This document shows positions 1 to 64,000 of a stretch of 64,000 bases of DNA, one piece after another. Source of the DNA: Opitutia bacterium (GTDB lineage Bacteria; Verrucomicrobiota; Verrucomicrobiia; Opitutales; Opitutaceae). The first letter of the stretch is position 1. Each line of letters begins with the position of its first letter. Location of the stretch: positions 1 through 64,000 of the forward strand of contig JACRHT010000006.1 of NCBI GenBank assembly GCA_016217545.1, in the 5' to 3' direction. The position numbers were made by a program, and so were the translations under genes. Under the pieces are notes generated by a model. It was not told the origin of the DNA. It ran no database searches and saw nothing but the letters and a program-made list of their open reading frames with translations.

Positions 1-15
1 CCGCCCGAATCGCGC

Positions 16-33
16 GAGCCCCCATGGGGGCTC
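16..33. repeat. Perfect 18-bp palindrome
   Basis: The 18 bases at the left edge equal their own reverse complement (arms gagccccca and tgggggctc). No T-run follows on either strand, so it does not look like an ordinary terminator. It may belong to a gene lying left of the window. I see no gene between 1 and about 118. Confidence 0.5.
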
Positions 34-118
34 CTGAGGACCAGATCAGTCCTGCGCTTGCACCCGAATCCTCCGTCAGTAAACCAACCACAACCAACCC
101 GGCTGTCTCATTTTGACC

Positions 119-190
119 TTACAGCGACGGGGGGCAGGTCACCGCCGTTGCGCATGGTTTCGATGCTGTAGGCGTTCTTCTCGCCTTCGG
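119..190 (-). pseudogene. Relic of the nrdA 3' end
   Basis: Read on the minus strand, 138-188 encodes EGEKNAYSIETMRNGGD. This matches the C-terminal tail of the intact NrdA in this window (AEKNACSIEAMRNGGT, encoded near 1445-1490). About 13 of 15 core residues agree and the DNA matches closely over some 50 bases. The tail cysteines are lost, and a stop codon lies only a few codons further N-terminal, so this is a short decayed copy and not a gene. It lies downstream of the intact nrdA and of the lipoprotein gene, in the same orientation. Confidence 0.7.
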
Positions 191-229
191 GGCAGACCTA
201 TTTCGGTGTTGGCGAGCTGCTATGTGGGC

Positions 230-1144
230 TCACTGGCGCGGGTCCTTGAAGTCGGCTTCCTTGATTTGATAGTCGGCGCGGTTCAGGATGTGCGTGCCGG
301 ACATGATCATGGCGTCACCGACGGCGAGGCGGCCGACGATGGTGTCGTCGGTCTCGCTCACGACGAGAATGGGGAGGTCGAACTCGAAGTTGACCATCGC
401 GAAGCGTCCTTTGGCTTTCACTTTCTTGGTGCCGGTGAGTTTGCCGTGAGCATCATCGGCGCAGACTTGCACGGCGCGGCGGAGCGCGGTGGCCATCGCT
501 TCGCTGAAACGGTTCTGGGTCATCCAGCCATCGGCCCCTTCGACGGCATATTCGCCGGGAGCGCGAACGAAGTAGCGCACGGACCAAGCGGGATCGCTGC
601 CGGCGGCTCCGGGAACCTGCGCGGAGAGCATGGCGTAGAGTCGGGCCTTGCCGGAATCCATCACGGTGAAGACGGCGTGCGGAGAAAGCTGCAGTTGAGC
701 GGCCGCGTCGGTGGCGGTCCATTGCGGGGCATGGCCGGCGGCGATGGTTTCCTGCAGCGCGGCGCGGGTGAGCGAGAGGAGATCGGTCACGGAGCTTTGC
801 GCGGAGGCGCCGAAGCGGGATTCGGCGGAAGATTTGTTGGCGGCGTCGGCGACGAGCACGCCGACGACACCGAAGAGCATGCTGACGCCGAGTCCTTTCT
901 GGTGACCGCTGATGACGATCTCGCGTTTGTCGTCGTAGTAAGCCCCGACAGGCAGCTCGCTCATCTTGGAGAGCGGCTTGGCAACGATGGCGACGGTCGC
1001 GGGTTTGGCGGGAGTCGGATAGTTGGCGATGTGGTTGAAGCTGGCGCAGCCGGAGAACACGGTAGTGGTCAGCAGGGCCAAGCCGAGCCGCAGCGCGGTC
1101 GCGGATTGAAGGATAGAACGGGTATTCAGGGACGAGGTGGGCAT
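230..1144 (-). CDS. Predicted lipoprotein, unknown function
   Basis: A protein of about 304 residues whose N-terminus has two Arg residues, a hydrophobic stretch and a lipobox (VFSGC) about 33 residues in, so it is probably a lipid-anchored envelope protein. The reading frame extends further upstream to 1549, but that part runs antisense over the nrdA 3' end and is very Arg/Pro-rich, so I place the start at the ATG before the signal peptide (an ATG at 1165 is possible). A Gly/Val hydrophobic segment (LFGVVGVLVAD) lies around residue 85. I recognise no domain. The gene sits between nrdA and a relic copy of the nrdA 3' end, which suggests insertion there. Confidence 0.75.
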   Translation of the reverse strand: MPTSSLNTRSILQSATALRLGLALLTTTVFSGCASFNHIANYPTPAKPATVAIVAKPLSKMSELPVGAYYDDKREIVISGHQKGLGVSMLFGVVGVLVADAANKSSAESRFGASAQSSVTDLLSLTRAALQETIAAGHAPQWTATDAAAQLQLSPHAVFTVMDSGKARLYAMLSAQVPGAAGSDPAWSVRYFVRAPGEYAVEGADGWMTQNRFSEAMATALRRAVQVCADDAHGKLTGTKKVKAKGRFAMVNFEFDLPILVVSETDDTIVGRLAVGDAMIMSGTHILNRADYQIKEADFKDPRQ

Positions 1145-1358
1145 GGGGGAATAAAAAAGGGCCATGCGCGACGTGAAGACGTCGCGGCTGGCCCGAGCGA
1201 AAAAATGCAGGCGTTGTGTGGTGAGGCGAGCTTGGAGTTGCCGGGAGCCGGACGTCGCGGGTGAATGCGCCGATGCGGGCGGGGGGCGTCGAGTTACGTT
1301 GGCGCGACGTGCGGGTGTGAGGCAGCGGCGGGCCCAGCGGTCCCGCCCTACCAAAGAG

Positions 1359-1383
1359 AAAGGCGCCCGGGTGGGGCGCCTTT
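1359..1383 (-). terminator. Intrinsic terminator after nrdA
   Basis: A perfect 10-bp stem (aaaggcgccc / gggcgccttt) with a 5-base loop. On the minus strand it lies about 40 bases after the nrdA stop and ends in TTT followed by a CT-rich run. Confidence 0.65.
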
Positions 1384-1386
1384 CGA

Positions 1387-1420
1387 GAGAACGAGAACGA
1401 TTAAGAGAACGAGAACGATT
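1387..1420. repeat. Tandem 16-bp direct repeat just after nrdA
   Basis: The 16-mer gagaacgagaacgatt occurs twice (1387-1402 and 1405-1420), separated by two bases. It ends one base from the nrdA stop codon, between that stop and the terminator hairpin. Each copy is itself built from a gagaac hexamer. Function unknown. Confidence 0.75.
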
Positions 1421-1421
1421 G

Positions 1422-4400
1422 TTACTGGCAGGCTTCGCAGGTGCCGCCGTTGCGCATGGCTTCGATGGAGCACGCGTTCTTCTCCGCCTCCGTGTAGGTC
1501 TTCTTGGCTGCGGTGGCGGCGTCGCGGGTGGCGGCCGCGGCCAAGTCACGCGTCGCGGTTTCGGCTTTCGTTTCGCCGGTGGCGCCGCGCATTTCCTTTT
1601 TCACGCTGACGGTGGCCTTCTCGATGTTGGAGGCGCCGAGCGTGCGGAGGTAATACGTGGTCTTCAGGCCGGTCTTCCAGGCGTGGCGATACATGTGCGA
1701 GAGCGTCTTCAGGTCCGGCGTCTTGAGCCAGAGGTTCACGCTCTGCGATTGGTCGATCCACTTCTGGCGGCGGGCGGCGGCGTCGATCACCCACTTGTAG
1801 TCCACGTCGAAGGCGGTGCGGTATTTCTCCTTCAGGTCGGCCGGCACGGCTTCGATGTCGGCGAGGTCACCGTCGAAATACTTGAGCGCATCGATCATCT
1901 CCTGGTTCCAGAGGCCGCGGGCCTTGAGGTCTTCGACGAGGAACGGGTTGATGACGACGAATTCGCCCGAGAGGTTCGATTTGACGTAGAGGTTCTTGTA
2001 GTAGGGCTCGATGCAGGGCGACGTGTTCGTGATGTTGGAGATCGTCGCGGTGGGGGCGATGGCGAGGCAGTTGGAGTTGCGCATGCCCTGCTTGGCGATC
2101 TTGGCGCGGAGGGGCTCCCAGTTCATCTTGCCGCCGCGCGGGACGTCGACGGGGACGCCGCGTTCCTGCTCGAGGAGGTCGAGGGTGTCCTGCGGGAGGA
2201 GGCCGCGGTCCCACTTCGAGCCCTTGTAGCTGGAGTAGGTGCCGCGCTCGGCCGCGAGGTCGGAGGAGGCTTCGTAGGCGTAGTAGGCGATGGCCTCCAT
2301 GAACTCGTCGTTGAACTCGACGGCTTCGGGGGAGGCGAAGGCGACGCCCTTCATGTAGAGCGCGTTGGCGAGACCCATGACGCCGAGGCCAACGGGGCGG
2401 TGGCGCATATTGGAGGTCTTGGCGGCAGCGGTCGGGTAGAAGTTGATGTCGATGACGTTGTCGAGGGCGCGGAGGGCGATGCGGATGGTGTCGCGCAGCT
2501 TGTCGTGATCGAGCGAGCCGTCGGGCTTGAGGTGCGACTCGAGGATGACGGAGCCGAGATTGCAGACGGCGGTCTCGTCGTTGGAGGTGTTGAGCGTGAT
2601 CTCCGTGCAGAGATTGGAGCTGTGGATGACGCCGGCGTGGTCCTGCGGGGAGCGGAGGTTGCAGGGATCCTTGAAGGTGATCCAGGGGTGGCCGGTCTCG
2701 AAGAGCATCGAGAGCATCTTTTTCCAGAGCTCGATGGCCTCGACCTTGTGGCCTTGGATTTTGCCTTCCTCGGCGAGCTTTTCGTAGTGCGTGTAGCGCT
2801 CCTCGAACTTGCGACCGTAGGTTTCGTGGAGATCGGCGACCTCGTTGGAGCGGAAGAGCGTCCAGTGCTGGCGGCCTTCCATGCGCTTCATGAACAGGTC
2901 GGGAATCCAGTTGGCCGTGTTCATGTCGTGGGTGCGGCGGCGGTCGTCGCCGGTGTTACGACGGAGTTCGAGGAACTCGAAGATGTCGTTGTGCCACGAT
3001 TCGAGGTAGGCGCAGCCGGAGCCCTTGCGCTTGCCGCCCTGGTTGACGGCGACGAGCTGGTCGTTGTGGAGCTTCAGGAACGGGATGACGCCCTGCGACT
3101 CGCCATTGGTGCCGGCGATGTGTGCGCCGGTGCCGCGGACGGCGGTCCAGGAACCGCCGAGGCCGCCGGCCCACTTGGAGAGCTGGGCGTTTTCGGCGAT
3201 GCCGCGATACATGATGCCCTCGAGGCTGTCGTCGACGTAGTAGAGGTAGCAGGACGAGAGCTGGGAGTGGAGCGTGCCGGAGTTGAAGAGCGTCGGCGTG
3301 GAGGAGCAGAAGCGGCGGCTCTTGTAGAGCGAGTAGAGCTGGATCGACCAGTCCTCGCGGTCGGACTTTTCGTCGAGGAAGAGGCCCATGGCGACGCGCA
3401 TCCAGAAGAACTGGGGCGTCTCGAGGCGGCGCGAGCGCTTGCCGGTCTTGTCGATGATGAGGTAGCGGTCGTAGAGCGTCTGGACGCCGAGGAAGTCGAG
3501 CTCGAGGTCGGCCGACGGGTCGATGGCGGCGGCGAGGCGGGCGAGGTCGTATTCCTTGAGGCGCGGCGTGAGGCGCTTGATGTCGATGCCGCGGAAAATG
3601 TAGGGCGCGAAGGCGGCTTGGTGGAACTGCTTCAGTTTGCCGATGCCGTCGCGGACGATGTCCCAGCCGAGGACTTCCTCGTAGATGTAGGTGAGCTGGA
3701 TGCGGCCGGCGAACTTGGCGAAGTCGGCGTCCTTTTCGATGAGCGTCTTGGCGTTGAGGACGATCGTGTTGTTGAGGTCGCCCTGCGCGATGTTGTCGAA
3801 GGTGGAGCGGCGGAGCTCGGCCTCGATCTGGTCGGAGGTGAGGCAGAGGTTGAGGCCGATGGAGGCGAACTCGATGCGCTTCTTGAGATCCTCGCCGTTC
3901 CAGAAGTAGGTGGAGCCGTCGGCGCGCTGGACGACGATCATGGAGTTCTGGCCCTGCGGGACGGTGGTGTCGGCGGCCGGAGCGGCGGTGTCGGGCGCGG
4001 CGACGACATCGGTGGCGTGGCGGGCGGCGGACTCGTTGGCGCGGGAGGCGTGGCGCATCGCGCGGTAGAGAATGTAGTCCTCGGCGACCTTGTAGTGGCC
4101 GGCCTTCATGAGCTCTTCCTGGACCATGTCCTGGACTTCCTCGATGTGGAGGAAGGCCTGCTTGAGCGTGGCGGCGCGGGCGGTGACGGCGCGAGCGATG
4201 GCGGGGGCGGGCGCGGAATCCTTCTTGAGGGAGAGGAAGGCCTTGCGGATCGCGATCTCGATCTTGGCCTCGTTCCAGGGGACGACCTGGTTGTTGCGGC
4301 GGATGAGTTTCACGGCGACGGCCGGCTGCTCGCGGGAGGTGGCGAGTTTCTGGGCGCGCTTGTGGAGGAGGGACTTCGCGACGTCGTGGGCGTTGTTGTC

Positions 4401-4772
4401 GACGAGGGTTTTCTCGATGAGCACGTAGAGATCGTGGAGGGAGACGCGGAGCGGGCCGCGGGTGAGGGCCTGCTTGGTGAGGTTGGAGGCGACTTCGCGG
4501 GTGACGTCGGCGACGAAGCGCTGGTTCTTCTCGTTGAAGATGTCCTTCTCGCCCTTCGCGAGCATGAGGTTCGCGAGGGACTTGCCGACGGTGTCGGCGA
4601 CTTCGGCGAGGTCGAAGCGCTCGGTGCCGTGCGGGCAGAGGACTTCGACTTCGGGGACGGTGACGTCCTCGCGGAGGACGTCGCGCCAGTTATAGTTGGG
4701 TTTCTGGTCCTGCGGGGTGCCCGTGAATTTCTTGAGGGCGAGGTCGGTGTGGACGGAAGAGGTGTCGCTCAT
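1422..4772 (-). CDS. nrdA: Class I ribonucleotide reductase, large subunit (R1)
   Basis: Reduces ribonucleoside diphosphates to deoxyribonucleotides together with the R2 subunit encoded just upstream. It is 1116 residues, far longer than E. coli NrdA (about 760), because of an N-terminal extension of about 370 residues. That extension reads as three ATP-cone-like regulatory modules (about 43-140, 151-245 and 278-365). Catalytic residues are visible: C508 in SSC, the NLCTE motif with N720, C722 and E724, and C737 in VCNLG. The spacing C508 to C722 equals the 214 residues between C225 and C439 of E. coli. PTATISNI supports the family. The C-terminal tail carries the redox pair CEAC. Multi-cone R1 proteins are known from Chlamydia, which fits a PVC lineage. 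Confidence 0.97.
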   Translation of the reverse strand: MSDTSSVHTDLALKKFTGTPQDQKPNYNWRDVLREDVTVPEVEVLCPHGTERFDLAEVADTVGKSLANLMLAKGEKDIFNEKNQRFVADVTREVASNLTKQALTRGPLRVSLHDLYVLIEKTLVDNNAHDVAKSLLHKRAQKLATSREQPAVAVKLIRRNNQVVPWNEAKIEIAIRKAFLSLKKDSAPAPAIARAVTARAATLKQAFLHIEEVQDMVQEELMKAGHYKVAEDYILYRAMRHASRANESAARHATDVVAAPDTAAPAADTTVPQGQNSMIVVQRADGSTYFWNGEDLKKRIEFASIGLNLCLTSDQIEAELRRSTFDNIAQGDLNNTIVLNAKTLIEKDADFAKFAGRIQLTYIYEEVLGWDIVRDGIGKLKQFHQAAFAPYIFRGIDIKRLTPRLKEYDLARLAAAIDPSADLELDFLGVQTLYDRYLIIDKTGKRSRRLETPQFFWMRVAMGLFLDEKSDREDWSIQLYSLYKSRRFCSSTPTLFNSGTLHSQLSSCYLYYVDDSLEGIMYRGIAENAQLSKWAGGLGGSWTAVRGTGAHIAGTNGESQGVIPFLKLHNDQLVAVNQGGKRKGSGCAYLESWHNDIFEFLELRRNTGDDRRRTHDMNTANWIPDLFMKRMEGRQHWTLFRSNEVADLHETYGRKFEERYTHYEKLAEEGKIQGHKVEAIELWKKMLSMLFETGHPWITFKDPCNLRSPQDHAGVIHSSNLCTEITLNTSNDETAVCNLGSVILESHLKPDGSLDHDKLRDTIRIALRALDNVIDINFYPTAAAKTSNMRHRPVGLGVMGLANALYMKGVAFASPEAVEFNDEFMEAIAYYAYEASSDLAAERGTYSSYKGSKWDRGLLPQDTLDLLEQERGVPVDVPRGGKMNWEPLRAKIAKQGMRNSNCLAIAPTATISNITNTSPCIEPYYKNLYVKSNLSGEFVVINPFLVEDLKARGLWNQEMIDALKYFDGDLADIEAVPADLKEKYRTAFDVDYKWVIDAAARRQKWIDQSQSVNLWLKTPDLKTLSHMYRHAWKTGLKTTYYLRTLGASNIEKATVSVKKEMRGATGETKAETATRDLAAAATRDAATAAKKTYTEAEKNACSIEAMRNGGTCEACQ

Positions 4773-4898
4773 GGAGATAGTGCTGCTGACGATGCGTGGG
4801 GTGACTGACGGGAGGGGTAGGAAAGTGGGGCGCGAAAAAGAAGGCAGAGCCGCCCGGGGGACGGTGCCGCCTTCGCTTTTGCGGGCGAGGCGGACTGG

Positions 4899-5984
4899 TT
4901 AAAGGTCGTCGTCGCTCGTGTTCTGGAGGGCGGACGATTTCTGGTATTCAGTAACGCGGCCCTCGAAGAAGTTCTGCTCTTTCTTGATGTCCATCATCTC
5001 GGCCAGCCAGGGGAGCGGGTTCTTGACGCCCGCGTTGAGCGGGGCAAGGCCGCAGCCTTCGAGCCGGCGGTCGGCGATGTAGTCGATGTAGGTCAGAAAT
5101 TCGTCGATGGAGAGGCCGACGGCGTTCACCGGCAGGCAATCGCGGATGAAGTCCTTCTCGAGGGCGACGGCCTCGGCCATGGTCTGGCGCAGCTCCTCCT
5201 TGAACTCGGGCGTCCAGATCTCGCGGTTTTCCTCCATGAGATCCATGAACAGATTGCGGAGGAGCTCGATGTGGTTGGACTCGTCGCGGAGGGTGTAGCG
5301 GAACATCTGGCCGATGCCGGGGAACTTGTTCTGCCGGTAGAGCGACAGGATCATGCCGAAGAGGCCGTAGAACTGGGTGCCCTCCATGCACTGGCCGAAA
5401 ACGAAGATGTTTTTCGCGAAGAGCTGCTTGTTCTTCGGGGCGTTCATGTCGAGGTCGCGGCGGAGGTCGCGCGAGACCTTGTTCACGAACTCGTTTTTGC
5501 GGACGATCGACTTCACGTCGTCGAACATCGCTTCGCACTCGTGCGGGTTCACGCCGATCGAGGCGATCATGTAGAGCAGCGAGTCAGCGTGGATGTTCTC
5601 CTCGTGGGCGTGGCGGCCGAGGACGAGCTTGAGCTCGGGCGCGGTGACGACTTCGCGGATGACGTGCTGGATGTTGTCGCCGACGATGCCCTCGGCGGCG
5701 GAGAAATAGCCGACGCCCATGCGGATGATCCAGCGTTCCTGATCACTGACGGCCTTCGCATCGCGCCACTGCTCGATGTCCTTGCCCATCGGGATGTCCT
5801 CCGGCTCCCAATGGTTGGCCTTCATCTTTTTGTAGAGATCGTAGGCCCACTGGTATTTCAGGGGGAGGAGGTTGAAGTAGGGGACTTGGCGGCCGTTGAT
5901 GACCTTTTTCCCCGCAAACGCGGCTTCGGCCTTCTCCTGATCGAGGGTGAAGGTTTTGGTGCCGACTTGGAAAGTTTTGAGCAT
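4899..5984 (-). CDS. nrdB: Class I ribonucleotide reductase, small subunit (R2), class Ic-like
   Basis: A 361-residue metallo-cofactor subunit that generates the oxidant for R1. Inferred ligands are E98, E129, H132, E201, E235 and H238, with the same spacings as the E. coli ligands (31 residues between the first two, 34 between E201 and E235). Two features are unusual. The first ligand is Glu where most R2 proteins have Asp. The residue four after H132, where the radical Tyr of class Ia/Ib sits, is L136. This pattern resembles the chlamydial class Ic R2, which uses a Mn/Fe cofactor and no Tyr radical. W59, D234 and the C-terminal Y347, candidate members of the radical-transfer path, are retained. 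It lies 126 bp upstream of nrdA, probably co-transcribed. Confidence 0.95.
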   Translation of the reverse strand: MLKTFQVGTKTFTLDQEKAEAAFAGKKVINGRQVPYFNLLPLKYQWAYDLYKKMKANHWEPEDIPMGKDIEQWRDAKAVSDQERWIIRMGVGYFSAAEGIVGDNIQHVIREVVTAPELKLVLGRHAHEENIHADSLLYMIASIGVNPHECEAMFDDVKSIVRKNEFVNKVSRDLRRDLDMNAPKNKQLFAKNIFVFGQCMEGTQFYGLFGMILSLYRQNKFPGIGQMFRYTLRDESNHIELLRNLFMDLMEENREIWTPEFKEELRQTMAEAVALEKDFIRDCLPVNAVGLSIDEFLTYIDYIADRRLEGCGLAPLNAGVKNPLPWLAEMMDIKKEQNFFEGRVTEYQKSSALQNTSDDDL

Positions 5985-6538
5985 AGCTAGTGCGTGTGTG
6001 TGACGAACGAGAAACGTGTGTGTTTTGCCATGGGCAAAACCATCTTCTGGAGGTCATAGAAGCGCGCAGGACGCCCAAGCGAACCGAAGTTGCTGGAACT
6101 TCCTCACACGTTGCTGACCACCACAGGATGTGGCTGCCCGGAACCAAGGGCACTACTAATGGTAGTGGCCTATACCCCGTCAATTTTTTCCCCGAAACAA
6201 TCGCGACATTTTTTGGTGGACAAAAATTGCACTGAAATCCGCCGTGCTGCGGTCGCGAAAATTTTCGCGCGACACGTGATTTTCAGAGGGAAAATGTCCC
6301 GCGTGCGCCGCGTCGCAAATCCGCGGAAAAAGATATTGACGCTGTTTTGCACGACGCGTGGTGCGGTTTTCAGAGGGAGTTTCTTCGTGCCGCTATGCGC
6401 GTCGATTCCGGCGCCGCGATTCTCCTCTGGCGGAGAGCGTGGTGTGGCGCGCGGCGCGCCATAGTCGCGGGTTTCTCAAGGGGTAATCCGCCCTAGCGCC
6501 GGCGAAGCCACAGCGAACCGTCGCCACGCGCGCGGGGT
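5985..6538. other. Long nrdB leader and intergenic region
   Basis: This stretch of about 550 bases has no convincing gene. It holds the presumed nrdB promoter and operator dyads near 6121-6183. It also has a perfect 16-bp palindrome, cgcgaaaattttcgcg, at 6254-6269, and two copies of ttttcagaggga at 6280-6291 and 6367-6378. The leftmost 130 bases would form an untranslated leader of nrdB. The remainder follows the stop of the TPR gene at 6539. Confidence 0.55.
6121..6183 (-). promoter_or_regulatory. Putative nrdB promoter with two operator dyads (NrdR-like geometry)
   Basis: On the minus strand TTGACG (6183-6178) is followed 16 bases later by a weak -10, CATTAG. The -10 falls within the dyad cactac-N5-gtagtg (6151-6167). 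A second dyad, ccaca-gga-tgtgg (6121-6133), is centred 32 bp away. NrdR repressors are known to bind paired boxes about three helical turns apart near nrd promoters, so the geometry fits. The bases themselves differ from the AT-rich consensus box. This is inference only. Confidence 0.35.
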
Positions 6539-7600
6539 TCAGTTGCGGTAGAGCCGGCCCGCGAGGTAGGCTTCGCGTTGCGCCGCGAGGCGCTTGAGCA
6601 GCGCGGAGGGCGTGTTGGCGATGACTAGTTTCTCCGCTCGCTCCAAGGCTCGCAGGGCGCCGCTCCAGTCGCCGGTCGCGGCCAATGCAGCTCCGAGCGC
6701 ACTCCAGCTTTCTGGCACGCTTGGGTCGAGGCGGGTGCTTTGCTGCGCGAGCCGGCGCGCGAAGTCTCGCTGCGCGGGCGTGACCTCCGCGGCCGTGGCG
6801 AGAAGCCAGGCGAGACCGTTCGCCGCGCGCGTGTCGGTGACTTGCTCGTGCAAGGCGCGCTCGAAGAAGCGCGCGGCTGCGCCGTGTTGTCGTCCCTCCG
6901 CGAGCCATTCGCCTGCCTGCGTCAGCAGGCGATAGCGCGCGGCGGGCGGTGCGCCGGCGATAGCCTGTTCCAACGCGGGGATGGCTTCGTTCCATCGTTG
7001 CGCGGCGAGCAGAAACTCTGCGCGGCGCAGTGCCGCCGGAGCGAAGCCGAGCGTGGCGGAGCGAGTGAAGGCTGCGAGCGCCCGCGCGGTTTCGCCGCGC
7101 TGCGCGAGCATGTTCGCTAGGTGGAATTGCGCCTCTCCGGCTGTCTGCGTGGAGTCCACGGCGAAAATCTGCACGCGCGTGCCACTCGGCGAGCTGGCGA
7201 GGGTGACCTCCGGCAGCGCGCGCAACCACGAGGGAATCTCGTCGCTGCGGAAAATACGTGGCGCGAAGGCTTGGTTCAGTTCGTCCGCGCTCGCGTGCGG
7301 ACGCGCGAGCCGGAGTATCTCATCGAGGACATCGTCCTCGGTGCAGAAGACGAAGTGCGTGATCGCGTGACGGCGGACGAGTGTTTCGGCTGCGGCGTCG
7401 GACGCTGCGGCGGCGATCTCGGCCATCGCATGCAAGCCGGCGCGGTTTTCCCAGTAGAGAGTGCCGATCGTGCGAAAGTCGCCGTAGAAGGAGAGGTCGA
7501 GCGCAGTGTTGGCGTGCTCCACACGACGCGATTCGCAGACGAGCCGAGCGCGCGCAGCACCGCGGCGAACCAGTTCTGCGAACGGGACCGCAAGGATCAC
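6539..7600 (-). CDS. TPR protein, probably 5'-truncated
   Basis: A 353-residue reading frame starting at a GTG. The C-terminal two thirds is built from TPR-like helical repeats (Ala/Leu-rich, FHLANMLAQRGE, GEWLAEGRQ, WSALGAALAATGDW). The N-terminal part (SFYGDFRTIGTLYWEN, ITHFVFCTEDD) resembles the soluble segment that follows the membrane domain in large verrucomicrobial TPR membrane proteins. The frame stays open upstream with plausible coding (AFFFCARTTAGNLPV) to about 7652. There it meets the relic terminator of the receptor copy, and a stop follows near 7703. I infer that the membrane-spanning N-terminal part was deleted at this junction. It may still be translated from the GTG. Confidence 0.65.
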   Translation of the reverse strand: MILAVPFAELVRRGAARARLVCESRRVEHANTALDLSFYGDFRTIGTLYWENRAGLHAMAEIAAAASDAAAETLVRRHAITHFVFCTEDDVLDEILRLARPHASADELNQAFAPRIFRSDEIPSWLRALPEVTLASSPSGTRVQIFAVDSTQTAGEAQFHLANMLAQRGETARALAAFTRSATLGFAPAALRRAEFLLAAQRWNEAIPALEQAIAGAPPAARYRLLTQAGEWLAEGRQHGAAARFFERALHEQVTDTRAANGLAWLLATAAEVTPAQRDFARRLAQQSTRLDPSVPESWSALGAALAATGDWSGALRALERAEKLVIANTPSALLKRLAAQREAYLAGRLYRN

Positions 7601-7652
7601 CGGCAGGTTACCGGCGGTGGTGCGGGCGCAGAAGAAAAAGGCGCGGATCGGA

Positions 7653-7862
7653 CAATGAAAAAGGCGGCCGCGTTGCCGCCGCCGCCTTCGCGGGAATTCG
7701 GATCAGCGTTCGCTTAGAACTCGTAGCGGGCGCTGAAGAGGATCGACCAGCGGGTGGCGGCGGGCTCACCACGGCCGAGGGACGGCGCGAAGCCGCTGCC
7801 GGCCGTAGCTCTGGCCGTTGATGTTGGTCGAGCAGGTGCCGTTCGCGAGCGCGCTGCTAGCT
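7653..7862 (-). pseudogene. Relic of a TonB-dependent receptor 3' end, with terminator
   Basis: The last residues encoded (GSGFAPSLGRGEPAATRW, then SARYEF, stop at 7714) are nearly identical to the C-terminus of the intact receptor ending at 8517. The similarity continues past the stop into the terminator hairpin (7653-7695 against 8458-8493). Upstream of the GSGF segment the match continues (SALANGTCSTNINGQSY) but in another frame, because one extra base breaks the reading frame near 7803. By eye about four in five bases match. It is a decayed copy of about 70 codons, in the same orientation as the intact gene. The ORF starting upstream at 7947 is not meaningful. Confidence 0.85.
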
Positions 7863-7889
7863 TGGCTCGCCGCTGATCACCCGAAGAGA

Positions 7890-8384
7890 TCAGTAGACGA
7901 TTTGGCTTGAGGCTGAGCAGTATCCAATTCCGTTCGCTTGCGCCCAAGCTTCAACCTCAACTATACCACTACCTAGATTTACATCGGATACAGAGCCACC
8001 CGGGAAGGAGGCTTGGGACGCGATCCAGTCTCCGGATTCGTTTTTGTAGATCCCAGACATCGTGAGTATTCCCGTGCAGAACTCGTTCGCGGTTCTGGTG
8101 TATTGCTGGCTGCCGATTCGCAGAAAGATCGTGGCTGCCACGCGCGGGTCGAACTCATTGGGGCCATTCATTATTGGAGTATAGTCTGGCTCGTAACCGT
8201 AAGCGTCGGCTTCCACCGAGATGGAGTCGACATAGGTGCCGTAGGCGTTCAGGTCTACAGTTGCGAAGCCACCGTTTGCGCCGCCGTTAGCAACAAACAA
8301 GCTTTCGACGGTAGCGTATCCCGCCGTAGCCAGCGTGGCGGCAAGCGCGATCATTGATATCACACGGAACATTTTGGATTTCAT
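7890..8384 (-). CDS. Small secreted protein, unknown function
   Basis: A 164-residue protein with a clear signal peptide (basic start, hydrophobic run ISMIALAATLATA, cleavage near residue 21). The mature part is acidic, Gly/Ala/Tyr-rich and has two cysteines (in EFCTG and GYCSA) that could form one disulfide. I recognise no domain. A purine-rich gagagaag lies just before the ATG. Base composition is visibly lower in GC (about half) than the flanking genes, suggesting recent acquisition. It lies exactly between the intact receptor 3' end and its relic copy. Confidence 0.7.
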   Translation of the reverse strand: MKSKMFRVISMIALAATLATAGYATVESLFVANGGANGGFATVDLNAYGTYVDSISVEADAYGYEPDYTPIMNGPNEFDPRVAATIFLRIGSQQYTRTANEFCTGILTMSGIYKNESGDWIASQASFPGGSVSDVNLGSGIVEVEAWAQANGIGYCSASSQIVY

Positions 8385-8462
8385 ATTCTTCTCTCACTAT
8401 TGGCCCATTTTTTAGTTCGGTGACTTTGTAGTTACGTAATCTTGTTTGTTGGTGGGGCAATG

Positions 8463-8493
8463 AAAAAGGCGGCTGCGTTGCCGCAGCCGCCTT
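8463..8493 (-). terminator. Intrinsic terminator of the TonB-dependent receptor gene
   Basis: A perfect 12-bp stem (aaggcggctgcg / cgcagccgcctt) with the 4-base loop ttgc, followed on the minus strand by a run of Ts. It lies 24 bases after the receptor stop codon. An imperfect copy is at 7656-7691. Confidence 0.85.
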
Positions 8494-8516
8494 CGCGGAA
8501 ATCAGTTCAAGTGGGC

Positions 8517-11500
8517 TTAGAACTCGTAACGAGCGCTGAAGAGGACAGACCAGCGGGTCGCGGCGGGTTCACCACGGCCGAGCGAGGGAGCGAAGCCGGA
8601 ACCGGTGTAACTCTTGCCATCGACGGTGGTGGAGTAAGTGCCGTTCGCGAGCGCCGTGCTGACGTTTGAGTAGACGTATTGCTTCGCGACTGTGTCGTAG
8701 GTGGCCGCGACCATCGATTCCTTCTTCGTGAAGAATTGGTTCGAGCCGCGAATGATGCCCCACTTGCTGTTCAGGAGGTTGCCGACGTTGAGGATGTCGG
8801 CGCCGAGGACGAGCTTGTGGCGCCAGAAGGGCAGTTTGACCTCCTGCTTGACGCTGAAGTCGAACTGGTTGACCCACGGGTAGCGGTTGGAGTTAGCGCC
8901 GGAGTAGGTTCCTTCCTGCAGACCAAAGCGATCGACGATCTTGAAGAAGTTCTCCTGGTCGGTGGTGCTGGCGAAGCGGACCTTTGAGTCGCCGCCACGG
9001 ACGGGGATGTAGACGAGGTCGTTCTGCGTCTGGCTGTCGCCGTTGAGGTCGCCGGAGTAGACGAAGCTGAACGGATAACCGGAGCGGCCTTCATAGAGCA
9101 GCGAGAACGTCGTGGGGTTGTTCTTCACGAATTCGAAGTCCTTGGTGACATTGATGAGGATGCGGTCGCGGATCTCGAGTTCGGCGGTGTGGAGTTCTTG
9201 GGCGTTGATGTTGAAACCGACGCGATTGTTCCAGTTGGACGCGGCGACGGAGGAGGTGCCGAAGGTCACTTCCTTGGCATTCGTGAGGACGTAGGACGCC
9301 TTCCAATACCAACCGTCCTTCGTGCGCGGGCGCTCGAGGGAGACGATGTAGGATTGGGATTCACCCTTGTCGGCGTTCGTCAGCTTGATGATGCGGGCGC
9401 CGGAAGCGGTGGAGTTGACGAAGGCGGTGCTGACCACCTTGGTGCCGGTCGCGATGCCGGAGGTGTTGGCGCCAGACCAATACAGCGTGCGGCCGTCGGG
9501 GCCGGTGCCGGTCGCGGCGATGTTCACGTTCTGGTAGAACACATCCTTGTTGGTCTTGGTGAACTCGATTTCGGCGGTGGCCTTCAGGCCGAGGATGCCG
9601 AGTTCGCGTTCAACGGCGAGGTTGGACTTCCATTTCGAGGGCAGTTCGAAGTTGGGGTCCATGAAGTTGACGGTCATGACGGAGCCGAGGGCGCCGGAGG
9701 CGACCTGCTTCTTCGGGTCGGCCGAGATGATGGGCGCCAGCGGGCTGCCGGTGATGCTCGTGCCGGCGGTCCACGACTTGTAGTTCATGCCGGTGTTCGA
9801 GTAGCTGTTCGAGATCCACACGCGGGGAGCGCGCCCGTAGAAGAGGCCGACGCCGCCGCGGATGGTCGTCTTCTTGCCGCCGAAATCCGGCTGCCAGTTG
9901 AAGCCGATGCGCGGTTGGATGATCTTCTTGCCGTCGTAGGTGGAGTCGTTGCGATACCCGAAGATGCTCTCGAAGTTTTGGATGCCCGGGGTGACGGCAT
10001 CGGTGTCGACGTTGTTGTAGGGAACAGCGTCCGGGAGAAGTGCGACATCGATGCGCGCGCCGACATCGATTTTGAGTTGGGGCGTCACGCGCCAGGCATC
10101 GTTGAGGAAGAAGCCGGCGTTGGCCTCGCTGAAGCGAGCGGCGGGTTCAACTCCGTCGATGATCTGGTTGTAGGCGTAGGAGAAATAGTTCAGCGTGCCG
10201 TTGTTCAGGGCTGCGAGGCTTTGGAACTGCGGGAGGCCGTTACCGGAGGAGCCGTTGCTGAACGTGTAGGAGCCATTCGTGTTCTGGACGAACAGGTTGT
10301 AGATGTCGGCCGTGTCGTATTGGATGCCGCTTTGGAGCGTGTGATTGTCGGCGAGTTCGTAGGAGGCGAAGGCCTCGATCGTGTCGGTCTTGACGTCGAG
10401 CACGTTCGATTGGCTGCTGCTCTCGGTGCCGAAAGTCACGAAGGCCGTGTTGCTGGAGCCGGCGACCGGGATGTTACGGATCGTGACGTAGGGCTGCTTC
10501 GGGTCAGCGGTGCCGCGCTCGGAGTGATACTTGGAGCGGGAAACGGAGAGTTCGGTATTCAGCTTGTTGGACCAACGGCTGATCAGCTGGCCGATGTAGG
10601 AGGTGTTTGAGATGTTCTGTTGATACCAAGCGGTATCGAAGGAGAAGTTGTTCTCGGAAATACCGGAACCGAAGTTGGGGAACGTCGGGCGGCTGGATTC
10701 CACCTTGTTGTAGCGGAAGGTCGCGCGATGGTCGGCATTGATCTGCCAGTCGAGCTTGGCGAGGAGGTTCTCGTCCGTGAGCTTGTTGGCCGACGGCGGA
10801 GTCGCACTGCCGGTGGTGAAGCCGAGGGTCTTGGCCGTGTCAGTGATGGTCTTGACGGTCGCGTCGTCGAGGCGGGTGACCGGTGAAGGGGCGACGCGGT
10901 TTTCGTCGACCTTCTCATAAGCGGCGTAGAAGAACAGTTTCTTGGGGATGATGGGGCCGCCCAGCGTGATGCCCTTGGTCTCCTCGCTGAAGTTGGTCAG
11001 CGGGCGGGGAATCTCGTCGACGGTGTCGGCGGCGAGTTGCTGGCCGAAGAGCGTGCGGCCGCGGTAGGTGTAGTAGGCGGAACCCTTGAACTGGTTGGTG
11101 CCGCTCTTGGTGATCGCGTTGATCTGGGCGCCGACGAAGCCGGCGTTGCGGGAATAGTAGGGCGAGGTGTTGATCGCGAGCGCTTCGAGGGAGTCGAGCG
11201 GGATGACGTTGCGCTCGGCGGCCGTGTTGTTGGCGTTGAGGCCGAACGGGTCGGAGGCATTCACGCCGTCCACTTGGATCGAGTTGTAGCGGTTGCTCGT
11301 GCCGGCGACGGAGATGGCGCGGTCGGAGGGATCGCGATTGTAGCTGATGCGCGGATCGAGGCGCGCGAGGGAGTTGATCGAGCGGTCGCCGCTCGGGAGA
11401 TTGCGAATGTCCTTGTTGTTGAGGTAGGAGCCGGAGCCCGTCTGGTTCGGGTCGAAAAGCGAGTCGGTGGCCGAGGCGGTGACCTGGAAGGCCTCAAGCT

Positions 11501-11855
11501 GCACGACTTCAGCGCGCATCTTCAGGTTCACGTCGGCACCGGTGTCGATGTCGAGGTAGACTTCGCGGACTTCCGTCTTGGCGAAAGTCGGAGCGACGGA
11601 AGTGACGGTGTAGGGGCCGCCCGGACGGAGGCCGCGGAGCACATAGGTGCCGTCCGCGCGCGACGTGGCCGTGTAACTCGAGCCCGTGGGCTCGTGGGTG
11701 ACGGTGATCGCCGCATTGGCGACGGGTTGGCCTTGGTCGTTTTGAACGGTGCCGTTCAACGACGAAGTCGTGATGACCTGGGCGAACGCCGAAGCCGTGA
11801 TCAGGCTAAGGGCCGTCGCCGCAAGCGCGATAAACCTAACGAACGATTTATGCAT
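8517..11855 (-). CDS. TonB-dependent receptor with carboxypeptidase-regulatory-like domain
   Basis: An outer-membrane receptor of 1112 residues. It has a signal peptide (1-25, ending ASAFA), a carboxypeptidase-regulatory-like beta-sandwich (about 31-115: SLNGTVQNDQGQPVANAAIT, then DGTYVLRGL), a plug domain (about 150-260) and a long beta-barrel ending in an aromatic C-terminal strand (SARYEF). Such receptors import large or scarce substrates using TonB energy. No TonB/ExbBD or SusD-like partner is nearby, so the substrate cannot be guessed. A TTGACT at 11947-11942 could be a -35 element, but its -10 is weak. A relic copy of the 3' end lies at 7653-7862. Confidence 0.93.
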   Translation of the reverse strand: MHKSFVRFIALAATALSLITASAFAQVITTSSLNGTVQNDQGQPVANAAITVTHEPTGSSYTATSRADGTYVLRGLRPGGPYTVTSVAPTFAKTEVREVYLDIDTGADVNLKMRAEVVQLEAFQVTASATDSLFDPNQTGSGSYLNNKDIRNLPSGDRSINSLARLDPRISYNRDPSDRAISVAGTSNRYNSIQVDGVNASDPFGLNANNTAAERNVIPLDSLEALAINTSPYYSRNAGFVGAQINAITKSGTNQFKGSAYYTYRGRTLFGQQLAADTVDEIPRPLTNFSEETKGITLGGPIIPKKLFFYAAYEKVDENRVAPSPVTRLDDATVKTITDTAKTLGFTTGSATPPSANKLTDENLLAKLDWQINADHRATFRYNKVESSRPTFPNFGSGISENNFSFDTAWYQQNISNTSYIGQLISRWSNKLNTELSVSRSKYHSERGTADPKQPYVTIRNIPVAGSSNTAFVTFGTESSSQSNVLDVKTDTIEAFASYELADNHTLQSGIQYDTADIYNLFVQNTNGSYTFSNGSSGNGLPQFQSLAALNNGTLNYFSYAYNQIIDGVEPAARFSEANAGFFLNDAWRVTPQLKIDVGARIDVALLPDAVPYNNVDTDAVTPGIQNFESIFGYRNDSTYDGKKIIQPRIGFNWQPDFGGKKTTIRGGVGLFYGRAPRVWISNSYSNTGMNYKSWTAGTSITGSPLAPIISADPKKQVASGALGSVMTVNFMDPNFELPSKWKSNLAVERELGILGLKATAEIEFTKTNKDVFYQNVNIAATGTGPDGRTLYWSGANTSGIATGTKVVSTAFVNSTASGARIIKLTNADKGESQSYIVSLERPRTKDGWYWKASYVLTNAKEVTFGTSSVAASNWNNRVGFNINAQELHTAELEIRDRILINVTKDFEFVKNNPTTFSLLYEGRSGYPFSFVYSGDLNGDSQTQNDLVYIPVRGGDSKVRFASTTDQENFFKIVDRFGLQEGTYSGANSNRYPWVNQFDFSVKQEVKLPFWRHKLVLGADILNVGNLLNSKWGIIRGSNQFFTKKESMVAATYDTVAKQYVYSNVSTALANGTYSTTVDGKSYTGSGFAPSLGRGEPAATRWSVLFSARYEF

Positions 11856-12000
11856 GGTGCAGATGCAGTTGTTGGTGTTGGGAAACCCAGAGGAACCACT
11901 CCGAGGTTTGAATGGCCCAGCGAACGCCTGCGCTATGGCTGAGTCAAGCCCTCATCCCCCCGGCAAACGCCCGCTGAGTGCCGAATTTTCCGGGCTGTAA

Positions 12001-12029
12001 CAAAAACGCGCGCCGGGGTTGGGCGCGCG
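12001..12029 (-). terminator. Intrinsic terminator of the DUF4412 gene
   Basis: Stem cgcgcgcc / ggcgcgcg with a 7-base loop, followed on the minus strand by TTTTTG. It lies about 50 bases after the stop at 12079. Confidence 0.75.
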
Positions 12030-12078
12030 GGAAAATTTCCTGCGATTCGCACCGCGCAATCGATGCGGCGAGGCGATC

Positions 12079-12774
12079 TCAACCGCCGAATCCGCCCATG
12101 CCCGGCATGGCGAACTTTTGGAAACCGGCCGGGGGCGCGAAGAGATCGTCCGGCACGTTGCCCGGCTCGATTTTCTTCGCCTCGAGGCGGAACGTCTCCT
12201 TGCCCTTGGCGTCGTGGCCGACGACGCGCAGCGGGAACGCGCCCTTCTTGTCCTTCAGCACCTGCTCCCATGCGTTGCCTTCGGCCTTGGCCTTGCGGAC
12301 GCCCATCATCCCGCCCATCGGATTGCCGCCGCCCAGGCCCATGAAAGAACCGAGCTGCTCCGTGACCCACATCTCGGTGGTCTGGCCGCGGTCGGTCATG
12401 ACGTATTCCTCACAATCGTAGCCGAGGATCTTCTCGGTGCGACCGGTCTTCTCGACTTTGACGTCCTTCGCTTCGTGTCCGCCCTTGCCGTCGCTGGGCG
12501 TGCCGCGCATCGGCATCGTCATATACATCCGCTGTTCCGCCATCAGGATCGTCATCTCCTGCTTGGCGGCGTCCATGATCATGGCCGCGCCCGCGGCTTC
12601 CTTCATCTTTGGCTCGAGCCGCACGAGCGCGCCTTTCATCGCGTAGTCGATCACCTGTTCCCGGCCCTTGCCGTCGGAGAAGCCGAGCGAAACCCGGCCT
12701 TCGAACGCGAGCGCGCTGAGCGCGGAAACCGTGACCAAGCCGAGAAACGCAACGGTGCGGGAGAGTGCTTTCAT
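12079..12774 (-). CDS. DUF4412-like secreted protein
   Basis: A 231-residue exported protein. The N-terminus is a signal peptide (about 1-23, ending ALAFE). The body has the pattern of the DUF4412/outer-membrane-carrier-like family: YAMKGALVRLEPKM, a long Met-rich strand region (MIMDAAKQEMTILM), ILGYDCEEYVM, then MWVTEQLG. The C-terminus is Gly/Met/Phe-rich. Met abundance is notable and could bind a metal or hydrophobic ligand, but this is speculation. The ATG at 12774 precedes the signal peptide. The frame extends upstream to 12978 without coding character. It has its own terminator. Confidence 0.8.
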   Translation of the reverse strand: MKALSRTVAFLGLVTVSALSALAFEGRVSLGFSDGKGREQVIDYAMKGALVRLEPKMKEAAGAAMIMDAAKQEMTILMAEQRMYMTMPMRGTPSDGKGGHEAKDVKVEKTGRTEKILGYDCEEYVMTDRGQTTEMWVTEQLGSFMGLGGGNPMGGMMGVRKAKAEGNAWEQVLKDKKGAFPLRVVGHDAKGKETFRLEAKKIEPGNVPDDLFAPPAGFQKFAMPGMGGFGG

Positions 12775-12913
12775 GGCGCGAAACCTACGAGCGGCCACGA
12801 AACGCTCAAGCTCGCGACCGCGCGCGCCGCCCCGACTTTCGCCTAGGTGAACGGCCCACGCCGCGCGCACTTCCGGCGTTGCGTCGCGTGGTGCCCGGAC
12901 AATCCTCGGGCGC

Positions 12914-13369
12914 ATGGTTTCCGAGTTTTCGATCACGCGCACCGTCGAGTTCGCCGAGACGGACATGGCGGGAATCATGCATTTCTCGAATTACTTCTGC
13001 TGGATGGAGGCTTGCGAGTCGGCGTTCTATCGCTCGCTGAACCTGCCGCTCATCTCGTTCGTCCCGGGACAAGTCGTCGGCTGGCCGCGCGTGAACGCCA
13101 CCTGCGATTTTCGTGCGCCGTTGCGTTTCAACGACACGGTGGAGGTCCAGCTGTTCGTGAAGGAAGTGCGCACGCGCGCGATCGTGCTGCTGTTCCAGTT
13201 TCGCAAGGTCACCAAGGGCAAGGCCGACCCCGAACTCTGCGCCCAAGGCGAAATCACCGCCGTGTGTGTGACGGCCGACGGCAAGGGCGGTATGGTCGCC
13301 GCGCCGATTCCCGAGGCGTTTCGCGCCAAGGTGCGCGCCGCGCCGAAGGCGGCGTGGTCCGTCGAGTAA
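12914..13369 (+). CDS. Acyl-CoA thioesterase (4HBT hot-dog, YbgC-like)
   Basis: A 151-residue single hot-dog domain protein that likely hydrolyses acyl-CoA thioesters in the cytoplasm. The family signature is near the start: VEFAETDMAGIMHFSNYF, with D17 as the likely catalytic acid. A second conserved stretch is DFRAPLRFNDTVEVQL. The length is typical. It is convergent with the cyclase gene (stop at 13369 against 13385) with no clear terminator between them. A role in 1,4-dihydroxy-2-naphthoyl-CoA or lipid metabolism cannot be distinguished. Confidence 0.88.
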   Translation: MVSEFSITRTVEFAETDMAGIMHFSNYFCWMEACESAFYRSLNLPLISFVPGQVVGWPRVNATCDFRAPLRFNDTVEVQLFVKEVRTRAIVLLFQFRKVTKGKADPELCAQGEITAVCVTADGKGGMVAAPIPEAFRAKVRAAPKAAWSVE

Positions 13370-13384
13370 TTCCGGGACGCCGCG

Positions 13385-15088
13385 CTACAGGTCCGCGGCG
13401 TAGATGCGCACCGGCTCCGTGCGGCCCTTCACGGTCACTTCGCCGAGCGCGCGCAGCTGGCCGGTGGCATTCGCGGCCGCCGCCGTCGCTTCGCTGACGA
13501 TGATTCGTGCGCCGAAAGCGGCGTCTTTTGTCAGGCCTTCGAGGCGCGCGGCGAGGTTCACGCCGTCGCCGATGACGGTGTAGTTGAGCCGCGTCTGCGA
13601 GCCCATGTTTCCGGCGATGACGCGACCGGTGTTGATGCCGATGCCGAGCGCGAGGCGCGGCTTGCCCTCGGCTTCGAGTTCGCGGTTCAGGTCGGCGAGG
13701 GCGGCTTTCATTTCGCGGGCCGCGGCGATGGCACGGGCGGCGGCGCCGTCGGTCGCGACCGGCGCGCCGAAGAGCGCCATGATCGCGTCGCCGATGTATT
13801 TGTCGATGACGCCACCGTGCTTCTCCACGATCACGCTCATGCGATCGAGGTAGCGGTTGAGCAGCGCGAGCACTTCGTGCGGGGAGAGTTTCTCGCTCAG
13901 CGCCGTGAAGTCGCGCAGGTCGGAGAAGAGAATCGTGACTTCGCGCTCTTCGCCGCCGAGCTCGAGCTTCGATTGCAGGAGCTGCGTGGCGATCTCGGGC
14001 GAGACGACCTTGCCGAGCAGATCGCGCACGCGGTCGCGCTCGGCGAGGCCGGCGGTCATCTGGTTGAAGGCGGTCGCGAGTTGCCCGAGTTCGTCGGCGC
14101 GCGGCAGCTCGAGGCGGCGCGAGTAGTCGCCGGTCGCGACGTGGCGCGTGTGCTCGGCGAGTTGCTGCACGGGCCGGCTCACGCTGCGTGCGAGGCCGAG
14201 CGCTGCGAGCGTGGCGACGCACAAGCCGATCACCGTGCCGACAAGCAGCGTTTGTTCGAGGACGCGCGAGGGCGCGAGCTGGGTGCGCAGCGAACGCTGG
14301 AGGGCGATCATCGCGGATTCACCGGCGGCGATCGGCAGCATGCGCACGGCGGTGATGTAATCTTCACCGTGCAAGTTCACGAGCGCGGTCGTCGCGTGCG
14401 GGCGCGTGGACTCGAGCTGGCTGCTCATGGCGGGCGAGAGTGTGCTGGCCAGCGCCCGGGTTTCGGCGCCGCCGGTGAGGAAGGTCACTTCGACATCGCT
14501 ACCGGCCTTCAACTCGCTCGCGGTTTCGCGGTCGATGGGGAATCCAATGCCGACCCACGCGACGACTTCGGGCGGCGGCGCGAGCAGCGGCACGAGCACG
14601 AGTTGGTAGAGTTCGCGGTCGAAATAGCCGTAGCCCGACGCCTGTTGCGCATCGGAGGCGTCGGCGCGTTTCTGCAATTCGCGGAATGGTGCGAGGTCGC
14701 TTTCCTGCGTGGTGGTGCGCGTGGACGAGAGTAGTTTCCCGGTGGGATCGAGCAGCACGATCAGGGGCGCCTGCACGCGCGCGCTGTAGGAAGTGAGGGC
14801 GGAGCGCGCGGTGGCGGGGCTGAATTCGTCGGTGAGAAACAGCTGCTTCATCGCGTAGTCGTTCGCCATTAAACGGGCGTCGCGCAGGAGGTTCTCCTCG
14901 CGCAGATGGGCGTTGTTGGCGAACTGCCGCGCGGCGCGCCCGAGGTCGGCGTTGATGGTCGCGAGGGCGTTGGAGCGGTTGGCGCGCGAGACGACGAAGT
15001 AGCTCGCGATCTGCACGAGCGCGAGCAGGCCGGCGATGAGCACGATGAGGCGCGTGCGAAAATGCCGGAAGCGAAACCAGCCGCGCAT
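13385..15088 (-). CDS. Membrane-bound class III adenylate/guanylate cyclase with HAMP domain
   Basis: A 567-residue sensor cyclase. It has TM1 (about 12-33), an extracytoplasmic sensor of about 240 residues, TM2 (about 283-303), HAMP (about 304-355) and a class III cyclase domain (about 375-567). Metal-binding Asp residues lie in FSDLRDFTALSEKL and IGDAIMALFGAP. The Lys before YIGDA and the TVIGDGVNLAARLE segment fit adenylyl-cyclase-type substrate recognition. It is the last gene of a minus-strand cluster with a cupredoxin-like and a beta-barrel-like protein, suggesting it responds to an envelope signal sensed with them. No cAMP effector is visible nearby. Confidence 0.93.
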   Translation of the reverse strand: MRGWFRFRHFRTRLIVLIAGLLALVQIASYFVVSRANRSNALATINADLGRAARQFANNAHLREENLLRDARLMANDYAMKQLFLTDEFSPATARSALTSYSARVQAPLIVLLDPTGKLLSSTRTTTQESDLAPFRELQKRADASDAQQASGYGYFDRELYQLVLVPLLAPPPEVVAWVGIGFPIDRETASELKAGSDVEVTFLTGGAETRALASTLSPAMSSQLESTRPHATTALVNLHGEDYITAVRMLPIAAGESAMIALQRSLRTQLAPSRVLEQTLLVGTVIGLCVATLAALGLARSVSRPVQQLAEHTRHVATGDYSRRLELPRADELGQLATAFNQMTAGLAERDRVRDLLGKVVSPEIATQLLQSKLELGGEEREVTILFSDLRDFTALSEKLSPHEVLALLNRYLDRMSVIVEKHGGVIDKYIGDAIMALFGAPVATDGAAARAIAAAREMKAALADLNRELEAEGKPRLALGIGINTGRVIAGNMGSQTRLNYTVIGDGVNLAARLEGLTKDAAFGARIIVSEATAAAANATGQLRALGEVTVKGRTEPVRIYAADL

Positions 15089-15092
15089 GGCG

Positions 15093-15743
15093 TCAGTAGC
15101 CGCTGGCCTTGCCTTCGGGCGTGCGGCGGATGCGGCGGTCGGGCTTCAGTTTCAACGCGTAGTCGAGCGGCGCGGCGCCGGGGCCGATCTTGGCTTCGCG
15201 CACGTCGGGCGCGGAGAGGCGCGGATGCCACACCTCGATGCGATAGCGGCCGGCGGGAAGGTGGAGTTGGGCGACGCCGGCGGCGTCGGTTTTCGCGAAG
15301 TAGGGCGTCGGCAGCACGACGACGTAGGCGACCATCCAATCGTGAATGTTGCAGCCGAGCGTGACGATGCCCGGCTGATCGAAGAGCACCGCTTCGTGCG
15401 AGCCGGGCGCGTAGAGCGGTTTCTCGAAACGCTTCGCTTTCGAGAGCGAATAGATGTGGTGCTGGATCGAGTCTTTGTTCGGAAAGACGACTTCGGTGCC
15501 CACGCGCACGACGGTGACGTAGGGCATGTATTCCTGGTCTTTTTGCACGATCTCGACCGGCTCGCCGGGTTCGGCCGGAGGCGAGTTTTGCCCATCGAGC
15601 GCGTAGAGCGAAATCACGGCGTCCGGGACGAGCTCGCCTTTGGCGTCGCGGATCACGGCGCGCACATCCGTGTCGGCCGGAGCCGCGGCGAGGCGGGCAA
15701 CACAAAGAAAGACGACGACGAACAGCGTGGAGACGCGGGGCAT
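15093..15743 (-). CDS. Cupredoxin-like periplasmic protein (methylamine-utilisation-protein type)
   Basis: A 216-residue exported protein with signal peptide 1-20 and an Ig/transthyretin-like start (VRAVIRDAKGELVPDAVISL). A blue-copper-like core follows: VVFPNKDSIQHHIYSLS, then GIVTLGCNIHDWM. The His of QHH and the Cys, His and Met of CNIHDWM are the expected copper ligands. Such proteins are often labelled methylamine utilisation protein, without methylamine genes around, as here. The C-terminal part has a second sandwich-like segment (LPAGRYRIEVWHPRLS). The stop is 4 bases from the cyclase start, so the two are probably translated together. Confidence 0.82.
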   Translation of the reverse strand: MPRVSTLFVVVFLCVARLAAAPADTDVRAVIRDAKGELVPDAVISLYALDGQNSPPAEPGEPVEIVQKDQEYMPYVTVVRVGTEVVFPNKDSIQHHIYSLSKAKRFEKPLYAPGSHEAVLFDQPGIVTLGCNIHDWMVAYVVVLPTPYFAKTDAAGVAQLHLPAGRYRIEVWHPRLSAPDVREAKIGPGAAPLDYALKLKPDRRIRRTPEGKASGY

Positions 15744-15764
15744 GGGGCGGGTGCGTGGGGGCGA

Positions 15765-16646
15765 TTAGAAGCGGTGGAGCACGCCGAGCGACCAAAAAGC
15801 CGAATCGTAGCGGACGCCGACGTGGTTGATTACCTTTACGCTCTCGTAGCGCAGCGGGATGCTCGTCGAGTCGTTGAGTCGCGCTGTGACCTGCGCCCAC
15901 CAGAAGTCCGCGCGACATTCCACGCGATACGCCACCCAGCCGCTGCCGAAGGTGTTCGAAACCTCCCACGGAACGCTGTTGTAATACTGCTGAATCACGG
16001 ACCCCAAGCTCCCGCCAATCGCCTGGGCCCAGACGGACCACGCGGCGTTCGCGACGAGCTGGCCGTGCAGGCGCGACGCGCCGGCGCCGAACTGCCAAGT
16101 TTCCGTCACGTCGTAGGTCGTTTCCAACCCGAGTCGCCGCGCGTGCGTGTCGAACGGCGCGTGCGAGGCGGTGAAGCTCTCCCAGTTCGCCGTCGCGGCT
16201 ACACGCCAGCTCTCGGTGAAGCGCTGGCTGAGCGTGGCGAAACCTTCCGCGCGCCAGCCGCTGCGGCCGCTCTCGCGAAAGTTCACGGACGTGAGCGCCG
16301 CGCCGGCATCGAGCACCGGCACCATCGGGCCGAGGCCGAACTTGTGACGCACGGTCGCGCGCGCGCCGGCGCTCAGGCGGTTGAGCGCGGAAAATTCGGA
16401 GACGTATTCGGCGTTGCCCTCGAGCGCGGTGATGAGCGTCCAGTTCGGCGCGAGTTGTTTTGCGTGAATGAATGCGCCGTCGACGTCCGCGACTTTTGCG
16501 TCCTGCGCCGTGGGGTCGTAGGACGTGCGGCTGAAATTCTCTGCGTAGGTCAGCGTGGCTCCCATGCGGAACTCGTGCGCGTGCGCGATGGACGCGGCGG
16601 CGAGCAGGACGAGCGGGAGTGCGAGCAGCGGGGTGGTCGGCCTCAC
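15765..16646 (-). CDS. Predicted outer-membrane beta-barrel protein
   Basis: A protein of 293 residues from a GTG start whose codon overlaps the stop of the preceding esterase (GTGA). Signal peptide about 1-23 (LLALPLVLLAAASIAHA). The mature part alternates polar and hydrophobic residues in strand-length blocks (RMGATLTYAENFS, WRAEGFATLSQRF, WRVAATANWESF) and ends in FWSLGVLHRF, a terminal aromatic residue typical of barrels. I do not recognise a specific family. It sits between the esterase and the cupredoxin-like gene. I infer it is the outer-membrane partner of the cupredoxin/cyclase module. The frame extends upstream to 17081 antisense to the esterase and was not used. Confidence 0.7.
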   Translation of the reverse strand: MRPTTPLLALPLVLLAAASIAHAHEFRMGATLTYAENFSRTSYDPTAQDAKVADVDGAFIHAKQLAPNWTLITALEGNAEYVSEFSALNRLSAGARATVRHKFGLGPMVPVLDAGAALTSVNFRESGRSGWRAEGFATLSQRFTESWRVAATANWESFTASHAPFDTHARRLGLETTYDVTETWQFGAGASRLHGQLVANAAWSVWAQAIGGSLGSVIQQYYNSVPWEVSNTFGSGWVAYRVECRADFWWAQVTARLNDSTSIPLRYESVKVINHVGVRYDSAFWSLGVLHRF

Positions 16647-17329
16647 AGGAGAGGTTTGATAGTTTTCCAGACCGTCTCCGCAACCATTCGATGACCGGCC
16701 GCCGTAGGGTGAATGCCGTCCGGTTGGTTCAGCTCGGGAATGCCTCCCACGTTTTCGAGGAGAAACGGAATGAGCACGGTCTTTTGCGCCTCGGCCAGCG
16801 CGGGGTAGATCTTCGCGAAAGCCTGCGCGTAGGCGGGACCCATGTTCGTGGGGATTTGCATGCCGGCCAGCACAACGACTACGCGCGGGTTCTTGGCGCG
16901 GATGCGTTCGATCATCTTTTCGAGGTTGACGCGGGTCACCTCGGGCTCGATGCCGCGGAGGCCGTCGTTCCCGCCGAGCTCGATGACGAAAATATCCACG
17001 GGCTGGCGCAGGATCCAATCGAGCCGCCGCAATCCGCCGGCGGTGGTCTCGCCACTGAGCCCGGCGTTCACGACCTTCCACGGCAGGCCGGCGGCGTCGA
17101 TTTTCTGTTGGATGATCGCCGGGTAGGCTTCGCCGGGATCGAGACCGTAGCCGGCGGTGATGCTGTCACCGTAGAAAAGCAGCGTCTTCGTCGCGGCGGA
17201 GGCGGCGGTCGTCGCGAGCGTCGCAGCCAGCAGCATTGCCCCGAACCGCCCGGCCCGGCGAATCAGCCGTCCGACGAACAACTTTGCACTTTGGAGGGCG
17301 TTGGGTGTGTTACTCGCCATTCCGCCCAT
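16643..17329 (-). CDS. tesA: TesA-like arylesterase/lysophospholipase (SGNH hydrolase)
   Basis: A 228-residue periplasmic SGNH hydrolase. Signal peptide about 25-46 (MLLAATLATTAASA). Catalytic blocks are visible: GDSIT with the Ser nucleophile, GLSGET, GGNDGLRG, and DGIHPTAAGH with the Asp/His pair. The family is known for thioesterase, protease and lysophospholipase activity. It starts at 17329 or 17320. The first choice overlaps the start codon of the divergent ybbA-like gene. A divergent tesA next to ybbA-ybbP is also the E. coli arrangement. Confidence 0.9.
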   Translation of the reverse strand: MGGMASNTPNALQSAKLFVGRLIRRAGRFGAMLLAATLATTAASAATKTLLFYGDSITAGYGLDPGEAYPAIIQQKIDAAGLPWKVVNAGLSGETTAGGLRRLDWILRQPVDIFVIELGGNDGLRGIEPEVTRVNLEKMIERIRAKNPRVVVVLAGMQIPTNMGPAYAQAFAKIYPALAEAQKTVLIPFLLENVGGIPELNQPDGIHPTAAGHRMVAETVWKTIKPLL

Positions 17330-18017
17330 GAGTGTTCAAAACATCCTGAAAGTCGAGCGCCTCACCAAAACCTATGCGACCGCGGCCGGCCCGCTGACGG
17401 TGTTGCACGAGGTGAGCTTCGCGCTCGAGCCGGGCAGCACGTGCGCGATCGTGGGTCCGTCGGGGTCTGGCAAGACGACACTGCTCGGCTTGTGCGCGGG
17501 GCTCGACGCGCCGAAGAGCGGAACCGTGCAGCTCGCGGGGCGCGAGATCGGCACGCTGTCCGAGGACGAACGAGCCCTCGTGCGCAACGAGAGTGTCGGG
17601 TTCGTGTTCCAGAATTTTCAGCTCATCCCGACGCTCACGGCATTGGAAAACGTCCTCGTGCCGCTCGAGCTGCGCGGCGATAACACGCGCGAAAAGGAGG
17701 CGGCCGAACTGCTCGCGCGAGTCGGTCTCGGCGACCGGCTCGATCACTACTCGCTCCAGCTTTCCGGCGGCGAACAACAGCGCGTGGCGCTCGCGCGGGC
17801 ATTCATCAACCGCCCGAAAATCCTCTTCTGCGACGAGCCGACGGGCAATCTCGACGGCGACACGGCGCACGCGATGGTCGATCTCATCTTCGGCCTCAAC
17901 CGCGAACGTGGCACGACGCTCGTGCTCGTGACCCACGACCTCGAACTCGCGCGGCAGACGCAGCGCATCCTCCGCCTGCGCAGCGGCCACGTCGTGAGCG
18001 ACGAGCGGATGGGTTGA
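17328..18017 (+). CDS. ybbA: ABC transporter ATPase, YbbA-like
   Basis: A 229-residue ABC ATPase of the MacB/LolD class. Walker A GPSGSGKTT (about residues 43-51), Q-loop FVFQNFQLIP, signature LSGGEQQ, Walker B ILFCDEPTG and the H-loop VTHD are all intact. It pairs with the YbbP-like permease that follows, but a GxxExxY fragment lies between the two. The ATG overlaps the divergent esterase start codon, so promoters of each gene must lie inside the other. The substrate is unknown. In E. coli the system is linked to lipid or hydrophobic-compound handling through tesA. Confidence 0.92.
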   Translation: MSVQNILKVERLTKTYATAAGPLTVLHEVSFALEPGSTCAIVGPSGSGKTTLLGLCAGLDAPKSGTVQLAGREIGTLSEDERALVRNESVGFVFQNFQLIPTLTALENVLVPLELRGDNTREKEAAELLARVGLGDRLDHYSLQLSGGEQQRVALARAFINRPKILFCDEPTGNLDGDTAHAMVDLIFGLNRERGTTLVLVTHDLELARQTQRILRLRSGHVVSDERMG

Positions 18018-18054
18018 GGCTGATTTTCGGTCGCCACAGCAAACAAACAGAAGA

Positions 18055-18320
18055 GCCCACGAAACACACGAACCACACGAAAGGATGGGAAAATGAACAA
18101 CGTCATCCAAGCGGAAGAGTGTTACAAGATCGTCGGAGCCTGCTTCGAAGTTTACCGAGAGAAAGGCTGCGGGTTTCTGGAGCCGGTTTTCCAGGAATGC
18201 CTCGCGTTCGAGCTGGAGATGCAGGGGATTCCGTTCGAGGCGCAGAAGGCTCTGGCTCTTTCTTACAAGGGGCGGCCTCTGACGCAGACCTATCGCCCGG
18301 ACTTCGTGTGTTTCGTGGGC
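18055..18320. mobile_element. GxxExxY cassette with perfect 18-bp inverted repeats
   Basis: The sequence gcccacgaaacacacgaa at 18055-18072 recurs as its exact reverse complement at 18303-18320. Between them is a truncated GxxExxY gene. The left end also has a near repeat, ccacacgaaaggat. The segment interrupts an operon pair (ybbA-ybbP) normally adjacent in other bacteria. No transposase is present, so it would be a passive or non-autonomous element. The right repeat lies inside the coding sequence of the fragment. Confidence 0.6.
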
Positions 18321-18338
18321 CCTTCCGTCCTTTCATGA
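18093..18338 (+). CDS. GxxExxY protein, truncated
   Basis: An 81-residue N-terminal piece of the GxxExxY family (usual length about 125-135). The naming motif appears as GCGFLEPVF, followed by QGIPFEAQKALALSYKG and YRPDFVCF. The family would continue with a core containing ExK, but here it ends with GPSVLS after the inverted repeat. The family is nuclease-like in some descriptions. Losing the C-terminal half should inactivate it. Its TGA overlaps the ATG of the ybbP-like permease (ATGA), so its remaining role may be to couple translation across the insertion. Confidence 0.75.
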   Translation: MNNVIQAEECYKIVGACFEVYREKGCGFLEPVFQECLAFELEMQGIPFEAQKALALSYKGRPLTQTYRPDFVCFVGPSVLS

Positions 18339-20872
18339 ACTTCATTCTCAAAATGGCCTGGCGCGATACGCGCGCTTCGCGGCGGCGGCTGTTGCTCTTC
18401 TCCCTCGCGGTCGTGCTCGGCGTCGCCGCACTCGTGGCGGTTGGCTCGTTGCGCGACAATCTCCGCAGCGCGATCGAGGACCAGACCAAGTCGTTGCTTG
18501 GCGCCGACCTCGTCATCACGTCGCGCGCGGCGCTGACGCCGGAGGCGGAGAAATTCATCGCCGGCCTCGGCGGCGAACAGGCGCGTGAGATCGCGTTCAA
18601 CTCGATGCTCGTCGCGCCCACGGCCGGCGGCGCCACGCGGCTCGTGCAAGTGCGCGCGTTGCAGGGCGCGTTTCCTTTCTACGGCGAGTTCAGCACCGAT
18701 CCGGCGGATGCGCGCGCGCAGCTCGCGACCGGCGCACACGCGATCGTCGAGGAAGGCGTGGCGGTGCAATACGGTTTGAAGCCCGGCGATCCGATCAAGC
18801 TCGGCGCGGGCGAGTTTCGCGTCGCGGGCGGTTTGCTGAAGGTGCCGGGCGAGTCCGCCGCCGGCGTCACGACGCTCGCGCCGCGCGTGTTTATCCCGCT
18901 CGCGGCGGTGCAGGATACCGGCCTGCTCAAGCAGGGCAGCCTCGCGCGGTATCGCGTCTATTTGAAATTTCCGGCGAACACCGACGTGGAGAAAATGGTG
19001 AGCGATCTGCGCGAGCGTTTCCGCGAGCTGCGACTGGGCTTCGACACGGTCGAGGAGCGCAAGCGCGAACTCGGCGGCGCGATCCAGAACGTGAATTCGT
19101 TCCTGATGCTCGTTGGCTTCGCGTCGCTGTTCCTCGGCGCGATCGGCGTGGCGAGCGCCGTGCATGCGCACGTGCGGCAAAAAATCCCGACCGTGGCCGT
19201 GCTGCGCTGCCTCGGTGCGAGCGCGGGCAAGGCGTTCGCGATCTACCTCGTGCAAGGTGTGGGCCTCGGGCTCGTGGGCGCGCTCGGCGGCGCGGTGCTC
19301 GGCATCGGAGCGCAGCTGGTGTTGCCGACTTTCCTGCGCGATTTCCTGCCGTTCTCGTTCGATTTCTTCGTCTCGTGGAAATCGGTCGCGAGCGGCGTCG
19401 GCGCGGGCGTGGTGATCAGCGTGCTGTTCGCGCTGCTGCCGCTGCTCGAGGTGCGGCGCGTGTCGCCGCTGCTGGCGATTCGTTCGGCGTTCGCGGACAG
19501 TGGCGGCAATGCGCGCGTCGACTGGCTGCGCGTGACGCTGATGGTCGTGATCGTCGTCATCGTGTTCGCGTTCGCGATTCAGCAAACCGGACGCGTGGCG
19601 TGGGGCGTGGGTTTCGCGGGCGTGTTGTTCTTCGGTTTCGCGGTGTTGGCCGGTCTGGCGAAGCTGATCGCGTGGGTCGCGCAACGGCTGAATTTGCGCC
19701 GGCTGCCGTTCGCGTGGCGGCAGGGCGTGGCGAATCTCTACCGCCCGAACAACCGCACGGTGCTGCTGCTCGTGTCGCTCGGCATGGGCACGTTCCTCAT
19801 GATGACGCTCTACCTCACGCGCGACACACTGCTCGGACAGCTGCGCGTGATGGGCGGAGGCGACCGCCCGAACTTGATGCTGTTCGACATTCAGGACGAT
19901 CAGGTCGAGTCAGTGGCCAAGATTGTCGCGGATAATGGCGCGCCGGTGCGCGCGCAGGCGCCGATCGTGACGATGCGCATCAGCGCGTTGAAGGGTCGGC
20001 CGATCGCGGAGGTGTTGAAGGACAACTCCGCGCGCGTCGCGGCGTGGACGGTGCGTCGCGAGTATCGTTCGACCTACCGCGGGCAACTCGCCGACACCGA
20101 GCGCGTGACCGCGGGCAAGTTCGAGGGCCACGCGCCGGCGGGCGCGGAGGACGTGCCGGTTTCGCTCGAGGAAAACCTCGCTCGCGATCTCGGCGTGAAG
20201 CTCGGCGACCAGATCGAATTCGACGTGCAAGGCGTGCCGGTGAAGACGGTCGTGGGCAGCTTGCGGCAAGTCGAGTGGCAGCGGTTGTCGCCGAATTTCT
20301 TCGTGGTCTTTCCCGAAGGCGTGCTGGAAGGCGCGCCGAAGTTTCACGTGATGGCGCTGCGTGCGACCGACTCCGCCATCTCGGCCCGCGTGCAGCAGGC
20401 GGTGGTGCGCGAACACCCGAACGTGTCGGCGATCGACCTCGGTCTGATTCTTCAGACAATCGACAGCGTCTATGCGAAGGCGTCGTTCGTCGTCGAGTTT
20501 CTCGCGCTCTTCACGGTCGTGACGGGCGTCATCGTGCTCGCGGGCGCGGTGCTCATCGGGCGCAGCCAGCGTGTGCGCGAGAGCGTCTTGCTCCGCACGC
20601 TCGGCGCGACGAAGCGGCAGGTGAACCGCATCATGCTCGCCGAGTATCTCGCGCTGGGCACGCTCGGCGCGGCGGTCGGCGCGGTGCTCGCGGTGGGTGC
20701 GAATTGGGGACTGGCGCGCTTCATTTTCAAGATGAGCTGGTCGACGCCGTCGCTCGCAGTGCTCGTCCTCGGTTGGCTCGCCGTCAGCGCGGTGACCGTG
20801 ATAACCGGCCTGCTGTCGAGCCGCGGCATCTGCGACCACCCGCCGCTGGAGGTCCTGCGGCAGGAGACCTGA
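18335..20872 (+). CDS. ybbP: ABC transporter permease, YbbP-like (two FtsX/MacB-type halves)
   Basis: An 845-residue permease matching the YbbP/AcmB type. A first TM (about 18-36, LLLFSLAVVLGVAALVAVGS) is followed by an extracytoplasmic domain and an FtsX block with three TMs (about 255-370, containing VHAHVRQKIPTVAVLRCLGA). The central TMs lie about 400-440. A second FtsX half is at the C-terminus (RSQRVRESVLLRTLGATKRQ, then three TMs). The ATG at 18335 overlaps the stop of the GxxExxY fragment. The frame upstream (to 18014) runs through that fragment in another frame and is not real protein. It probably works with the YbbA-like ATPase. Confidence 0.9.
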   Translation: MNFILKMAWRDTRASRRRLLLFSLAVVLGVAALVAVGSLRDNLRSAIEDQTKSLLGADLVITSRAALTPEAEKFIAGLGGEQAREIAFNSMLVAPTAGGATRLVQVRALQGAFPFYGEFSTDPADARAQLATGAHAIVEEGVAVQYGLKPGDPIKLGAGEFRVAGGLLKVPGESAAGVTTLAPRVFIPLAAVQDTGLLKQGSLARYRVYLKFPANTDVEKMVSDLRERFRELRLGFDTVEERKRELGGAIQNVNSFLMLVGFASLFLGAIGVASAVHAHVRQKIPTVAVLRCLGASAGKAFAIYLVQGVGLGLVGALGGAVLGIGAQLVLPTFLRDFLPFSFDFFVSWKSVASGVGAGVVISVLFALLPLLEVRRVSPLLAIRSAFADSGGNARVDWLRVTLMVVIVVIVFAFAIQQTGRVAWGVGFAGVLFFGFAVLAGLAKLIAWVAQRLNLRRLPFAWRQGVANLYRPNNRTVLLLVSLGMGTFLMMTLYLTRDTLLGQLRVMGGGDRPNLMLFDIQDDQVESVAKIVADNGAPVRAQAPIVTMRISALKGRPIAEVLKDNSARVAAWTVRREYRSTYRGQLADTERVTAGKFEGHAPAGAEDVPVSLEENLARDLGVKLGDQIEFDVQGVPVKTVVGSLRQVEWQRLSPNFFVVFPEGVLEGAPKFHVMALRATDSAISARVQQAVVREHPNVSAIDLGLILQTIDSVYAKASFVVEFLALFTVVTGVIVLAGAVLIGRSQRVRESVLLRTLGATKRQVNRIMLAEYLALGTLGAAVGAVLAVGANWGLARFIFKMSWSTPSLAVLVLGWLAVSAVTVITGLLSSRGICDHPPLEVLRQET

Positions 20873-20889
20873 GCGGCGTCGAGTGTCGC

Positions 20890-20976
20890 GTCACCTATTA
20901 GGTGACCGCGGTTGTTGGCCAAATTGAGCATTTCGCTCGGTGCGCGAGCGGACTGGTCACCTAATAGGTGACCAGT
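20890..20976. repeat. Pair of palindromes with core GTCACCTA-W-TAGGTGAC
   Basis: A 17-bp palindrome gtcacctattaggtgac at 20890-20906 and a longer one at 20952-20976 (12-bp arms around a single A) share the same core, with centres 66 bp apart. They fill the gap between the permease stop and the FKBP start. Neither is followed by a T-run, so terminators are unlikely. They could be protein-binding sites or a dispersed palindromic repeat. Confidence 0.7.
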
Positions 20977-21067
20977 TCGGCTAGGCCGGCAGTGGGGGCC
21001 CGGCGGCGGGACGCAGGGTGGAAATCGTCTTGAGTTGCGGGGCGCAGCGCGGGTGACTGGCCGCTTC

Positions 21068-21529
21068 ATGGCGACACACCGGGTTCTGACTTTTCACTAC
21101 ACGCTGCGCGATGCGAACAGGCGCGTGCTCGACACGTCGCGCGGCGGCGGCGAGCCGCTGAGTTTTCTCGAGGGTGCGCAGGAAATCGTGCCGGGTCTCG
21201 AGAAAGAGCTGAGCGCGATGTCCATCGGCGAACGTCGCGACGTCGCGGTGCCGCCGGAGCTCGGCTATGGCCTGCGCGAGGAGGCGTTGGTGCAGCGCGT
21301 GCCGCGTTCGAGTCTCCCGATCGATGGCGAGTTGAGCGTGGGCGACCAATTTCTCGCGGGGCAGGATCGCCATGCGCCGGTCGTGACGGTTGTGGCGATC
21401 GACGGCGATCAGGTGACGCTGGATGCGAATCATCCGCTCGCCGGCGCGACACTGCATTTCGACGTCGAGTTGGTGGCGGCGCGACCGGCGACGCCGGCGG
21501 AATTGGGCCGTGTCAAAGCGGACAGCTGA
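21068..21529 (+). CDS. FKBP-type peptidyl-prolyl isomerase, SlyD-like
   Basis: A 153-residue cytoplasmic prolyl isomerase/chaperone. FKBP elements are visible: LTFHYTLRDANRRVLDTS, PLSFLEGAQEIVPGLEKEL, GERRDVAVPPELGYG. The insert-in-flap segment typical of SlyD follows, about 75-130 (VPRSSLP through TLDANHPLAG), and the chain ends in HFDVEL. It lacks the His/Cys-rich metal-binding tail of E. coli SlyD. The ATG at 21068 was chosen because the family starts there. The frame extends back to 21035. Confidence 0.92.
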   Translation: MATHRVLTFHYTLRDANRRVLDTSRGGGEPLSFLEGAQEIVPGLEKELSAMSIGERRDVAVPPELGYGLREEALVQRVPRSSLPIDGELSVGDQFLAGQDRHAPVVTVVAIDGDQVTLDANHPLAGATLHFDVELVAARPATPAELGRVKADS

Positions 21530-21574
21530 GGATTGCGCGCGAGGGCCGAATTACTACGATCCGCAGTTTCCCCC

Positions 21575-22303
21575 ATGAAAGTTCTCGGTATCGACATCGG
21601 TGGCTCGTCCTTCAAGGCCGCGCCCGTGGACATCAAAACCGGCCGGTTGCTCGCCGAGCGTTTCCGCGTGCCGGTTTCCAGTCCGTGTCCGCGCGACGAG
21701 GGTCTGGCGGCGGCGCGGCAGATCGTGTCGCACTTCAAATGGAAAGGGCGCGTCGGCATCGGTTTTCCGGGCATCATCCTCGGCGAGCGCATCGACGCGG
21801 TCGGCAATCTGGGTGAGGAATGGGAGAAACAGAATGGCGTGAAGATTTTCTCCAAGGCGACCGGTTGCAAGGTGGGCGTCGTGAACGATGCCGACGCGGC
21901 CGGGTTGGCCGAGATGCGTTTCGGCGCGGGCAAGGGACGCGACGGGACGGTGTTGATGCTGACGTTCGGCACGGGCATCGGTTCGGCGCTGTTTTATCGC
22001 GGACAACTTTTCCCGAACGCCGAGCTCGGCCACGTGCCGTGGGAGGGCGAGCCGATCGAGAAGTTCGCGTCGGCCGCGGTGAAGACGAAGCTCGAACTCG
22101 ATTGGAAGGAATGGACGGACCGCGTGAACGTTTACCTGCGCGTCGTAGAGCGACTGTTCTCGCCGGAGCTGATCATCATCGGCGGCGGCGTGAGCCAGGA
22201 TCACCGCATGTGGTTCAAGCTTCTGCACACGCGCGCGAAGGTCGTGCCGGCCAAGCTGCACAACGACGCCGGCATCGTCGGCGCCGCGTTGGCGGGCGAG
22301 TGA
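21575..22303 (+). CDS. ppgK: Polyphosphate glucokinase-like ROK-family kinase
   Basis: A 242-residue ROK sugar kinase. It starts with the phosphate-binding [16 protein letters not shown], followed by [20 protein letters not shown] with the catalytic Asp, the second phosphate loop [11 protein letters not shown] and [17 protein letters not shown] lies near the end. The short length, the N-terminal [11 protein letters not shown] and the missing ROK Cys-rich zinc motif fit polyphosphate glucokinases, which phosphorylate glucose with polyphosphate or ATP. An ATP-only glucokinase is the alternative. The stop lies 4 bases before the oxidoreductase start, suggesting an operon. Confidence 0.87.
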
Positions 22304-22307
22304 GCCG

Positions 22308-23315
22308 ATGAGCGGGCGCGTGCTGATCGTGGGCCAGGGGCTCGCCGGCACGGCGCTCGCGCTGGAGGCAGCGGGGATTCCGTTTGTCGTCGCGAGCGAA
22401 GGCCACGCCCGCGCGGCGTCGCGCGTGGCGGCGGGGCTCGTGAATCCGATCGCGGGCCAGCGTTTCGTGAAGGTGTGGCGCGTCGAGGAGCTGCTGCCGT
22501 TTGCCGAGAGCTGGTATCGCGCGGTGGGGGCGAGGCTCGGCGTCGAGCTGTGGCATCCGCTGCGGCTGCGTCGGCGGTTCGCCAACGACATCGAGGCGTC
22601 GCGCGCGGCGAAGAAACTCGCGAGTGGCGAGCTGGCGCCCTTTGCGACGCCGGGCGAGGGGGGCGTGGAGATTCACGGCGCGGCGTGGGTGGATTTGCCG
22701 ACGTTGCTCGAAGTGGCGGCGGAACTTTGGGGCGGACGCGGCTGGTTGCGCGCCGCAGCGGTGAAGCGCGAGGAGCTGGCGGCCGATGCGTCGGGTGTGA
22801 CTTGGTGCGGCGAGGCGTTTGCGGCGGCGATCTTTTGCACGGGCGCGGGCGCACTGGCGCGCGAGTGGTTTCCCGAGCTGCCGTTCGAGGCGGCGAAAGG
22901 CGAGATCGTGCACGTGCGCGGCGCGCAGCTCGCGCCGGATGAAGCGGTGAGTCGCGGCACATGGGTGTTGCCGGATGGGGGCAGCGGCGCGCGTGTCGGT
23001 GCGACTTACGAGCGTGGCGTGGAGGACGTCGCGCCGACGGCGGCGGCGCGGGAGAAGTTGCTCGCCGATGCGCGCGAGCTGGTGGCAGGCGATCTCATGG
23101 TGCTCGAGCAGCGGGTGGGCGTAAGGGTGAGTTTGCCGGATCGACTGCCGGCGGTCGGGTGGCGCGAGGGGATGCGCGTGGGGTTCTTCGGCGCGCTCGG
23201 ATCGAAGGGCACGCTGTGCGCGCCGTGGCTGGCGCGAGCGTGGTGCGAGGCGTTGACGAAATCGAACGAGTGCTGGCCTGCCGAAGTGAGGATCGGGCGC
23301 TTCGGGCGTCGCTGA
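22308..23315 (+). CDS. FAD-dependent oxidoreductase (DAO family)
   Basis: A 335-residue flavoprotein. The N-terminal dinucleotide-binding motif is GQGLAGTALALEAAGIPFVV, followed by SRVAAGLVNPIAGQRF. The core AAIFCTGAGA and the C-terminal GFFGALGSKGTLCAPWLA resemble the MnmC C-terminal/glycine-oxidase type of D-amino-acid-oxidase fold. The substrate is unknown. The start is 4 bases after the kinase stop. Family-level assignment is firm; the specific reaction is not. Confidence 0.85.
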   Translation: MSGRVLIVGQGLAGTALALEAAGIPFVVASEGHARAASRVAAGLVNPIAGQRFVKVWRVEELLPFAESWYRAVGARLGVELWHPLRLRRRFANDIEASRAAKKLASGELAPFATPGEGGVEIHGAAWVDLPTLLEVAAELWGGRGWLRAAAVKREELAADASGVTWCGEAFAAAIFCTGAGALAREWFPELPFEAAKGEIVHVRGAQLAPDEAVSRGTWVLPDGGSGARVGATYERGVEDVAPTAAAREKLLADARELVAGDLMVLEQRVGVRVSLPDRLPAVGWREGMRVGFFGALGSKGTLCAPWLARAWCEALTKSNECWPAEVRIGRFGRR

Positions 23316-23508
23316 TTTCGGGGGCGCACGGTCTATCGAAATATTATTCGCGACGTGTCCCATTTTCGGGAAAATTTATCCGCTTGAACCCGTGGAAGCT
23401 CGGACGCACAAGGCGGATAGACATGACCAAGCCCCGTGCCATCCGTTCGCCGTTCGTGGCGCCCGCGCCGCTCGGTTGCGTGTCGTCGCCGCAGATCGCG
23501 GCGGACGC

Positions 23509-24360
23509 ATGAACAAGATTCGCATTCTGGTCGTCGACGATGAGCCGGCCACGCGTCGGCGGATCGTGCGTTTGCTGGAGCGGGATCCCGATGTGTTGGT
23601 GGTGGGCGAGGCGGCGACGGGGGCGGACGCCGTGCGGCAGGTGGCGGCGGAGAAGCCGGATCTCATTTTTCTCGATGTGCAGATGCCGGAGATGAGCGGC
23701 TTCAAGGTGCTCGAGGCGCTGGGGCCGCGGCCGCCGGCGGTGATCTTCGTCACGTCGCGCGACCAGCATGCGTTGCAGGCGTTCGAGGTGAACGCGGTGG
23801 ACTACCTGTTGAAGCCGTTCGAGGACGACCGATTCGCGGCGGCGTTGCGGCGTGCGAAGTCGGAGCTGATCCGGCGCCAGACCGATGCGTTGGGCGCGGA
23901 GTTGGCGAAGTTGCTCCAGCATTTGCAGGCCAATGCCGGCGCTGCCGCCGCGACTGCCGTGGCGGGTGGTGCGGCGCCGACCAAAGCGCCGGCGCCGGAG
24001 GGCAGTGCGTCGCAGGAGGCGATCACCCGGGAGCGCGTGCTGCTGCGCTCGGGCGGCGAAATCTATTTCATCAAGGCCGAGGAGATCGATTGGATCGAGG
24101 CGGAGGGCGACTACATGAAGTTCCACGCCGGCGGTCGCGTCCACCTGTTGCGCGAGACGATGGCCAATCTGGAGGACCGGCTCGATCCCAAGCGCTTCAT
24201 CCGCATCCATCGCTCGACGATCGTGAACATTGATCGCGTGAAAAAGCTCAGTCCCTCGTTTGCGGGTGAATACGCGGTGATCCTCCACGACGGCACGAAG
24301 CTGCGGCTGAGCCGCGGCTATCACGATCGGCTGGAGGAGTTGATGCGCTCCGCGCTCTGA
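23509..24360 (+). CDS. LytTR-family response regulator
   Basis: A 283-residue regulator. It has a receiver domain (about 3-120) with acidic residues D10, D11 and the phospho-acceptor D56 in FLDVQMPEM, and the conserved Lys K102 in LLKPF. A low-complexity Ala/Pro linker (about 145-172) follows, then a LytTR DNA-binding domain (about 175-283: FIKAEEIDWIEAEGDYMKFH, RFIRIHRSTIVNIDRV). It probably binds direct repeats upstream of target genes. No histidine kinase is adjacent, so it is an orphan here. The start was chosen at the ATG that begins the receiver domain. The 190 bases before it show nothing distinctive. Confidence 0.93.
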   Translation: MNKIRILVVDDEPATRRRIVRLLERDPDVLVVGEAATGADAVRQVAAEKPDLIFLDVQMPEMSGFKVLEALGPRPPAVIFVTSRDQHALQAFEVNAVDYLLKPFEDDRFAAALRRAKSELIRRQTDALGAELAKLLQHLQANAGAAAATAVAGGAAPTKAPAPEGSASQEAITRERVLLRSGGEIYFIKAEEIDWIEAEGDYMKFHAGGRVHLLRETMANLEDRLDPKRFIRIHRSTIVNIDRVKKLSPSFAGEYAVILHDGTKLRLSRGYHDRLEELMRSAL

Positions 24361-24691
24361 GCCGGCGCGGCCCGTCCATCCCGGCGCCGGTCCGTTTGTC
24401 CCAAAACAGCTGCGACTCGGGCGGGCTTCGGGTGTTGTAGCCCCTGTTCTTTGGCTTCGTCCGCCTTGCGATGCGGAAAACGGCTATCGTAGGCCGTTCA
24501 TCGCGAGGTAGTCGCCTGTCGTCGCAATCCCGTTCAAAACCGTGGAGCGACCCCGTTTACTCCCCTCGTTCGTAGTTATCAGTTGTGTTGCAGAGGGGTC
24601 CTTCGGGGCCCCTCTGTGTTTTTCGGCGGGAGCGGCGCGCGGCGATAGTTCTGGCCAACGTCCCTTCGATTTTCTTCATCTTTTCCTCCTG
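24361..24691. other. Intergenic region with isolated strong terminator, possible small RNA
   Basis: No gene is seen in these 330 bases. A strong UUCG-loop terminator (24591-24623) stands 230 bases after the response-regulator stop and 70 bases before the exporter operon. The stretch is either a long 3' untranslated region or a small-RNA gene ending at that hairpin. No promoter could be placed with confidence. Confidence 0.35.
24591..24623 (+). terminator. Strong intrinsic terminator with UUCG tetraloop
   Basis: Stem cagaggggtcc / gggcccctctg (one G-U wobble) closed by a ttcg loop and followed by gtgttttt. This is the clearest plus-strand terminator in this part of the window. Confidence 0.88.
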
Positions 24692-26089
24692 ATGACTATG
24701 TCCTCCGCCACCCCCAAGCCCATTGCGGTTCCGTCCGCCGCCTCGACCAAAAAGAAGTCGCGCAAACGCCTCTGGATCATCCTCGGCATCGTTGCGGTCT
24801 CCGCCGTCGTGATCGCCGCCGGCGTCGCCAAGGGCAAAGCGGGCGAGAAGCCGACGCAGGTCACCATCGAGAAGGCCGTGGTGAAAACCATCACGCACAT
24901 CGTCACCGCCACCGGCAAGGTCCAGCCCGAGACCGAGGTGAAGATTTCGCCCGAAGTGGCCGGCGAACTGATCCAGATCCCCGTAGTGGAAGGACAGACG
25001 GTCAAAAAGGGCGACCTGCTCGTCCGCATCAAACCCGACTTCTACAAGGCACAGCTCGAGCAGCAGGAGGCATCCCTCTCCTCGGCCCGGGCCAGCTCCG
25101 TGCTGAGTCAGGCGCGCCTCACGAAGGCGGAGCAGGACTTCAAGCAGGCGAACGACCTCTACCAGAAGAACCTCATCTCGGATGCGGATTTCACGTCCGC
25201 CCGCACGAACCTCAACGTCGCCAAGGCCGACTACGAGTCCTCCCTCGCGCAAATCCGCCGCACCGAAGGTTCCGTCGACCAATCGCGCGACCAGCTCAAC
25301 AAGACCACCATCTACTCCCCGATGGACGGCTCGATCAGCTCGCTCACCAGCGAGGTCGGCGAGCGCGTCGTCGGCACCAACCAGTTCGCCGGCACCGAGA
25401 TCATGCGCATCGCGGACCTCACGAACATGGAAGTGCGCGTGAAGGTCAACGAGAACGACATCATCAACGTCAAGGTCGGCGACCACTCCATCGTGATGGT
25501 CGACGCGTTCCCGGGTCGCCGCTTCGAGGGCAAGGTCGCGGAGATTTCCAGCTCCGCGCTGACCGCCGGCTCCAGCAGCAACAACGCCGCCGCTCTCGCC
25601 GCCTCCGCCTCGGACGAAGTGACGAACTTCCTGGTCAAGATCCGCATCACCGACAAGGACGTGACGCTCCGCCCGGGCATGAGCGCCACCGTCGACATCG
25701 AGACCGAGACCGTCGCCAACGTCGTCGCGGTTCCCATTCAATCCGTCACCGTTCGCGCCGAAGGCGGCAAGACCACCGAGGAACTCCAGCAGCAGAAATC
25801 CAAGGAAGCCAAGGAGCGCTCCGGCAACGACCTCGAAGTCGAGACCGAGAAACGCAACGCCCGCCGCGAAGTCGAAAAGCTCCAGCGCGTCGTCTTCATC
25901 CGCCAAGGTGACAAAGTCGTCATGCGCAAGGTCGAGACCGGCCTCGCCGACAACAGCCACATCGAGGTGAAGTCCGGCGTGAAGTCCGGCGAAGAAGTCG
26001 TCTCCGGCAGCTACGCCGCCATCAGCCGCAAGCTCAAGGACGGCGCCCGCGTGATGCTCGAAACGCCCAAGAAGGAAGAAAACAAGTAA
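24692..26089 (+). CDS. Membrane fusion protein of a MacAB-like exporter
   Basis: A 465-residue periplasmic adaptor. It has a basic N-terminus (KKKSRKR), a TM anchor (about 27-46), a lipoyl/biotinyl half ([19 protein letters not shown]), an alpha-helical hairpin (about 110-190, Gln/Ala/Ser-rich), a second lipoyl half ([14 protein letters not shown]), a beta-barrel and a membrane-proximal domain. Within the membrane-proximal part a Lys/Glu-rich charged segment (about 350-385, [15 protein letters not shown]) is an unusual insertion. It is the first gene of a four-gene operon with one ATPase and two permeases. The start could be 24692 or 24698. Confidence 0.92.
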
Positions 26090-26101
26090 ACCGGGTAGGG
26101 T

Positions 26102-26144
26102 GCGGAGTCCGCTCCGCGCCGCGGCGGCGAGTGGACTCGCCGCC
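26102..26144. repeat. REP-like double palindrome
   Basis: Two adjacent hairpins, gcggag-tccg-ctccgc (26102-26117) and ggcggcgagt-gg-actcgccgcc (26123-26144), lie between the adaptor and ATPase genes. GC-rich and without a T-run, they resemble a dispersed repetitive extragenic palindrome more than a terminator, which would be unexpected inside this operon. Confidence 0.6.
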
Positions 26145-26159
26145 CTGCCTTCCGACCAC

Positions 26160-26903
26160 ATGTCCTCCGCCTCCCCCTCCAGTTCACCCGCGGTCGAGCG
26201 CGTCTACCGCACGCCGGGCCCCCTCGTCATCGACATCGAAGGCGTGACCAAGCTCTACCGCATGGGCGAGGAGACGGTCCACGCCCTCCGCGGCGTCGCC
26301 CTCAAGGTCCATCGCAACGAATACCTCGCCATCATGGGCCCGTCGGGCTCCGGCAAGTCGACGCTGATGAACATGCTCGGCTGTCTCGATACGCCCACCA
26401 GCGGACACTACCAGTTCGCCGGCAAGGATGTCTCGGCCATGACCGACGACGAACTCGCGGAGATCCGCAATCGCGAGATCGGTTTCGTCTTCCAGACGTT
26501 CAACCTCCTCCCGCGCTCCACCTCGCTCGCCAACGTCGAGCTCCCGCTCATCTACGCCGGCATCGGCCCGCAGGAGCGACGCGAGAAAGCCATGCAGGCG
26601 CTCCACAACGTCGGCCTCGGCGAGCGCATGAGCCACAAGCCCAACGAGCTCTCCGGCGGCCAACGCCAGCGCGTCGCCATCGCCCGCGCGCTCGTTAACA
26701 ATCCCTCGATCATCCTCGCGGACGAGCCGACGGGTAACCTCGACTCCCGCACCGGCGAGGAAATCATGCAGCTCTTCGAGGACCTCTACGCGCAGGGCAA
26801 CACCATCATCGTCGTCACGCACGAGGAGGACATCGCCCGCCACGCCCGCCGCATCGTCCGTCTGCGCGACGGTCTGATCGAGTCCGACGTGCGTCAGACC
26901 TGA
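26160..26903 (+). CDS. ABC transporter ATPase, MacB-type
   Basis: A 247-residue ATPase. Walker [12 protein letters not shown]-loop [21 protein letters not shown], signature [15 protein letters not shown], Walker [13 protein letters not shown] and H-loop VTHE are all present. Sequence style is that of the MacB/LolD class, which drives mechanotransmission and not classical transport. It follows the adaptor and precedes two separate permeases, so ATPase and permease are separate genes here, unlike E. coli MacB. The start ATG gives a Ser/Pro-rich leader of about 20 residues. Confidence 0.94.
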
Positions 26904-26998
26904 CGCTACGGCGCGAATTGACCGACCTCCGTCGCGTTCTTTCCGCCAATCATCCCCGATCTCTCGTTTCGAGCCTCCGCCCAGCCACCCTCGTCGCC

Positions 26999-28249
26999 AT
27001 GAAACGCCTCATCTACGAGTTCAACGAATCCGTCCGCATCGCGTGGGCGCAGATTCGCGCGAACAAGATGCGCTCCGTCCTCACCGCGCTCGGCGTCATC
27101 ATCGGCATCGTCGCGGTCACGCTGATGGGCACCGCGATTCGCGGCATCGACAAGGGCTTCGAAAACAGCCTCGCGATGCTCGGCGAAGACGTCCTCTACG
27201 TGCAGAAATGGCCCTGGACCGGCGCGGAGGACTGGTGGAATTACGTCAACCGCCCGAATCCGCAGGCGCGCGAAGCCGCGGCGTTGAACCGCATCATCGC
27301 CGCCAGCGACAAGTCCGAGCTGCTCTTCGCCGTGCCTTTCGCCGGTCGTTCGAGCGCGGTGAAATTCGGCGATGTCCGCATCAGCGGCGTCTTCACCGGC
27401 GGCACCGAGGCGGAATACGCCCAGCTCACCGGCACCGAATACGCCGAGGGCCGCATGTTCAACGACGCCGAAGCCGGCAGCGGGCGCCAGGTCTGCACGC
27501 TGGGGTTCGATGTCGCCGAGGCGCTCTTCCAAGGCCGCTCGCCGCTGGGGCAAACGGTGGCGATCAATGGCCAGCCCTTCGAAGTCATCGGCGTGTTCGC
27601 GAAGCAGGGCGAGTTTCTCGGCATGTTCAGCATGGATAATTTCGTGCTCGTGCCGCTGAACGCCTACGCGAAATACAATTCCATCCGCCGCGGCGTCGAT
27701 ATCCGCGTCAAGATCGCCGACAAAACCCGCCTCGCCGAGGCGAAGGAGGAACTCGTCGGTGCGATGCGCCGCGTGCGCGGCCAGCAACCGGGCGAGCGCG
27801 ACAATTTCACCATCAACGAGCAACAGGCGTTCAAGGCGCAGCTCGATCCCGTGAAGAACGGCATCGCGCTGGCCGGCCTGTTCATCACCGGGCTGTCGCT
27901 CTTCGTGGGAGCCATCGGCATCATGAACATCACGTTCGTGTCGGTGAAGGAGCGCACGAAGGAGATCGGCACGCGCAAGGCCCTCGGCGCGCGCCGCCGC
28001 AGCATCCTCATGCAATTTCTCGTCGAGGCCGTCTCGATCTGCCTCATCGGCGGCGTCATCGGCATGGGCATCTCGTTCTCGCTCTTCCTCGCGGTGCGCG
28101 AGGCGGCGCCGAACTTCCCCGTGGCATTCTCGCCCGACCTCGTCGTCATCAGCGTGATGGTGTCGGTCATCACTGGCGTCGTCTCCGGATTCGCACCGGC
28201 GTGGGGCGCCTCGCGTCTCGATCCCGTCGTAGCCCTGCGTTACGAGTAA
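26999..28249 (+). CDS. MacB-like ABC permease 1
   Basis: A 416-residue permease with an N-terminal TM (MRSVLTALGVIIGIVAVTLMG, about 17-38), a large periplasmic core domain (about 45-280) and a C-terminal FtsX block of three TMs containing VSVKERTKEIGTRKALGARR. The architecture is that of MacB without its ATPase. The periplasmic domain differs clearly from that of permease 2, so the two may form a heterodimer. The frame extends upstream to 26918, but the ATG at 26999 begins the conserved protein. Confidence 0.92.
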   Translation: MKRLIYEFNESVRIAWAQIRANKMRSVLTALGVIIGIVAVTLMGTAIRGIDKGFENSLAMLGEDVLYVQKWPWTGAEDWWNYVNRPNPQAREAAALNRIIAASDKSELLFAVPFAGRSSAVKFGDVRISGVFTGGTEAEYAQLTGTEYAEGRMFNDAEAGSGRQVCTLGFDVAEALFQGRSPLGQTVAINGQPFEVIGVFAKQGEFLGMFSMDNFVLVPLNAYAKYNSIRRGVDIRVKIADKTRLAEAKEELVGAMRRVRGQQPGERDNFTINEQQAFKAQLDPVKNGIALAGLFITGLSLFVGAIGIMNITFVSVKERTKEIGTRKALGARRRSILMQFLVEAVSICLIGGVIGMGISFSLFLAVREAAPNFPVAFSPDLVVISVMVSVITGVVSGFAPAWGASRLDPVVALRYE

Positions 28250-28251
28250 CC

Positions 28252-29487
28252 ATGCAACTCTCCGAAATCTTCAAGATGGCCTTCGGGTCGCTGGGCGTGA
28301 ACAAGCTCCGCTCGGTGCTGACCATGCTGGGCATCACCATCGGCGTGTTTTCCGTCATCGGCGTGATGACGACCGTCACGGCGATGCGCTCGTCGATTGA
28401 GACCGGCCTGAGCTTCCTCGGCTCGAACATTTTCCAGTTCGCCAAATACCCCGTGTTCGGCGGCGGCGGTCCGGAAGGGCGCCGGCGTTACCAGATGCGC
28501 CGCGACATCACGCTCGACCAAGCGCTGCGCTACAAACGCGAGATGGAAGGCATCGCGGACGTCATCTGCCTGAAGGTCTTCGACGATGGCGGCCAGGCGA
28601 CCTACGGCGGCCGCAAGACCACGCCCGATGTCCGCTTCGGCGGCAGCGACGAAAATTTCGTCACCGCGAACCAGTTCGACGTCCAGATCGGCCGCAACTT
28701 CACGCCGGGCGACATCGAGCTGTCGCGCCCGGTCGTGATCATCGGCCAGGACATCGTCACCAAGCTTTTCCCCGCGGAAAATGCACTCGGGAAGACGATC
28801 AAGATCAAGGAGCGCACCTACATCGTCATCGGTGTGTTCGCGCCTAAGGGACAAGCCTTCGGCGGCAGTTCGGACAACATCGCCATCGTCCCGATCACGC
28901 GCTTCTTCGCCGACTACGGAGCCGAGCGCCGCTCCATCAGCATCGCGACGCAGGCGCCGACGCAGCAGGTTTACAACGAGACGCTCGACAAGGCCATCAC
29001 GGTCATGCGCACGGTGCGCGGCCTGCAGGCGGAAAAGGAAAACGACTTCGAGGTCTACTCCAACGATTCGCTCATCGCCGCCTTCGCCAAGGTCGCCGAT
29101 GCGGTCGCCGCGGGTTCGTTTGTCATCTCGGGCATTGCGCTGCTCGCGGCCGGCGTCGGCATCATGAACATCATGCTCGTGTCGGTTACGGAGCGGACGA
29201 AGGAAATCGGCATCCGGAAGTCGATCGGCGCGCGTAAGAAGAATATCCTCACCCAGTTCCTCGTCGAAGCCGTCGTGATTTCACTCGCGGGCGGCTTGGT
29301 CGGCATCCTGCTCGGCGTCGCGGCGGGCAATGGCCTCGCCATGATGCTGAACGCCTCGGTCGTGTTCCCTTGGAATTGGGCCTTCATCGGCATTCTCGTC
29401 TGCTCCGGCATCGGCGTGGGCTTCGGTTTTTATCCGGCGTGGAAAGCGTCGTCGCTCGATCCGATCGAGGCGCTGCGATTCGAGTAG
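28252..29487 (+). CDS. MacB-like ABC permease 2
   Basis: A 411-residue paralogue of the preceding permease that starts two bases after its stop. N-terminal TM (LRSVLTMLGITIGVFSVIGVM, about 19-40), periplasmic domain containing a Gly-rich loop (FGGGGPEGRRRYQMRR), C-terminal FtsX block with VSVTERTKEIGIRKSIGARK and three TMs. Together with the shared ATPase and adaptor this gives an asymmetric MacAB-type exporter of macrolides, peptides, lipids or siderophores. The substrate cannot be told. No TolC homologue is in the window. Confidence 0.92.
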   Translation: MQLSEIFKMAFGSLGVNKLRSVLTMLGITIGVFSVIGVMTTVTAMRSSIETGLSFLGSNIFQFAKYPVFGGGGPEGRRRYQMRRDITLDQALRYKREMEGIADVICLKVFDDGGQATYGGRKTTPDVRFGGSDENFVTANQFDVQIGRNFTPGDIELSRPVVIIGQDIVTKLFPAENALGKTIKIKERTYIVIGVFAPKGQAFGGSSDNIAIVPITRFFADYGAERRSISIATQAPTQQVYNETLDKAITVMRTVRGLQAEKENDFEVYSNDSLIAAFAKVADAVAAGSFVISGIALLAAGVGIMNIMLVSVTERTKEIGIRKSIGARKKNILTQFLVEAVVISLAGGLVGILLGVAAGNGLAMMLNASVVFPWNWAFIGILVCSGIGVGFGFYPAWKASSLDPIEALRFE

Positions 29488-29553
29488 CACGCGCGCGATT
29501 TTTGCATTTGCGCTGTTGCGGCGCGCGTGCGCGGGCGTTGAAGTCGGGCGCCC

Positions 29554-31899
29554 TTGAAACTCTCGCTGAAGTTCAATTCCGCGTGGAAACGCGATCTGCC
29601 CCCCGGTGATCGACGCCTCTGGTTCCTGCGCACCCTCGCGGTGCGCCGCGAGCGCGTCAAGACGACCACCTGGCATCTCGAACTCTATTGGAAACGCGCG
29701 CTGGCTGGCGCGCTCGCCGTCGGTGTCACGCTCTACCTCGTCGCGGCCACGGCGTTGTTCCTGTGGTGGAATCGCGTGCCCGGCAATGAGGTCACGTGGT
29801 TCGACATCGCGACCGCGCCCGTGCGCGGCGAACACCTCAAACAGAAGCGCGGCGACACCGCGATTGCCCAGGCTCTCCTGCGCTTGCGAGCAAAAGACTA
29901 CGTCGAGGCCTACTATGGTTTGCGCGTCGGTCTCGCGCGCTCGCCGGGCAATGTCACCGGCCGGATCAATCTCGCCCGCATCATGGCCGGCTCGGATCCT
30001 GCCGGCGCTCTCACTGTGCTCGAGGCAGGTCTGAAATACGCGCCCGGCGACGCCGAGCTGCTGCGCAGCCTGTTCGGCCATCTCGCCGCCACTCAGGCGC
30101 AGAATCGCCTGCGCGATCTCACCGCGGAACTGCTCTCGCCCACGCACACGCCTGCGCTCGACGCCGCAACGCGCCGCTTCGTCGCGAACACCCGCGCGTC
30201 GCTGCTGCTCAGTGCGCGCGATGCGGCCGCGGCCGAGACCTTGCTCGCCACGCTCCCCGCCGGCGACGAAACCGTCGAGGAACGCCGCAGCACGCGCCTG
30301 CGCGTCAGCGCGCTGAGCGCGCTCGGCCGCCGCGACGAGGCGCGCCGGTTCTTCGCCACGCTGAAACGCGTCGGAATGGACGAGCTGCGACTCGAGGCCG
30401 AGCTCGCCATGGACGCCGACGATGCGCCGGCCCTCGAGTCTGCCTTGCGCCGCATGAAGGCGATGACGCCGGGGCAGCCGATGCCTGCCGTGTTCGCTTT
30501 TTCCGCCTGGCACCGCATGAAGCGGCTCACGCTGCGCGACCTGACGGAGCAGGAATTCTTCGAATTCTTCGCCACCAGCGACGGCGCGCTGCAATTGTTC
30601 GCCGCGACGGCGGTGAACCTCGATTTGCCCGACGCCGTGCGGCGTGCCGAGCGGGTCGCCGTCGCGAACCGGCTCAGCCCGTTCGCGTTTCGCGTCCATC
30701 TCACGGAGCTCGCCTTGCGGCGCGGCGACTTCGACGAGGCGTTCCAGCGGTTGAGGGAATGGGAGGCGAGCATCGAGACGTTGCCGCCGGCCCAGCGCTT
30801 TTATCCGGAGTTCATCAACCGCCTCACGCGGGCCAGCGTCGCGGGTGGGGAACAGCAAATTTCCGGCCTCACCAGCCACCTCGGCGACATGCGCGGGCGC
30901 GCCACGGCGCCGATGTATGAACTCGCGGTGAAGGTGCTCAGCCGCGCCGGCCATGTGAATGCCGCGCGCGAGGTCGTGGACATCGGCTTACGAGTCTACC
31001 CTTATGCGGATCCGCTGCTCCGTCTGCGGCCGGATGTCGTGGCGGCAGCGGAACGGCGCGCCGCCAGCCAAGCGGCGACCCGGACGGAAAGCGACGCTGC
31101 AGCCGAAACTCCGGCGGTTGCCATCCCGAGCACCGCGGCGCTCGCGCTCGAGCGCATCGACGCCGCGCTCGCCGCGGGGTCGTTCGGTAGTGCGCGCGAC
31201 TTGTTGCGTGCGATTCGTTCCACCCGGCCGGCTTGGCTGGCCAAAGCGACGGAAGACTTCGCCGTGCGGGATGTGGAGTTGGCGTTGCTGTCCCAGGATG
31301 CAACGACCTCCCGAGCCGTGCTCCATGCCTATCTCGAACGCCCGCGCGCGGAATCCGATTTGCTGCGCTTGGCGAAGCTCGGCGCCCAGTTGGCGCAGCG
31401 GCAGCGCGAAAGCGAAGCGCGCGTGGTGCGGGACGAACTCGCCGCCCTGCGGCCGACCGCCGCGATGGCCCAAGCCCTGCGCGCGATCGAAGTTTCCGAC
31501 GATTTGGCGAAGACGACGCAAACGGCCGACGCCACGTTCGCCGCTGTCGATCGCGCCCTGCGCCAAAGCAACGCCGACGAGGCGCGCCGGGTGCTCGACT
31601 ACGTGCGGCAGAAGTCGCCCGCGTGGCTCGCGGCCTCCCGCGCGGATTTCAACGCGAGTGAAGTGCGGGTCTGGCTCGCGCTTGATCAGCGTCCGCTGGC
31701 GCTCACAGCTTACAAGGAACTGGCGGTGCGCCCGGGCGCGGCGCGTTCGCTGGCGTTCAAGCTCGTGCGCAGCCTCGCGGCGGAAGGGCAGATCGAGTCC
31801 GCCCGGCTCCTCGCGCGGGAGACGGTCCGTTTGCTGCCCGACGACAAGGCGGCGGCCAACCTGCTCCGCGAGATCGAGGCGCCACGTCCGGGAGAATAA
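29554..31899 (+). CDS. Membrane-anchored TPR protein A
   Basis: A 781-residue protein from a TTG start. A short cytoplasmic N-terminus (KLSLKFNSAWKRDLPPGDR) precedes one TM (about 50-72, LAGALAVGVTLYLVAATALFLWW). A short conserved segment (WFDIATAPVRGEHLKQKRGD) and a long TPR-like solenoid follow, rich in Ala, Leu and Arg. Two internal segments near 525 and 660 (ALERIDAALAAGSFGSARD, AVDRALRQSNADEARR) repeat each other. I do not recognise a family. Its closest relative is the next gene, with which it shares layout and N-terminus. The start choice rests on the matching N-terminus of the paralogue. Confidence 0.8.
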   Translation: MKLSLKFNSAWKRDLPPGDRRLWFLRTLAVRRERVKTTTWHLELYWKRALAGALAVGVTLYLVAATALFLWWNRVPGNEVTWFDIATAPVRGEHLKQKRGDTAIAQALLRLRAKDYVEAYYGLRVGLARSPGNVTGRINLARIMAGSDPAGALTVLEAGLKYAPGDAELLRSLFGHLAATQAQNRLRDLTAELLSPTHTPALDAATRRFVANTRASLLLSARDAAAAETLLATLPAGDETVEERRSTRLRVSALSALGRRDEARRFFATLKRVGMDELRLEAELAMDADDAPALESALRRMKAMTPGQPMPAVFAFSAWHRMKRLTLRDLTEQEFFEFFATSDGALQLFAATAVNLDLPDAVRRAERVAVANRLSPFAFRVHLTELALRRGDFDEAFQRLREWEASIETLPPAQRFYPEFINRLTRASVAGGEQQISGLTSHLGDMRGRATAPMYELAVKVLSRAGHVNAAREVVDIGLRVYPYADPLLRLRPDVVAAAERRAASQAATRTESDAAAETPAVAIPSTAALALERIDAALAAGSFGSARDLLRAIRSTRPAWLAKATEDFAVRDVELALLSQDATTSRAVLHAYLERPRAESDLLRLAKLGAQLAQRQRESEARVVRDELAALRPTAAMAQALRAIEVSDDLAKTTQTADATFAAVDRALRQSNADEARRVLDYVRQKSPAWLAASRADFNASEVRVWLALDQRPLALTAYKELAVRPGAARSLAFKLVRSLAAEGQIESARLLARETVRLLPDDKAAANLLREIEAPRPGE

Positions 31900-31904
31900 A
31901 TACT

Positions 31905-33866
31905 GTGAGACTGAACGTTCGCTTTTCCTCCGCGTGGCAGCGCAAGCTCGCCCCGACGGATCGTTATCTCTGGCTGCTCTGGGCCGTGCGTTTCCACATC
32001 TCGATCGGGACGGTCCCCGTGTGGGAGTTCGTGATCTACTGGAAGCGGCTGGCGGTGCTCCTGTTCACCTTTGCGGTCGGCGGCTATCTGGCGGCCGTCA
32101 CGGTCGTTCACCGTTTGTGGGCGCGACAGCCGGAGACGCACCTGCGCTGGCAGGACATCGCGCTCGCGCCGGTGCGTTGGGACAAATTTCGGGAGCAGCG
32201 CGGCGACGTGATGATCGCTGCGGGAATGAAGCAAATCGCGGAGGGGAAATTCGCGGACGCGTCGTTCAAGCTGCGCGCGGGGCTCGCACGTTCGCCCGCG
32301 AACGTGCCGGGCCGGATGAAGTTGGCGGCATTGGTGGCGTCGGGCGATCCCGTGCGCGCCGTGAAGTTGTTGGAGCAGGGCCTGACCGTGCTGCCGGATC
32401 AGGCTGAATTCCTCGGCGCCATGTTCGATTTGTGGAGCGATAACGGCGCGACCACCCTCGCGCTTACACGGAGCGCGGAGCTGCTGGCACCGGGCCGCAA
32501 ACCGGCGCTCGGCGCCGAGGCGCGCGCGGTGGTGGTCAATGCGCGCGCGGCCTTGTTGTTGAGCCGCTCCGATGCAGTCGGGGCGCTCGCACTGCTTCAG
32601 ACGAATCCGCGAGATTTCAAGACCGCGAGCGACCTGCAGACCGTGCGCCTGACCTTGCGCGCGCTCCGGGCGCTGGGCCGCGACGCGGAGGCGGCTGCGC
32701 TGCTCGCGCTCGTGCCGCCGGATGCCAACCGGAATCCGCGGATCGATGTGGGGATCGCGTTGGCGGCGCAGGATGCCGAGTCATTGGAGACCGCCTTGCG
32801 TCGGTTGAAGGCGCAGGCGCAGCGTCCCGCTTCCGCTCTGCTTTTCGCTTTCGAGGCGTGGCACGAATTGAAGCGCACGTTGCGACGCGAGGCGGTGGAA
32901 GAGGAAATTTACCGGTTCCACGACGGAGACGAGACGACGCTGCAGGCGCTCGGGGCGCTCGCCGTGCGGCTCGATTTGCCCGGCACGTTGCTGCGCGCGC
33001 AGCGCATGGCCGCGCGCAAGCGGTTCAATCCGTTCGCGTTTCAGGTGCATACGACGGAGCTGATGCTGCGGCGCGGTGACCTCGCGGAAGCGGAGCGGTT
33101 GCTCGAGCAATGGGAAAACACGCTTCCGCAACTGCAGGAATCGCAGCGGGTGGTCCCCGAGCTGTTGGCGCGGACGATCCGCGCCGCCGGCAGCGACCGC
33201 GTCACGCAAACCGCCGCGTTGACCAATCATTTTTCGCTGAACGGCGCGCGGGTGCCGACCGGGACCGTGTTGCTGGTGATGCGCACGCTGGAAAAGGCGG
33301 GCAATTGGCGCGCCGCGGCGCAGCTGGCGGAGACCGCCACGCGGTTCGCGCCGCTGAACGACGAGCTGCGCGAGCAGAGCGGCCGGCTGGCGTTGCGCGT
33401 GGCGCGCGAGACGGTCGCGGAGCCGACGGCCGCGCCGAAGCCGAAGCAGGCGGCCGAGTCCGAATTCACTTCCGGTGCGGAGGCACTTGCCGCGATCGAC
33501 CAAGCGCTCCGACGCGACGACGCGGAAAACGCCGTGTGGCTGATCCAAGGCGTGCGCAAGAGCGGTCCGGCGTGGTTGTCCGAAGTCGAGCCGCAGCTGG
33601 CGATGCGCGAATACCGTGCCCGCCGCGCGCTCCAGCAGGGGCCGGCGGCGATGCTTGTGTTCCGCGACCTGGCTCTGAAACCGGGAGCGTCGCGCGCCGC
33701 GGCGTTTCGTCTCGTCCGCGACTACATCGCGGCCGGCGAGGGCGATTTGGCCCTGCAACTCGCCCGCGAGATCGAACGGTTGTTGCCCGGCGAAAAGGCG
33801 GCGGCAGTGCTGCTGCGTGAGGCCGAAGGACCGCCGATCGAAAAGACCGGCGACGGGAAAAAATAA
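31905..33866 (+). CDS. Membrane-anchored TPR protein B (paralogue of A)
   Basis: A 653-residue protein starting with GTG six bases after the stop of the preceding gene. It repeats that gene's plan: RLNVRFSSAWQRKLAPTDR, one TM (about 49-70, LAVLLFTFAVGGYLAAVTVV), LRWQDIALAPVRWDKFREQRGD, then a TPR-like solenoid. Near the C-terminus EALAAIDQALRRDDAENAVW matches the internal repeats of protein A. Tandem duplication with divergence is the simplest origin. The two probably form a complex at the inner membrane, facing the periplasm. Both genes avoid ATG starts, consistent with low expression. Confidence 0.8.
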   Translation: MRLNVRFSSAWQRKLAPTDRYLWLLWAVRFHISIGTVPVWEFVIYWKRLAVLLFTFAVGGYLAAVTVVHRLWARQPETHLRWQDIALAPVRWDKFREQRGDVMIAAGMKQIAEGKFADASFKLRAGLARSPANVPGRMKLAALVASGDPVRAVKLLEQGLTVLPDQAEFLGAMFDLWSDNGATTLALTRSAELLAPGRKPALGAEARAVVVNARAALLLSRSDAVGALALLQTNPRDFKTASDLQTVRLTLRALRALGRDAEAAALLALVPPDANRNPRIDVGIALAAQDAESLETALRRLKAQAQRPASALLFAFEAWHELKRTLRREAVEEEIYRFHDGDETTLQALGALAVRLDLPGTLLRAQRMAARKRFNPFAFQVHTTELMLRRGDLAEAERLLEQWENTLPQLQESQRVVPELLARTIRAAGSDRVTQTAALTNHFSLNGARVPTGTVLLVMRTLEKAGNWRAAAQLAETATRFAPLNDELREQSGRLALRVARETVAEPTAAPKPKQAAESEFTSGAEALAAIDQALRRDDAENAVWLIQGVRKSGPAWLSEVEPQLAMREYRARRALQQGPAAMLVFRDLALKPGASRAAAFRLVRDYIAAGEGDLALQLAREIERLLPGEKAAAVLLREAEGPPIEKTGDGKK

Positions 33867-33883
33867 CCGCGCTGGCGCCGCGC

Positions 33884-35098
33884 TCAGCCGCGGCGCAGTT
33901 CCGAGCCGCGGAACTTGATGATGAAGCGGTGGACCTTCTTCTGCCGGCAGGAAATCTTGCCGGTCGCGAGGTCGAAGCGGTCGGGCACGTCCACGCGGAT
34001 GATGTCGACGACGGCGTGGTAGCCGCGCTCGGAGAAGATATCGATCAGCATCGCGAGCGCTTGCGCTTCCTCGAGGATCGGGTCCTCGCTGTTCACGTTC
34101 GAATGACCCGAGATCGCGTGCCGCATGACGATCGGCATGATCTTTTTCTCGATCAGTGCGATGACGCGGGCGAAGAGTTCCGGGTGGTTCAGCGCGTAGC
34201 CGTCGAGGCGCTTCACGAGTTCCTGGCGCGCGTGGACGACGATCTCGCTGGCGAGCGGGAGAGTGCGGAGCTGGTCGTAGGTGCGCGGGTCGAGTTCGAG
34301 CGAACTTTGGTAAGCGAGTTCCTCGGCGATGGCTCTTTCGACTTCGTTGAGCGGGCCCTGCGCGTTGACGAGGTGGTAGTGGAAGACGTCCTTGAGCGAG
34401 AGCAGCGCGTCCCACGTCTGTTCCTTGAACACGCGGTAGCGGCGGGCGGCGAGGCTCTCGTCGAAGTCGGTCGCGCGCTCCTCCCAGAGTTCGCCGCGGC
34501 CGGAGGTGCGGACTTCCGCGTTGTGCGCCTTGGACTCGCGGCCGCGCTTGAGCTGGCGGGCGATGGATTCGTTCTCGTCGACGAAGAGCACGACGATGTG
34601 GACGATCGGCTGGCGGAAATGGATGCCCAGCGGCGTGCCGTAGAATTCGCGCCAGAGCTGAATCATCTTCTCGTAAAGCATCTTTAGGCACTCGACCTGC
34701 ACCTTGGTGCGCGGGAAGCCGTCGAGGATGACGCCGTCGCGATACTCGGGCTTGAGCAGCTGGCGGAGCAGCACGCTGAGCACTTCGCGGTCGCCGATGA
34801 GATTGCCGCCTTCCTTGAGCCGCTTCATTTCCGGCGTGTCGAGCAGCGCGCTCATCACGATCGGTTGGCAGGTCAGGCCGCGGGCCTTGAGAATGTAGGG
34901 CGTGTTGGTGCCTTTGCCGGCGCCAGGCGCGCCGCCGAGGAGGATGAGTTCCTTGGGAAAGCGCAGATTCTCGCGGCCGAAGTCCGCTTCGAGGTCCGCC
35001 CAGATGGGCTCGAAGATGACGACGGCGTCTTTGATCTCGAGGTCAGGCGAGGCGGCAGCGGGCTTGGGGGCGGAGGCTTGGGCAGGTGTCTGGCTCAT
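33884..35098 (-). CDS. Adenylate-kinase-like nucleoside monophosphate kinase, enlarged
   Basis: A 404-residue protein, nearly twice the length of ordinary adenylate kinases. The P-loop GGAPGAGKGT is at 55-64, the LILDGFPRT-type motif appears as VILDGFPRT (about 125-133), and an LID-like region follows around 170-215 (RQLKRGRESKAHN). The C-terminal half (about 240-404) is unrelated to adenylate kinase and contains a dense helical region and a strand-rich end (YHAVVDIIRVDVPDRFDL). Long kinases of this type occur in Verrucomicrobia and Planctomycetes. Substrate inferred to be a nucleoside monophosphate; the extra domain is unknown. Confidence 0.78.
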   Translation of the reverse strand: MSQTPAQASAPKPAAASPDLEIKDAVVIFEPIWADLEADFGRENLRFPKELILLGGAPGAGKGTNTPYILKARGLTCQPIVMSALLDTPEMKRLKEGGNLIGDREVLSVLLRQLLKPEYRDGVILDGFPRTKVQVECLKMLYEKMIQLWREFYGTPLGIHFRQPIVHIVVLFVDENESIARQLKRGRESKAHNAEVRTSGRGELWEERATDFDESLAARRYRVFKEQTWDALLSLKDVFHYHLVNAQGPLNEVERAIAEELAYQSSLELDPRTYDQLRTLPLASEIVVHARQELVKRLDGYALNHPELFARVIALIEKKIMPIVMRHAISGHSNVNSEDPILEEAQALAMLIDIFSERGYHAVVDIIRVDVPDRFDLATGKISCRQKKVHRFIIKFRGSELRRG

Positions 35099-35192
35099 GC
35101 GAACAGTCGGGCGCAGCGTAGAACGCCACCCCGGCGACGCGATAAAAAAGCCTGTCGTGACGCGGCGATTAGCGGAAATACCGGCGGCGCGC

Positions 35193-37880
35193 TCAGGTCT
35201 TCTTCCGCAGGAGCTGCGGCGTGGCCTCGAGCTGGCCGCGCGTGACGCCGAGCTGGTTGATCAGCTTGAACTCCCGCCAGAGTTCCGCGCCGGTGATCTC
35301 GCCGCGCAGCAGCTGACGGTAGCGGCCGACGGTGCGCTGCAGCTCGTCGGCGGACTCGTTGAGAAATTCGATGCGGAACGACCGCGCGCCGAGCGCGAGG
35401 AGGCGGTCGACGAACTCGGCGCCGGTTTGCGCGCGGGAATTGTAGACGGTGTTGCGGCAGCCGGCGTCGGCTTTCAGCGGGTGTTCGGCGCCGATGCGGT
35501 CGCGGAGGCGGACGTCGTGCTTGTCGCAGGGGCGCCCGCAGGAGCGGTAGTCCGTGCCGTCGGAGAGGAACGCGCAGAACACGCAATGCTCCATGTGAAA
35601 CATGGGCATGTGTTGGTGGAGCGTGATGTCGAACCACGCGCCGGGTGCGCCTTGCAGGAGCGCCTCGAGTTGCGCGACGTTGAGGTCGTAGCTCGCGGTG
35701 ACGCGTTCGAGGCCGAAGCGCTCGCGGTAGAAGGCGGCGGTGAGCGGATTGGCGACGTTGAGCGAAAAATCGCCCCGGCGGCGTTTTTCGCTGAAGACGC
35801 GCAGGTGATCGTGGTTGCGCACGAGGTAGCCGTCGGCGTCGCATGAGAGCACTTGCTTGAGGATCCACTCCTCGCCGGGCTTGAAAATGCGTGGCGGGAT
35901 GACCCAGAAGGAAGAAAGCTGAGAGCTGAGAGTTGAGGGCTGAGAGCCAGAAGCAGAAAAACCGGCTTCGGTAGCTTGCAGCTCGCGGAAGCGCGCGACG
36001 GCGTCGCGGTATTTCTTCGGGTCCTCGAACTCGGCGTAGATCGTGCGCGCGCCGGCGGCCCACGCGGCGTCGAGCTGGTGCAGGTGGCGAATGACGACGA
36101 TGATCTCGGGCTCGATCGCGAGCTGCGGTTGGGTGCGCGGAAGAATCTCGGCGAGCGCCGCGCCACTGCGGAGCGTCCAGCGTTTCGGCGCGGCGCGCTG
36201 GGCATCGAGTTCGCTGACGACGCGGCGGCGGAGTTCGTTGAGCTCGCTCACTGCGAGGTGCACGGCGCCTTCGAGGCGGTTGGAGAATTCGCCGAGTTCG
36301 AACGGCGTGCCGCCGAGCCGGCCGAGTTGGTCGCGGAGACGCTCGGTCGAGAGCGGCTGCTTTTCGGCGGGTGCGAGAGGGGTGGCGGACTGGGCTTGTG
36401 CGACGTGGCCCTCGGCGTCGCGCGCGAGGAGCGTCAGCGGTGCGCCGACGTGGCCGTGAACCTCGAGGTCGATCGGACGGCGAAAGCGAATCTGTTCACC
36501 CTCGAACGTCTGGCGGAGTCGGCGGTCGAGTTCGGGGTCGTTGGTTTTCCAGACGCGGTGGCCCGCGCGCACGCGTTCGAAGTCGATGTCGCCGCGGCCG
36601 AAGCGCAGCACGGTCTCCGCGCCGCGTGGCTGCACCTGGTAGACGCGCCCGCCCTCCTCCTTGATCTCCGGACTGCCGGCGTCGAAGACGATGCCGTCGC
36701 CCGGTTTCAGCGGCGCTTCGAGCGTGAGCGCGACGAAGTCGGGGCCGACGCGCGTGACCGTGCCGAGGAATACGCCGCGTTTGGTGCCGAAGCGCGCGTG
36801 GGCGAGTTCCTGGTTGTTGATGCCGCGGAACCAGCCGGTGTAGAGGCCGCGCGAGAAACTCATCTCGAGGTCGTAGCGGGCCGACGCGGCCGTCGCCGCG
36901 TCGGAGCTGAGAGCTGAGGGCTGAGAGCCGAGAGTCGGAGACGGCGTCGCGCGGATTGTTTTGGGACTCTCAGCTCTAGACTCTGGACTCTGGACTGGCT
37001 GCGCGGCTAACGCGCGATCGAGCGCGGCGCGGTAGACGCGCGTGATGTTCGCGACGTATTCGGCGGATTTGAGACGGCCTTCGATTTTCAGCGACGCGAC
37101 GCCGACGCGGACGAGTTCGGGCAGGATTTCGAGTCCGGCCAGATCCTGCGGGCTGAGCAGGTAGCGGCGGTCGCCGAGTTCGACCTTGGCGCCGTCCGAG
37201 ATCAACTCGTAGGGCATGCGGCAGGCTTGCGCGCACTCGCCGCGATTGGCGGAGCGGCCGCCGAGCGATTCGCTGGTGAGGCACTGGCCGGAGTAGGCGA
37301 CGCAGAGTGCGCCGTGGACGAAAACTTCGAGCGGCAGCGAGACGGCGGCGGACTTTTGCGCGGCTTGGATGGCGGCGATCTCGGTGAGCGAGTTTTCGCG
37401 CGCGAGCACGACGAGGTTGGCGCCGAGGTCCTTGGCGAATTCCACGCCGGCCGCGCTGGTGACCGTCATCTGAGTCGACGTGTGGATCGGAAAATCCGGC
37501 GACAGCGTGCGGATAAGGCGGCAGATGCCGACATCCTGCACGATGGCGGCGTCGACGCCGGCGGCGATGATGCTGCGGAGGTATTGCTCGGCGTCGGCGA
37601 GCTCGTCGGCGAAGACCAGCGTGTTGAACGTCACGTAGCCGTGCACGCCGCGGCGGTGCAGGAACTCCATGAGACGCGGCAGGTCCGCGACGGTGAAGTT
37701 GTGCGCGCGCATTCGGGCGTTGAAGCGCTCGAGGCCGAAATAGATCGCGTCCGCGCCGTTCTCGACGGCGGCCTTGGCGCATTCCCAGTCGCCGGCGGGC
37801 GCGAGGATTTCCGGGCGCGCGGGCGCGGCCGCGGAGGCAGGCGAGGCAGGTTGGACTGAAGCGGAGGTCGACACGTGCAC
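35193..37880 (-). CDS. U32-family peptidase (YhbU/RlhA-like), with in-frame repeat insertions
   Basis: An 895-residue protein of the U32 collagenase-like family, from a GTG start. The TIM-barrel core (about 22-300) has EILAPAGDWECAKAAVENGADAIYFG, FVHGALCVAYSGQC and the Cys-bearing RGECAQACRMPYEL. Bacterial relatives with the C-terminal extension modify 23S rRNA (RlhA, 5-hydroxycytidine) or act as peptidases. Later Cys residues (FHMEHCVFCAF, CGRPCDKHDV) fit an Fe-S or metal cluster. Two Ser/Pro/Gln-rich segments, at about 295-327 (SQPSALSSD) and 635-657 (SQPSTLSSQLSSF), derive from a dispersed DNA repeat inserted in frame. Confidence 0.88.
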   Translation of the reverse strand: MHVSTSASVQPASPASAAAPARPEILAPAGDWECAKAAVENGADAIYFGLERFNARMRAHNFTVADLPRLMEFLHRRGVHGYVTFNTLVFADELADAEQYLRSIIAAGVDAAIVQDVGICRLIRTLSPDFPIHTSTQMTVTSAAGVEFAKDLGANLVVLARENSLTEIAAIQAAQKSAAVSLPLEVFVHGALCVAYSGQCLTSESLGGRSANRGECAQACRMPYELISDGAKVELGDRRYLLSPQDLAGLEILPELVRVGVASLKIEGRLKSAEYVANITRVYRAALDRALAAQPVQSPESRAESPKTIRATPSPTLGSQPSALSSDAATAASARYDLEMSFSRGLYTGWFRGINNQELAHARFGTKRGVFLGTVTRVGPDFVALTLEAPLKPGDGIVFDAGSPEIKEEGGRVYQVQPRGAETVLRFGRGDIDFERVRAGHRVWKTNDPELDRRLRQTFEGEQIRFRRPIDLEVHGHVGAPLTLLARDAEGHVAQAQSATPLAPAEKQPLSTERLRDQLGRLGGTPFELGEFSNRLEGAVHLAVSELNELRRRVVSELDAQRAAPKRWTLRSGAALAEILPRTQPQLAIEPEIIVVIRHLHQLDAAWAAGARTIYAEFEDPKKYRDAVARFRELQATEAGFSASGSQPSTLSSQLSSFWVIPPRIFKPGEEWILKQVLSCDADGYLVRNHDHLRVFSEKRRRGDFSLNVANPLTAAFYRERFGLERVTASYDLNVAQLEALLQGAPGAWFDITLHQHMPMFHMEHCVFCAFLSDGTDYRSCGRPCDKHDVRLRDRIGAEHPLKADAGCRNTVYNSRAQTGAEFVDRLLALGARSFRIEFLNESADELQRTVGRYRQLLRGEITGAELWREFKLINQLGVTRGQLEATPQLLRKKT
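35911..35960. repeat. agctgagagctgag-type dispersed repeat inside the U32 gene, copy 1
   Basis: A purine-rich run of agctgag/agttgag/ggctgag units inserted in the U32 coding sequence. It is in frame and encodes SQPSTLSSQLSS on the minus strand. The same unit occurs at 36901-36996. Confidence 0.75.
36901..36996. repeat. agctgagagctgag-type dispersed repeat inside the U32 gene, copy 2, with inverted half
   Basis: 36901-36940 is a run of gagctgagagctgagggctgag units. 36964-36996 is an approximately inverted run (ctctcagctctagactctgg). Both are translated in frame on the minus strand as a Ser/Pro-rich linker in the U32 protein. Confidence 0.75.
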
Positions 37881-37923
37881 GCCTCTGTTAGCGCCCGGCG
37901 CGCCGGCCGCAACCGCGAACGCG

Positions 37924-39156
37924 TCAGGCGGCGCGGGTCGCAGTGTGCGGACGGGCGGCGTGCGGTGCGGCGGCGCGGAGGCGCGCCGCGAGATAGATGG
38001 CGGCGACGAAGGCCAGCACGGCGAGGTAGCCGACGCGTGGGTAGCCTTCGAGGCGTCCGCTGACGGCTTCGCGCGTGATGAAGATGCCGGCGATGGAGTT
38101 GGCGAGGGCGCTGCCGCCTTGTTGGATGGCGGAGTTCACGCTCATGAACCCGCCGCGATAGCGCGCTTCGACGGAGTTGGTGATCAGCGCCATCGCGGGT
38201 GGGAAGCGCCCCGACATGCCGATCATGAACGCGGTCGTCACGATCAGCGCCACGAAGACCGGCACGACCGGCAGGTGCGTGAGCACGACGACGGAAACGC
38301 ACGCGAGGATGGTGATGAGCGTGAAGACATGCAGTTTGTCGTGGCGGTCCGAGAGGCGCCCGAACCACGGCATCGTGAAAAACGTGAACGCGCCGCCGGC
38401 GAGATAGACGAGCGGGAGTTGCGCCTCGGTCAGGCCGACGTTGGTGACCATCGACGGAGCCATGAACGGAATGACGCAGCCGCCGGCGAAGACGAGCGCC
38501 GCCGAGAGCGCGAAGCCGCGCAGGTGGATCGGATGCGTGCAAATCTCGCGCATTTGCCGCCAGGGATTTTGGTCGACGGGATGCGGCGGCAGGGCGGGCA
38601 GGGCGCGCCAGCCGATCACGCCGATGATGAGGCTCATCGCGGCGAGCAGAAAGAACGGCGCGTGCCACTCGAAGTAGCCCGCGAGCGCGAGGCCAGTTGG
38701 CACACCCAGCACGGAGGCGATGGGAAAGGACGTCATCACCACGCCCATTGCCGCGCCGCGCCGTTCGGGCGGCACGACGTCGCTCACGGCGGCAGTCACG
38801 ACGGAGCCGGCCAAGCCGCCGAAGGCACCGGCGGCGAAGCGTGCGATGAGGAGGAAATGGTAGGTCGGCGCGAGCGCGCAGGCCAACGTGGAGAGGCCGA
38901 AGCCCGAGTAGAGGAAGAGCAGGGCGCGTTTCCGGTCGTAGCGATCCAGCAGGAAGCCACCGATGAAACCCGTGCCCGCGGCGGCCAGCGAGTAGGCCGC
39001 GACCAGGCGGCTGAATTGCCCCGGGCTGATGTCGAAGACGCGCATCAGATGCGAGCCGAGCGGCATCAGGATCATGTAATCCATCACGTGCGTGAATTGC
39101 ACGGCTGCCAACGTGAAGAGCAGCAGGCGCTCGTGGATGCGAGGAGTTCCGGACAT
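37924..39156 (-). CDS. MFS transporter
   Basis: A 410-residue major facilitator with about 12 hydrophobic segments. The loop 2-3 motif appears as GFLLDRYDRKRALL, and FVVGRFLAG-type helices as LLIARFAAGAFGGLAG. The second half has WFGRLSDRHDKLHV. It resembles the arabinose/drug-efflux (AraJ-like) subgroup. The substrate is unknown. It lies 39 bases downstream of a LysR gene on the same strand and is probably co-transcribed with and controlled by it. Confidence 0.92.
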   Translation of the reverse strand: MSGTPRIHERLLLFTLAAVQFTHVMDYMILMPLGSHLMRVFDISPGQFSRLVAAYSLAAAGTGFIGGFLLDRYDRKRALLFLYSGFGLSTLACALAPTYHFLLIARFAAGAFGGLAGSVVTAAVSDVVPPERRGAAMGVVMTSFPIASVLGVPTGLALAGYFEWHAPFFLLAAMSLIIGVIGWRALPALPPHPVDQNPWRQMREICTHPIHLRGFALSAALVFAGGCVIPFMAPSMVTNVGLTEAQLPLVYLAGGAFTFFTMPWFGRLSDRHDKLHVFTLITILACVSVVVLTHLPVVPVFVALIVTTAFMIGMSGRFPPAMALITNSVEARYRGGFMSVNSAIQQGGSALANSIAGIFITREAVSGRLEGYPRVGYLAVLAFVAAIYLAARLRAAAPHAARPHTATRAA

Positions 39157-39195
39157 GGAGCGGCGCAGCGTCCTCAGAAACTCTCGCGGCGCAAC

Positions 39196-40137
39196 TCAGC
39201 TTTCTGTTCTGCCCGGTGTCCGAAAGGGCGGGGTCGTGTGCGCGAGCGCGGATTGCATCGGACCGACGACCGCATGCGCGGCGTCGGTGAAGAGCTTCGC
39301 GCCCTTGGTGTGATGGTGGCGGTAGTGGCGGATCAGGGCGATCTCGCGCATGGGCACCTTGCCGGAGAATTTGCGGTAAACGAGGCCGGCGGGATCGGTG
39401 GCGGTGCGCGCGCTGCGGGGCAACACGCTGATGCCGACACCGAGGGCGGTGAGCGCTTTGGCCGTGGAAAGCTGGGCGACGCGGTGCAGCACGCGCGGCT
39501 CGAAATCGTGGTCGCCGAGCAGGCGTTGGACTTGCGTGGCGGTCGAGGAGCCGGTGCCGAGCATGATGAAATCCTGGTCGCGCAAGTCTTCGAGCGTGAC
39601 GTTGGGCGCGGTTGCGAGCGGATGATCGGCTGCGGTCGCGAGGAGCAGCGGTTCCGAGAAAAGCACGGAGGTTTCGATGCGGGGCTCGTTGACGGGCAGG
39701 GAGACGACGCCCAGCTCCAAGTCGCCGTCCAGCACCGCTTGAACCACGGTGGGGCGGAAGTCCTCGCGGGTTTGGAGGTGGAGTTTGACCTCGTTTGCCC
39801 GGCAGTAAGCCAGAACGGCTGGCAGGAAGAAGTGGGCGACGGTGGGAATCACTCCGACCGAGACGCGGTGGCCTTGGGCGGGATCCTCCTTCAACTCGCG
39901 GACAGCATCGTCGGCTTCGGCGATGATTCGGTGGGCTCTTTCGAGGAGAAGTTCGCCGGCGGGGGTCAGGCTGACTTTGCGGCCCAGACGATGGAAAAGA
40001 GTCTGACCGAGCTCTTCTTCGAGATTTAAAATCTGCTGACTGAGAGATGGTTGTGAAATAAAGCTACGGCTGGCCGCTTTGGTGAAGTTGCCCGTCTCGG
40101 CGACGGCGACGAAGTAGCGGAGTTGGTAGATTTCCAT
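39196..40137 (-). CDS. LysR-family transcriptional regulator
   Basis: A 313-residue regulator with an N-terminal winged helix-turn-helix (1-60: MEIYQLRYFVAVAETGNFT, SQPSLSQQILNLEEELG) and a periplasmic-binding-like effector domain (about 90-295). It resembles the OxyR/CbbR side of the family but lacks the OxyR redox Cys pair: the only Cys is in AYCRAN. It likely controls its own expression and the MFS transporter downstream. A nested dyad with LysR-box character lies just upstream at 40149-40181. Confidence 0.93.
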   Translation of the reverse strand: MEIYQLRYFVAVAETGNFTKAASRSFISQPSLSQQILNLEEELGQTLFHRLGRKVSLTPAGELLLERAHRIIAEADDAVRELKEDPAQGHRVSVGVIPTVAHFFLPAVLAYCRANEVKLHLQTREDFRPTVVQAVLDGDLELGVVSLPVNEPRIETSVLFSEPLLLATAADHPLATAPNVTLEDLRDQDFIMLGTGSSTATQVQRLLGDHDFEPRVLHRVAQLSTAKALTALGVGISVLPRSARTATDPAGLVYRKFSGKVPMREIALIRHYRHHHTKGAKLFTDAAHAVVGPMQSALAHTTPPFRTPGRTES

Positions 40138-40148
40138 CGGATAAAACT

Positions 40149-40181
40149 ATAGGAGGCATAGAAATGAAGTATTTCTCCTAT
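40149..40181. promoter_or_regulatory. Nested dyad upstream of the LysR gene, candidate operator
   Basis: The arms ataggag (40149-40155) and ctcctat (40175-40181) enclose a second inverted pair, agaaat (40160-40165) and atttct (40171-40176), with a 5-base centre. The dyad begins 11 bases from the lysR start codon and lies between lysR and the divergent small-peptide gene, so it could control both. LysR proteins are known to bind such interrupted dyads. Confidence 0.55.
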
Positions 40182-40251
40182 TGCAAGGGTTGCCGTATTA
40201 TCTCCTCAGCAAAACAAGCAACCCATCCACGAAACAGAAAGGTTCACCCAC

Positions 40252-40428
40252 ATGAACGCCAAGAATCTCCTCCAGTCCGCCGCCCTCACCGCCACCCTCG
40301 CCGCCGTCTTCGCGGAACTCGCGAAGGTGAACACCGACCTCCCGCTGATCGGTCTGATCATCGGTTACGTCGCGGCGATCGGTATCCTGGCCTGTGCGGC
40401 CTTCGACGGTGCGAAGCGCACCTCCTAA
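40252..40428 (+). CDS. Small hydrophobic peptide (58 aa)
   Basis: A 58-residue peptide. The first part (NLLQSAALTATLAAVFAELAK) is an amphipathic or signal-like helix. The second (LPLIGLIIGYVAAIGILACAA) is a TM segment, and the tail is FDGAKRTS. A gaaagg lies about 9 bases before the ATG, and a strong terminator follows, so it is an independent unit. It is too short for routine gene calling. Codon use is like the neighbouring genes. I do not recognise a family. A membrane-associated small protein is the safest description. Confidence 0.65.
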   Translation: MNAKNLLQSAALTATLAAVFAELAKVNTDLPLIGLIIGYVAAIGILACAAFDGAKRTS

Positions 40429-40459
40429 AGAGTTTCAGCCGAAAGCATAGTGTGCAAAT

Positions 40460-40498
40460 GAGGCCCGGGTTAGGGGTAGCCCGGGCCTCTTCTTTTTC
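40460..40498 (+). terminator. Intrinsic terminator after the 58-aa gene
   Basis: Stem gaggcccggg / cccgggcctc with a 10-base loop, followed by ttctttttccc. Confidence 0.88.
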
Positions 40499-40508
40499 CC
40501 TCCACGCG

Positions 40509-40539
40509 GGGCCGGTCCATGGACCGGCCCTTTTCTTTT
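40509..40539 (+). terminator. Second tandem hairpin with T-rich tail
   Basis: Stem gggccggtcc / ggaccggccc around a 2-base centre, followed by ttttcttttg. It lies 20 bases after the first terminator and 50 bases before the sigma factor start. It is either a back-up terminator or an attenuator for the sigma gene. Confidence 0.7.
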
Positions 40540-40586
40540 GCCCCAATCGTGCCAATCTGGGGTCCGATAAACAAAACCGCCGGGGC

Positions 40587-41129
40587 ATGACGCTTTTCAG
40601 GAAACAACCACCCATGGAGGCAAATTGTGCATCCACATCCTGGAAAGACTGGTTCGAAGCTTACGGGCCGAAGCTGCTGCTCTGCGCGCGGCAGTGGACC
40701 CGTTCGCTGGCGGACGCCGAGGATGTCGTGCAGGAAGCCTTCGTGCGCTACTGGCGCCACCAACGCGAGCTGCCGGGCGATCCGCAGGCTCTCCTCATCA
40801 CCTCGGTGCGTCGCGCGGCGCTCGACCTCGCCCGTCGCGAGGGCAGGCGCTTGGTGCGCGAAGAAAAGGCCGATGGCGGCCTCGAAGAACGCGAAGGGAT
40901 TTTCGATCCACTGCCCGGGGACGGCGACGAGCGGCGGCTCGAAATCGAAACGGCGCTGCAACGCCTGCCCGACGAACAGCGCGAGGTGCTCGTGCTCAAA
41001 ATCTGGGAGGAACTCACTTTCGAACAAATCGGCGAGATGCTCGACATCTCGCCCAACACTGCCGCATCGCGCTACCGCTACGCGCTCGGCGCGCTGCGCA
41101 AGGAATTGAAGCCGCTCAGTTATGGATGA
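40587..41129 (+). CDS. ECF-type RNA polymerase sigma factor
   Basis: A 180-residue sigma-70 family protein (171 if the ATG at 40614, preceded by aggaaa, is used). Region 2 covers about 20-85 (LADAEDVVQEAFVRYWRH), region 4 about 120-170 (LQRLPDEQREVLVLKIWEELTFEQIGEMLDISPNTAASRY, seen in short pieces). It lacks region 1 and most of region 3, as ECF sigmas do. The next gene starts inside its 3' end, so the two are translated together; that gene is a candidate anti-sigma factor. Confidence 0.9.
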   Translation: MTLFRKQPPMEANCASTSWKDWFEAYGPKLLLCARQWTRSLADAEDVVQEAFVRYWRHQRELPGDPQALLITSVRRAALDLARREGRRLVREEKADGGLEEREGIFDPLPGDGDERRLEIETALQRLPDEQREVLVLKIWEELTFEQIGEMLDISPNTAASRYRYALGALRKELKPLSYG

Positions 41130-41712
41130 CACATCGCTCCAGGATCTGGAAAACGAACTGAAGGCGCTACGCCCGCGGCGTCCGTCGGTTCTGCTCCGCG
41201 CCCGGGTGGAGCACGAACTCTCCCGCTCGGAACTCGAAACCCAAGCGTCGCCCCGATCGACCCGCGAGGTGCCGCGCTACACCTCGGCGACGACGTTGCG
41301 CTCGTGGAAGTGGTTCAGCTGGCAAATGGCCGCAGCGGCCGCCGTCGCGTTGGCAGTATCGGTCGGCGTCTGGCGCTGGCAGGTCTCGCGCAACACGCCC
41401 GTCGCCCTCCCCGTGTCCGCCCCGAGCTTGGCCCAATCGGAAAAGGCCGAACCCACGCCGGCGGAGTCGATGCCCGCTCCGACTCCGCGCGCATTGGCGG
41501 CGACTGACACCTATCGTCCGGTCAAGGCCGCGAACGTGCTCTACGACCTCAAGGACGAGGGCCCGGCCTTGCTCGACGACAACACCCCCGGTCGGCGCAT
41601 CCGCGCGCGCTACGTCGATACTTACACCTGGAAAAATCCCGCCACGAACGCGTCGCTCAAATGGAGCGTGCCGCGCGACGAGGTGCGCGTGCTCCCCGCG
41701 AGCTTCCATTGA
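41122..41712 (+). CDS. Membrane-anchored protein, candidate anti-sigma factor
   Basis: A 196-residue protein starting 8 bases before the end of the sigma gene. The charged cytoplasmic N-terminus (MDDTSLQDLENELKALRPRR) resembles the start of anti-sigma factors. One TM lies at about 70-87 (MAAAAAVALAVSVGVW), followed by a Pro/Ala-rich linker and a C-terminal globular part with Trp and Tyr residues. No zinc-binding HxxxCxxC motif is present, so a ZAS-type anti-sigma domain is absent. The role is inferred from position and topology only. Confidence 0.65.
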   Translation: MDDTSLQDLENELKALRPRRPSVLLRARVEHELSRSELETQASPRSTREVPRYTSATTLRSWKWFSWQMAAAAAVALAVSVGVWRWQVSRNTPVALPVSAPSLAQSEKAEPTPAESMPAPTPRALAATDTYRPVKAANVLYDLKDEGPALLDDNTPGRRIRARYVDTYTWKNPATNASLKWSVPRDEVRVLPASFH

Positions 41713-41788
41713 TTTTGCAAACCCAACCTGGGTGGCGCGCCGGACTCGGTTTGCAAACCGACGCGTCACCCGAATCCCACTCCGAAGA

Positions 41789-42790
41789 ATGAAAAATTCC
41801 CTGCGTTACATCCTCCCCGCCGTCGTCGGCGGTGCACTCGCCGTGTCGGCTTCCGCGACCACGGTTGTTCGGCGCGTCGATCCGAATGTCGTGCGCATCC
41901 AAGTCAGCGATCCGATCCATGTGCGGATCGAAAAGGGCGAAAAGTCCGATAAGAAAATCCCCAGCGAAAAAGTCACGTTCCTCGGCGTCGAAACCGGTCC
42001 GTTGCCTGAAGTGCTCGCTTCCCAGCTCGGCCTCGGTGACGGCATGGGCCTCGTCGTCCGTCGCGTGGCGGAGGACAGCCCGGCAGTCGGCGTGCTGAAA
42101 GAGCACGACGTGCTCACGAAGCTCGGCGACCAGCAACTTGTCGATTCCCGGCAACTCAGCGTGCTTATCCGCGCGAAGAAGCCCGGCGACGAAGTGAAGC
42201 TCACGCTCGTGCGCGGCGGCAAGGAGATGACCGTCACCGCCAAACTCGCGGAGCGCGAACTCCCGCGGATGTTCGGCCTGCGCGGCGGCGACATCGACGG
42301 CGGCGCGTTTCAATTCTTCCAAGGCGACGGCCCCGCGGTCGAGCGCCTGCGCGAGCTGCCCGGAATCGCCCGCGACGAGCTGAACGACGTCATGCGCATC
42401 ATCGGCCGTGAGCGCGGCAATTGGTTCGCCGGTCCGCGCGTGCACGTCTTCAAGCGCCACGGCGGTTCCTCGCTCCTGAACATGGCCGAAGGCAATTTCG
42501 CCTACTCCGACGACGAGGGCTCGATCGAGGTCACCGCCTCAAAAGGGCAGCGCGAACTCACGATGAAGGATGCCAAGGGTGCCGTGACCTTCAAAGGCCC
42601 GATCAACACCGACGAAGAGCGCGCCAAGCTCCCCGCTGAGGTGAAGAAGCGTCTCGGCAAGATCGACGACGCCACCATCGACTTCGAAGCCGACGAATCG
42701 CTCGAGCAGGAAGGCGCGGCCGTGAAGCCGGACAAGACGAAGACCGGCACGACCATCCGCCGCAGCATCCGCCTGCAACCGTCGTTCTGA
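41789..42790 (+). CDS. PDZ-domain periplasmic protein
   Basis: A 333-residue exported protein with signal peptide 1-23 and one PDZ domain (about 60-145: GMGLVVRRVAEDSPAVGVLKEHD, then DQQLVDSRQLSVLI). There is no HtrA protease domain. The C-terminal 150 residues are charged and may form a separate beta-rich domain. It follows the sigma and candidate anti-sigma genes, an arrangement recalling envelope-stress circuits (RpoE/RseA/DegS), where a PDZ protein senses unfolded protein ends. Here no protease is present, so the analogy is loose. Confidence 0.8.
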   Translation: MKNSLRYILPAVVGGALAVSASATTVVRRVDPNVVRIQVSDPIHVRIEKGEKSDKKIPSEKVTFLGVETGPLPEVLASQLGLGDGMGLVVRRVAEDSPAVGVLKEHDVLTKLGDQQLVDSRQLSVLIRAKKPGDEVKLTLVRGGKEMTVTAKLAERELPRMFGLRGGDIDGGAFQFFQGDGPAVERLRELPGIARDELNDVMRIIGRERGNWFAGPRVHVFKRHGGSSLLNMAEGNFAYSDDEGSIEVTASKGQRELTMKDAKGAVTFKGPINTDEERAKLPAEVKKRLGKIDDATIDFEADESLEQEGAAVKPDKTKTGTTIRRSIRLQPSF

Positions 42791-42835
42791 AACTAGGTTT
42801 TCGACGCGAGGTGTTAGCCGCGTCGTGTGTGTAAA

Positions 42836-42869
42836 CGAAAGAGGCCGCCCGGTTCGTTCGGGCGGCCTC
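42836..42869 (-). terminator. Intrinsic terminator of the DUF4199 gene
   Basis: Stem gaggccgcccg / cgggcggcctc with a 7-base loop. On the minus strand it is followed by tttcgttt. It may also end the PDZ gene transcript from the other side, though without a T-run in that direction. Confidence 0.78.
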
Positions 42870-42898
42870 GCTCGTGAAAGGTTCTCAGTGTTGCGCGC

Positions 42899-43426
42899 TC
42901 ACATCGGCGGCGGCTCGGCGCCCTCGGGCGCCGCACGCTTCACGAAGGCGGCCACGATGAGCACGACGATCAGGCCGAAAATGACGCCGAAAAAAATCGT
43001 GCCCACAGCCTGCGCGCCGGGCGAAAGCGTCATGCGCACGAAGCCCTCGGCCTTGCTCATCTGGTCGTCCGACATGCCTTGCTCGGCCCACTTCGAGCGG
43101 ATGACTTCGAGCTGATAGTCGGCGAAGCTCGTGTTGATGAACTTCAGGTGGATGAAATTATAGACGGCCGACATGGCGGACGCGATCAGGGCAAGCAACG
43201 TGCCGTTGCCGACCGCCTGGCCATAGGAGATCGCCTGGTTCGGGCGTTCGTCGCGGATGGCCTTCAGCGCGAACCAGTAGATCGCGAACACCACTGGCAG
43301 CATCAGCCAGTTCAGGTATTGGCCGGTGGCGAGCTTCTCGGTTTCAAAGCCGGTGAAAAACAGCAGCAGGCGAAAAGCAGCGCCCGCGACCGTGAGGATC
43401 AGTGCGTAAAAGAATTTCGTGCCCAT
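42899..43426 (-). CDS. DUF4199-like membrane protein
   Basis: A 175-residue inner-membrane protein with four predicted helices: about 8-26, 38-55, 75-92 and 140-163. The pattern YGQAVGNGTLLALIASAMSAVYNFIH in the middle, followed by a charged loop ending in MSDDQM, fits the DUF4199 family. Function unknown. It has its own terminator and no clear operon partner. The start ATG is 85 bases from the stop of the AIM24 gene. Confidence 0.82.
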   Translation of the reverse strand: MGTKFFYALILTVAGAAFRLLLFFTGFETEKLATGQYLNWLMLPVVFAIYWFALKAIRDERPNQAISYGQAVGNGTLLALIASAMSAVYNFIHLKFINTSFADYQLEVIRSKWAEQGMSDDQMSKAEGFVRMTLSPGAQAVGTIFFGVIFGLIVVLIVAAFVKRAAPEGAEPPPM

Positions 43427-43513
43427 GGTGCGTGCATGGCATGCCGAGCCGGGATTGCCAATCCCCTAAGGACAAACGGCTCTGCGCGCGGATGGGCGGC
43501 AGAGCCGGGAACG

Positions 43514-44314
43514 TCAGCGATTGTCGCCGTCGAGCACGCGACCGAGGCCGCCGAGGATCGAGCCTTCTTCGCGTCCGCCGCGGCCCGTTTGCGGCGCGGC
43601 GGCGACGATGCGGCCGGCGAGACGCGAGAATGGCAGTGACTGCAGCCACACCTTGCCCGGGCCGCGCAGGCGAGCGAGGAACAAGCCTTCGCCGCCGAAC
43701 AAGGCGGTCTTGATGCCGCCGACGAACTCGATGTCGTAGTCCACACTTGGTTGCAGCGCGACGAGGCAGCCCGTGTCGACGCGCAGCGTCTCTCCCGGGG
43801 CGAGCACGCGCTCATAGAGCGTGCCGCCGGCGTGCACGAAGGCGAGCCCGTCGCCCTGCAGGCGTTGCATGATGAAGCCCTCGCCGCCGAAGAGGCCCAC
43901 GCCAATGCGCTTTTGAAACGCGATGCCAATGCTGACGCCTTTCGCGGCGCAGAGGAACGAGTCCTTTTGCGCTATGAGTTCGCCGCCCATCTCGCCGAGG
44001 TGCATCGGCAGAATTTTGCCCGGATAAGGTGCGCCGAACGCCACGCGGCGTTTCTGGGCCGAGCGATTGCCGTAGACGGTCATGAAGAGCGACTCGCCCG
44101 TGAGCACGCGCGAGCCCATGCCGAGCAGCGCACCGACGAAGCCGCGGTTCTGCTGCGTGCCGTCGCCGAAGATCGTTTCCATCTCGATGCCGTCGTCCAT
44201 GAACATCATGGCGCCGGCTTCGGCGATCACCGCTTCATTGGGGTCGAGCTCAACTTCGACGAACTGCATGTCGTCGCCGCTGATGCGATAGTCGATCACG
44301 TGCATTGGATTCAT
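43514..44314 (-). CDS. AIM24/TIGR00266-family protein
   Basis: A 266-residue protein of the AIM24 (tryptophan RNA-binding attenuator-like fold) family: [63 protein letters not shown] and [11 protein letters not shown]. Length and motifs are typical of the bacterial branch. Function is not firmly known; yeast AIM24 affects mitochondrial cristae. The start is at 44314, or at the ATG three codons later. It is divergent from the PIN-PhoH gene. Confidence 0.9.
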
Positions 44315-44598
44315 GGCGGAAAGGACCCGCAGCGTCGCAGAAAAGTCGCGCGGTCGCAGGTTGAATTTGGCCGTAGTTTTCCAGACGCCCCCCTGCGGCT
44401 GTGCGCTTCCATGACAGTCCCGGTGCGGACGGTGAGTAGCTTGGTGTGACGTGCCCTCCAATTGTCCGCGACGTCTCGCACCGGAAGAATCCCGATATCC
44501 AGCGACGGAGTTTACGCGGAATTTTCACAAAGTTGCGATTATCGCATTTACAAAGCCTCCAGAGGGATACATGGGTTGCTCACAAGTTATCCACGTCG

Positions 44599-46134
44599 AT
44601 GGAATCCACACTGAGTGGGGTAAAAAATCCACCGCAGCATCACGTTGGCACGAAGGTTAAAACCTACGTTCTGGACACGAACGTCCTGCTGCACGACCCG
44701 CAGTCCCTCTTCAAGTTTGAGGAGAACAACCTCGCGATTCCCGTCGAGGTTCTGGAGGAGCTCGATGCGATCAAAGGCGAGCAGTCGACCGAACGCGGTC
44801 GCAACGCGCGCCGCGTGCACCGGTTGCTTCAGGAGCTGTTGCCGGATTCGCACTCGATGCACGAGGGCGTGAAACTGCCGAACGGCGGCACGCTCTCGAT
44901 CATCATCAATCGCTACCTCGTCGAGAACAACTGGTCGACGCCCGCGATGCAGCGGTTGCGCGCCGTCGTCTCGGACTTTACGAAGAAGGACAACCGCATC
45001 ATCGCGGCTGCACTTTTCGTTCAGGAAACTTTTCCGCCGCCGACGATCCTCGTCACGAAGGACGTCAACGTGCAGCTCAAGGCGCGCGCCGTCGGCCTCG
45101 AGGCCGAGGATTATCTGAACGACAAGGTTCCCGAGGCGCCCGACACCGACTCGTATCAGACGCTCCCACTCGACGTCTACGAGATGCAGCGCTTCTTTTC
45201 CGAGGGGCAATTCGCCATCGGCGACGACGTCGCGAAAAAACTCTATCTGAACGAATACGTCCTGCTCATGACGCCCGAGGGCAAGACCGCTCCCGGACGT
45301 TACTACGGCCAGGGCGTGGTGCGCCGGCTGCGTTTCCCGGAATTCGTGAAGGCTCCCGGCGGCATCCCGATTCGCCCGCGCAATCTCGAGCAGCAGTTCT
45401 TCATGGACGCGCTGATGGATGACTCCATCTCGCTCATCACGTGCTTCGGCAAAGCCGGCACCGGCAAGACGCTGCTCTCGACCGGTTGCGCGCTGCATCA
45501 GATCACCGATCCGGAAAACGCGCGCTACGACGGCCTGTCGATTTCCCGTCCCGTCATCGCGCTCGGCAAGGACATCGGCTTTCTCCCCGGCTCACTCGAG
45601 GAAAAGATGAAGCCGTGGCTGCAGCCCTACCACGACGCGCTCGAAGTGCTCATGCCCTCTAAGCTGCCGAAGGATCCGCAATTCGCGGCGAAGAAGGTCG
45701 GCAAAAAGAAGCGCAAGCACGACGACGTCATGGCGAGCATGACCGCACCGCAGCCCACGCACGGTGGCAACGGCAATGGCAACGGCGTGCCGCCCATGAA
45801 GCCCTACGAGCGACTGATCAAGAGCGGCCTCGTGGAGATCGAGGCGCTGTGCTTCATCCGCGGCCGCTCGATCGCACGGCGCTTCTTCATCCTCGACGAG
45901 GCGCAGCAGCTCACGCCGCACGAGGTGAAGACGGTCATCACGCGCATTTCTGAGAGTTCCAAGATCGTGCTCATCGGCGACCCCGCGCAGATCGACAATC
46001 CCTACGTCGACGCGCGCAGCAACGGCCTCGTCTTCTGCCATAATCGCATGAAGGGCCAGTCGCTCCACGCACACGTGAAGCTCTCAAAGGGCGAACGCTC
46101 GCGTCTCGCCGAACTTGCGGCGGATTTGCTCTGA
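44599..46134 (+). CDS. PIN-domain/PhoH-family ATPase (YlaK-like)
   Basis: A 511-residue two-domain protein. The N-terminal PIN RNase domain (about 22-150) has YVLDTNVLLHDP, LEELDAIK and LVTKDVNVQLKA. The C-terminal PhoH-like P-loop ATPase domain (about 260-511) has GKAGTGKTLL (about 286-295), FFILDEAQQL (about 430-439) and LIGDPAQID. Such proteins act as RNA helicase/RNase combinations. A charged and Gly/Asn-rich insert (about 370-405, GGNGNGNG) is unusual in the ATPase domain. The ATG at 44599 follows a TTATCCACG that resembles one DnaA box. The frame extends to 44446 without family similarity. Confidence 0.92.
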   Translation: MESTLSGVKNPPQHHVGTKVKTYVLDTNVLLHDPQSLFKFEENNLAIPVEVLEELDAIKGEQSTERGRNARRVHRLLQELLPDSHSMHEGVKLPNGGTLSIIINRYLVENNWSTPAMQRLRAVVSDFTKKDNRIIAAALFVQETFPPPTILVTKDVNVQLKARAVGLEAEDYLNDKVPEAPDTDSYQTLPLDVYEMQRFFSEGQFAIGDDVAKKLYLNEYVLLMTPEGKTAPGRYYGQGVVRRLRFPEFVKAPGGIPIRPRNLEQQFFMDALMDDSISLITCFGKAGTGKTLLSTGCALHQITDPENARYDGLSISRPVIALGKDIGFLPGSLEEKMKPWLQPYHDALEVLMPSKLPKDPQFAAKKVGKKKRKHDDVMASMTAPQPTHGGNGNGNGVPPMKPYERLIKSGLVEIEALCFIRGRSIARRFFILDEAQQLTPHEVKTVITRISESSKIVLIGDPAQIDNPYVDARSNGLVFCHNRMKGQSLHAHVKLSKGERSRLAELAADLL

Positions 46135-46168
46135 CCCGCCGCGGCGACCTCGCGGGCCGCCGTCACGA

Positions 46169-46795
46169 TCACTCGGCTTTCGCCTCTTCCTCGACGGGAG
46201 CGGGTGCCTCTTCGCCGGCCTCCTCCTCGTCGCCATCGAGCAGGCTCGGCTCACCTTTGCGTTGGGCGATGAACTCCATGATGCCCGCGAAAAGACCGGT
46301 GAACATCAGGTCGCCGAAGAGCGTGTTTTTGAAAAAGTAGATCGTCGGCGGAAATTCCGGATGTCCGATCGTCAAAGCCTGCCACCAGCCGGCGAGCGTC
46401 TTGGCGTAGAACGGATCCGACCACCACGACTGTGTGTTCGTCACAAGGTAGAACAGCAGCGCGCCGAGCAGGCTGCCGTTGAGCAGCCACAGCCAGGACT
46501 TGCGCGTCGACACCCACCAGCCGAGCGCCACCGCCGCCGCGAAACACGCGAAGCGCGCGATGTAGCCCGCCGTCGGGAGCGAGTAGCCGTATTCGCGCGC
46601 GTAGAACCAATTGATGTAGATGTCCGAGAGGCAGAGCGCGACGAAAGGCACCGCCCAAGTCCAGCGCTTGCGGAAATACACGGCGCCGCAGAACGCGATC
46701 GCCATCACCGGCGAAATGTTCGCCAGCGAGAAATCCATCGTCGGCAACACGCGGAAGAGCGCGGCAATCAGGATGAGGACGATGGGAACAAGCAT
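46169..46795 (-). CDS. Membrane protein, DUF6580-like, possible vitamin transporter component
   Basis: A 208-residue protein with about five or six TMs: start MLVPIVLILIAALFRVLP, then ANISPVMAIAFCGAVYF, and a tail of Glu/Ala (EEEAGEEAPAPVEEEAK). The pattern SPVMAIAFCGAVYFRKRW is typical of DUF6580 and distantly of ECF-transporter S components. It lies 51 bases downstream of the cobalamin adenosyltransferase on the same strand, so a corrinoid-uptake role is possible. Energy-coupling ATPases are not nearby, and the substrate is unproven. Confidence 0.72.
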   Translation of the reverse strand: MLVPIVLILIAALFRVLPTMDFSLANISPVMAIAFCGAVYFRKRWTWAVPFVALCLSDIYINWFYAREYGYSLPTAGYIARFACFAAAVALGWWVSTRKSWLWLLNGSLLGALLFYLVTNTQSWWSDPFYAKTLAGWWQALTIGHPEFPPTIYFFKNTLFGDLMFTGLFAGIMEFIAQRKGEPSLLDGDEEEAGEEAPAPVEEEAKAE

Positions 46796-46845
46796 GACGC
46801 TTCAACTTGTGGGCACTCTGCCGCGGAAGACAAGCGCGGGCCTCG

Positions 46846-47409
46846 TCAGCTTTCCGCCACACGGGCGAGCAGCCAGAGCAGGTCGGAAACCCGGTTCAAA
46901 TACTGGAGCAGCAGCGGTCGCACGGTCTTCCCCTGCGCGCCGAGACCGGAGACGCGCCGCTCGGCTCGCCGGGCGGCGGTGCGCGCGAGGTCCAGGGCGG
47001 CCGCGTGCAGATTGGCGCCGGGTGTCGCCCAGCCGTCGAATTTCGGTTGGCGCGCTTCCACGGCGGCCACCGCCGCGTCGATGCGCGCGAGGGCGGCTTC
47101 GTCGATCTTGGCGAATTTCGAGCCCGCGTAACGCCCCGCGTCGCTCTCGGCGCAGGCGACTTCGCCCATGAGTGCGACCAACTCCTGTTGGATTCGCTCC
47201 AGTTCCGAGCGATCGGCGCCTTCCGGTTGCGTGGCCTTGGCGAAGCCGATGGCGGCGTTCAGTTCGTCGAGCGCGCCGACCGCTTCGATCTGCGGGTGGT
47301 GCTTGGGCACGCGCTGGCCGTAGAGCAGGGAAGTGGTGCCGTCGTCGCCGGTGCGGGTGGCGATGGATCGGGCGGAAGGTTTGCCGGCGTCGGCCATCGC
47401 GTCGCTCAC
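46846..47409 (-). CDS. Cob(I)alamin adenosyltransferase, PduO type
   Basis: A 187-residue enzyme that forms adenosylcobalamin from cob(I)alamin and ATP. The ATP-binding start IATRTGDDGTTSLLYG, followed by EAVGALDELNAAIGF, matches the PduO/MMAB family. The C-terminal RTAARRAERRV and YLNRVSDLLWLLAR are equally typical. It begins with GTG inside the stop of the deformylase gene (GTGA overlap) and precedes the DUF6580-like gene. B12-dependent users are not visible in this window. Confidence 0.93.
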   Translation of the reverse strand: MSDAMADAGKPSARSIATRTGDDGTTSLLYGQRVPKHHPQIEAVGALDELNAAIGFAKATQPEGADRSELERIQQELVALMGEVACAESDAGRYAGSKFAKIDEAALARIDAAVAAVEARQPKFDGWATPGANLHAAALDLARTAARRAERRVSGLGAQGKTVRPLLLQYLNRVSDLLWLLARVAES

Positions 47410-47972
47410 TTCTTGGCGGCCTCGCGCGTCTGTTTTTTGAGCGCCTTGAGCTGAGGGTCGAGCGCTTGCAGCGTCTCCTTGTCCATGCGCGAGATGAAGA
47501 GGACGCCGTTCAGGTGATCGGCCTCGTGCTGCACGCAGCGCGAGAACAGGCCGTTACAGCGCAGCGTGTGCGGCGTGCCGTGCTCGTCCTGATATTTCAC
47601 CGCGATCTCGTCCGGACGCGTCACGTCGCCGCGGATCTCGGGAAAGGACAGGCAGCCTTCCTCCAACGAGGTTTGCGGCTCGGGCACGACGTCGATCACG
47701 GGGTTGGTGACGATCATCGGCATGAACAGCTCGAGCGGCGGCTTCGCGCCATCGAGTTCCCAGTCGAAATCCACGTCGGTTTCCCGCAGGTCGATGACGC
47801 ACAGTTGGATCGCCTGTCCGATTTGGTGCGCCGCGAGACCGATGCCGTGCGCGGCGTGCATCGTATCCACCATTTCGGCCGAAAGTTTGCGCAGGGCCGC
47901 GTCAAACGTCGTGATCTTCGCGCCCTTCTTTCGGAGGACAGGGTCGTCGTAGTGAACAATTCGCAGCGGCAT
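47406..47972 (-). CDS. def: Peptide deformylase
   Basis: A 188-residue Fe-dependent enzyme that removes the N-formyl group from nascent proteins. All three motifs are present: GIGLAAHQIG (His replaces the usual Pro of GxGxAAxQ), EGCLSFP with the Cys ligand, and QHEADHLNG with the two His ligands and catalytic Glu. The N-terminus MPLRIVHYDDPVLRKKG is standard, so the long upstream frame extension to 49295 (antisense to the next gene) is not used. The stop overlaps the adenosyltransferase start. Confidence 0.96.
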   Translation of the reverse strand: MPLRIVHYDDPVLRKKGAKITTFDAALRKLSAEMVDTMHAAHGIGLAAHQIGQAIQLCVIDLRETDVDFDWELDGAKPPLELFMPMIVTNPVIDVVPEPQTSLEEGCLSFPEIRGDVTRPDEIAVKYQDEHGTPHTLRCNGLFSRCVQHEADHLNGVLFISRMDKETLQALDPQLKALKKQTREAAKK

Positions 47973-48050
47973 GGGTCGTAATCCGCGCAGCGTATTTCTC
48001 CGCGCAACTTGCGCGCAAATAAATAGTTTTCGCTTCCGCTGCGCCACGCT

Positions 48051-49727
48051 ATGTCCAGCCGCATGTCCCAACCCGCCGTCGCCGTCCCCGGCACCGTCTC
48101 CGCCGCATGGATCGCGGGCGTGGTTGGCGGTTTGGCGTTGCTCGCGGTGGCGTGGCTCCTGCCGGTGAACGTAAAGTCGCTCAACCCCGCGCTCTTGCGC
48201 GAGGCTGGGCGGGATACGCAGAGCGCTGCCACGTTCGCGCGCGAGCTGCTCGAACTCGACCGCCCCGGGCCGGCCGAACTCGTCCTGGAAACCGCCCGCG
48301 CAGTGAACGATCCGGGCGCCAGGGCGGTTCGCGTGATTTTCGAGGATTACCAAAAACGCCATCGCGACATGATCCCGTGGGGCGGTTGGGATCCCGCGCT
48401 CGAACCGCTGCTCGTCGGCCGCACGGCGGCTTCGCCCGCCGAGTCGACGCCGGTGCTGAAATTTCTCGTCACCACGCAGGCGCGCGACGCGATGAGGAAA
48501 TACCTCTCGGTTTCGCGGCTTCCCGGCGTGCAGGCGCTGCTGAAGACCGGCGAGCTCACCACGACGCAGCGCTTCGTGCCCGCGACGCGCCCCGGCGGTC
48601 AGCCCCTCGATGCGGTCATCCTCCTCACCGCCTACCTGTGGCAGACCGAGCACCTCGCCCCGACGCTCCAGCGCGAGGTGCGCATGCTCGCCGAGACGGC
48701 GGTTTCCACGGGCCAGATGGGCGCGCTCGAGGAGTTTTATCTCGATATCCTCACACTCGGGAAACGGCTCAACTGGGTGCAACTCTCCGAGTTGCTCCGC
48801 ACCGCTTCGAATCCCCGCACCGTCGCGCAGTTCGCGCATCTCACGCGCGTCGCCCCCGAGCATCTGCCGGCGATCTACACCGCGGCGTTGATGACGAAGT
48901 CGGCCGACGGCGTGGCGCGCTACCTCATCGCCTTCGGCAAACCCGGCGCGGAAAACCTCCGCCTCGCGCTCGCGAGCGGCGAGGGCGCGGTCCGGCAACT
49001 CGTGACGCGTCAGGCCCCGGTCGTGCAAACGGCGGGCGGTGACTTCGAGTTTGGCGCCGGCTTCGTTCTCCGGAATCCGGAGCTCGCGCTGCTCGGGAAA
49101 TACGCGGCATTCCTCATCGGAGTTTTCCTGCTCCTGCGTTCGATCGACCTGCGGTTGTTCTTCCCCGAGGAGAAACGCCTGCACGGCGCCTTTCCGCACA
49201 TGGGCAGCGGCGTGCTCGCGAGCATCCTGACGTTCATCTTTTTCGTGTTCTCCGAGCCGTTCCTGCTCAAGGCCGCCGCAGCCACCGAATACCAATTCAA
49301 GCTGGTCGTGCCCATCCTCGGGCAGACCGCCGCCAACGTCGCCAAACCCATTTCAACCAACGCACCCGCCATGGACATCGCCACCATCCTCTCGATCACC
49401 GTCTTCGCCGCGCTGCAGGTCGGCATGTATGTGATCTGCCTGCTCAAGCTCGCCGAAGTCGATCGCCAGTCGCTCCCGCCCGCGATGAAGCTCAAGCTCG
49501 TCGAGAACGAGGAGAACCTCTTCGACGGCGGTCTCTACGTCGGCATCGCCGGCACCGCCACGGCGCTCGTCCTGCAGGTGCTCGGCGTCATCGAGGCCAA
49601 CCTGCTCGCCGCCTACTCCTCGAATCTCTTCGGCATCATCTGCGTCGCGCTGGTGAAAATCCGCCACGTGCGGAACTACAAGCGCAAGCTCATCCTCGAA
49701 ACCCAGCAGGCCACCGTCACCGCCTGA
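48051..49727 (+). CDS. Large membrane protein, unknown family
   Basis: A 558-residue protein. A TM anchor lies near the N-terminus (AAWIAGVVGGLALLAVAWLL, about 18-38). A helical soluble region (about 45-350) is rich in Ala, Leu and Arg, with TPR-like spacing in places. A C-terminal membrane part holds about four TMs (KYAAFLIGVFLLL at 360, SILTFIFFVFSEPFLL at 393, ILSITVFAALQVGMYVICLL at 447, and one near 520). I do not recognise the domain. It is followed 22 bases later by the coiled-coil gene, with which it likely works. Confidence 0.72.
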   Translation: MSSRMSQPAVAVPGTVSAAWIAGVVGGLALLAVAWLLPVNVKSLNPALLREAGRDTQSAATFARELLELDRPGPAELVLETARAVNDPGARAVRVIFEDYQKRHRDMIPWGGWDPALEPLLVGRTAASPAESTPVLKFLVTTQARDAMRKYLSVSRLPGVQALLKTGELTTTQRFVPATRPGGQPLDAVILLTAYLWQTEHLAPTLQREVRMLAETAVSTGQMGALEEFYLDILTLGKRLNWVQLSELLRTASNPRTVAQFAHLTRVAPEHLPAIYTAALMTKSADGVARYLIAFGKPGAENLRLALASGEGAVRQLVTRQAPVVQTAGGDFEFGAGFVLRNPELALLGKYAAFLIGVFLLLRSIDLRLFFPEEKRLHGAFPHMGSGVLASILTFIFFVFSEPFLLKAAAATEYQFKLVVPILGQTAANVAKPISTNAPAMDIATILSITVFAALQVGMYVICLLKLAEVDRQSLPPAMKLKLVENEENLFDGGLYVGIAGTATALVLQVLGVIEANLLAAYSSNLFGIICVALVKIRHVRNYKRKLILETQQATVTA

Positions 49728-49749
49728 GCCGGCCGCTCTCCGCGCCGTC

Positions 49750-51147
49750 ATGAACAAGACGCTTCTCCTCATCATCTGCGACTTCCTGTTGCTCAACCTC
49801 CTCGCGCTCACGCGTTGGGAAAAGGCTGAGCCGCAGCGCGCGCTCGACACGCCGGCTCCCACCGCGTCGTCGCCGGCCGCCGCCCCCGCGGTGAACGCCG
49901 ACATGGTCGAACTCATGCGCGTGTCTCTCGAGGACGAGAAGGCCGCGCGCGACCAGCTCGCCTCGCAGCTCAACAACACCCAGGGCACGCTCTCCGAGCG
50001 CGAGAAAGCCCTTTCCCAGCTCGAACAACAGAAACAGCAACTCCAAGGCGCGCTGTCCTCGACCTCCGCCGCCGCCAAGGAACTCGAGAAAAAATACTCG
50101 GACGCGACGAACGAGGCGTTCCTCACCAAGGAGCAGCTCGCCAAGATGCAGCGCGAACTCGAGGAGCGCCGCGCCGAGGCCGAACGCCAGAAGGCCGAAC
50201 TCGCGAAAATGGAGCGCGCCAACAACGAGGCGCGCCAGCGCATCGAGTCGCTCGCCGTCGCCGTGAAAGTCGCCGAGCAGGAAAAACAACTGCTCGGCCA
50301 GAACCTCACCGAGGCCAAGCAGCAGATCGAGGTCGAGCGCCAGGAGCGCGCCAAGGTCCAGGAGCAGACGGTCGTGCTCGCGCAAGGCGTCGGCCAACTC
50401 GCGCAGAAGTCGACCGAGCTCACGAAGGAGATCCGGGACAACCGCCCGGTGAATCCGAACACGCTCTTCGCCGAATTCCTCAACAATCGCGTGCAGCTCC
50501 ACGTCACCACGCGCCGCCCGGGCCTCTTCAGCCCGAGCGTGAAGGACAAGGATTCGCAGACCGTGCTCGTCACCGATGGCTCGCGCATTTACGCCCTCGC
50601 GCACCTCAGCGACACGCCGTTCTCGCTCACGTGGGAGAACCCGCCGAACTACGACCTGATCGCCGGCCAGCTCACGCGCGGCTCGTTCAAGGCGCCGGTC
50701 AGCGAACTCCGCTTCCTCAACGCCGACCCGCGCGTCGTCGTGGTGCCGCTCGACGACTCGCTCGCCGCCGTTATGGGCGCGAAGGTCTACAAACTCGCCA
50801 CCGAACCGTTCAAGTTCCCCTCCGTCGTGCTCGTCCGCGCCGACGATGGCCGCTACGGCGAGACGCATTTCCGCATCGACGCGAACCGTCGCGGCTACGT
50901 GAAGATCGACAATCGCATCTCGACGCGCCTCTTCGGCGAAATCGCGTCGAAGCGCGGCGATCTCGTCTTCGCGCAAACCGGCGACCTGATCGGCATCATG
51001 GTGAACAACGACTATTGCGCCGTGCTGGGCGACTTCGGCGCCGCGCAGACGATCCCCGCCGGCGAGAGCGTGCCGCAGAAGAACACCGACGCGATCTTCC
51101 GCGATCTCGCGAACCGCTGGATGCGCCTCGATCAGTCGTTGCAGTGA
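49750..51147 (+). CDS. Membrane-anchored coiled-coil protein with C-terminal globular domain
   Basis: A 465-residue protein. The N-terminus is a short TM/signal anchor (LLLIICDFLLLNLLAL). A Pro/Ala linker leads to a long coiled coil (about 52-235) rich in Gln, Glu and Lys heptads. The C-terminal domain (about 240-465) is beta-rich and begins NPNTLFAEFLNNRVQLHVTT, then has LVTDGSRIYALAHLSD and ends in FRDLANRWMRL. No family is recognised. The layout recalls envelope tethers or trypsin-like peptidase folds without catalytic residues. Probably partnered with the preceding membrane protein. Confidence 0.75.
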   Translation: MNKTLLLIICDFLLLNLLALTRWEKAEPQRALDTPAPTASSPAAAPAVNADMVELMRVSLEDEKAARDQLASQLNNTQGTLSEREKALSQLEQQKQQLQGALSSTSAAAKELEKKYSDATNEAFLTKEQLAKMQRELEERRAEAERQKAELAKMERANNEARQRIESLAVAVKVAEQEKQLLGQNLTEAKQQIEVERQERAKVQEQTVVLAQGVGQLAQKSTELTKEIRDNRPVNPNTLFAEFLNNRVQLHVTTRRPGLFSPSVKDKDSQTVLVTDGSRIYALAHLSDTPFSLTWENPPNYDLIAGQLTRGSFKAPVSELRFLNADPRVVVVPLDDSLAAVMGAKVYKLATEPFKFPSVVLVRADDGRYGETHFRIDANRRGYVKIDNRISTRLFGEIASKRGDLVFAQTGDLIGIMVNNDYCAVLGDFGAAQTIPAGESVPQKNTDAIFRDLANRWMRLDQSLQ

Positions 51148-51153
51148 GAGGTG

Positions 51154-51176
51154 GGCGTCGCCGTCCCGGCGACGCC
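51154..51176. repeat. Short GC hairpin
   Basis: ggcgtcgcc-gtccc-ggcgacgcc, directly after the coiled-coil gene. There is no T-run, so it is a weak terminator at best or a REP-like element. Confidence 0.5.
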
Positions 51177-51221
51177 ATTGCGGTTGTTTCGCCGTTGAAC
51201 GCGCGCACCCGCGCCGCCTGA

Positions 51222-52265
51222 ATGCGCGGCGTGCTGCCGCCGTTCATCGAGTCGCTCGGACTCACCGATCCATGGACCTATTTCGGGGTCTTCCTGGTCG
51301 CGTCGCTGCTCATGCTGTGGCGACTGGAGGCGATGCTCGACCATGGCCTCGAAGGCACGGCGCTCGGCACACTGGTGATGCCTTACTGCTCGGGGCTCGG
51401 GAATCTGCTGTTCGTCTGGATCGTCTGGCAGCGGCACGGTCCGGCGAAGGAGGTGCTCACGAACTGCCTCGTGAACAACGTCACGAACCTCACGTTGCTG
51501 CTCGGTCTGCCGGCGCTGCTCTTCGGCTTGCAGGTTACGGGCGGTGCGAAGTCCGGCGTGGCGAAGGGCGCGAAAAAAACAGCGAACAAGAGCGGGGCCG
51601 CGCGCGGTGACGCCGGCGCGACCGGCGCGCAGGTGAATCGCCTCTCGCTGCTGCTCACGCTCACGGCGGTGTTGTTTTTCACCGGTGGCACGTGGCTGCT
51701 CGCGGACGACGGCAAGCTCACGCGCACGGACGGGCTGATGCTCGTGGGGCTGTTCCTGTTTTGGCAAACGTTCCAGGTGTTCGACGTGATGAAGCACAAC
51801 GTGCAACGCCGCGCGTCGTTCGGTTTCTTGTTCTACATTGATCTCGTGATCGTGCTCGCGGCGGCGTGGGCGCTGTATGAGAGCATCGACTGGCTCGTGA
51901 CGTGGATCACGGCGCAGAAGTCCGGCTTCGTGAGCGCGGCGAATCTTGGCTGGCTCAGCGGTTGGTTGATGGTCCTGCCGAATGCGCTGCTCGCGCTTTA
52001 CTGGGGCTGGAAGAGGCGCGCCGATGTCGTCTACAGCTCGCAGGTCGGCGATGGGCACATTTGCATTCCACTGTGCCTCGGAGTCCTCGCGTTGCTGACG
52101 CCGGTGGCGGTGCCGTCGCTGTTCATGACGGGTCTCGCGCTCCTCGGTGGCGCGGTGGTCGTGCACGCGTTTTGCCTGCTCGCGTTTGGCGGGTTGCCGC
52201 GCTGGGTCGGCGGCGTGCTGCTCGGCGCCTACGGCTGGTTCGTGTGGACGGGGCTGTTCGCGTGA
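51222..52265 (+). CDS. CaCA-like cation exchanger (Na+/Ca2+ exchanger family)
   Basis: A 347-residue protein with about ten TMs. Two alpha-repeat-like segments face each other: LGTLVMPYCSGLGNLLFVWI with NCLVNNVTNLTLLLGLPALL in the first half, and WLMVLPNALLALYWGWKRRAD with SSQVGDGHICIPLCLGVLALL in the second. A Lys/Ala-rich cytoplasmic loop (about 107-140, GAKSGVAKGAKKTANKSG) separates the halves, as in CaCA proteins. The canonical acidic ion ligands (PE of the repeats) are not obvious (PY and PN here), so activity or ion choice may differ. It starts 74 bases after the coiled-coil gene. Confidence 0.7.
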   Translation: MRGVLPPFIESLGLTDPWTYFGVFLVASLLMLWRLEAMLDHGLEGTALGTLVMPYCSGLGNLLFVWIVWQRHGPAKEVLTNCLVNNVTNLTLLLGLPALLFGLQVTGGAKSGVAKGAKKTANKSGAARGDAGATGAQVNRLSLLLTLTAVLFFTGGTWLLADDGKLTRTDGLMLVGLFLFWQTFQVFDVMKHNVQRRASFGFLFYIDLVIVLAAAWALYESIDWLVTWITAQKSGFVSAANLGWLSGWLMVLPNALLALYWGWKRRADVVYSSQVGDGHICIPLCLGVLALLTPVAVPSLFMTGLALLGGAVVVHAFCLLAFGGLPRWVGGVLLGAYGWFVWTGLFA

Positions 52266-52280
52266 ACCGTCGCCGAAAGG

Positions 52281-52361
52281 GGAGGGCCCGCGTCCCTGCA
52301 GGCCGCAAGCGCGGGCGCGGGCGCTTGTGACGTTCGCGGCGCGCGGGGACGCGCGCCCTCC
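52281..52361. repeat. Imperfect inverted repeat between convergent genes
   Basis: ggagggcccgcgtccc at 52281-52296 pairs with ggggacgcgcgccctcc at 52345-52361, with one mismatch and a spacer of about 48 bases. Confidence 0.6.
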
Positions 52362-52451
52362 AAACGATTCATGTGGCGATCGCGCGTCGGAGGGCGGCGC
52401 TCCGTCGCCGCCTCGGCCGCGGCGATGCATTTAGGGCCTTTTCTGTTTTTC

Positions 52452-52536
52452 TGTAGCCGGGCTCGCTGAGCCCGGTCGGCGCTTCTTCCCTCGGGAAAGC
52501 CCCCTTTCCGGGTCGGGGTCAGCGACCCCGGCCACA
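52452..52536. repeat. Inverted pair of REP-like elements
   Basis: A 26-base unit (tgtagccgggctcgctgagc, then ccggtc) at 52452-52477 recurs inverted at 52511-52536 as the variant gtggccggggtcgctgaccc. Each is an internal hairpin with a gct loop. The opposing orientation is the usual layout of REP pairs (BIME-like). Confidence 0.75.
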
Positions 52537-52591
52537 GTATTTGTGAAAACGCTGTAGGCGCCCTCCGGCCAAATGCCGGGCTCCCTGCGCC

Positions 52592-53284
52592 TCACACGGG
52601 TTCGCCGGAGAGCTCGAAGACTTCGTTCCCGCCGGTCGTGAGGTAGCGGCCGAGTTCCGAGCCGGGGAAGCTGCCGAATTGGCCGGGGTAACAGCGCAAC
52701 AGCCCCTCGCGTGCGAGGCGCACGATGCTGCGCGCGTTCAGATCGAGATCGTTGCAGAAGAAGGGCGGGCGCGCGCGGTTCGGCCACATCATGGAGCCGC
52801 GCAAGACGTCGCCGATGATCGCCTCGCCCGAGGCAAGAACGACGGAGACCGAGCCGTTCGTGTGGCCGGGCGTCGGAATGACTTTTCCGCGCACGCCGTA
52901 GGGCTCGAGCGAGAAGGCCTCGCGGAACTGGATGTCCGGTTCGAAGGACTGGAACTCCTCGTCGATGAAGGGGCGGATGAAGCGCCCGAGCGGACCTTGC
53001 GCGGCGAGCACGCCGTTCTTGCCGGTGCGGGCGAGCGCGGCGTCGCCGGCGTGCAACGCGACGGGGCGGCCGCTGCGCGCGTGCAACTCGGCGGCGTTGC
53101 CGGCGTGATCGCTGTGGCCGTGCGTCAGGAGGATGAGCGCGAGCTGTTTCGGATCGATGCCCTGTTGCTTCAGCGCGGCGAGGATGCGCGGGAGATCGCC
53201 GGGCGCACCGGTGTCGACGAGCACGGCCTTGTCGCCGAGCAGGAGGTAACAGTTCGAAATCGCGCCTTTGATCCGGACGATCAT
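52592..53284 (-). CDS. Metallo-beta-lactamase-fold hydrolase
   Basis: A 230-residue single-domain MBL-fold hydrolase. Zinc ligands are visible in THGHSDH (about 54-60), TPGHTNG (about 138) and IIGDVL (about 157). It resembles the glyoxalase II/hydroxyacylglutathione-hydrolase-like group. The substrate is unknown. The start is 60 bases from the stop of the AMP nucleosidase gene on the same strand. Confidence 0.9.
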   Translation of the reverse strand: MIVRIKGAISNCYLLLGDKAVLVDTGAPGDLPRILAALKQQGIDPKQLALILLTHGHSDHAGNAAELHARSGRPVALHAGDAALARTGKNGVLAAQGPLGRFIRPFIDEEFQSFEPDIQFREAFSLEPYGVRGKVIPTPGHTNGSVSVVLASGEAIIGDVLRGSMMWPNRARPPFFCNDLDLNARSIVRLAREGLLRCYPGQFGSFPGSELGRYLTTGGNEVFELSGEPV

Positions 53285-53344
53285 GACACCGCGCCCAGCA
53301 AAACCGGCCGCGCGTCGTTTCGCAACGCTCGGCTCGGTGGCGGC

Positions 53345-54115
53345 TCAGAACTTCAGGTGCTTCACCGTGAGACCCTTGTTGATGAGCTGCTTCAGGGAAT
53401 CGAGACCGATGCGGATGTGATCGGAGACGAAATCGCCGTCGACCTTGCGGTCGCTCTCGGAGGTCTTCACGCCTTCGGGCGTCATCGGCTCGTCGGAGAC
53501 GAGGAGCAGCGCGCCGGTGGGGATTTCGTTGTGGAAACCGGTGATGAAGATCGTGGCCGTCTCCATGTCGATGGCCATGACGCGGAGGCGCTCGAGGTAT
53601 TTCTTGAACTCGGCGTCGTGCTCCCAGACGCGGCGATTGGTGGTGTAGACGGTGCCGGTCCAGTAATCGCGACTGTGGTCGCGGATCGTGGTGGAGATGG
53701 CTTTTTGCAGCGCGAACGACGGCATCGCGGGCACTTCGGGTGGGAAGTAGTCGTTGCTCGTGCCCTCGCCGCGGATGGCGGCGATGGGGAGGATGAGGCT
53801 GCCGACTCGCGCGCGATGCTTCACGCCGCCGCATTTGCCGAGGAAGAGGACGGCTTTCGGGTTCACCGCAGTGAGCAGATCCATGACCGTCGCGGCGGTG
53901 GCGCTGCCCATGCCGAAGTTGATGATCGTGATGCCGTCGGCGGTGGCGGAGGCCATCGGCTTGTCGCGGCCCATCACGGGCACGTTGTGCCACTGGGCGA
54001 AGGTCTCGACGTAGGCGTCGAAGTTCGTGAGGAGGATATACTGGCCGAAGTCCTTGAGCGGGACGCCGGTGTAGCGGGGCAGCCAGTTCTCGACGATTTG
54101 TTGCTTGGTATCCAT
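53345..54115 (-). CDS. amn: AMP nucleosidase
   Basis: A 256-residue enzyme that cleaves AMP to adenine and ribose 5-phosphate. It matches the short (Bacteroidetes/Verrucomicrobia-type) AMP nucleosidases: GITIINFGMGSATAATVMDLL, FLGKCGGVKHR, RGEGTSNDYFPPEVPA, AIDMETATIF with the nucleoside-binding MET/ET motif, and LLVSDEPMTPEGVKTSESD. It lacks the N-terminal domain of E. coli Amn. MTA/SAH-nucleosidase activity is the alternative, but the DYFPPEVP block favours AMP nucleosidase. Confidence 0.93.
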   Translation of the reverse strand: MDTKQQIVENWLPRYTGVPLKDFGQYILLTNFDAYVETFAQWHNVPVMGRDKPMASATADGITIINFGMGSATAATVMDLLTAVNPKAVLFLGKCGGVKHRARVGSLILPIAAIRGEGTSNDYFPPEVPAMPSFALQKAISTTIRDHSRDYWTGTVYTTNRRVWEHDAEFKKYLERLRVMAIDMETATIFITGFHNEIPTGALLLVSDEPMTPEGVKTSESDRKVDGDFVSDHIRIGLDSLKQLINKGLTVKHLKF

Positions 54116-54130
54116 GCGAGCTGTTTTGCC

Positions 54131-54162
54131 CGCAAAAAATTAGCCCCGCCGTCGGGCGGGGC
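54131..54162 (-). terminator. Intrinsic terminator of the first NHL/Ig gene
   Basis: Stem gccccgcc / ggcggggc with a gtcg loop, followed on the minus strand by taattttttgc. It lies about 35 bases after the stop at 54195. Confidence 0.82.
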
Positions 54163-54194
54163 GAGGTTAATTTAGCCGGGGGCGTTGGCGCGGT

Positions 54195-56636
54195 TCAGCG
54201 ACCGCGCTGACGCCAAGCGCGAATCAGCAGTGCGCTCGCGACACACGCGGCGAACCAATCCGACGGGGCGCCGCCTCCTCCGCCACCGGTGCCGCCACCA
54301 GACGGAGGTGTGGGCGTGCTCGGCGTGTTGACGGTGAGCGTGGCCTTGTTGCTCGTGACGCTGCCGATGCTGTTGGACACGACGACGGTGTAGTCTCCGG
54401 CGTTTGCGGAACTGACGTTCGATACTGTGAGTGTGTTGCTCGTCGCGCCGGCGAGCGCGGTGCCGTTGAAATACCATTGGAAATTCACCGGGACGCTGAC
54501 GCTGACGGTCACGGCGAACGTGACGCTCACGCCGGCGTTCGCGGACGTGCTGACCGGGTGGGTCGCGATCTCGGGAGCGTAACCGAGGAACTCGCCTTTG
54601 CGCATCGTGGTGCCGTCAGCGTCGATGACGTAGAGGTTCTCCTGCGCATCGACGGCGATGCGACCCGGTGCGGCGAACAGTGCCGCAGTCCCGTCAAGGC
54701 TGCCGGTGGTATTGCGGGTGCCGCCGATGATCGTCTCGGTGCCGTGCGCGTCGAGGCGGGTGACGAAGTGCGAGTCGGGGTAGGTCAGATAAAACGCGCC
54801 GGAAGCGCCCACCGCCAACCCGCCGGGCGGCTGCGTGAGTTTGCTGCTGACGGTCGTCACGACGCCGGCCGTCGTGATTTTGCGGATGAAGTGTGCGTCG
54901 GCGTCGGCGCGGTCGATGAGGTAGAGATTGTTGGCGCGGTCGAGAGTGAGTTTGGAGGCGGACTTGAAATGCGCGGCGGTGCCGGTGCCGTCCAGAATCT
55001 CGTTCGACGGACCGCCGGCGAGGGTGGTCCACGTGCCGGCACTCTCGCGCCGGGCGATGCGATCGTAGGCGGGCGGAGGGTCGAAGCCGAAGACGTTGGT
55101 GTGGTTGAGCACGTAGAGATTGCCCACGTTGTCGCCGATGGGGTCGTAGGTGTATCCGCTCGGCGCGGTCATCTCGGTCACGGTGCCATCGGCGAAGATC
55201 TGGTTCAGCCGGAAATCGAGCGAGAAATAGTTCTCCAGACGCGCTACCGTCACCGTGCCGGATTGGTCGACCCAGATCCCGTTAGGCGCCAGGTAGGGAT
55301 TGTTCGTGCGCATCGCGGACCAGGAAGCGGGCTGCGGCGGAGTCGAGAGAAGTCCGGATGGCGCGAGCTTCCTGACGCGGGTGGCGTAGTGAAAGCGCGG
55401 GCCCGGGGAAATGGGATAGTCGTCGTAGCGCGTGACCGTCTCCGCCAGCCAGAGCGTGCCGGAGCGGTCGAGCGCAAGAAAGTCGGTCCCGAGCAATCGT
55501 GCGGAGGGACCTGATCCTTCGCGGCTGTCCGGCGGCAGTTCGGTGCCGGCGTAGATGCCGTTGCCGGATTGAATGGATGAATCGGTGGCACGCGTGAAAT
55601 ACCATTTCCCGGCCGCGTCCTGGGCGAGTCCCGTGGGGTAGACGGGCTGGCCCAGGTGGGATTTCATTTCCAGGATGTTGTCGGTGAGCAGCGTGCCGTC
55701 CGGCTGCAAGCGGAGTGCGCGAATGCTGCGCAGGTAGTCGCGGGCGCGGATTTCCACGACGGTGAAGAGTCGTCCCGCGAAATCGTTGAACAGGGTGTCT
55801 TCGTAGAAGCGCCAGCCGTAGGTGTTGCCCGAGTTGTCCGTGCCGGAGTAGCTGCTGCGGACGATCGATTGTGCGCCGCTCGAGGACACCTTGAGGTATT
55901 GCTCGGAGCGCGTCGGCCCGGCGGCGATGCCGGTGGTCGGATTGATGGTGGCGAAGTAGAGATTGTCGTCGGCATCGATCGCCGGGCAGCGCTCTATCCG
56001 CACGGTGAGCGTGTTGCCGTCGGGATCGGTGACCTGCGCCGGGATCGACAGCGTCGTGACGTTGCCGCCGGAGATTTTCCGAATGCCGTGGTTCGACAAA
56101 TAGAGATTGCCGCGCTGATCGACGGCGAGGCGATCGGGCGAGTCGAAGCGCGCGACGGAAGCGGCGCCATCAACGGCGCCGGCTTGGCCAGCTTGGCCGG
56201 CGATCGTCGAGACAGCGCCGGCGGGCGTGATGAGGCGAATGGTGTGGTTGCCGGTGTCGGCGACGTAGACGTTGCCGTTGCGGTCGACGGCGAGGCCTCG
56301 CGGCGAGCGGAAACGCGCGGAGGCGGCGGGACCGTCGGTCGCGCCGGGCTCGCCGGATTTCCCGGCAAAAGTGGATACGATGCCGGCGGGCGTGATGCGG
56401 CGGATCGTGTGATTCCCGGCGTCGGCGACGTAGAGGTTGCCCGCCGAGTCAAGCGCAAGCGCGTGAGGTTCGTTGAAGCGCGCGTCCGTCAGGCTGCCGT
56501 CCTCGGATCCGATCGAGGCGCGACCGGCGAGCGTCGTCCACCGGTAGACGGGTGTCGGCGCGGCGAGTGCATGACCCGCGGCGAAGAGGATGGCCCAGCG
56601 AACGAGCGTAACGAAGCGAGCGGTGCGAGGTATCAT
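54195..56636 (-). CDS. Secreted NHL-repeat and Ig-domain protein A with Gly-rich C-terminal sorting tail
   Basis: An 813-residue exported protein. Signal peptide 1-25. NHL-type beta-propeller repeats occur in several sets (ALALDSAGNLYVADAGNHTI, LAVDRNGNVYVADTGNHTI and others up to about residue 690). An Ig-like domain (about 695-775, FQWYFNGTALAGATSNTLTV, SSANAGDYTVVVSN) follows. The end is a Gly-rich linker, GGGTGGGGGGAPSDWF, a short hydrophobic helix and a basic tail (RAWRQRGR). That tail resembles the PEP-CTERM and GlyGly-CTERM classes of sorting signals. The role is probably cell-surface adhesion or display. A paralogue follows at 56684. Confidence 0.88.
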   Translation of the reverse strand: MIPRTARFVTLVRWAILFAAGHALAAPTPVYRWTTLAGRASIGSEDGSLTDARFNEPHALALDSAGNLYVADAGNHTIRRITPAGIVSTFAGKSGEPGATDGPAASARFRSPRGLAVDRNGNVYVADTGNHTIRLITPAGAVSTIAGQAGQAGAVDGAASVARFDSPDRLAVDQRGNLYLSNHGIRKISGGNVTTLSIPAQVTDPDGNTLTVRIERCPAIDADDNLYFATINPTTGIAAGPTRSEQYLKVSSSGAQSIVRSSYSGTDNSGNTYGWRFYEDTLFNDFAGRLFTVVEIRARDYLRSIRALRLQPDGTLLTDNILEMKSHLGQPVYPTGLAQDAAGKWYFTRATDSSIQSGNGIYAGTELPPDSREGSGPSARLLGTDFLALDRSGTLWLAETVTRYDDYPISPGPRFHYATRVRKLAPSGLLSTPPQPASWSAMRTNNPYLAPNGIWVDQSGTVTVARLENYFSLDFRLNQIFADGTVTEMTAPSGYTYDPIGDNVGNLYVLNHTNVFGFDPPPAYDRIARRESAGTWTTLAGGPSNEILDGTGTAAHFKSASKLTLDRANNLYLIDRADADAHFIRKITTAGVVTTVSSKLTQPPGGLAVGASGAFYLTYPDSHFVTRLDAHGTETIIGGTRNTTGSLDGTAALFAAPGRIAVDAQENLYVIDADGTTMRKGEFLGYAPEIATHPVSTSANAGVSVTFAVTVSVSVPVNFQWYFNGTALAGATSNTLTVSNVSSANAGDYTVVVSNSIGSVTSNKATLTVNTPSTPTPPSGGGTGGGGGGAPSDWFAACVASALLIRAWRQRGR

Positions 56637-56683
56637 GAGATTGGGCTCATCTACCTGACAAGCGACCGCGCCCGACCCGCACC

Positions 56684-59149
56684 TCATGACCCGCGCAATT
56701 GGCGCGGCGACAAGCATTGCTTTCCCGCACGCCGGGCAATGCCGGCGGCAAGCAGCGCGAACAGGAACCAGACACTCGGCGCGCCACCGCCTCCGGATCC
56801 GCCGCCGCTGGAGGGAGTCGTTGGCGGCGGAGTCGATGCGCCGGTGATGGTGAGTGTGGCCTTGTTGCTCGTGACGCTGCCCAAATCGTTCGCGACCACG
56901 ACGGTGTAGTCGCCGGCGTTCGCGGCGTTGACGGAGGAAAGCGTGAGCGTGCTGGTCGTGGCTCCGTTGATCGCCGTGTTGTTGAAAAACCACTGATAGG
57001 TCGGCGTCGGTGCGGTCGCGGCGGCCGTGACGGAGAATTGCGCGCTGCCGCCGGTGGCGACCGTCAGGCTTTGTGGTTGTGCGGCGATGCCCGGCTGATA
57101 GCCGAGGAACTCGCCTTTGCGCAGCACCGTGCCGAGCTGGTCCATGACGTAGAGGTTGTCATGGGCGTCGGCCCTGATGGCGGTGGGTTCGAGAAACCCG
57201 GCCTTGTTGCCCACGCCGTCGCGCGAACCGAACACGCCCGGCACTCCGCCGATCACGGTTTCGTTCCCTTGACCGTCGCTCAGCCTCACGCTGTCGGAAT
57301 CCAGCAACGCGAAAAGGCCGGCCTTGGTCAGCGCGACGCCGGCGGGGACGCGGGTCGTCGGGACGCCGTTCACGGTGGTCTTGACCGCGAGGTCGCGGCT
57401 GAGCGTGACGACTTCGCCGAGAGGTGTCACCCGGCGCACGAAGCAAGCCTGGACGTTGCCGTTGTTGTCGTAGGTCGCGTCGAGAAATACAGCATTGCCG
57501 CTGCTGTCCGTGATGAGGGAGTAAGCGCGGCTGATCCGGGCCGCCTCGCCTATGCCGTCCTTGATCTCGGCTGTGGTGCCTCCGGCGACGGGCTGCCAGA
57601 CGCTCATAGGGAGGCAGCGAAGCATGCGGTAAACAGGTCCTTTGTCCGCGTCGTAGCTGGAAAAGGTCCACAGATTGCCGTGCGAGTCGGACGCCAGTCC
57701 GCTTCTGGAATCCCAGGTCAAGCGACCCTGCGGAAAGCTGGTGCGCGTGCCGTCGGGCTGAATGCGATAGACCGTGGCGAATCCGCTCGCGGAATCGGCC
57801 AGGTAAATATTGTCAGCCTGGTCCACGGCGATGCCAGTGGGGTTGTGGTAGTAGTAGTAGTCTCCGACGGCCGAAGCCGTTCTCACCTCCCCGTTCGGCG
57901 AAATTTTGCGCGCCAGCGAACTCGACTGGTGCGACGGGTTGCTCATGTTGGGGGCGAACGTTCTGCGCGCCTCCGCGACCCAGATATTTCCGACGGAGTC
58001 GATGCTCAGGTAGGACACGCTGTCGAACGTGGCGCGGCTTCCCACTCCGTCTTGAATGCCGCTCGGGACTCCGGCGTAAACCTCGTAGCGGTCGCGCGTG
58101 ATCGCGGAATCCGACGTGCGGGTGAAATACCAATGTCCGTCCGGGGCGACCGCCACGCCCGATGGCACCGTCGGGTCTCCCTCGAAGGTGCCGAACCACG
58201 CGGTGGTCCCGGCTGTGCGGGTGACGAGAGAAGCGCCGGCGCATTGATATTCACCCGAGGCGAGGCGCAGGTAGTCGAACGTCGCGTAGATGTTCCCCGC
58301 CGAATCGTTGAACACGGTGTTCTTGGCGGTCCCGAGAGTGATGTCATAGAGCCGCGGCAAGGCCGAGAGCTGGCCGGATGGATCCATCGTGGCGACGAAG
58401 CCCCAGTATTCGCTGGGGTAGCTCCCACCGGAGAAGCTCCAGAAATACAGACGCCCTTGCGCGTCGATGGCGGGGCAGTCGTGGATGCCGATCGCGAGCG
58501 TCCGGCCGTCAATCACCGTGGTCTGCGCGGGGATCTGGATCGTCTGGACCGCACCGCCGGAGATTTTCCGCAACCCGTGGTTGAACAGATAAATTGTGCC
58601 GTCGGGGGCGACGGAGAGTCGGTCGGGCGCGTCGAGGAGAGCAACCGTGGTCGCCGCGCCGTCGGTCGAGCCGCTTTTGCCGGCTTGGCCGGCGAGCGTG
58701 GAAACCACGCCGGCCGGGGTGAGCTTGCGGATCGTGTGGTTGCCGGTGTCGGCCACATAGACGTAGCCATCGGCGTCGACCCCGACGCCGCGGGGCGCGT
58801 TGAAGCGCGCAGCGCTGCCCGTGCCGTCCGCCGCGCCGGACTCGCCGCTCTTGCCGGCGAAAGTGGAGACGACGCCTTGTGGCGTGATCTTGCGGATCGT
58901 GTGATTGCCGGTGTCCGCCACATAGAGATTGCCGGCCAAGTCTGCCGCGACGCCGGTGGGATGATTGAAGCGAGCGTCCAACGCGGGCCCGTCCTCGTCA
59001 CCGAGCGTGACGCGCCCGGCGAGGGTGGTCCACCGATAGACGGGGTCTGCTCCGCGCGCGAGAGCGACATGGGCGCCAAGCGAGATGATGACGCAACACA
59101 GAGAGGCGAAAGACCCGAACTTTCGGGAAAGCGGAAGAAGGAGTTTCAT
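56684..59149 (-). CDS. Secreted NHL-repeat and Ig-domain protein B (paralogue of A)
   Basis: An 821-residue protein with the same plan: signal peptide 1-32, NHL repeats (GVAADLAGNLYVADTGNHTI, GVGVDADGYVYVADTGNHTI, DRLSVAPDGTIYLFNH), an Ig-like domain (about 700-780, TYQWFFNNTAINGATTSTLT) and a tail GGGSGGGGAPSVWFLFALLAAGIARR followed by about a dozen further residues (KQCLSPRQLRGS). Several segments are nearly identical to protein A, for example YRWTTLAGR near the N-terminus. The stop is 47 bases from the start of protein A, so tandem duplication and joint transcription are likely. The extended tail after the Arg cluster is odd for a sorting signal. Confidence 0.87.
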   Translation of the reverse strand: MKLLLPLSRKFGSFASLCCVIISLGAHVALARGADPVYRWTTLAGRVTLGDEDGPALDARFNHPTGVAADLAGNLYVADTGNHTIRKITPQGVVSTFAGKSGESGAADGTGSAARFNAPRGVGVDADGYVYVADTGNHTIRKLTPAGVVSTLAGQAGKSGSTDGAATTVALLDAPDRLSVAPDGTIYLFNHGLRKISGGAVQTIQIPAQTTVIDGRTLAIGIHDCPAIDAQGRLYFWSFSGGSYPSEYWGFVATMDPSGQLSALPRLYDITLGTAKNTVFNDSAGNIYATFDYLRLASGEYQCAGASLVTRTAGTTAWFGTFEGDPTVPSGVAVAPDGHWYFTRTSDSAITRDRYEVYAGVPSGIQDGVGSRATFDSVSYLSIDSVGNIWVAEARRTFAPNMSNPSHQSSSLARKISPNGEVRTASAVGDYYYYHNPTGIAVDQADNIYLADSASGFATVYRIQPDGTRTSFPQGRLTWDSRSGLASDSHGNLWTFSSYDADKGPVYRMLRCLPMSVWQPVAGGTTAEIKDGIGEAARISRAYSLITDSSGNAVFLDATYDNNGNVQACFVRRVTPLGEVVTLSRDLAVKTTVNGVPTTRVPAGVALTKAGLFALLDSDSVRLSDGQGNETVIGGVPGVFGSRDGVGNKAGFLEPTAIRADAHDNLYVMDQLGTVLRKGEFLGYQPGIAAQPQSLTVATGGSAQFSVTAAATAPTPTYQWFFNNTAINGATTSTLTLSSVNAANAGDYTVVVANDLGSVTSNKATLTITGASTPPPTTPSSGGGSGGGGAPSVWFLFALLAAGIARRAGKQCLSPRQLRGS

Positions 59150-59227
59150 GCGGCGCGGCCCGCATGAATGACAATTCAGGACGCTTGAACCGCTAGTCCG
59201 GAGCGCGGCCGGGCGGACGCGTCGTGC

Positions 59228-60130
59228 TCAGCGCGACTCGGCGAGCGCGTTCGACGTGTTCAGGTGCTCGACGCCGGTGTATTTCTGCGACTGCTCGTCG
59301 GCGTGGTAACTGGAGCGCACGAGCGGGCCGGATTCGATGACGCCGATGCCGAGCTCAAGGCCGAATTTTTTCCAGTGCGCGAATTCCTCCGGCGGCACCC
59401 AGCGGTCGATCTTCCAGTGTTGCGGCGTGGGCTGGAGATACTGGCCGATGGTGAGAATGTCGGTCTTGTCGCTCGCGATGTCGCGGATCGTCTGCGCGAT
59501 CTCGTCCTGCGTCTCGCCGAGGCCGAGCATGATGCCGGTCTTCGTCGTGAAGCCGCGGCTCTTCGCGTGGCGCAGCACGGAGCGGCTGCGGTCGTAGCGA
59601 GCCTGCACGCGCACCGGGCGCTGGAGGCGTTCCACGGTTTCGACGTTGTGGTTGAAGATGTCGGGCTTGGCGTCGAGGACGATGTCGACCTGGTCCATGT
59701 TGCCCTTGAAGTCGGGAACGAGAACCTCGATCGCACATTGCGGGCTCTTGTATTTCGTGGCGCGGATGGTCGCGGCCCAGACGCTGGCGCCGCCGTCCTT
59801 CAGGTCGTCGCGGGCAACGGAGGTGATGACGCAGTGGCGTAGGCCCATCTTGGCGACGGCGTCGGCGACGCGCGCGGGCTCGCCGAGGTCGAACTCCGTC
59901 GGGCGGCCGACTTGGATCGCGCAGAAGTTACAGGAGCGCGTGCAGATGTTGCCGAGGATCATCACGGTCGCGGTGCCGCGCGACCAGCACTCGCCGATGT
60001 TCGGGCACTGCGCGGACTGGCAAACCGTGTGGAGTTTGTTCGTCTCCACGAGCGCGCGGGTGGCCTTGTAGCCGGGGCCGGAGGGCAGCTTGGCGCGGAG
60101 CCAGTCGGGTTTGCGCGAGGTGGGAGTCAT
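59228..60130 (-). CDS. lipA: Lipoyl synthase
   Basis: A 300-residue radical-SAM enzyme that inserts two sulfurs into octanoyl groups to make lipoyl cofactors. The auxiliary cluster cysteines are in CQSAQCPNIGEC. The radical-SAM motif CTRSCNFC follows. VITSVARDDLKDGG, GIMLGLGET and the C-terminal RSSYHADE are all conserved. The start was chosen at the ATG beginning MTPTSRKPDWLRAKLP, which matches the family. The 42 bases upstream include cacgaaaggacacgaag, similar to the GxxExxY-associated repeat. Partner lipB is 2 kb upstream on the same strand. Confidence 0.96.
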   Translation of the reverse strand: MTPTSRKPDWLRAKLPSGPGYKATRALVETNKLHTVCQSAQCPNIGECWSRGTATVMILGNICTRSCNFCAIQVGRPTEFDLGEPARVADAVAKMGLRHCVITSVARDDLKDGGASVWAATIRATKYKSPQCAIEVLVPDFKGNMDQVDIVLDAKPDIFNHNVETVERLQRPVRVQARYDRSRSVLRHAKSRGFTTKTGIMLGLGETQDEIAQTIRDIASDKTDILTIGQYLQPTPQHWKIDRWVPPEEFAHWKKFGLELGIGVIESGPLVRSSYHADEQSQKYTGVEHLNTSNALAESR

Positions 60131-60243
60131 CGGGAGGAAACACGAAAGGACACGAAGCGCGCGGAACGACAAGTGGGTTTTGCGCCGGCCCGCCGCCTAT
60201 CGCGCCGGCTGATGGCGCCGACGCGCGGGTTAATCGCGGATAA

Positions 60244-62232
60244 TCAACGGAGTTGCTCGCGCAGGCGTCGGGCGTCGGCGTTTTGCGGCTGGAGAATTAG
60301 GACGCGGTCGAGCGTGGCGCGCGCGGCGGCGGTATCGCCGGATTGCGCGAGCACGGCAGCGTAGTTGAGCAACAAGCCCGGATCGTCGCTGCGCAACTCC
60401 GTCGCGGCGCGGAACTGCGCGACGGCCTCCGCGGGCCGGCCGATGACGGCGAGCGCGGTGCCGAAGTTGACGCGCGCGGTGAGGTTGTCGGGCGCGAGGG
60501 TGGTGGCGCGGGCGAGATGTTCGAGGGCTTCGGCTTCACGGCGCGTGGCGAAGAGCGTGCTCGCGAGGTTGCAATGCGCGGCGACGGAGTCGGGTTGCTC
60601 GGCGAGCAGGGCGCGGTTGAGCGCTTCGGCCTCGGCGTAGCGGCGGGCGCGGTGGAGCGCGCTACCGAGGTTGAGACGCGCGTCGGTCAGCTTGGGCTGG
60701 AGGCGCAGCGCGGCTTCGAAGCCGGCGATCGTCTCGTCGGTGCGGCCGAGCGCGAGCAGGACGTTGGCGCGGTTGAAGTGCGCGGCGGCGAGCCGGGGAT
60801 TTTGCGCGATCGCCAACTCGAATTCGCGCAGCGCGTCGCTGGTTTTGCCCGCGCGCAGGAGCGCCTGGCCGTAGTTGTTGTGCGCGAAGGGAAAAACCGG
60901 TTCGAGCGCGACGGCGTTGGCGAAGGAGTCGAGCGCCTCGGCGGAACGGCCGGCGGCTTCGAGCGCGAGGCCGTGGTTGACCCACGCGCGGGCGTTGCGC
61001 GGGGCCTTCGCGATGACGTCCGACCAGAGCGCGAGGTCGGATTGGTAGACGCGGTTGCGCAGGTGCGTCGCGGCGCCGGCAACGAGGGCGAAGGCAAGGA
61101 AGACGAAGACAGCGTTCCGGCCGATGGCGCGGTAGCTCGCGAGGACGGCGAGTGTCACCAGCAACGCGAGCGCCGCGTAGAGGCGGTGCTCGGCGGCGAA
61201 CTGCGAAGCGACCGGCACGACGCTTGAACTCGGCGCGAGCAGGAGAAAGAACGCGGCGCCGAGAAAGCCGAGCGTGGGCCGCCGCGCGAGCGCCCAGAGC
61301 GTCGCGGCGAAAAGCGCGAGCAACGTTACGAGGGCGGCGAGCGCGTCGGCGTCGAAATCCGGCGTGCGTTGGCCGTAGTCGAAGACGAGCGGGTGGGGCC
61401 AGCAGGCGAGGCGCACGTAGCGGAGGATCGTGGCGGGTTGCGCGAGAAGGTAGTCCAGCGCGGACGCAGTGCCGAGTCCGGCCGTGCCACCGCGGTTACC
61501 GAAGATCGCCAGCAGCGCGGCGAGCAGCAGCCAGGTGGACGCGAGTGCGAGCAACGGCATGCGGAACTGCCGCCACGTGTCGCGCCAATTCGCGGCGAGA
61601 AAACAGCGCGCGTAGAGCGCGGCGAGGATTGGCACCACGACGGTGGTTTCCTTGGCCGCCATCCCGCCGAGGCACGCGAGGAACGCGGCGACGAACCAGC
61701 CGCGCACGAAGGCGTAAAGCGTGGCGAACGCGAGGAGCGCGGCGAGCGACTCGGCGCGTTGGGAGAGATAGGTGACGGATTCCGTCTGCAGCGGATGCAG
61801 CGCCCAAACCGCGGCGATCGCGAGCGCCAGCCAATCCGCCGCGGCGCCGAAGCGGTCGCGGAGCGGCGCGGTTTGCAGCGTGCGGCGGACGAGTCCGAAC
61901 AGCAGCAGCGCGGCCGCGGCGTGGATCGCAAGATTGAGGGCGTGATAGCTCCAGACCGCTTGGCCGCTGGCCGCGTAGCTCAGCGCGAAAGTGAGGTTGA
62001 GCAGCGGCCGGCCGGAAACAGTGTCGCCACCGACGGGCGGCGCGAGCGGGCCCGGCACGAGGGGCCAGAGGTGGCGGATGGATTCGTTCGCGCCGAGCGA
62101 CGTGACGTCGTCAAACAGGAACGGCACCGCGAAGCTGTTGCTCCAAGCGGCGAGGATGGCGAGCAGCAGCAACGCTAGCCCGAGGCGCACGCGGCGACCG
62201 AGTGGCGCGGGAGCGAACGCCGGTTCGCTCAT
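60244..62232 (-). CDS. TMTC-like multi-pass membrane protein with C-terminal TPR repeats
   Basis: A 662-residue protein. The N-terminal half has about 11 TMs and the TMTC/PMT pattern: an acidic loop after TM1 (FLFDDVTSLG), then RPLLNLTFALSYAASGQ, YHALNLAIH and HPLQTESVTYLSQRAE. This suggests a GT-C glycosyltransferase-like fold. The C-terminal half (about 400-660) has seven or so TPR repeats. It may glycosylate envelope proteins, but the substrate is unknown. The ATG overlaps the lipB stop (ATGA), so it is translationally coupled to lipB and ends 114 bases before lipA. Confidence 0.85.
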   Translation of the reverse strand: MSEPAFAPAPLGRRVRLGLALLLLAILAAWSNSFAVPFLFDDVTSLGANESIRHLWPLVPGPLAPPVGGDTVSGRPLLNLTFALSYAASGQAVWSYHALNLAIHAAAALLLFGLVRRTLQTAPLRDRFGAAADWLALAIAAVWALHPLQTESVTYLSQRAESLAALLAFATLYAFVRGWFVAAFLACLGGMAAKETTVVVPILAALYARCFLAANWRDTWRQFRMPLLALASTWLLLAALLAIFGNRGGTAGLGTASALDYLLAQPATILRYVRLACWPHPLVFDYGQRTPDFDADALAALVTLLALFAATLWALARRPTLGFLGAAFFLLLAPSSSVVPVASQFAAEHRLYAALALLVTLAVLASYRAIGRNAVFVFLAFALVAGAATHLRNRVYQSDLALWSDVIAKAPRNARAWVNHGLALEAAGRSAEALDSFANAVALEPVFPFAHNNYGQALLRAGKTSDALREFELAIAQNPRLAAAHFNRANVLLALGRTDETIAGFEAALRLQPKLTDARLNLGSALHRARRYAEAEALNRALLAEQPDSVAAHCNLASTLFATRREAEALEHLARATTLAPDNLTARVNFGTALAVIGRPAEAVAQFRAATELRSDDPGLLLNYAAVLAQSGDTAAARATLDRVLILQPQNADARRLREQLR

Positions 62233-62921
62233 GCGGTGGCGCCTGCGAAGAACGCCGGCAGACGCGCACGGAACTCGGCGGCGAGCGCGGCCTTCACGTC
62301 CGCGAGGTCGACGGTGCGGCCGAGCTCGAGCTGCAGCGACGTGACGGTGCCGTCGGCGGCGGTGATACCGCAGGGGATGATGCCGGTGAAGGGGGTGAGG
62401 TCGGTGTTCACGTTCAGCGCGAAGCCGTGGAACGTCGTCCATTTTTTCACGGCGACGCCGATGGCGGCGATTTTGCGCTTCTCGATCCAGATGCCGGTTT
62501 TGCCGGGATTCCGGCCGGCGGTGAGGCCGAAGCGCGCCACGCTGGCGATCATCACGTCCTCGAGGAAACGCAGGTAGGCGTGCAGGTCTTTGCGTGGGGC
62601 GAGGTTCACGATCGGGTAACCGACGACTTGGCCGGGACCGTGGTAGGTGATGTCGCCGCCGCGGTTGGTCGTGATGACTTCGATGCCGCGGCGGGCGAGT
62701 TCGGCTTGTTGCCAAAGAAGATTGGCCTCGGCGCCGCGGCGCACGCCCATCGTGAAGACGGGGTTGTGCTCCGTGAAGACGAGCGTGTCGGGCGCGCGGC
62801 CGTCGTTGCGCGCCGCGACGAGTTCCTCCTGCCGCCGCCACGCGTCCGCATATGCGGTGCGGCCCCAGTCGACGAGGTCGAGGGGGAGCACCGGTGCGGT
62901 GGCGGGCGGCTGATCGGCCAT
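62229..62921 (-). CDS. lipB: Octanoyl-[ACP]:protein octanoyltransferase
   Basis: A 230-residue enzyme that transfers octanoate from acyl carrier protein to lipoyl domains before LipA acts. RGGDITYHGPGQVVGYPI (about 88-105) is the family signature. GIIPCGI supplies the nucleophile Cys and IAAIGVAVKKW the catalytic Lys. The length is typical. It is the first gene of the lipB/TMTC/lipA minus-strand cluster. Confidence 0.95.
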   Translation of the reverse strand: MADQPPATAPVLPLDLVDWGRTAYADAWRRQEELVAARNDGRAPDTLVFTEHNPVFTMGVRRGAEANLLWQQAELARRGIEVITTNRGGDITYHGPGQVVGYPIVNLAPRKDLHAYLRFLEDVMIASVARFGLTAGRNPGKTGIWIEKRKIAAIGVAVKKWTTFHGFALNVNTDLTPFTGIIPCGITAADGTVTSLQLELGRTVDLADVKAALAAEFRARLPAFFAGATA

Positions 62922-62980
62922 GGCCGGAAAGGTAGGGCGGTGCGGGTAGCGCGCCAGAGAGAAAAGGCCGCGTCTGGCAT

Positions 62981-63053
62981 TTGTAGGAGCCTGCTTGCAG
63001 GCGACCCGAACGTCGTTCGCGGCACCGTGTCGCCTGCAAGCAGGCTCCTACAA
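62981..63053. repeat. REP-type inverted repeat
   Basis: A 25-base unit ttgtaggagcctgcttgcag (plus gcgac) at 62981-63005 recurs as its exact reverse complement at 63029-63053, around a 23-base centre. The unit is itself partly palindromic and resembles known bacterial REP sequences (GTAGGAGC-type). It lies between the divergent lipB and lysS genes. Confidence 0.88.
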
Positions 63054-63142
63054 GAGGTTTTTCGGGGGGCGTGTTGGCGAGCCGGCTAGAACCCAATTTC
63101 CGTTTGCCCCGGGCGGGGGCGCGCCCAATCGTGCGCGGTTCC

Positions 63143-64000
63143 ATGAGCGAGAACCAGCAGGACATCACTCACGACCAGTTCGCCGTGCGGCGCCAAAAGC
63201 TGCAGGAAATGCGCGCGGGCGGCTTCGATCCGTTCCAGGCCAACGCCGCGCAGACGCACTTCTCGCAGGACGCCAAAGCGCTCTACGTCGATGGGCAGGA
63301 TTACGCGGCGACCGTCTCGGTCGCCGGTCGCCTCGTGACGTTCCGCGTGCAGGGCGGCAGCTCGTTCGTGAAGATTCAGGACCAGCATGGTCAGATCCAG
63401 CTCTATTTCCGCAAGGACGTGCTCGGCGAGGACCGCTACGGCGTGTTCAAGAAGCAGCTCGATCTCGGGGACATCATCGGCGTGACCGGCGCGTTGTTCA
63501 AAACCAAGACCGGCGAAATCACGGTGCGCGTCGATGCGTTCACGCTCGTGTCGAAGGCGCTGCGTCCGCTCCCGGAGAAGTGGCACGGTCTCACGGATCC
63601 CGAGCAGGTTTACCGTCAGCGTTACCTCGACCTGATCGTCAACGCCGAGTCGCGCGCGCGGCTCATGCTGCGCAGCAAGATCGTGGCGAGCATCCGCTCG
63701 ACGCTGGCGAAGCGCAGCTTCTTCGAAGTCGAGACGCCGGTGCTCGAAGGCGTGGCGGGCGGCGCGGCGGCGCGGCCGTTCACGACGCACCACAACGCGC
63801 TCGGCGCGGACTTCTTCCTGCGCATCGCGCTCGAGCTGCGCCTGAAGCGCCTGCTCGTCGGCGGCTACGACCGCGTGTTCGAGATCGGCCGCGTGTTCCG
63901 CAACGAGGGCGTCTCGCGCAAGCACAACCCCGAGTTCACCATGCTAGAGGTTTATCAGGCTTACTCGGATTTTGGCGGCATGATGGAGCTGCTCAAGGCG
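63143..64000 (+). CDS. lysS: Lysyl-tRNA synthetase, class II (3' end cut by the window edge)
   Basis: The first 286 codons of an open frame running off the right edge. It has the N-terminal OB-fold anticodon-binding domain (about 45-160: VAGRLVTFRVQGGSSFVKIQ, IQLYFRKD) and the start of the class II core (WHGLTDPEQVYRQRYLDLI, FFEVETPVLEGVAGGAAARP, then motif 2 FEIGRVFRNEGVSRKHNPEF). It charges tRNA-Lys. The start ATG gives MSENQQDITHDQFAVRR. The REP element lies about 90 bases upstream. Confidence 0.94.
   Translation, partial: MSENQQDITHDQFAVRRQKLQEMRAGGFDPFQANAAQTHFSQDAKALYVDGQDYAATVSVAGRLVTFRVQGGSSFVKIQDQHGQIQLYFRKDVLGEDRYGVFKKQLDLGDIIGVTGALFKTKTGEITVRVDAFTLVSKALRPLPEKWHGLTDPEQVYRQRYLDLIVNAESRARLMLRSKIVASIRSTLAKRSFFEVETPVLEGVAGGAAARPFTTHHNALGADFFLRIALELRLKRLLVGGYDRVFEIGRVFRNEGVSRKHNPEFTMLEVYQAYSDFGGMMELLKA

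Follow-up and report, generated by a model that had tools for sequence, protein, structure and literature searches.

The nrdB gene of an Opitutia bacterium (Opitutaceae; Verrucomicrobiota) encodes a ribonucleotide reductase R2 subunit with leucine at the position where class Ia and Ib proteins carry their radical tyrosine, and this raises the question of how its enzyme could work and whether the host has any other. The stretch of DNA analysed, referred to here as the window, is the first 64,000 nucleotides of contig JACRHT010000006.1 (assembly GCA_016217545.1). The nrdB product matches the Pfam family Ribonuc_red_sm at 227.9 bits (cut-off 33.6) and NCBIfam PRK07209 at 330.9 bits (cut-off 309). 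The closest solved proteins by sequence are the R2c entries of Chlamydia trachomatis, with E values from 3e-80 (1syy) to 4.2e-80, followed by 6y2n at 7.1e-69 and then by the next match at 5.2e-37. R2lox is not the family to which it belongs, as the best R2lox model scores 51.1 bits against a cut-off of 194 and an R1 gene lies adjacent to nrdB.

The first-pass annotation had placed Leu136 at the radical-tyrosine position, had named Glu98, 31 residues ahead of Glu129, as the first metal ligand in place of the common aspartate, and had recognised in this the class Ic pattern. All three points were borne out. L136 aligns with C. trachomatis F127 and there is no Tyr at the site; E98 aligns with C. 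trachomatis E89 and the spacing to E129 is 31 residues; and the class Ic pattern is seen in the ligands, in the coupling of residues 98 and 136 described below, and in C. trachomatis R2c being the closest match. That protein (1syy, 4d8f, 4m1i and the F127Y variant 2ani) resembles the window R2 in its six ligands with Glu first, its redox-inert radical site and its W51, Y129, Y222 and Y338, all of which have counterparts here, and it is the best match in both sequence and fold, but it differs in having Phe where the window R2 has Leu and is only 38-41% identical. The ligand and relay residues are those which we take to be assigned in C. trachomatis R2c, Y230/Y222 presumably having an electron-relay role and Y347/Y338 a role in radical transfer. 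Their codons are listed in Table 1 with the other features of the locus, using an alignment of 6 rows (A1) and one of 50 rows (A2); W59 aligns with C. trachomatis W51, and the counterparts of W51, Y222 and Y338 are invariant in A1.

Four Glu carboxylates (E98, E129, E201 and E235) and two His (H132 and H238) therefore stand where class Ic has them, L136 puts a redox-inert side chain at the radical-Tyr site, and W59, Y230, Y347 and the adjacent NrdA provide the radical-transfer residues, the C-terminal Tyr and the class I R1 partner. Leu at the radical site and Glu as first ligand separate the protein from class Ia and Ib, and L136 also separates it from class Id, for which the available part of a 2021 review gives a Glu first ligand with Tyr at the radical position (PMC8463856). 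Comparison of the residues supports a class Ic pattern for the window R2, which lacks the radical Tyr and has Glu as its first ligand.

Table 1. Features of the nrdBA locus and its upstream region (positions in the window)
Feature	Position	Strand	Remarks
nrdA, R1 (alpha) subunit, 1116 aa	1422..4772	minus	126 bases downstream of nrdB, same strand
nrdB, R2 (beta) subunit, Leu-type Tyr-less class I	4899..5984	minus	361 aa + stop, intact ORF
Y347 codon, C-terminal Tyr (C. trachomatis Y338)	4944..4946	minus	alignment; invariant in A1 and A2
H238 codon, metal ligand	5271..5273	minus	C. trachomatis alignment; invariant in A1 and A2
E235 codon, metal ligand	5280..5282	minus	C. trachomatis alignment; invariant in A1 and A2
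Y230 codon, counterpart of C. trachomatis Y222	5295..5297	minus	alignment
E201 codon, metal ligand	5382..5384	minus	C. trachomatis alignment; invariant in A1 and A2
Y138 codon (C. trachomatis Y129)	5571..5573	minus	Tyr in 155/162, His in 7/162 rows at >=50% identity
L136 codon (CTG), position of class Ia/Ib radical Tyr and C. trachomatis F127	5577..5579	minus	alignments
H132 codon, metal ligand	5589..5591	minus	C. trachomatis alignment; invariant in A1 and A2
E129 codon, metal ligand	5598..5600	minus	C. trachomatis alignment; invariant in A1 and A2
E98 codon, first metal ligand (Asp in class Ia/Ib)	5691..5693	minus	aligns with C. trachomatis E89; Glu in 162/162 rows at >=50% identity
NrdR-box-like palindrome, second of pair, 2 mismatches	6120..6131	minus	within family-conserved segment
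NrdR-box-like palindrome, 1 mismatch to ACWANNNNTWGT	6152..6163	minus	32 bp from next box
Perfect ACWANNNNTWGT match overlapping first box	6155-6166	minus	35 bp from second box

An AlphaFold2 model of the window R2, built with 50 sequences, has a mean pLDDT of 86.6; its last 32 residues are below 50, as expected of a tail that would dock to R1. The best PDB fold matches are again C. trachomatis R2c (Z 43.9-43.2, rmsd 2.3-2.7 over 316-327 residues), with further matches to 6y2n (Z 42.9, rmsd 1.4 over 306) and 7ail (Z 37.9, rmsd 2.1 over 306), where rows within 1 of each other are counted as tied. In residues 2-24 the model shows a beta hairpin and a short helix ahead of the R2 core.

The extent of Leu136 was determined in two sets of relatives. 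R2 matches were present in 88 of 120 genomes of a family sample and in 113 of 387 of a phylum sample; residue 136 was read only in the loci fetched from these matches, and four partial matches (G074, G102, G116 and G022) were left out. The 135 aligned rows (the window, its own second copy, three solved proteins and 130 others) have at residues 98/136 E/L in 112 cases, E/F in 13, D/Y in 9 and Q/L in 1. A scan of named genomes yielded 81 R2 rows from the best 80 loci, which together with the window and three references gave 85 rows: 53 E/L, 27 E/F, 4 D/Y and 1 Q/L. When pooled there are 215 rows, which are distinct sequences as trimmed and not species, the two sources overlapping in organisms (e.g. 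G460 and L174), and these comprise 163 E/L, 38 E/F, 12 D/Y and 2 Q/L, the last being one degenerate paralogue counted twice. No E/Y, D/L or D/F was found among the 215, so the two residues are coupled. E98 and L136 are shared by every one of the 162 rows that are 50% or more identical to the window R2, the window itself and two paralogues among them; this group is set by overall identity and so is independent of residues 98/136. The 53 rows below 50% comprise 38 E/F, 12 D/Y, 2 Q/L and 1 E/L. Because of this conservation the Leu is not due to chance, and a strain-specific mutation or a sequencing error is ruled out. As read from these sequences, the pairing of Glu98 with loss of the Tyr is the class Ic pattern.

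Judging by record titles, carriers of the Leu type include Geminisphaera, Pelagicoccus, Cerasicoccus, Haloferula, Prosthecobacter (MAGs) and Persicirhabdus. Leu-type R2 genes are also present in MAGs labelled Armatimonadota (two Fimbriimonadaceae), UBP7, Chlamydiae and Planctomycetaceae (L154, L158, L182, L157, L181 and L149), which suggests either transfer or mislabelled bins. Some family members carry extra R2 genes of the Asp/Tyr type (L047-L050, in G099, G005 and G046), and in G046 no other type appears among the matches when E is limited to 1e-10. In two cases, G074:C32:10628-11601 (a genome of the same genus) and L307:4468-5591 (G522), the R2 is split into two overlapping frames by frameshifts or assembly errors.

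A plasmid or virus origin was rejected, as no match of at least 60% identity was found in phages (852 records) or plasmids (279 records). The best IMG/VR match to the window R2 is 42% identical and has Phe at the site. An alignment of 83 IMG/VR rows, including the window and three references, contains 37 D/Y, 26 E/I (L226, L228, L230-L241, L243-L251, L262, L286 and L293), 7 E/V (L220, L221, L253, L257, L258, L260 and L261), 7 E/F, 1 E/Y, 1 E/L, which is the window itself, and 4 with a gap; there is no Leu at the radical site in the 79 rows from IMG/VR matches, and the viral rows form a clade distinct from the Leu type. The one viral row with a Glu first ligand and Tyr at the radical site (L272) means that the pairing of Glu98 with Tyr loss is not universal in R2. 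These rows presumably belong to the same group as the viral 'Ic-like' R2 described in the available part of PMC12918982, which resembles the window R2 in its Glu first ligand and aliphatic radical site (Ile or Val there).

Whether the host could obtain deoxynucleotides by another route was addressed by searching its whole genome, which consists of 17 contigs and is 99.88% complete. A second canonical nrdB elsewhere in the genome had been set beforehand as grounds for abandoning the class Ic reading, and none was found: the only PF00268 match is the window gene (the same search was positive in 7 of 14 control genomes). Similarly, the one class I/II barrel (PF02867) is that of the adjacent R1, with no second in the genome (11 of 14 controls positive), and there is no match for class III PF13597 (6 of 14 positive) or for NrdI PF07972 (3 of 14 positive). 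At the sensitivity of these searches a second canonical nrdB, a class II and a class III reductase are thus all rejected and no backup for nrdB is detected, and in a genome of this completeness the enzyme should therefore have to work without a radical Tyr. The absence of NrdI fits a system other than class Ib. The nrdAB operon would, by the same token, be essential to the host.

The searches also bear on whether the window R2 could be an inactive protein or pseudogene, the dNTPs coming from another reductase. Degenerate second R2 copies do occur in some relatives (see below), and nothing of the kind points to the window gene itself; its ligands are intact, it is conserved over the phylum, an intact R1 lies beside it and no other reductase was found. 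This explanation is largely refuted at the sensitivity of the searches and is considered extremely improbable.

From the sequence evidence, nrdB probably encodes the functional subunit that generates the radical for the host's only detected reductase, an aerobic class I enzyme of the Tyr-less (class Ic) kind. Its oxidant would very probably be metal-centred, and the metal pair is likely, with rather less confidence, to be Mn/Fe and not another combination. Two metal ions would be coordinated by the four Glu and two His, site 1 most likely being occupied by Mn and site 2 by Fe, and this pair would be oxidised by oxygen or peroxide. The oxidising equivalent would then be stored by high-valent metal, not by a tyrosyl radical, and be passed via W59, Y347 and the Tyr pair of R1 to the catalytic Cys of R1, while L136 would act as a redox-inert space filler beside site 1. 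In class Ic the cofactor is a heterodinuclear Mn/Fe pair, which is Mn(IV)/Fe(III) in the active enzyme. An identity of no more than 38-41% to the characterised Mn/Fe protein, the nearly fixed differences from the Phe rows near the ligands and a tree that does not firmly unite the two types (see below) speak against this reading. The R1 carries NLCTEI at residue 720, which we take to be the catalytic Cys motif, and TYYLRT at residue 1039, presumably the radical-transfer pair.

Two residues after L136 there is a tyrosine, Y138, which is retained in most rows of at least 50% identity (Table 1), and if this residue carried the radical the enzyme would be a class Ia-like tyrosyl type with a shifted site. 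This is very unlikely, as its counterpart Y129 is present in C. trachomatis R2c, which uses a metal oxidant according to the available part of the 2021 review (PMC8463856), and as residue 138 is His in one branch of the Leu clade which keeps all of the ligands (L179, L180, L181, L183 and L118).

Both the Leu and the Phe type are represented in Verrucomicrobiota, the Phe type there (Methylacidiphilaceae and others) being 40-43% identical to the window R2. In a tree of 61 rows, from which five long or paralogous rows of 66 were left out, the 25 Leu rows from Verrucomicrobiota and some Armatimonadota MAGs form one clade with support of 100/100 and a stem of 2.23 changes per column. Sixteen Phe rows (Chlamydiota, Planctomycetota, some Verrucomicrobiota and others) form a clade with L200 (98/97), and Phe occurs in two further places of the tree. 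The row L200, from a single Thermomicrobiales MAG, represents a separate change from Phe to Leu within the chlamydial Phe clade and has the gene order of the Phe type; because it lies inside that clade, one origin of all Leu rows is rejected (AU p 0.0036). The tree does not show the Leu clade as sister to the chlamydial Phe clade, but such a relationship is not rejected (AU p 0.186, for a set that was named after the tree was inspected), and the test marginally rejects one common origin for every Tyr-less row (AU p 0.043); the tree output warns of long branches. Descent of the Leu type from the chlamydial type is therefore at most weakly indicated, being neither shown nor excluded by the tree.

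The two types also differ in gene order. Among the best 80 named loci, the Leu type has nrdB before nrdA in 43 and nrdA before nrdB in 1, which is L200, with the partner not in reach in 7; the Phe type has nrdA before nrdB in 23, with 2 not in reach; the D/Y type has nrdA before nrdB in 3; and Persicirhabdus, counted under its Q/L paralogue, has nrdB before nrdA in 1. The window has nrdB first, unlike C. trachomatis, in which nrdA precedes nrdB (PMC3019208, in the part available), and alpha lies upstream of beta in most class I operons according to the accessible text of PMC9669993.

Near the ligands there are almost fixed differences between the 160 Leu rows and the 38 Phe rows, groups that were defined by residues 98/136 and so can be compared at other positions only; three E/L rows, two paralogues and L200, are left out of the 160. 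Position 203 is Thr in 160/160 Leu rows and Ile in 35/38 Phe rows, 204 is Gln in 160/160 and Phe in 37/38, 134 is Asp in 160/160 and His in 32/38, 125 is His in 155/160 and Gln in 38/38, and 127 is His in 153/160 and Phe in 31/38. The C. trachomatis residues I195/F196, Q116/F118 and H125 correspond to T203/Q204, H125/H127 and D134 of the window R2. Such differences, as they appear in sequence, could change the choice of metal.

The Leu lineage might accordingly be a separately evolved Tyr-less R2, the cofactor of which is not the chlamydial Mn/Fe but, for example, high-valent Mn2 or Fe2. The long, fully supported stem, the opposite gene order, the differences near the ligands and the marginal rejection of a single Tyr-less origin all speak for this. 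Nevertheless, the ligand set and the relay residues equal those of C. trachomatis R2c, a sister relationship with the chlamydial clade is not rejected, and long branches may mislead the tree, and a separate cofactor is judged to be unlikely in comparison with the class Ic reading of the window R2.

Leucine at the radical site is itself documented variation and is not new in print. For the occurrence of Leu, Ile and Val in R2c a 2013 paper cites Hogbom 2010, and a 2019 paper cites Lundin 2009 for the NrdBz assignment. In the portions of these papers available, the former (PMC3824934) documents R2c proteins with Phe replaced by Leu, Ile or Val, and the latter (PMC6370689) places in class Ic those NrdBz proteins whose Tyr site is occupied by Phe, Leu or Val, so that the RNRdb group NrdBzc includes Leu by its printed definition. 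The suggestion of the first-pass annotation that Leu would newly widen the range of tolerated side chains does not hold in the light of these two papers. As far as the available text of other papers goes, the site holds Phe or Leu in the Ic references and Ile or Val in a viral Ic-like group of PMC12918982, many NrdAz/NrdAq partners carry a redox-inert residue in PMC9669993, and the class O (cyanophage) subunits of PMC9531940 have Phe or Leu, much like class Ic. The class O ferritin-like subunit, compared with the window R2 by description only, is alike in its redox-inert Phe or Leu, and its C-terminus is described as unusually short (PMC9531940). Other sources are narrower: the main text of the 2009 RNRdb paper (PMC2795772) lacks the terms leucine, Leu, NrdBz and Verrucomicrob, the accessible part of PMC8463856 gives class Ic as Phe/Glu only and lacks 'leu' and 'leucine', and that of PMC4390871 gives Phe alone for Ic.

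In the open-access literature no paper was found that brings together Verrucomicrobia, ribonucleotide reductase and nrdB, and the accessible parts of that literature held no report of a purified Leu-type R2 or of its metal, EPR or activity; no studied member of the Leu lineage was found there. The present analysis adds two points: a Leu-type R2 belongs to the sole reductase detected in its host, and Leu marks without exception a deep lineage with a gene organisation of its own. In the literature surveyed, chemical study of Tyr-less reductases concerns the Phe type only. A clade which is invariantly aliphatic makes it testable whether an aromatic ring by site 1 matters for metal choice, cofactor lifetime and resistance to radical scavengers, and one genome appears to depend on the Leu-type enzyme alone.

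Some relatives carry a second R2 directly before a normal Leu-type R2. This was seen in Persicirhabdus sediminis (L174/G460) and in eight genomes of another genus in its family (g235), the nine genomes being G493, G505, G524, G479, G486, G511, G499, G518 and G460 and the second-R2 rows L299-L306 and L311. In all nine second R2s E98 is changed to Gln, H132 and H238 to Arg and E235 to Val or Ile, and the C-terminal Tyr position is also changed. A further diverged second R2 is present in G522 and G490 (L307 and L308), and the order second R2, R2, R1 is found in 11 of 11 genomes, the normal R2 of G522 being the one split over two frames. The nine degenerate copies are 58-88% identical to each other, and their dN/dS is approximately 0.10 (10 of 36 pairs with finite dS) compared with 0.04 in the normal copies (15 of 36), values which are rough because dS is near saturation. 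Selection apparently keeps the second gene, as far as these rough ratios indicate. A model of the second R2 keeps the R2 fold (pLDDT 88.0; best match C. trachomatis R2, Z 37.7, rmsd 2.7 over 318), but it will have been pulled towards that fold because its alignment consisted mostly of normal R2s (30 of 31 rows).

The loss of ligands in these copies is reminiscent of yeast Rnr4, which we take to have lost its metal ligands, and the tandem ligand-less R2 may be a candidate bacterial beta-prime subunit; it would then parallel, within the Leu clade, the beta-prime subunit of yeast. A beta-prime subunit is mentioned in the available part of PMC3824934, and no bacterial case was found in the titles and abstract openings of the literature surveyed. 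The ligand-less R2 may be more novel than Leu136. A more far-reaching proposal combines the two observations: the Leu-type R2s would be an independent Tyr-less subclass with its own metal pair or activation route, and in the branch of Persicirhabdus and relatives the catalytic R2 would pair with its tandem paralogue, which lacks metal, as a beta/beta-prime heterodimer, much as Rnr2/Rnr4 do in yeast. This proposal is doubtful on present sequence evidence. A different tandem second R2 is present in L032 and L033 (G045 and G076), where it lies between R2 and R1 and is 56% identical to the window R2; it keeps the six ligands and L136, with Y138 changed to His and Y230 to Asn.

The R1 partner had been annotated at first pass as apparently having three ATP-cones in the manner of Chlamydia, and of these one is secure. 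The cone at residues 156-241 passes Pfam, ahead of it lies a segment with a weak resemblance to a cone (E 0.061), and for the third segment Pfam gives nothing at E up to 1. Profile comparison of the N-terminal segments gave 62.6% for the first with the second, 2.9% for the first with the third and 0.1% for the second with the third. From residue 276 onwards R1 is collinear with residue 2 onwards of class Ia NrdA chains; these chains are, we assume, E. coli NrdA, whose N-terminus is presumably an ATP-cone. The NrdA of C. trachomatis has three ATP-cones according to the part of PMC9669993 available.

Upstream of nrdB there is a pair of palindromes resembling NrdR boxes, and a perfect box overlaps the first of them (Table 1), the consensus used for scoring being one which we take to represent the NrdR box. 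Perfect boxes were found in 73 of 161 upstream regions, which include a few paralogue and Tyr-type rows, whereas 20 mononucleotide shuffles averaged 3.7 (range 1-7); this excess is not a probability because many of the 161 regions are related. The commonest spacing from a perfect box to another with at most two mismatches was 32 (34 cases; none in a single shuffle per region). An nrdR gene is present on contig C11 of the same genome (TIGR00244, 163.3 bits, above cut-off), and together with the boxes it fits an ordinarily regulated nrd operon. The leader at 6079-6166 on the minus strand is conserved and contains, besides the two boxes 32 bp apart, another conserved stretch that carries a second short repeat of approximately AAGTT...AACTT. 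An RNA element was rejected as the source of the conserved palindrome, which the NrdR-like boxes explain better: Rfam gave no match at E up to 1 in 4700-6500 and none in the whole window at gathering scores, and the consensus RNA fold of the nrdB leader from 47 sequences has only four pairs at -4.6 kcal/mol. Further upstream, a large gene occupies 8517-11855; its 3' end, together with the DNA that follows, is repeated approximately 803 bases away (7650-7858 and 8455-8660) with 80-92% identity, perhaps because a neighbouring gene was once duplicated or lost.
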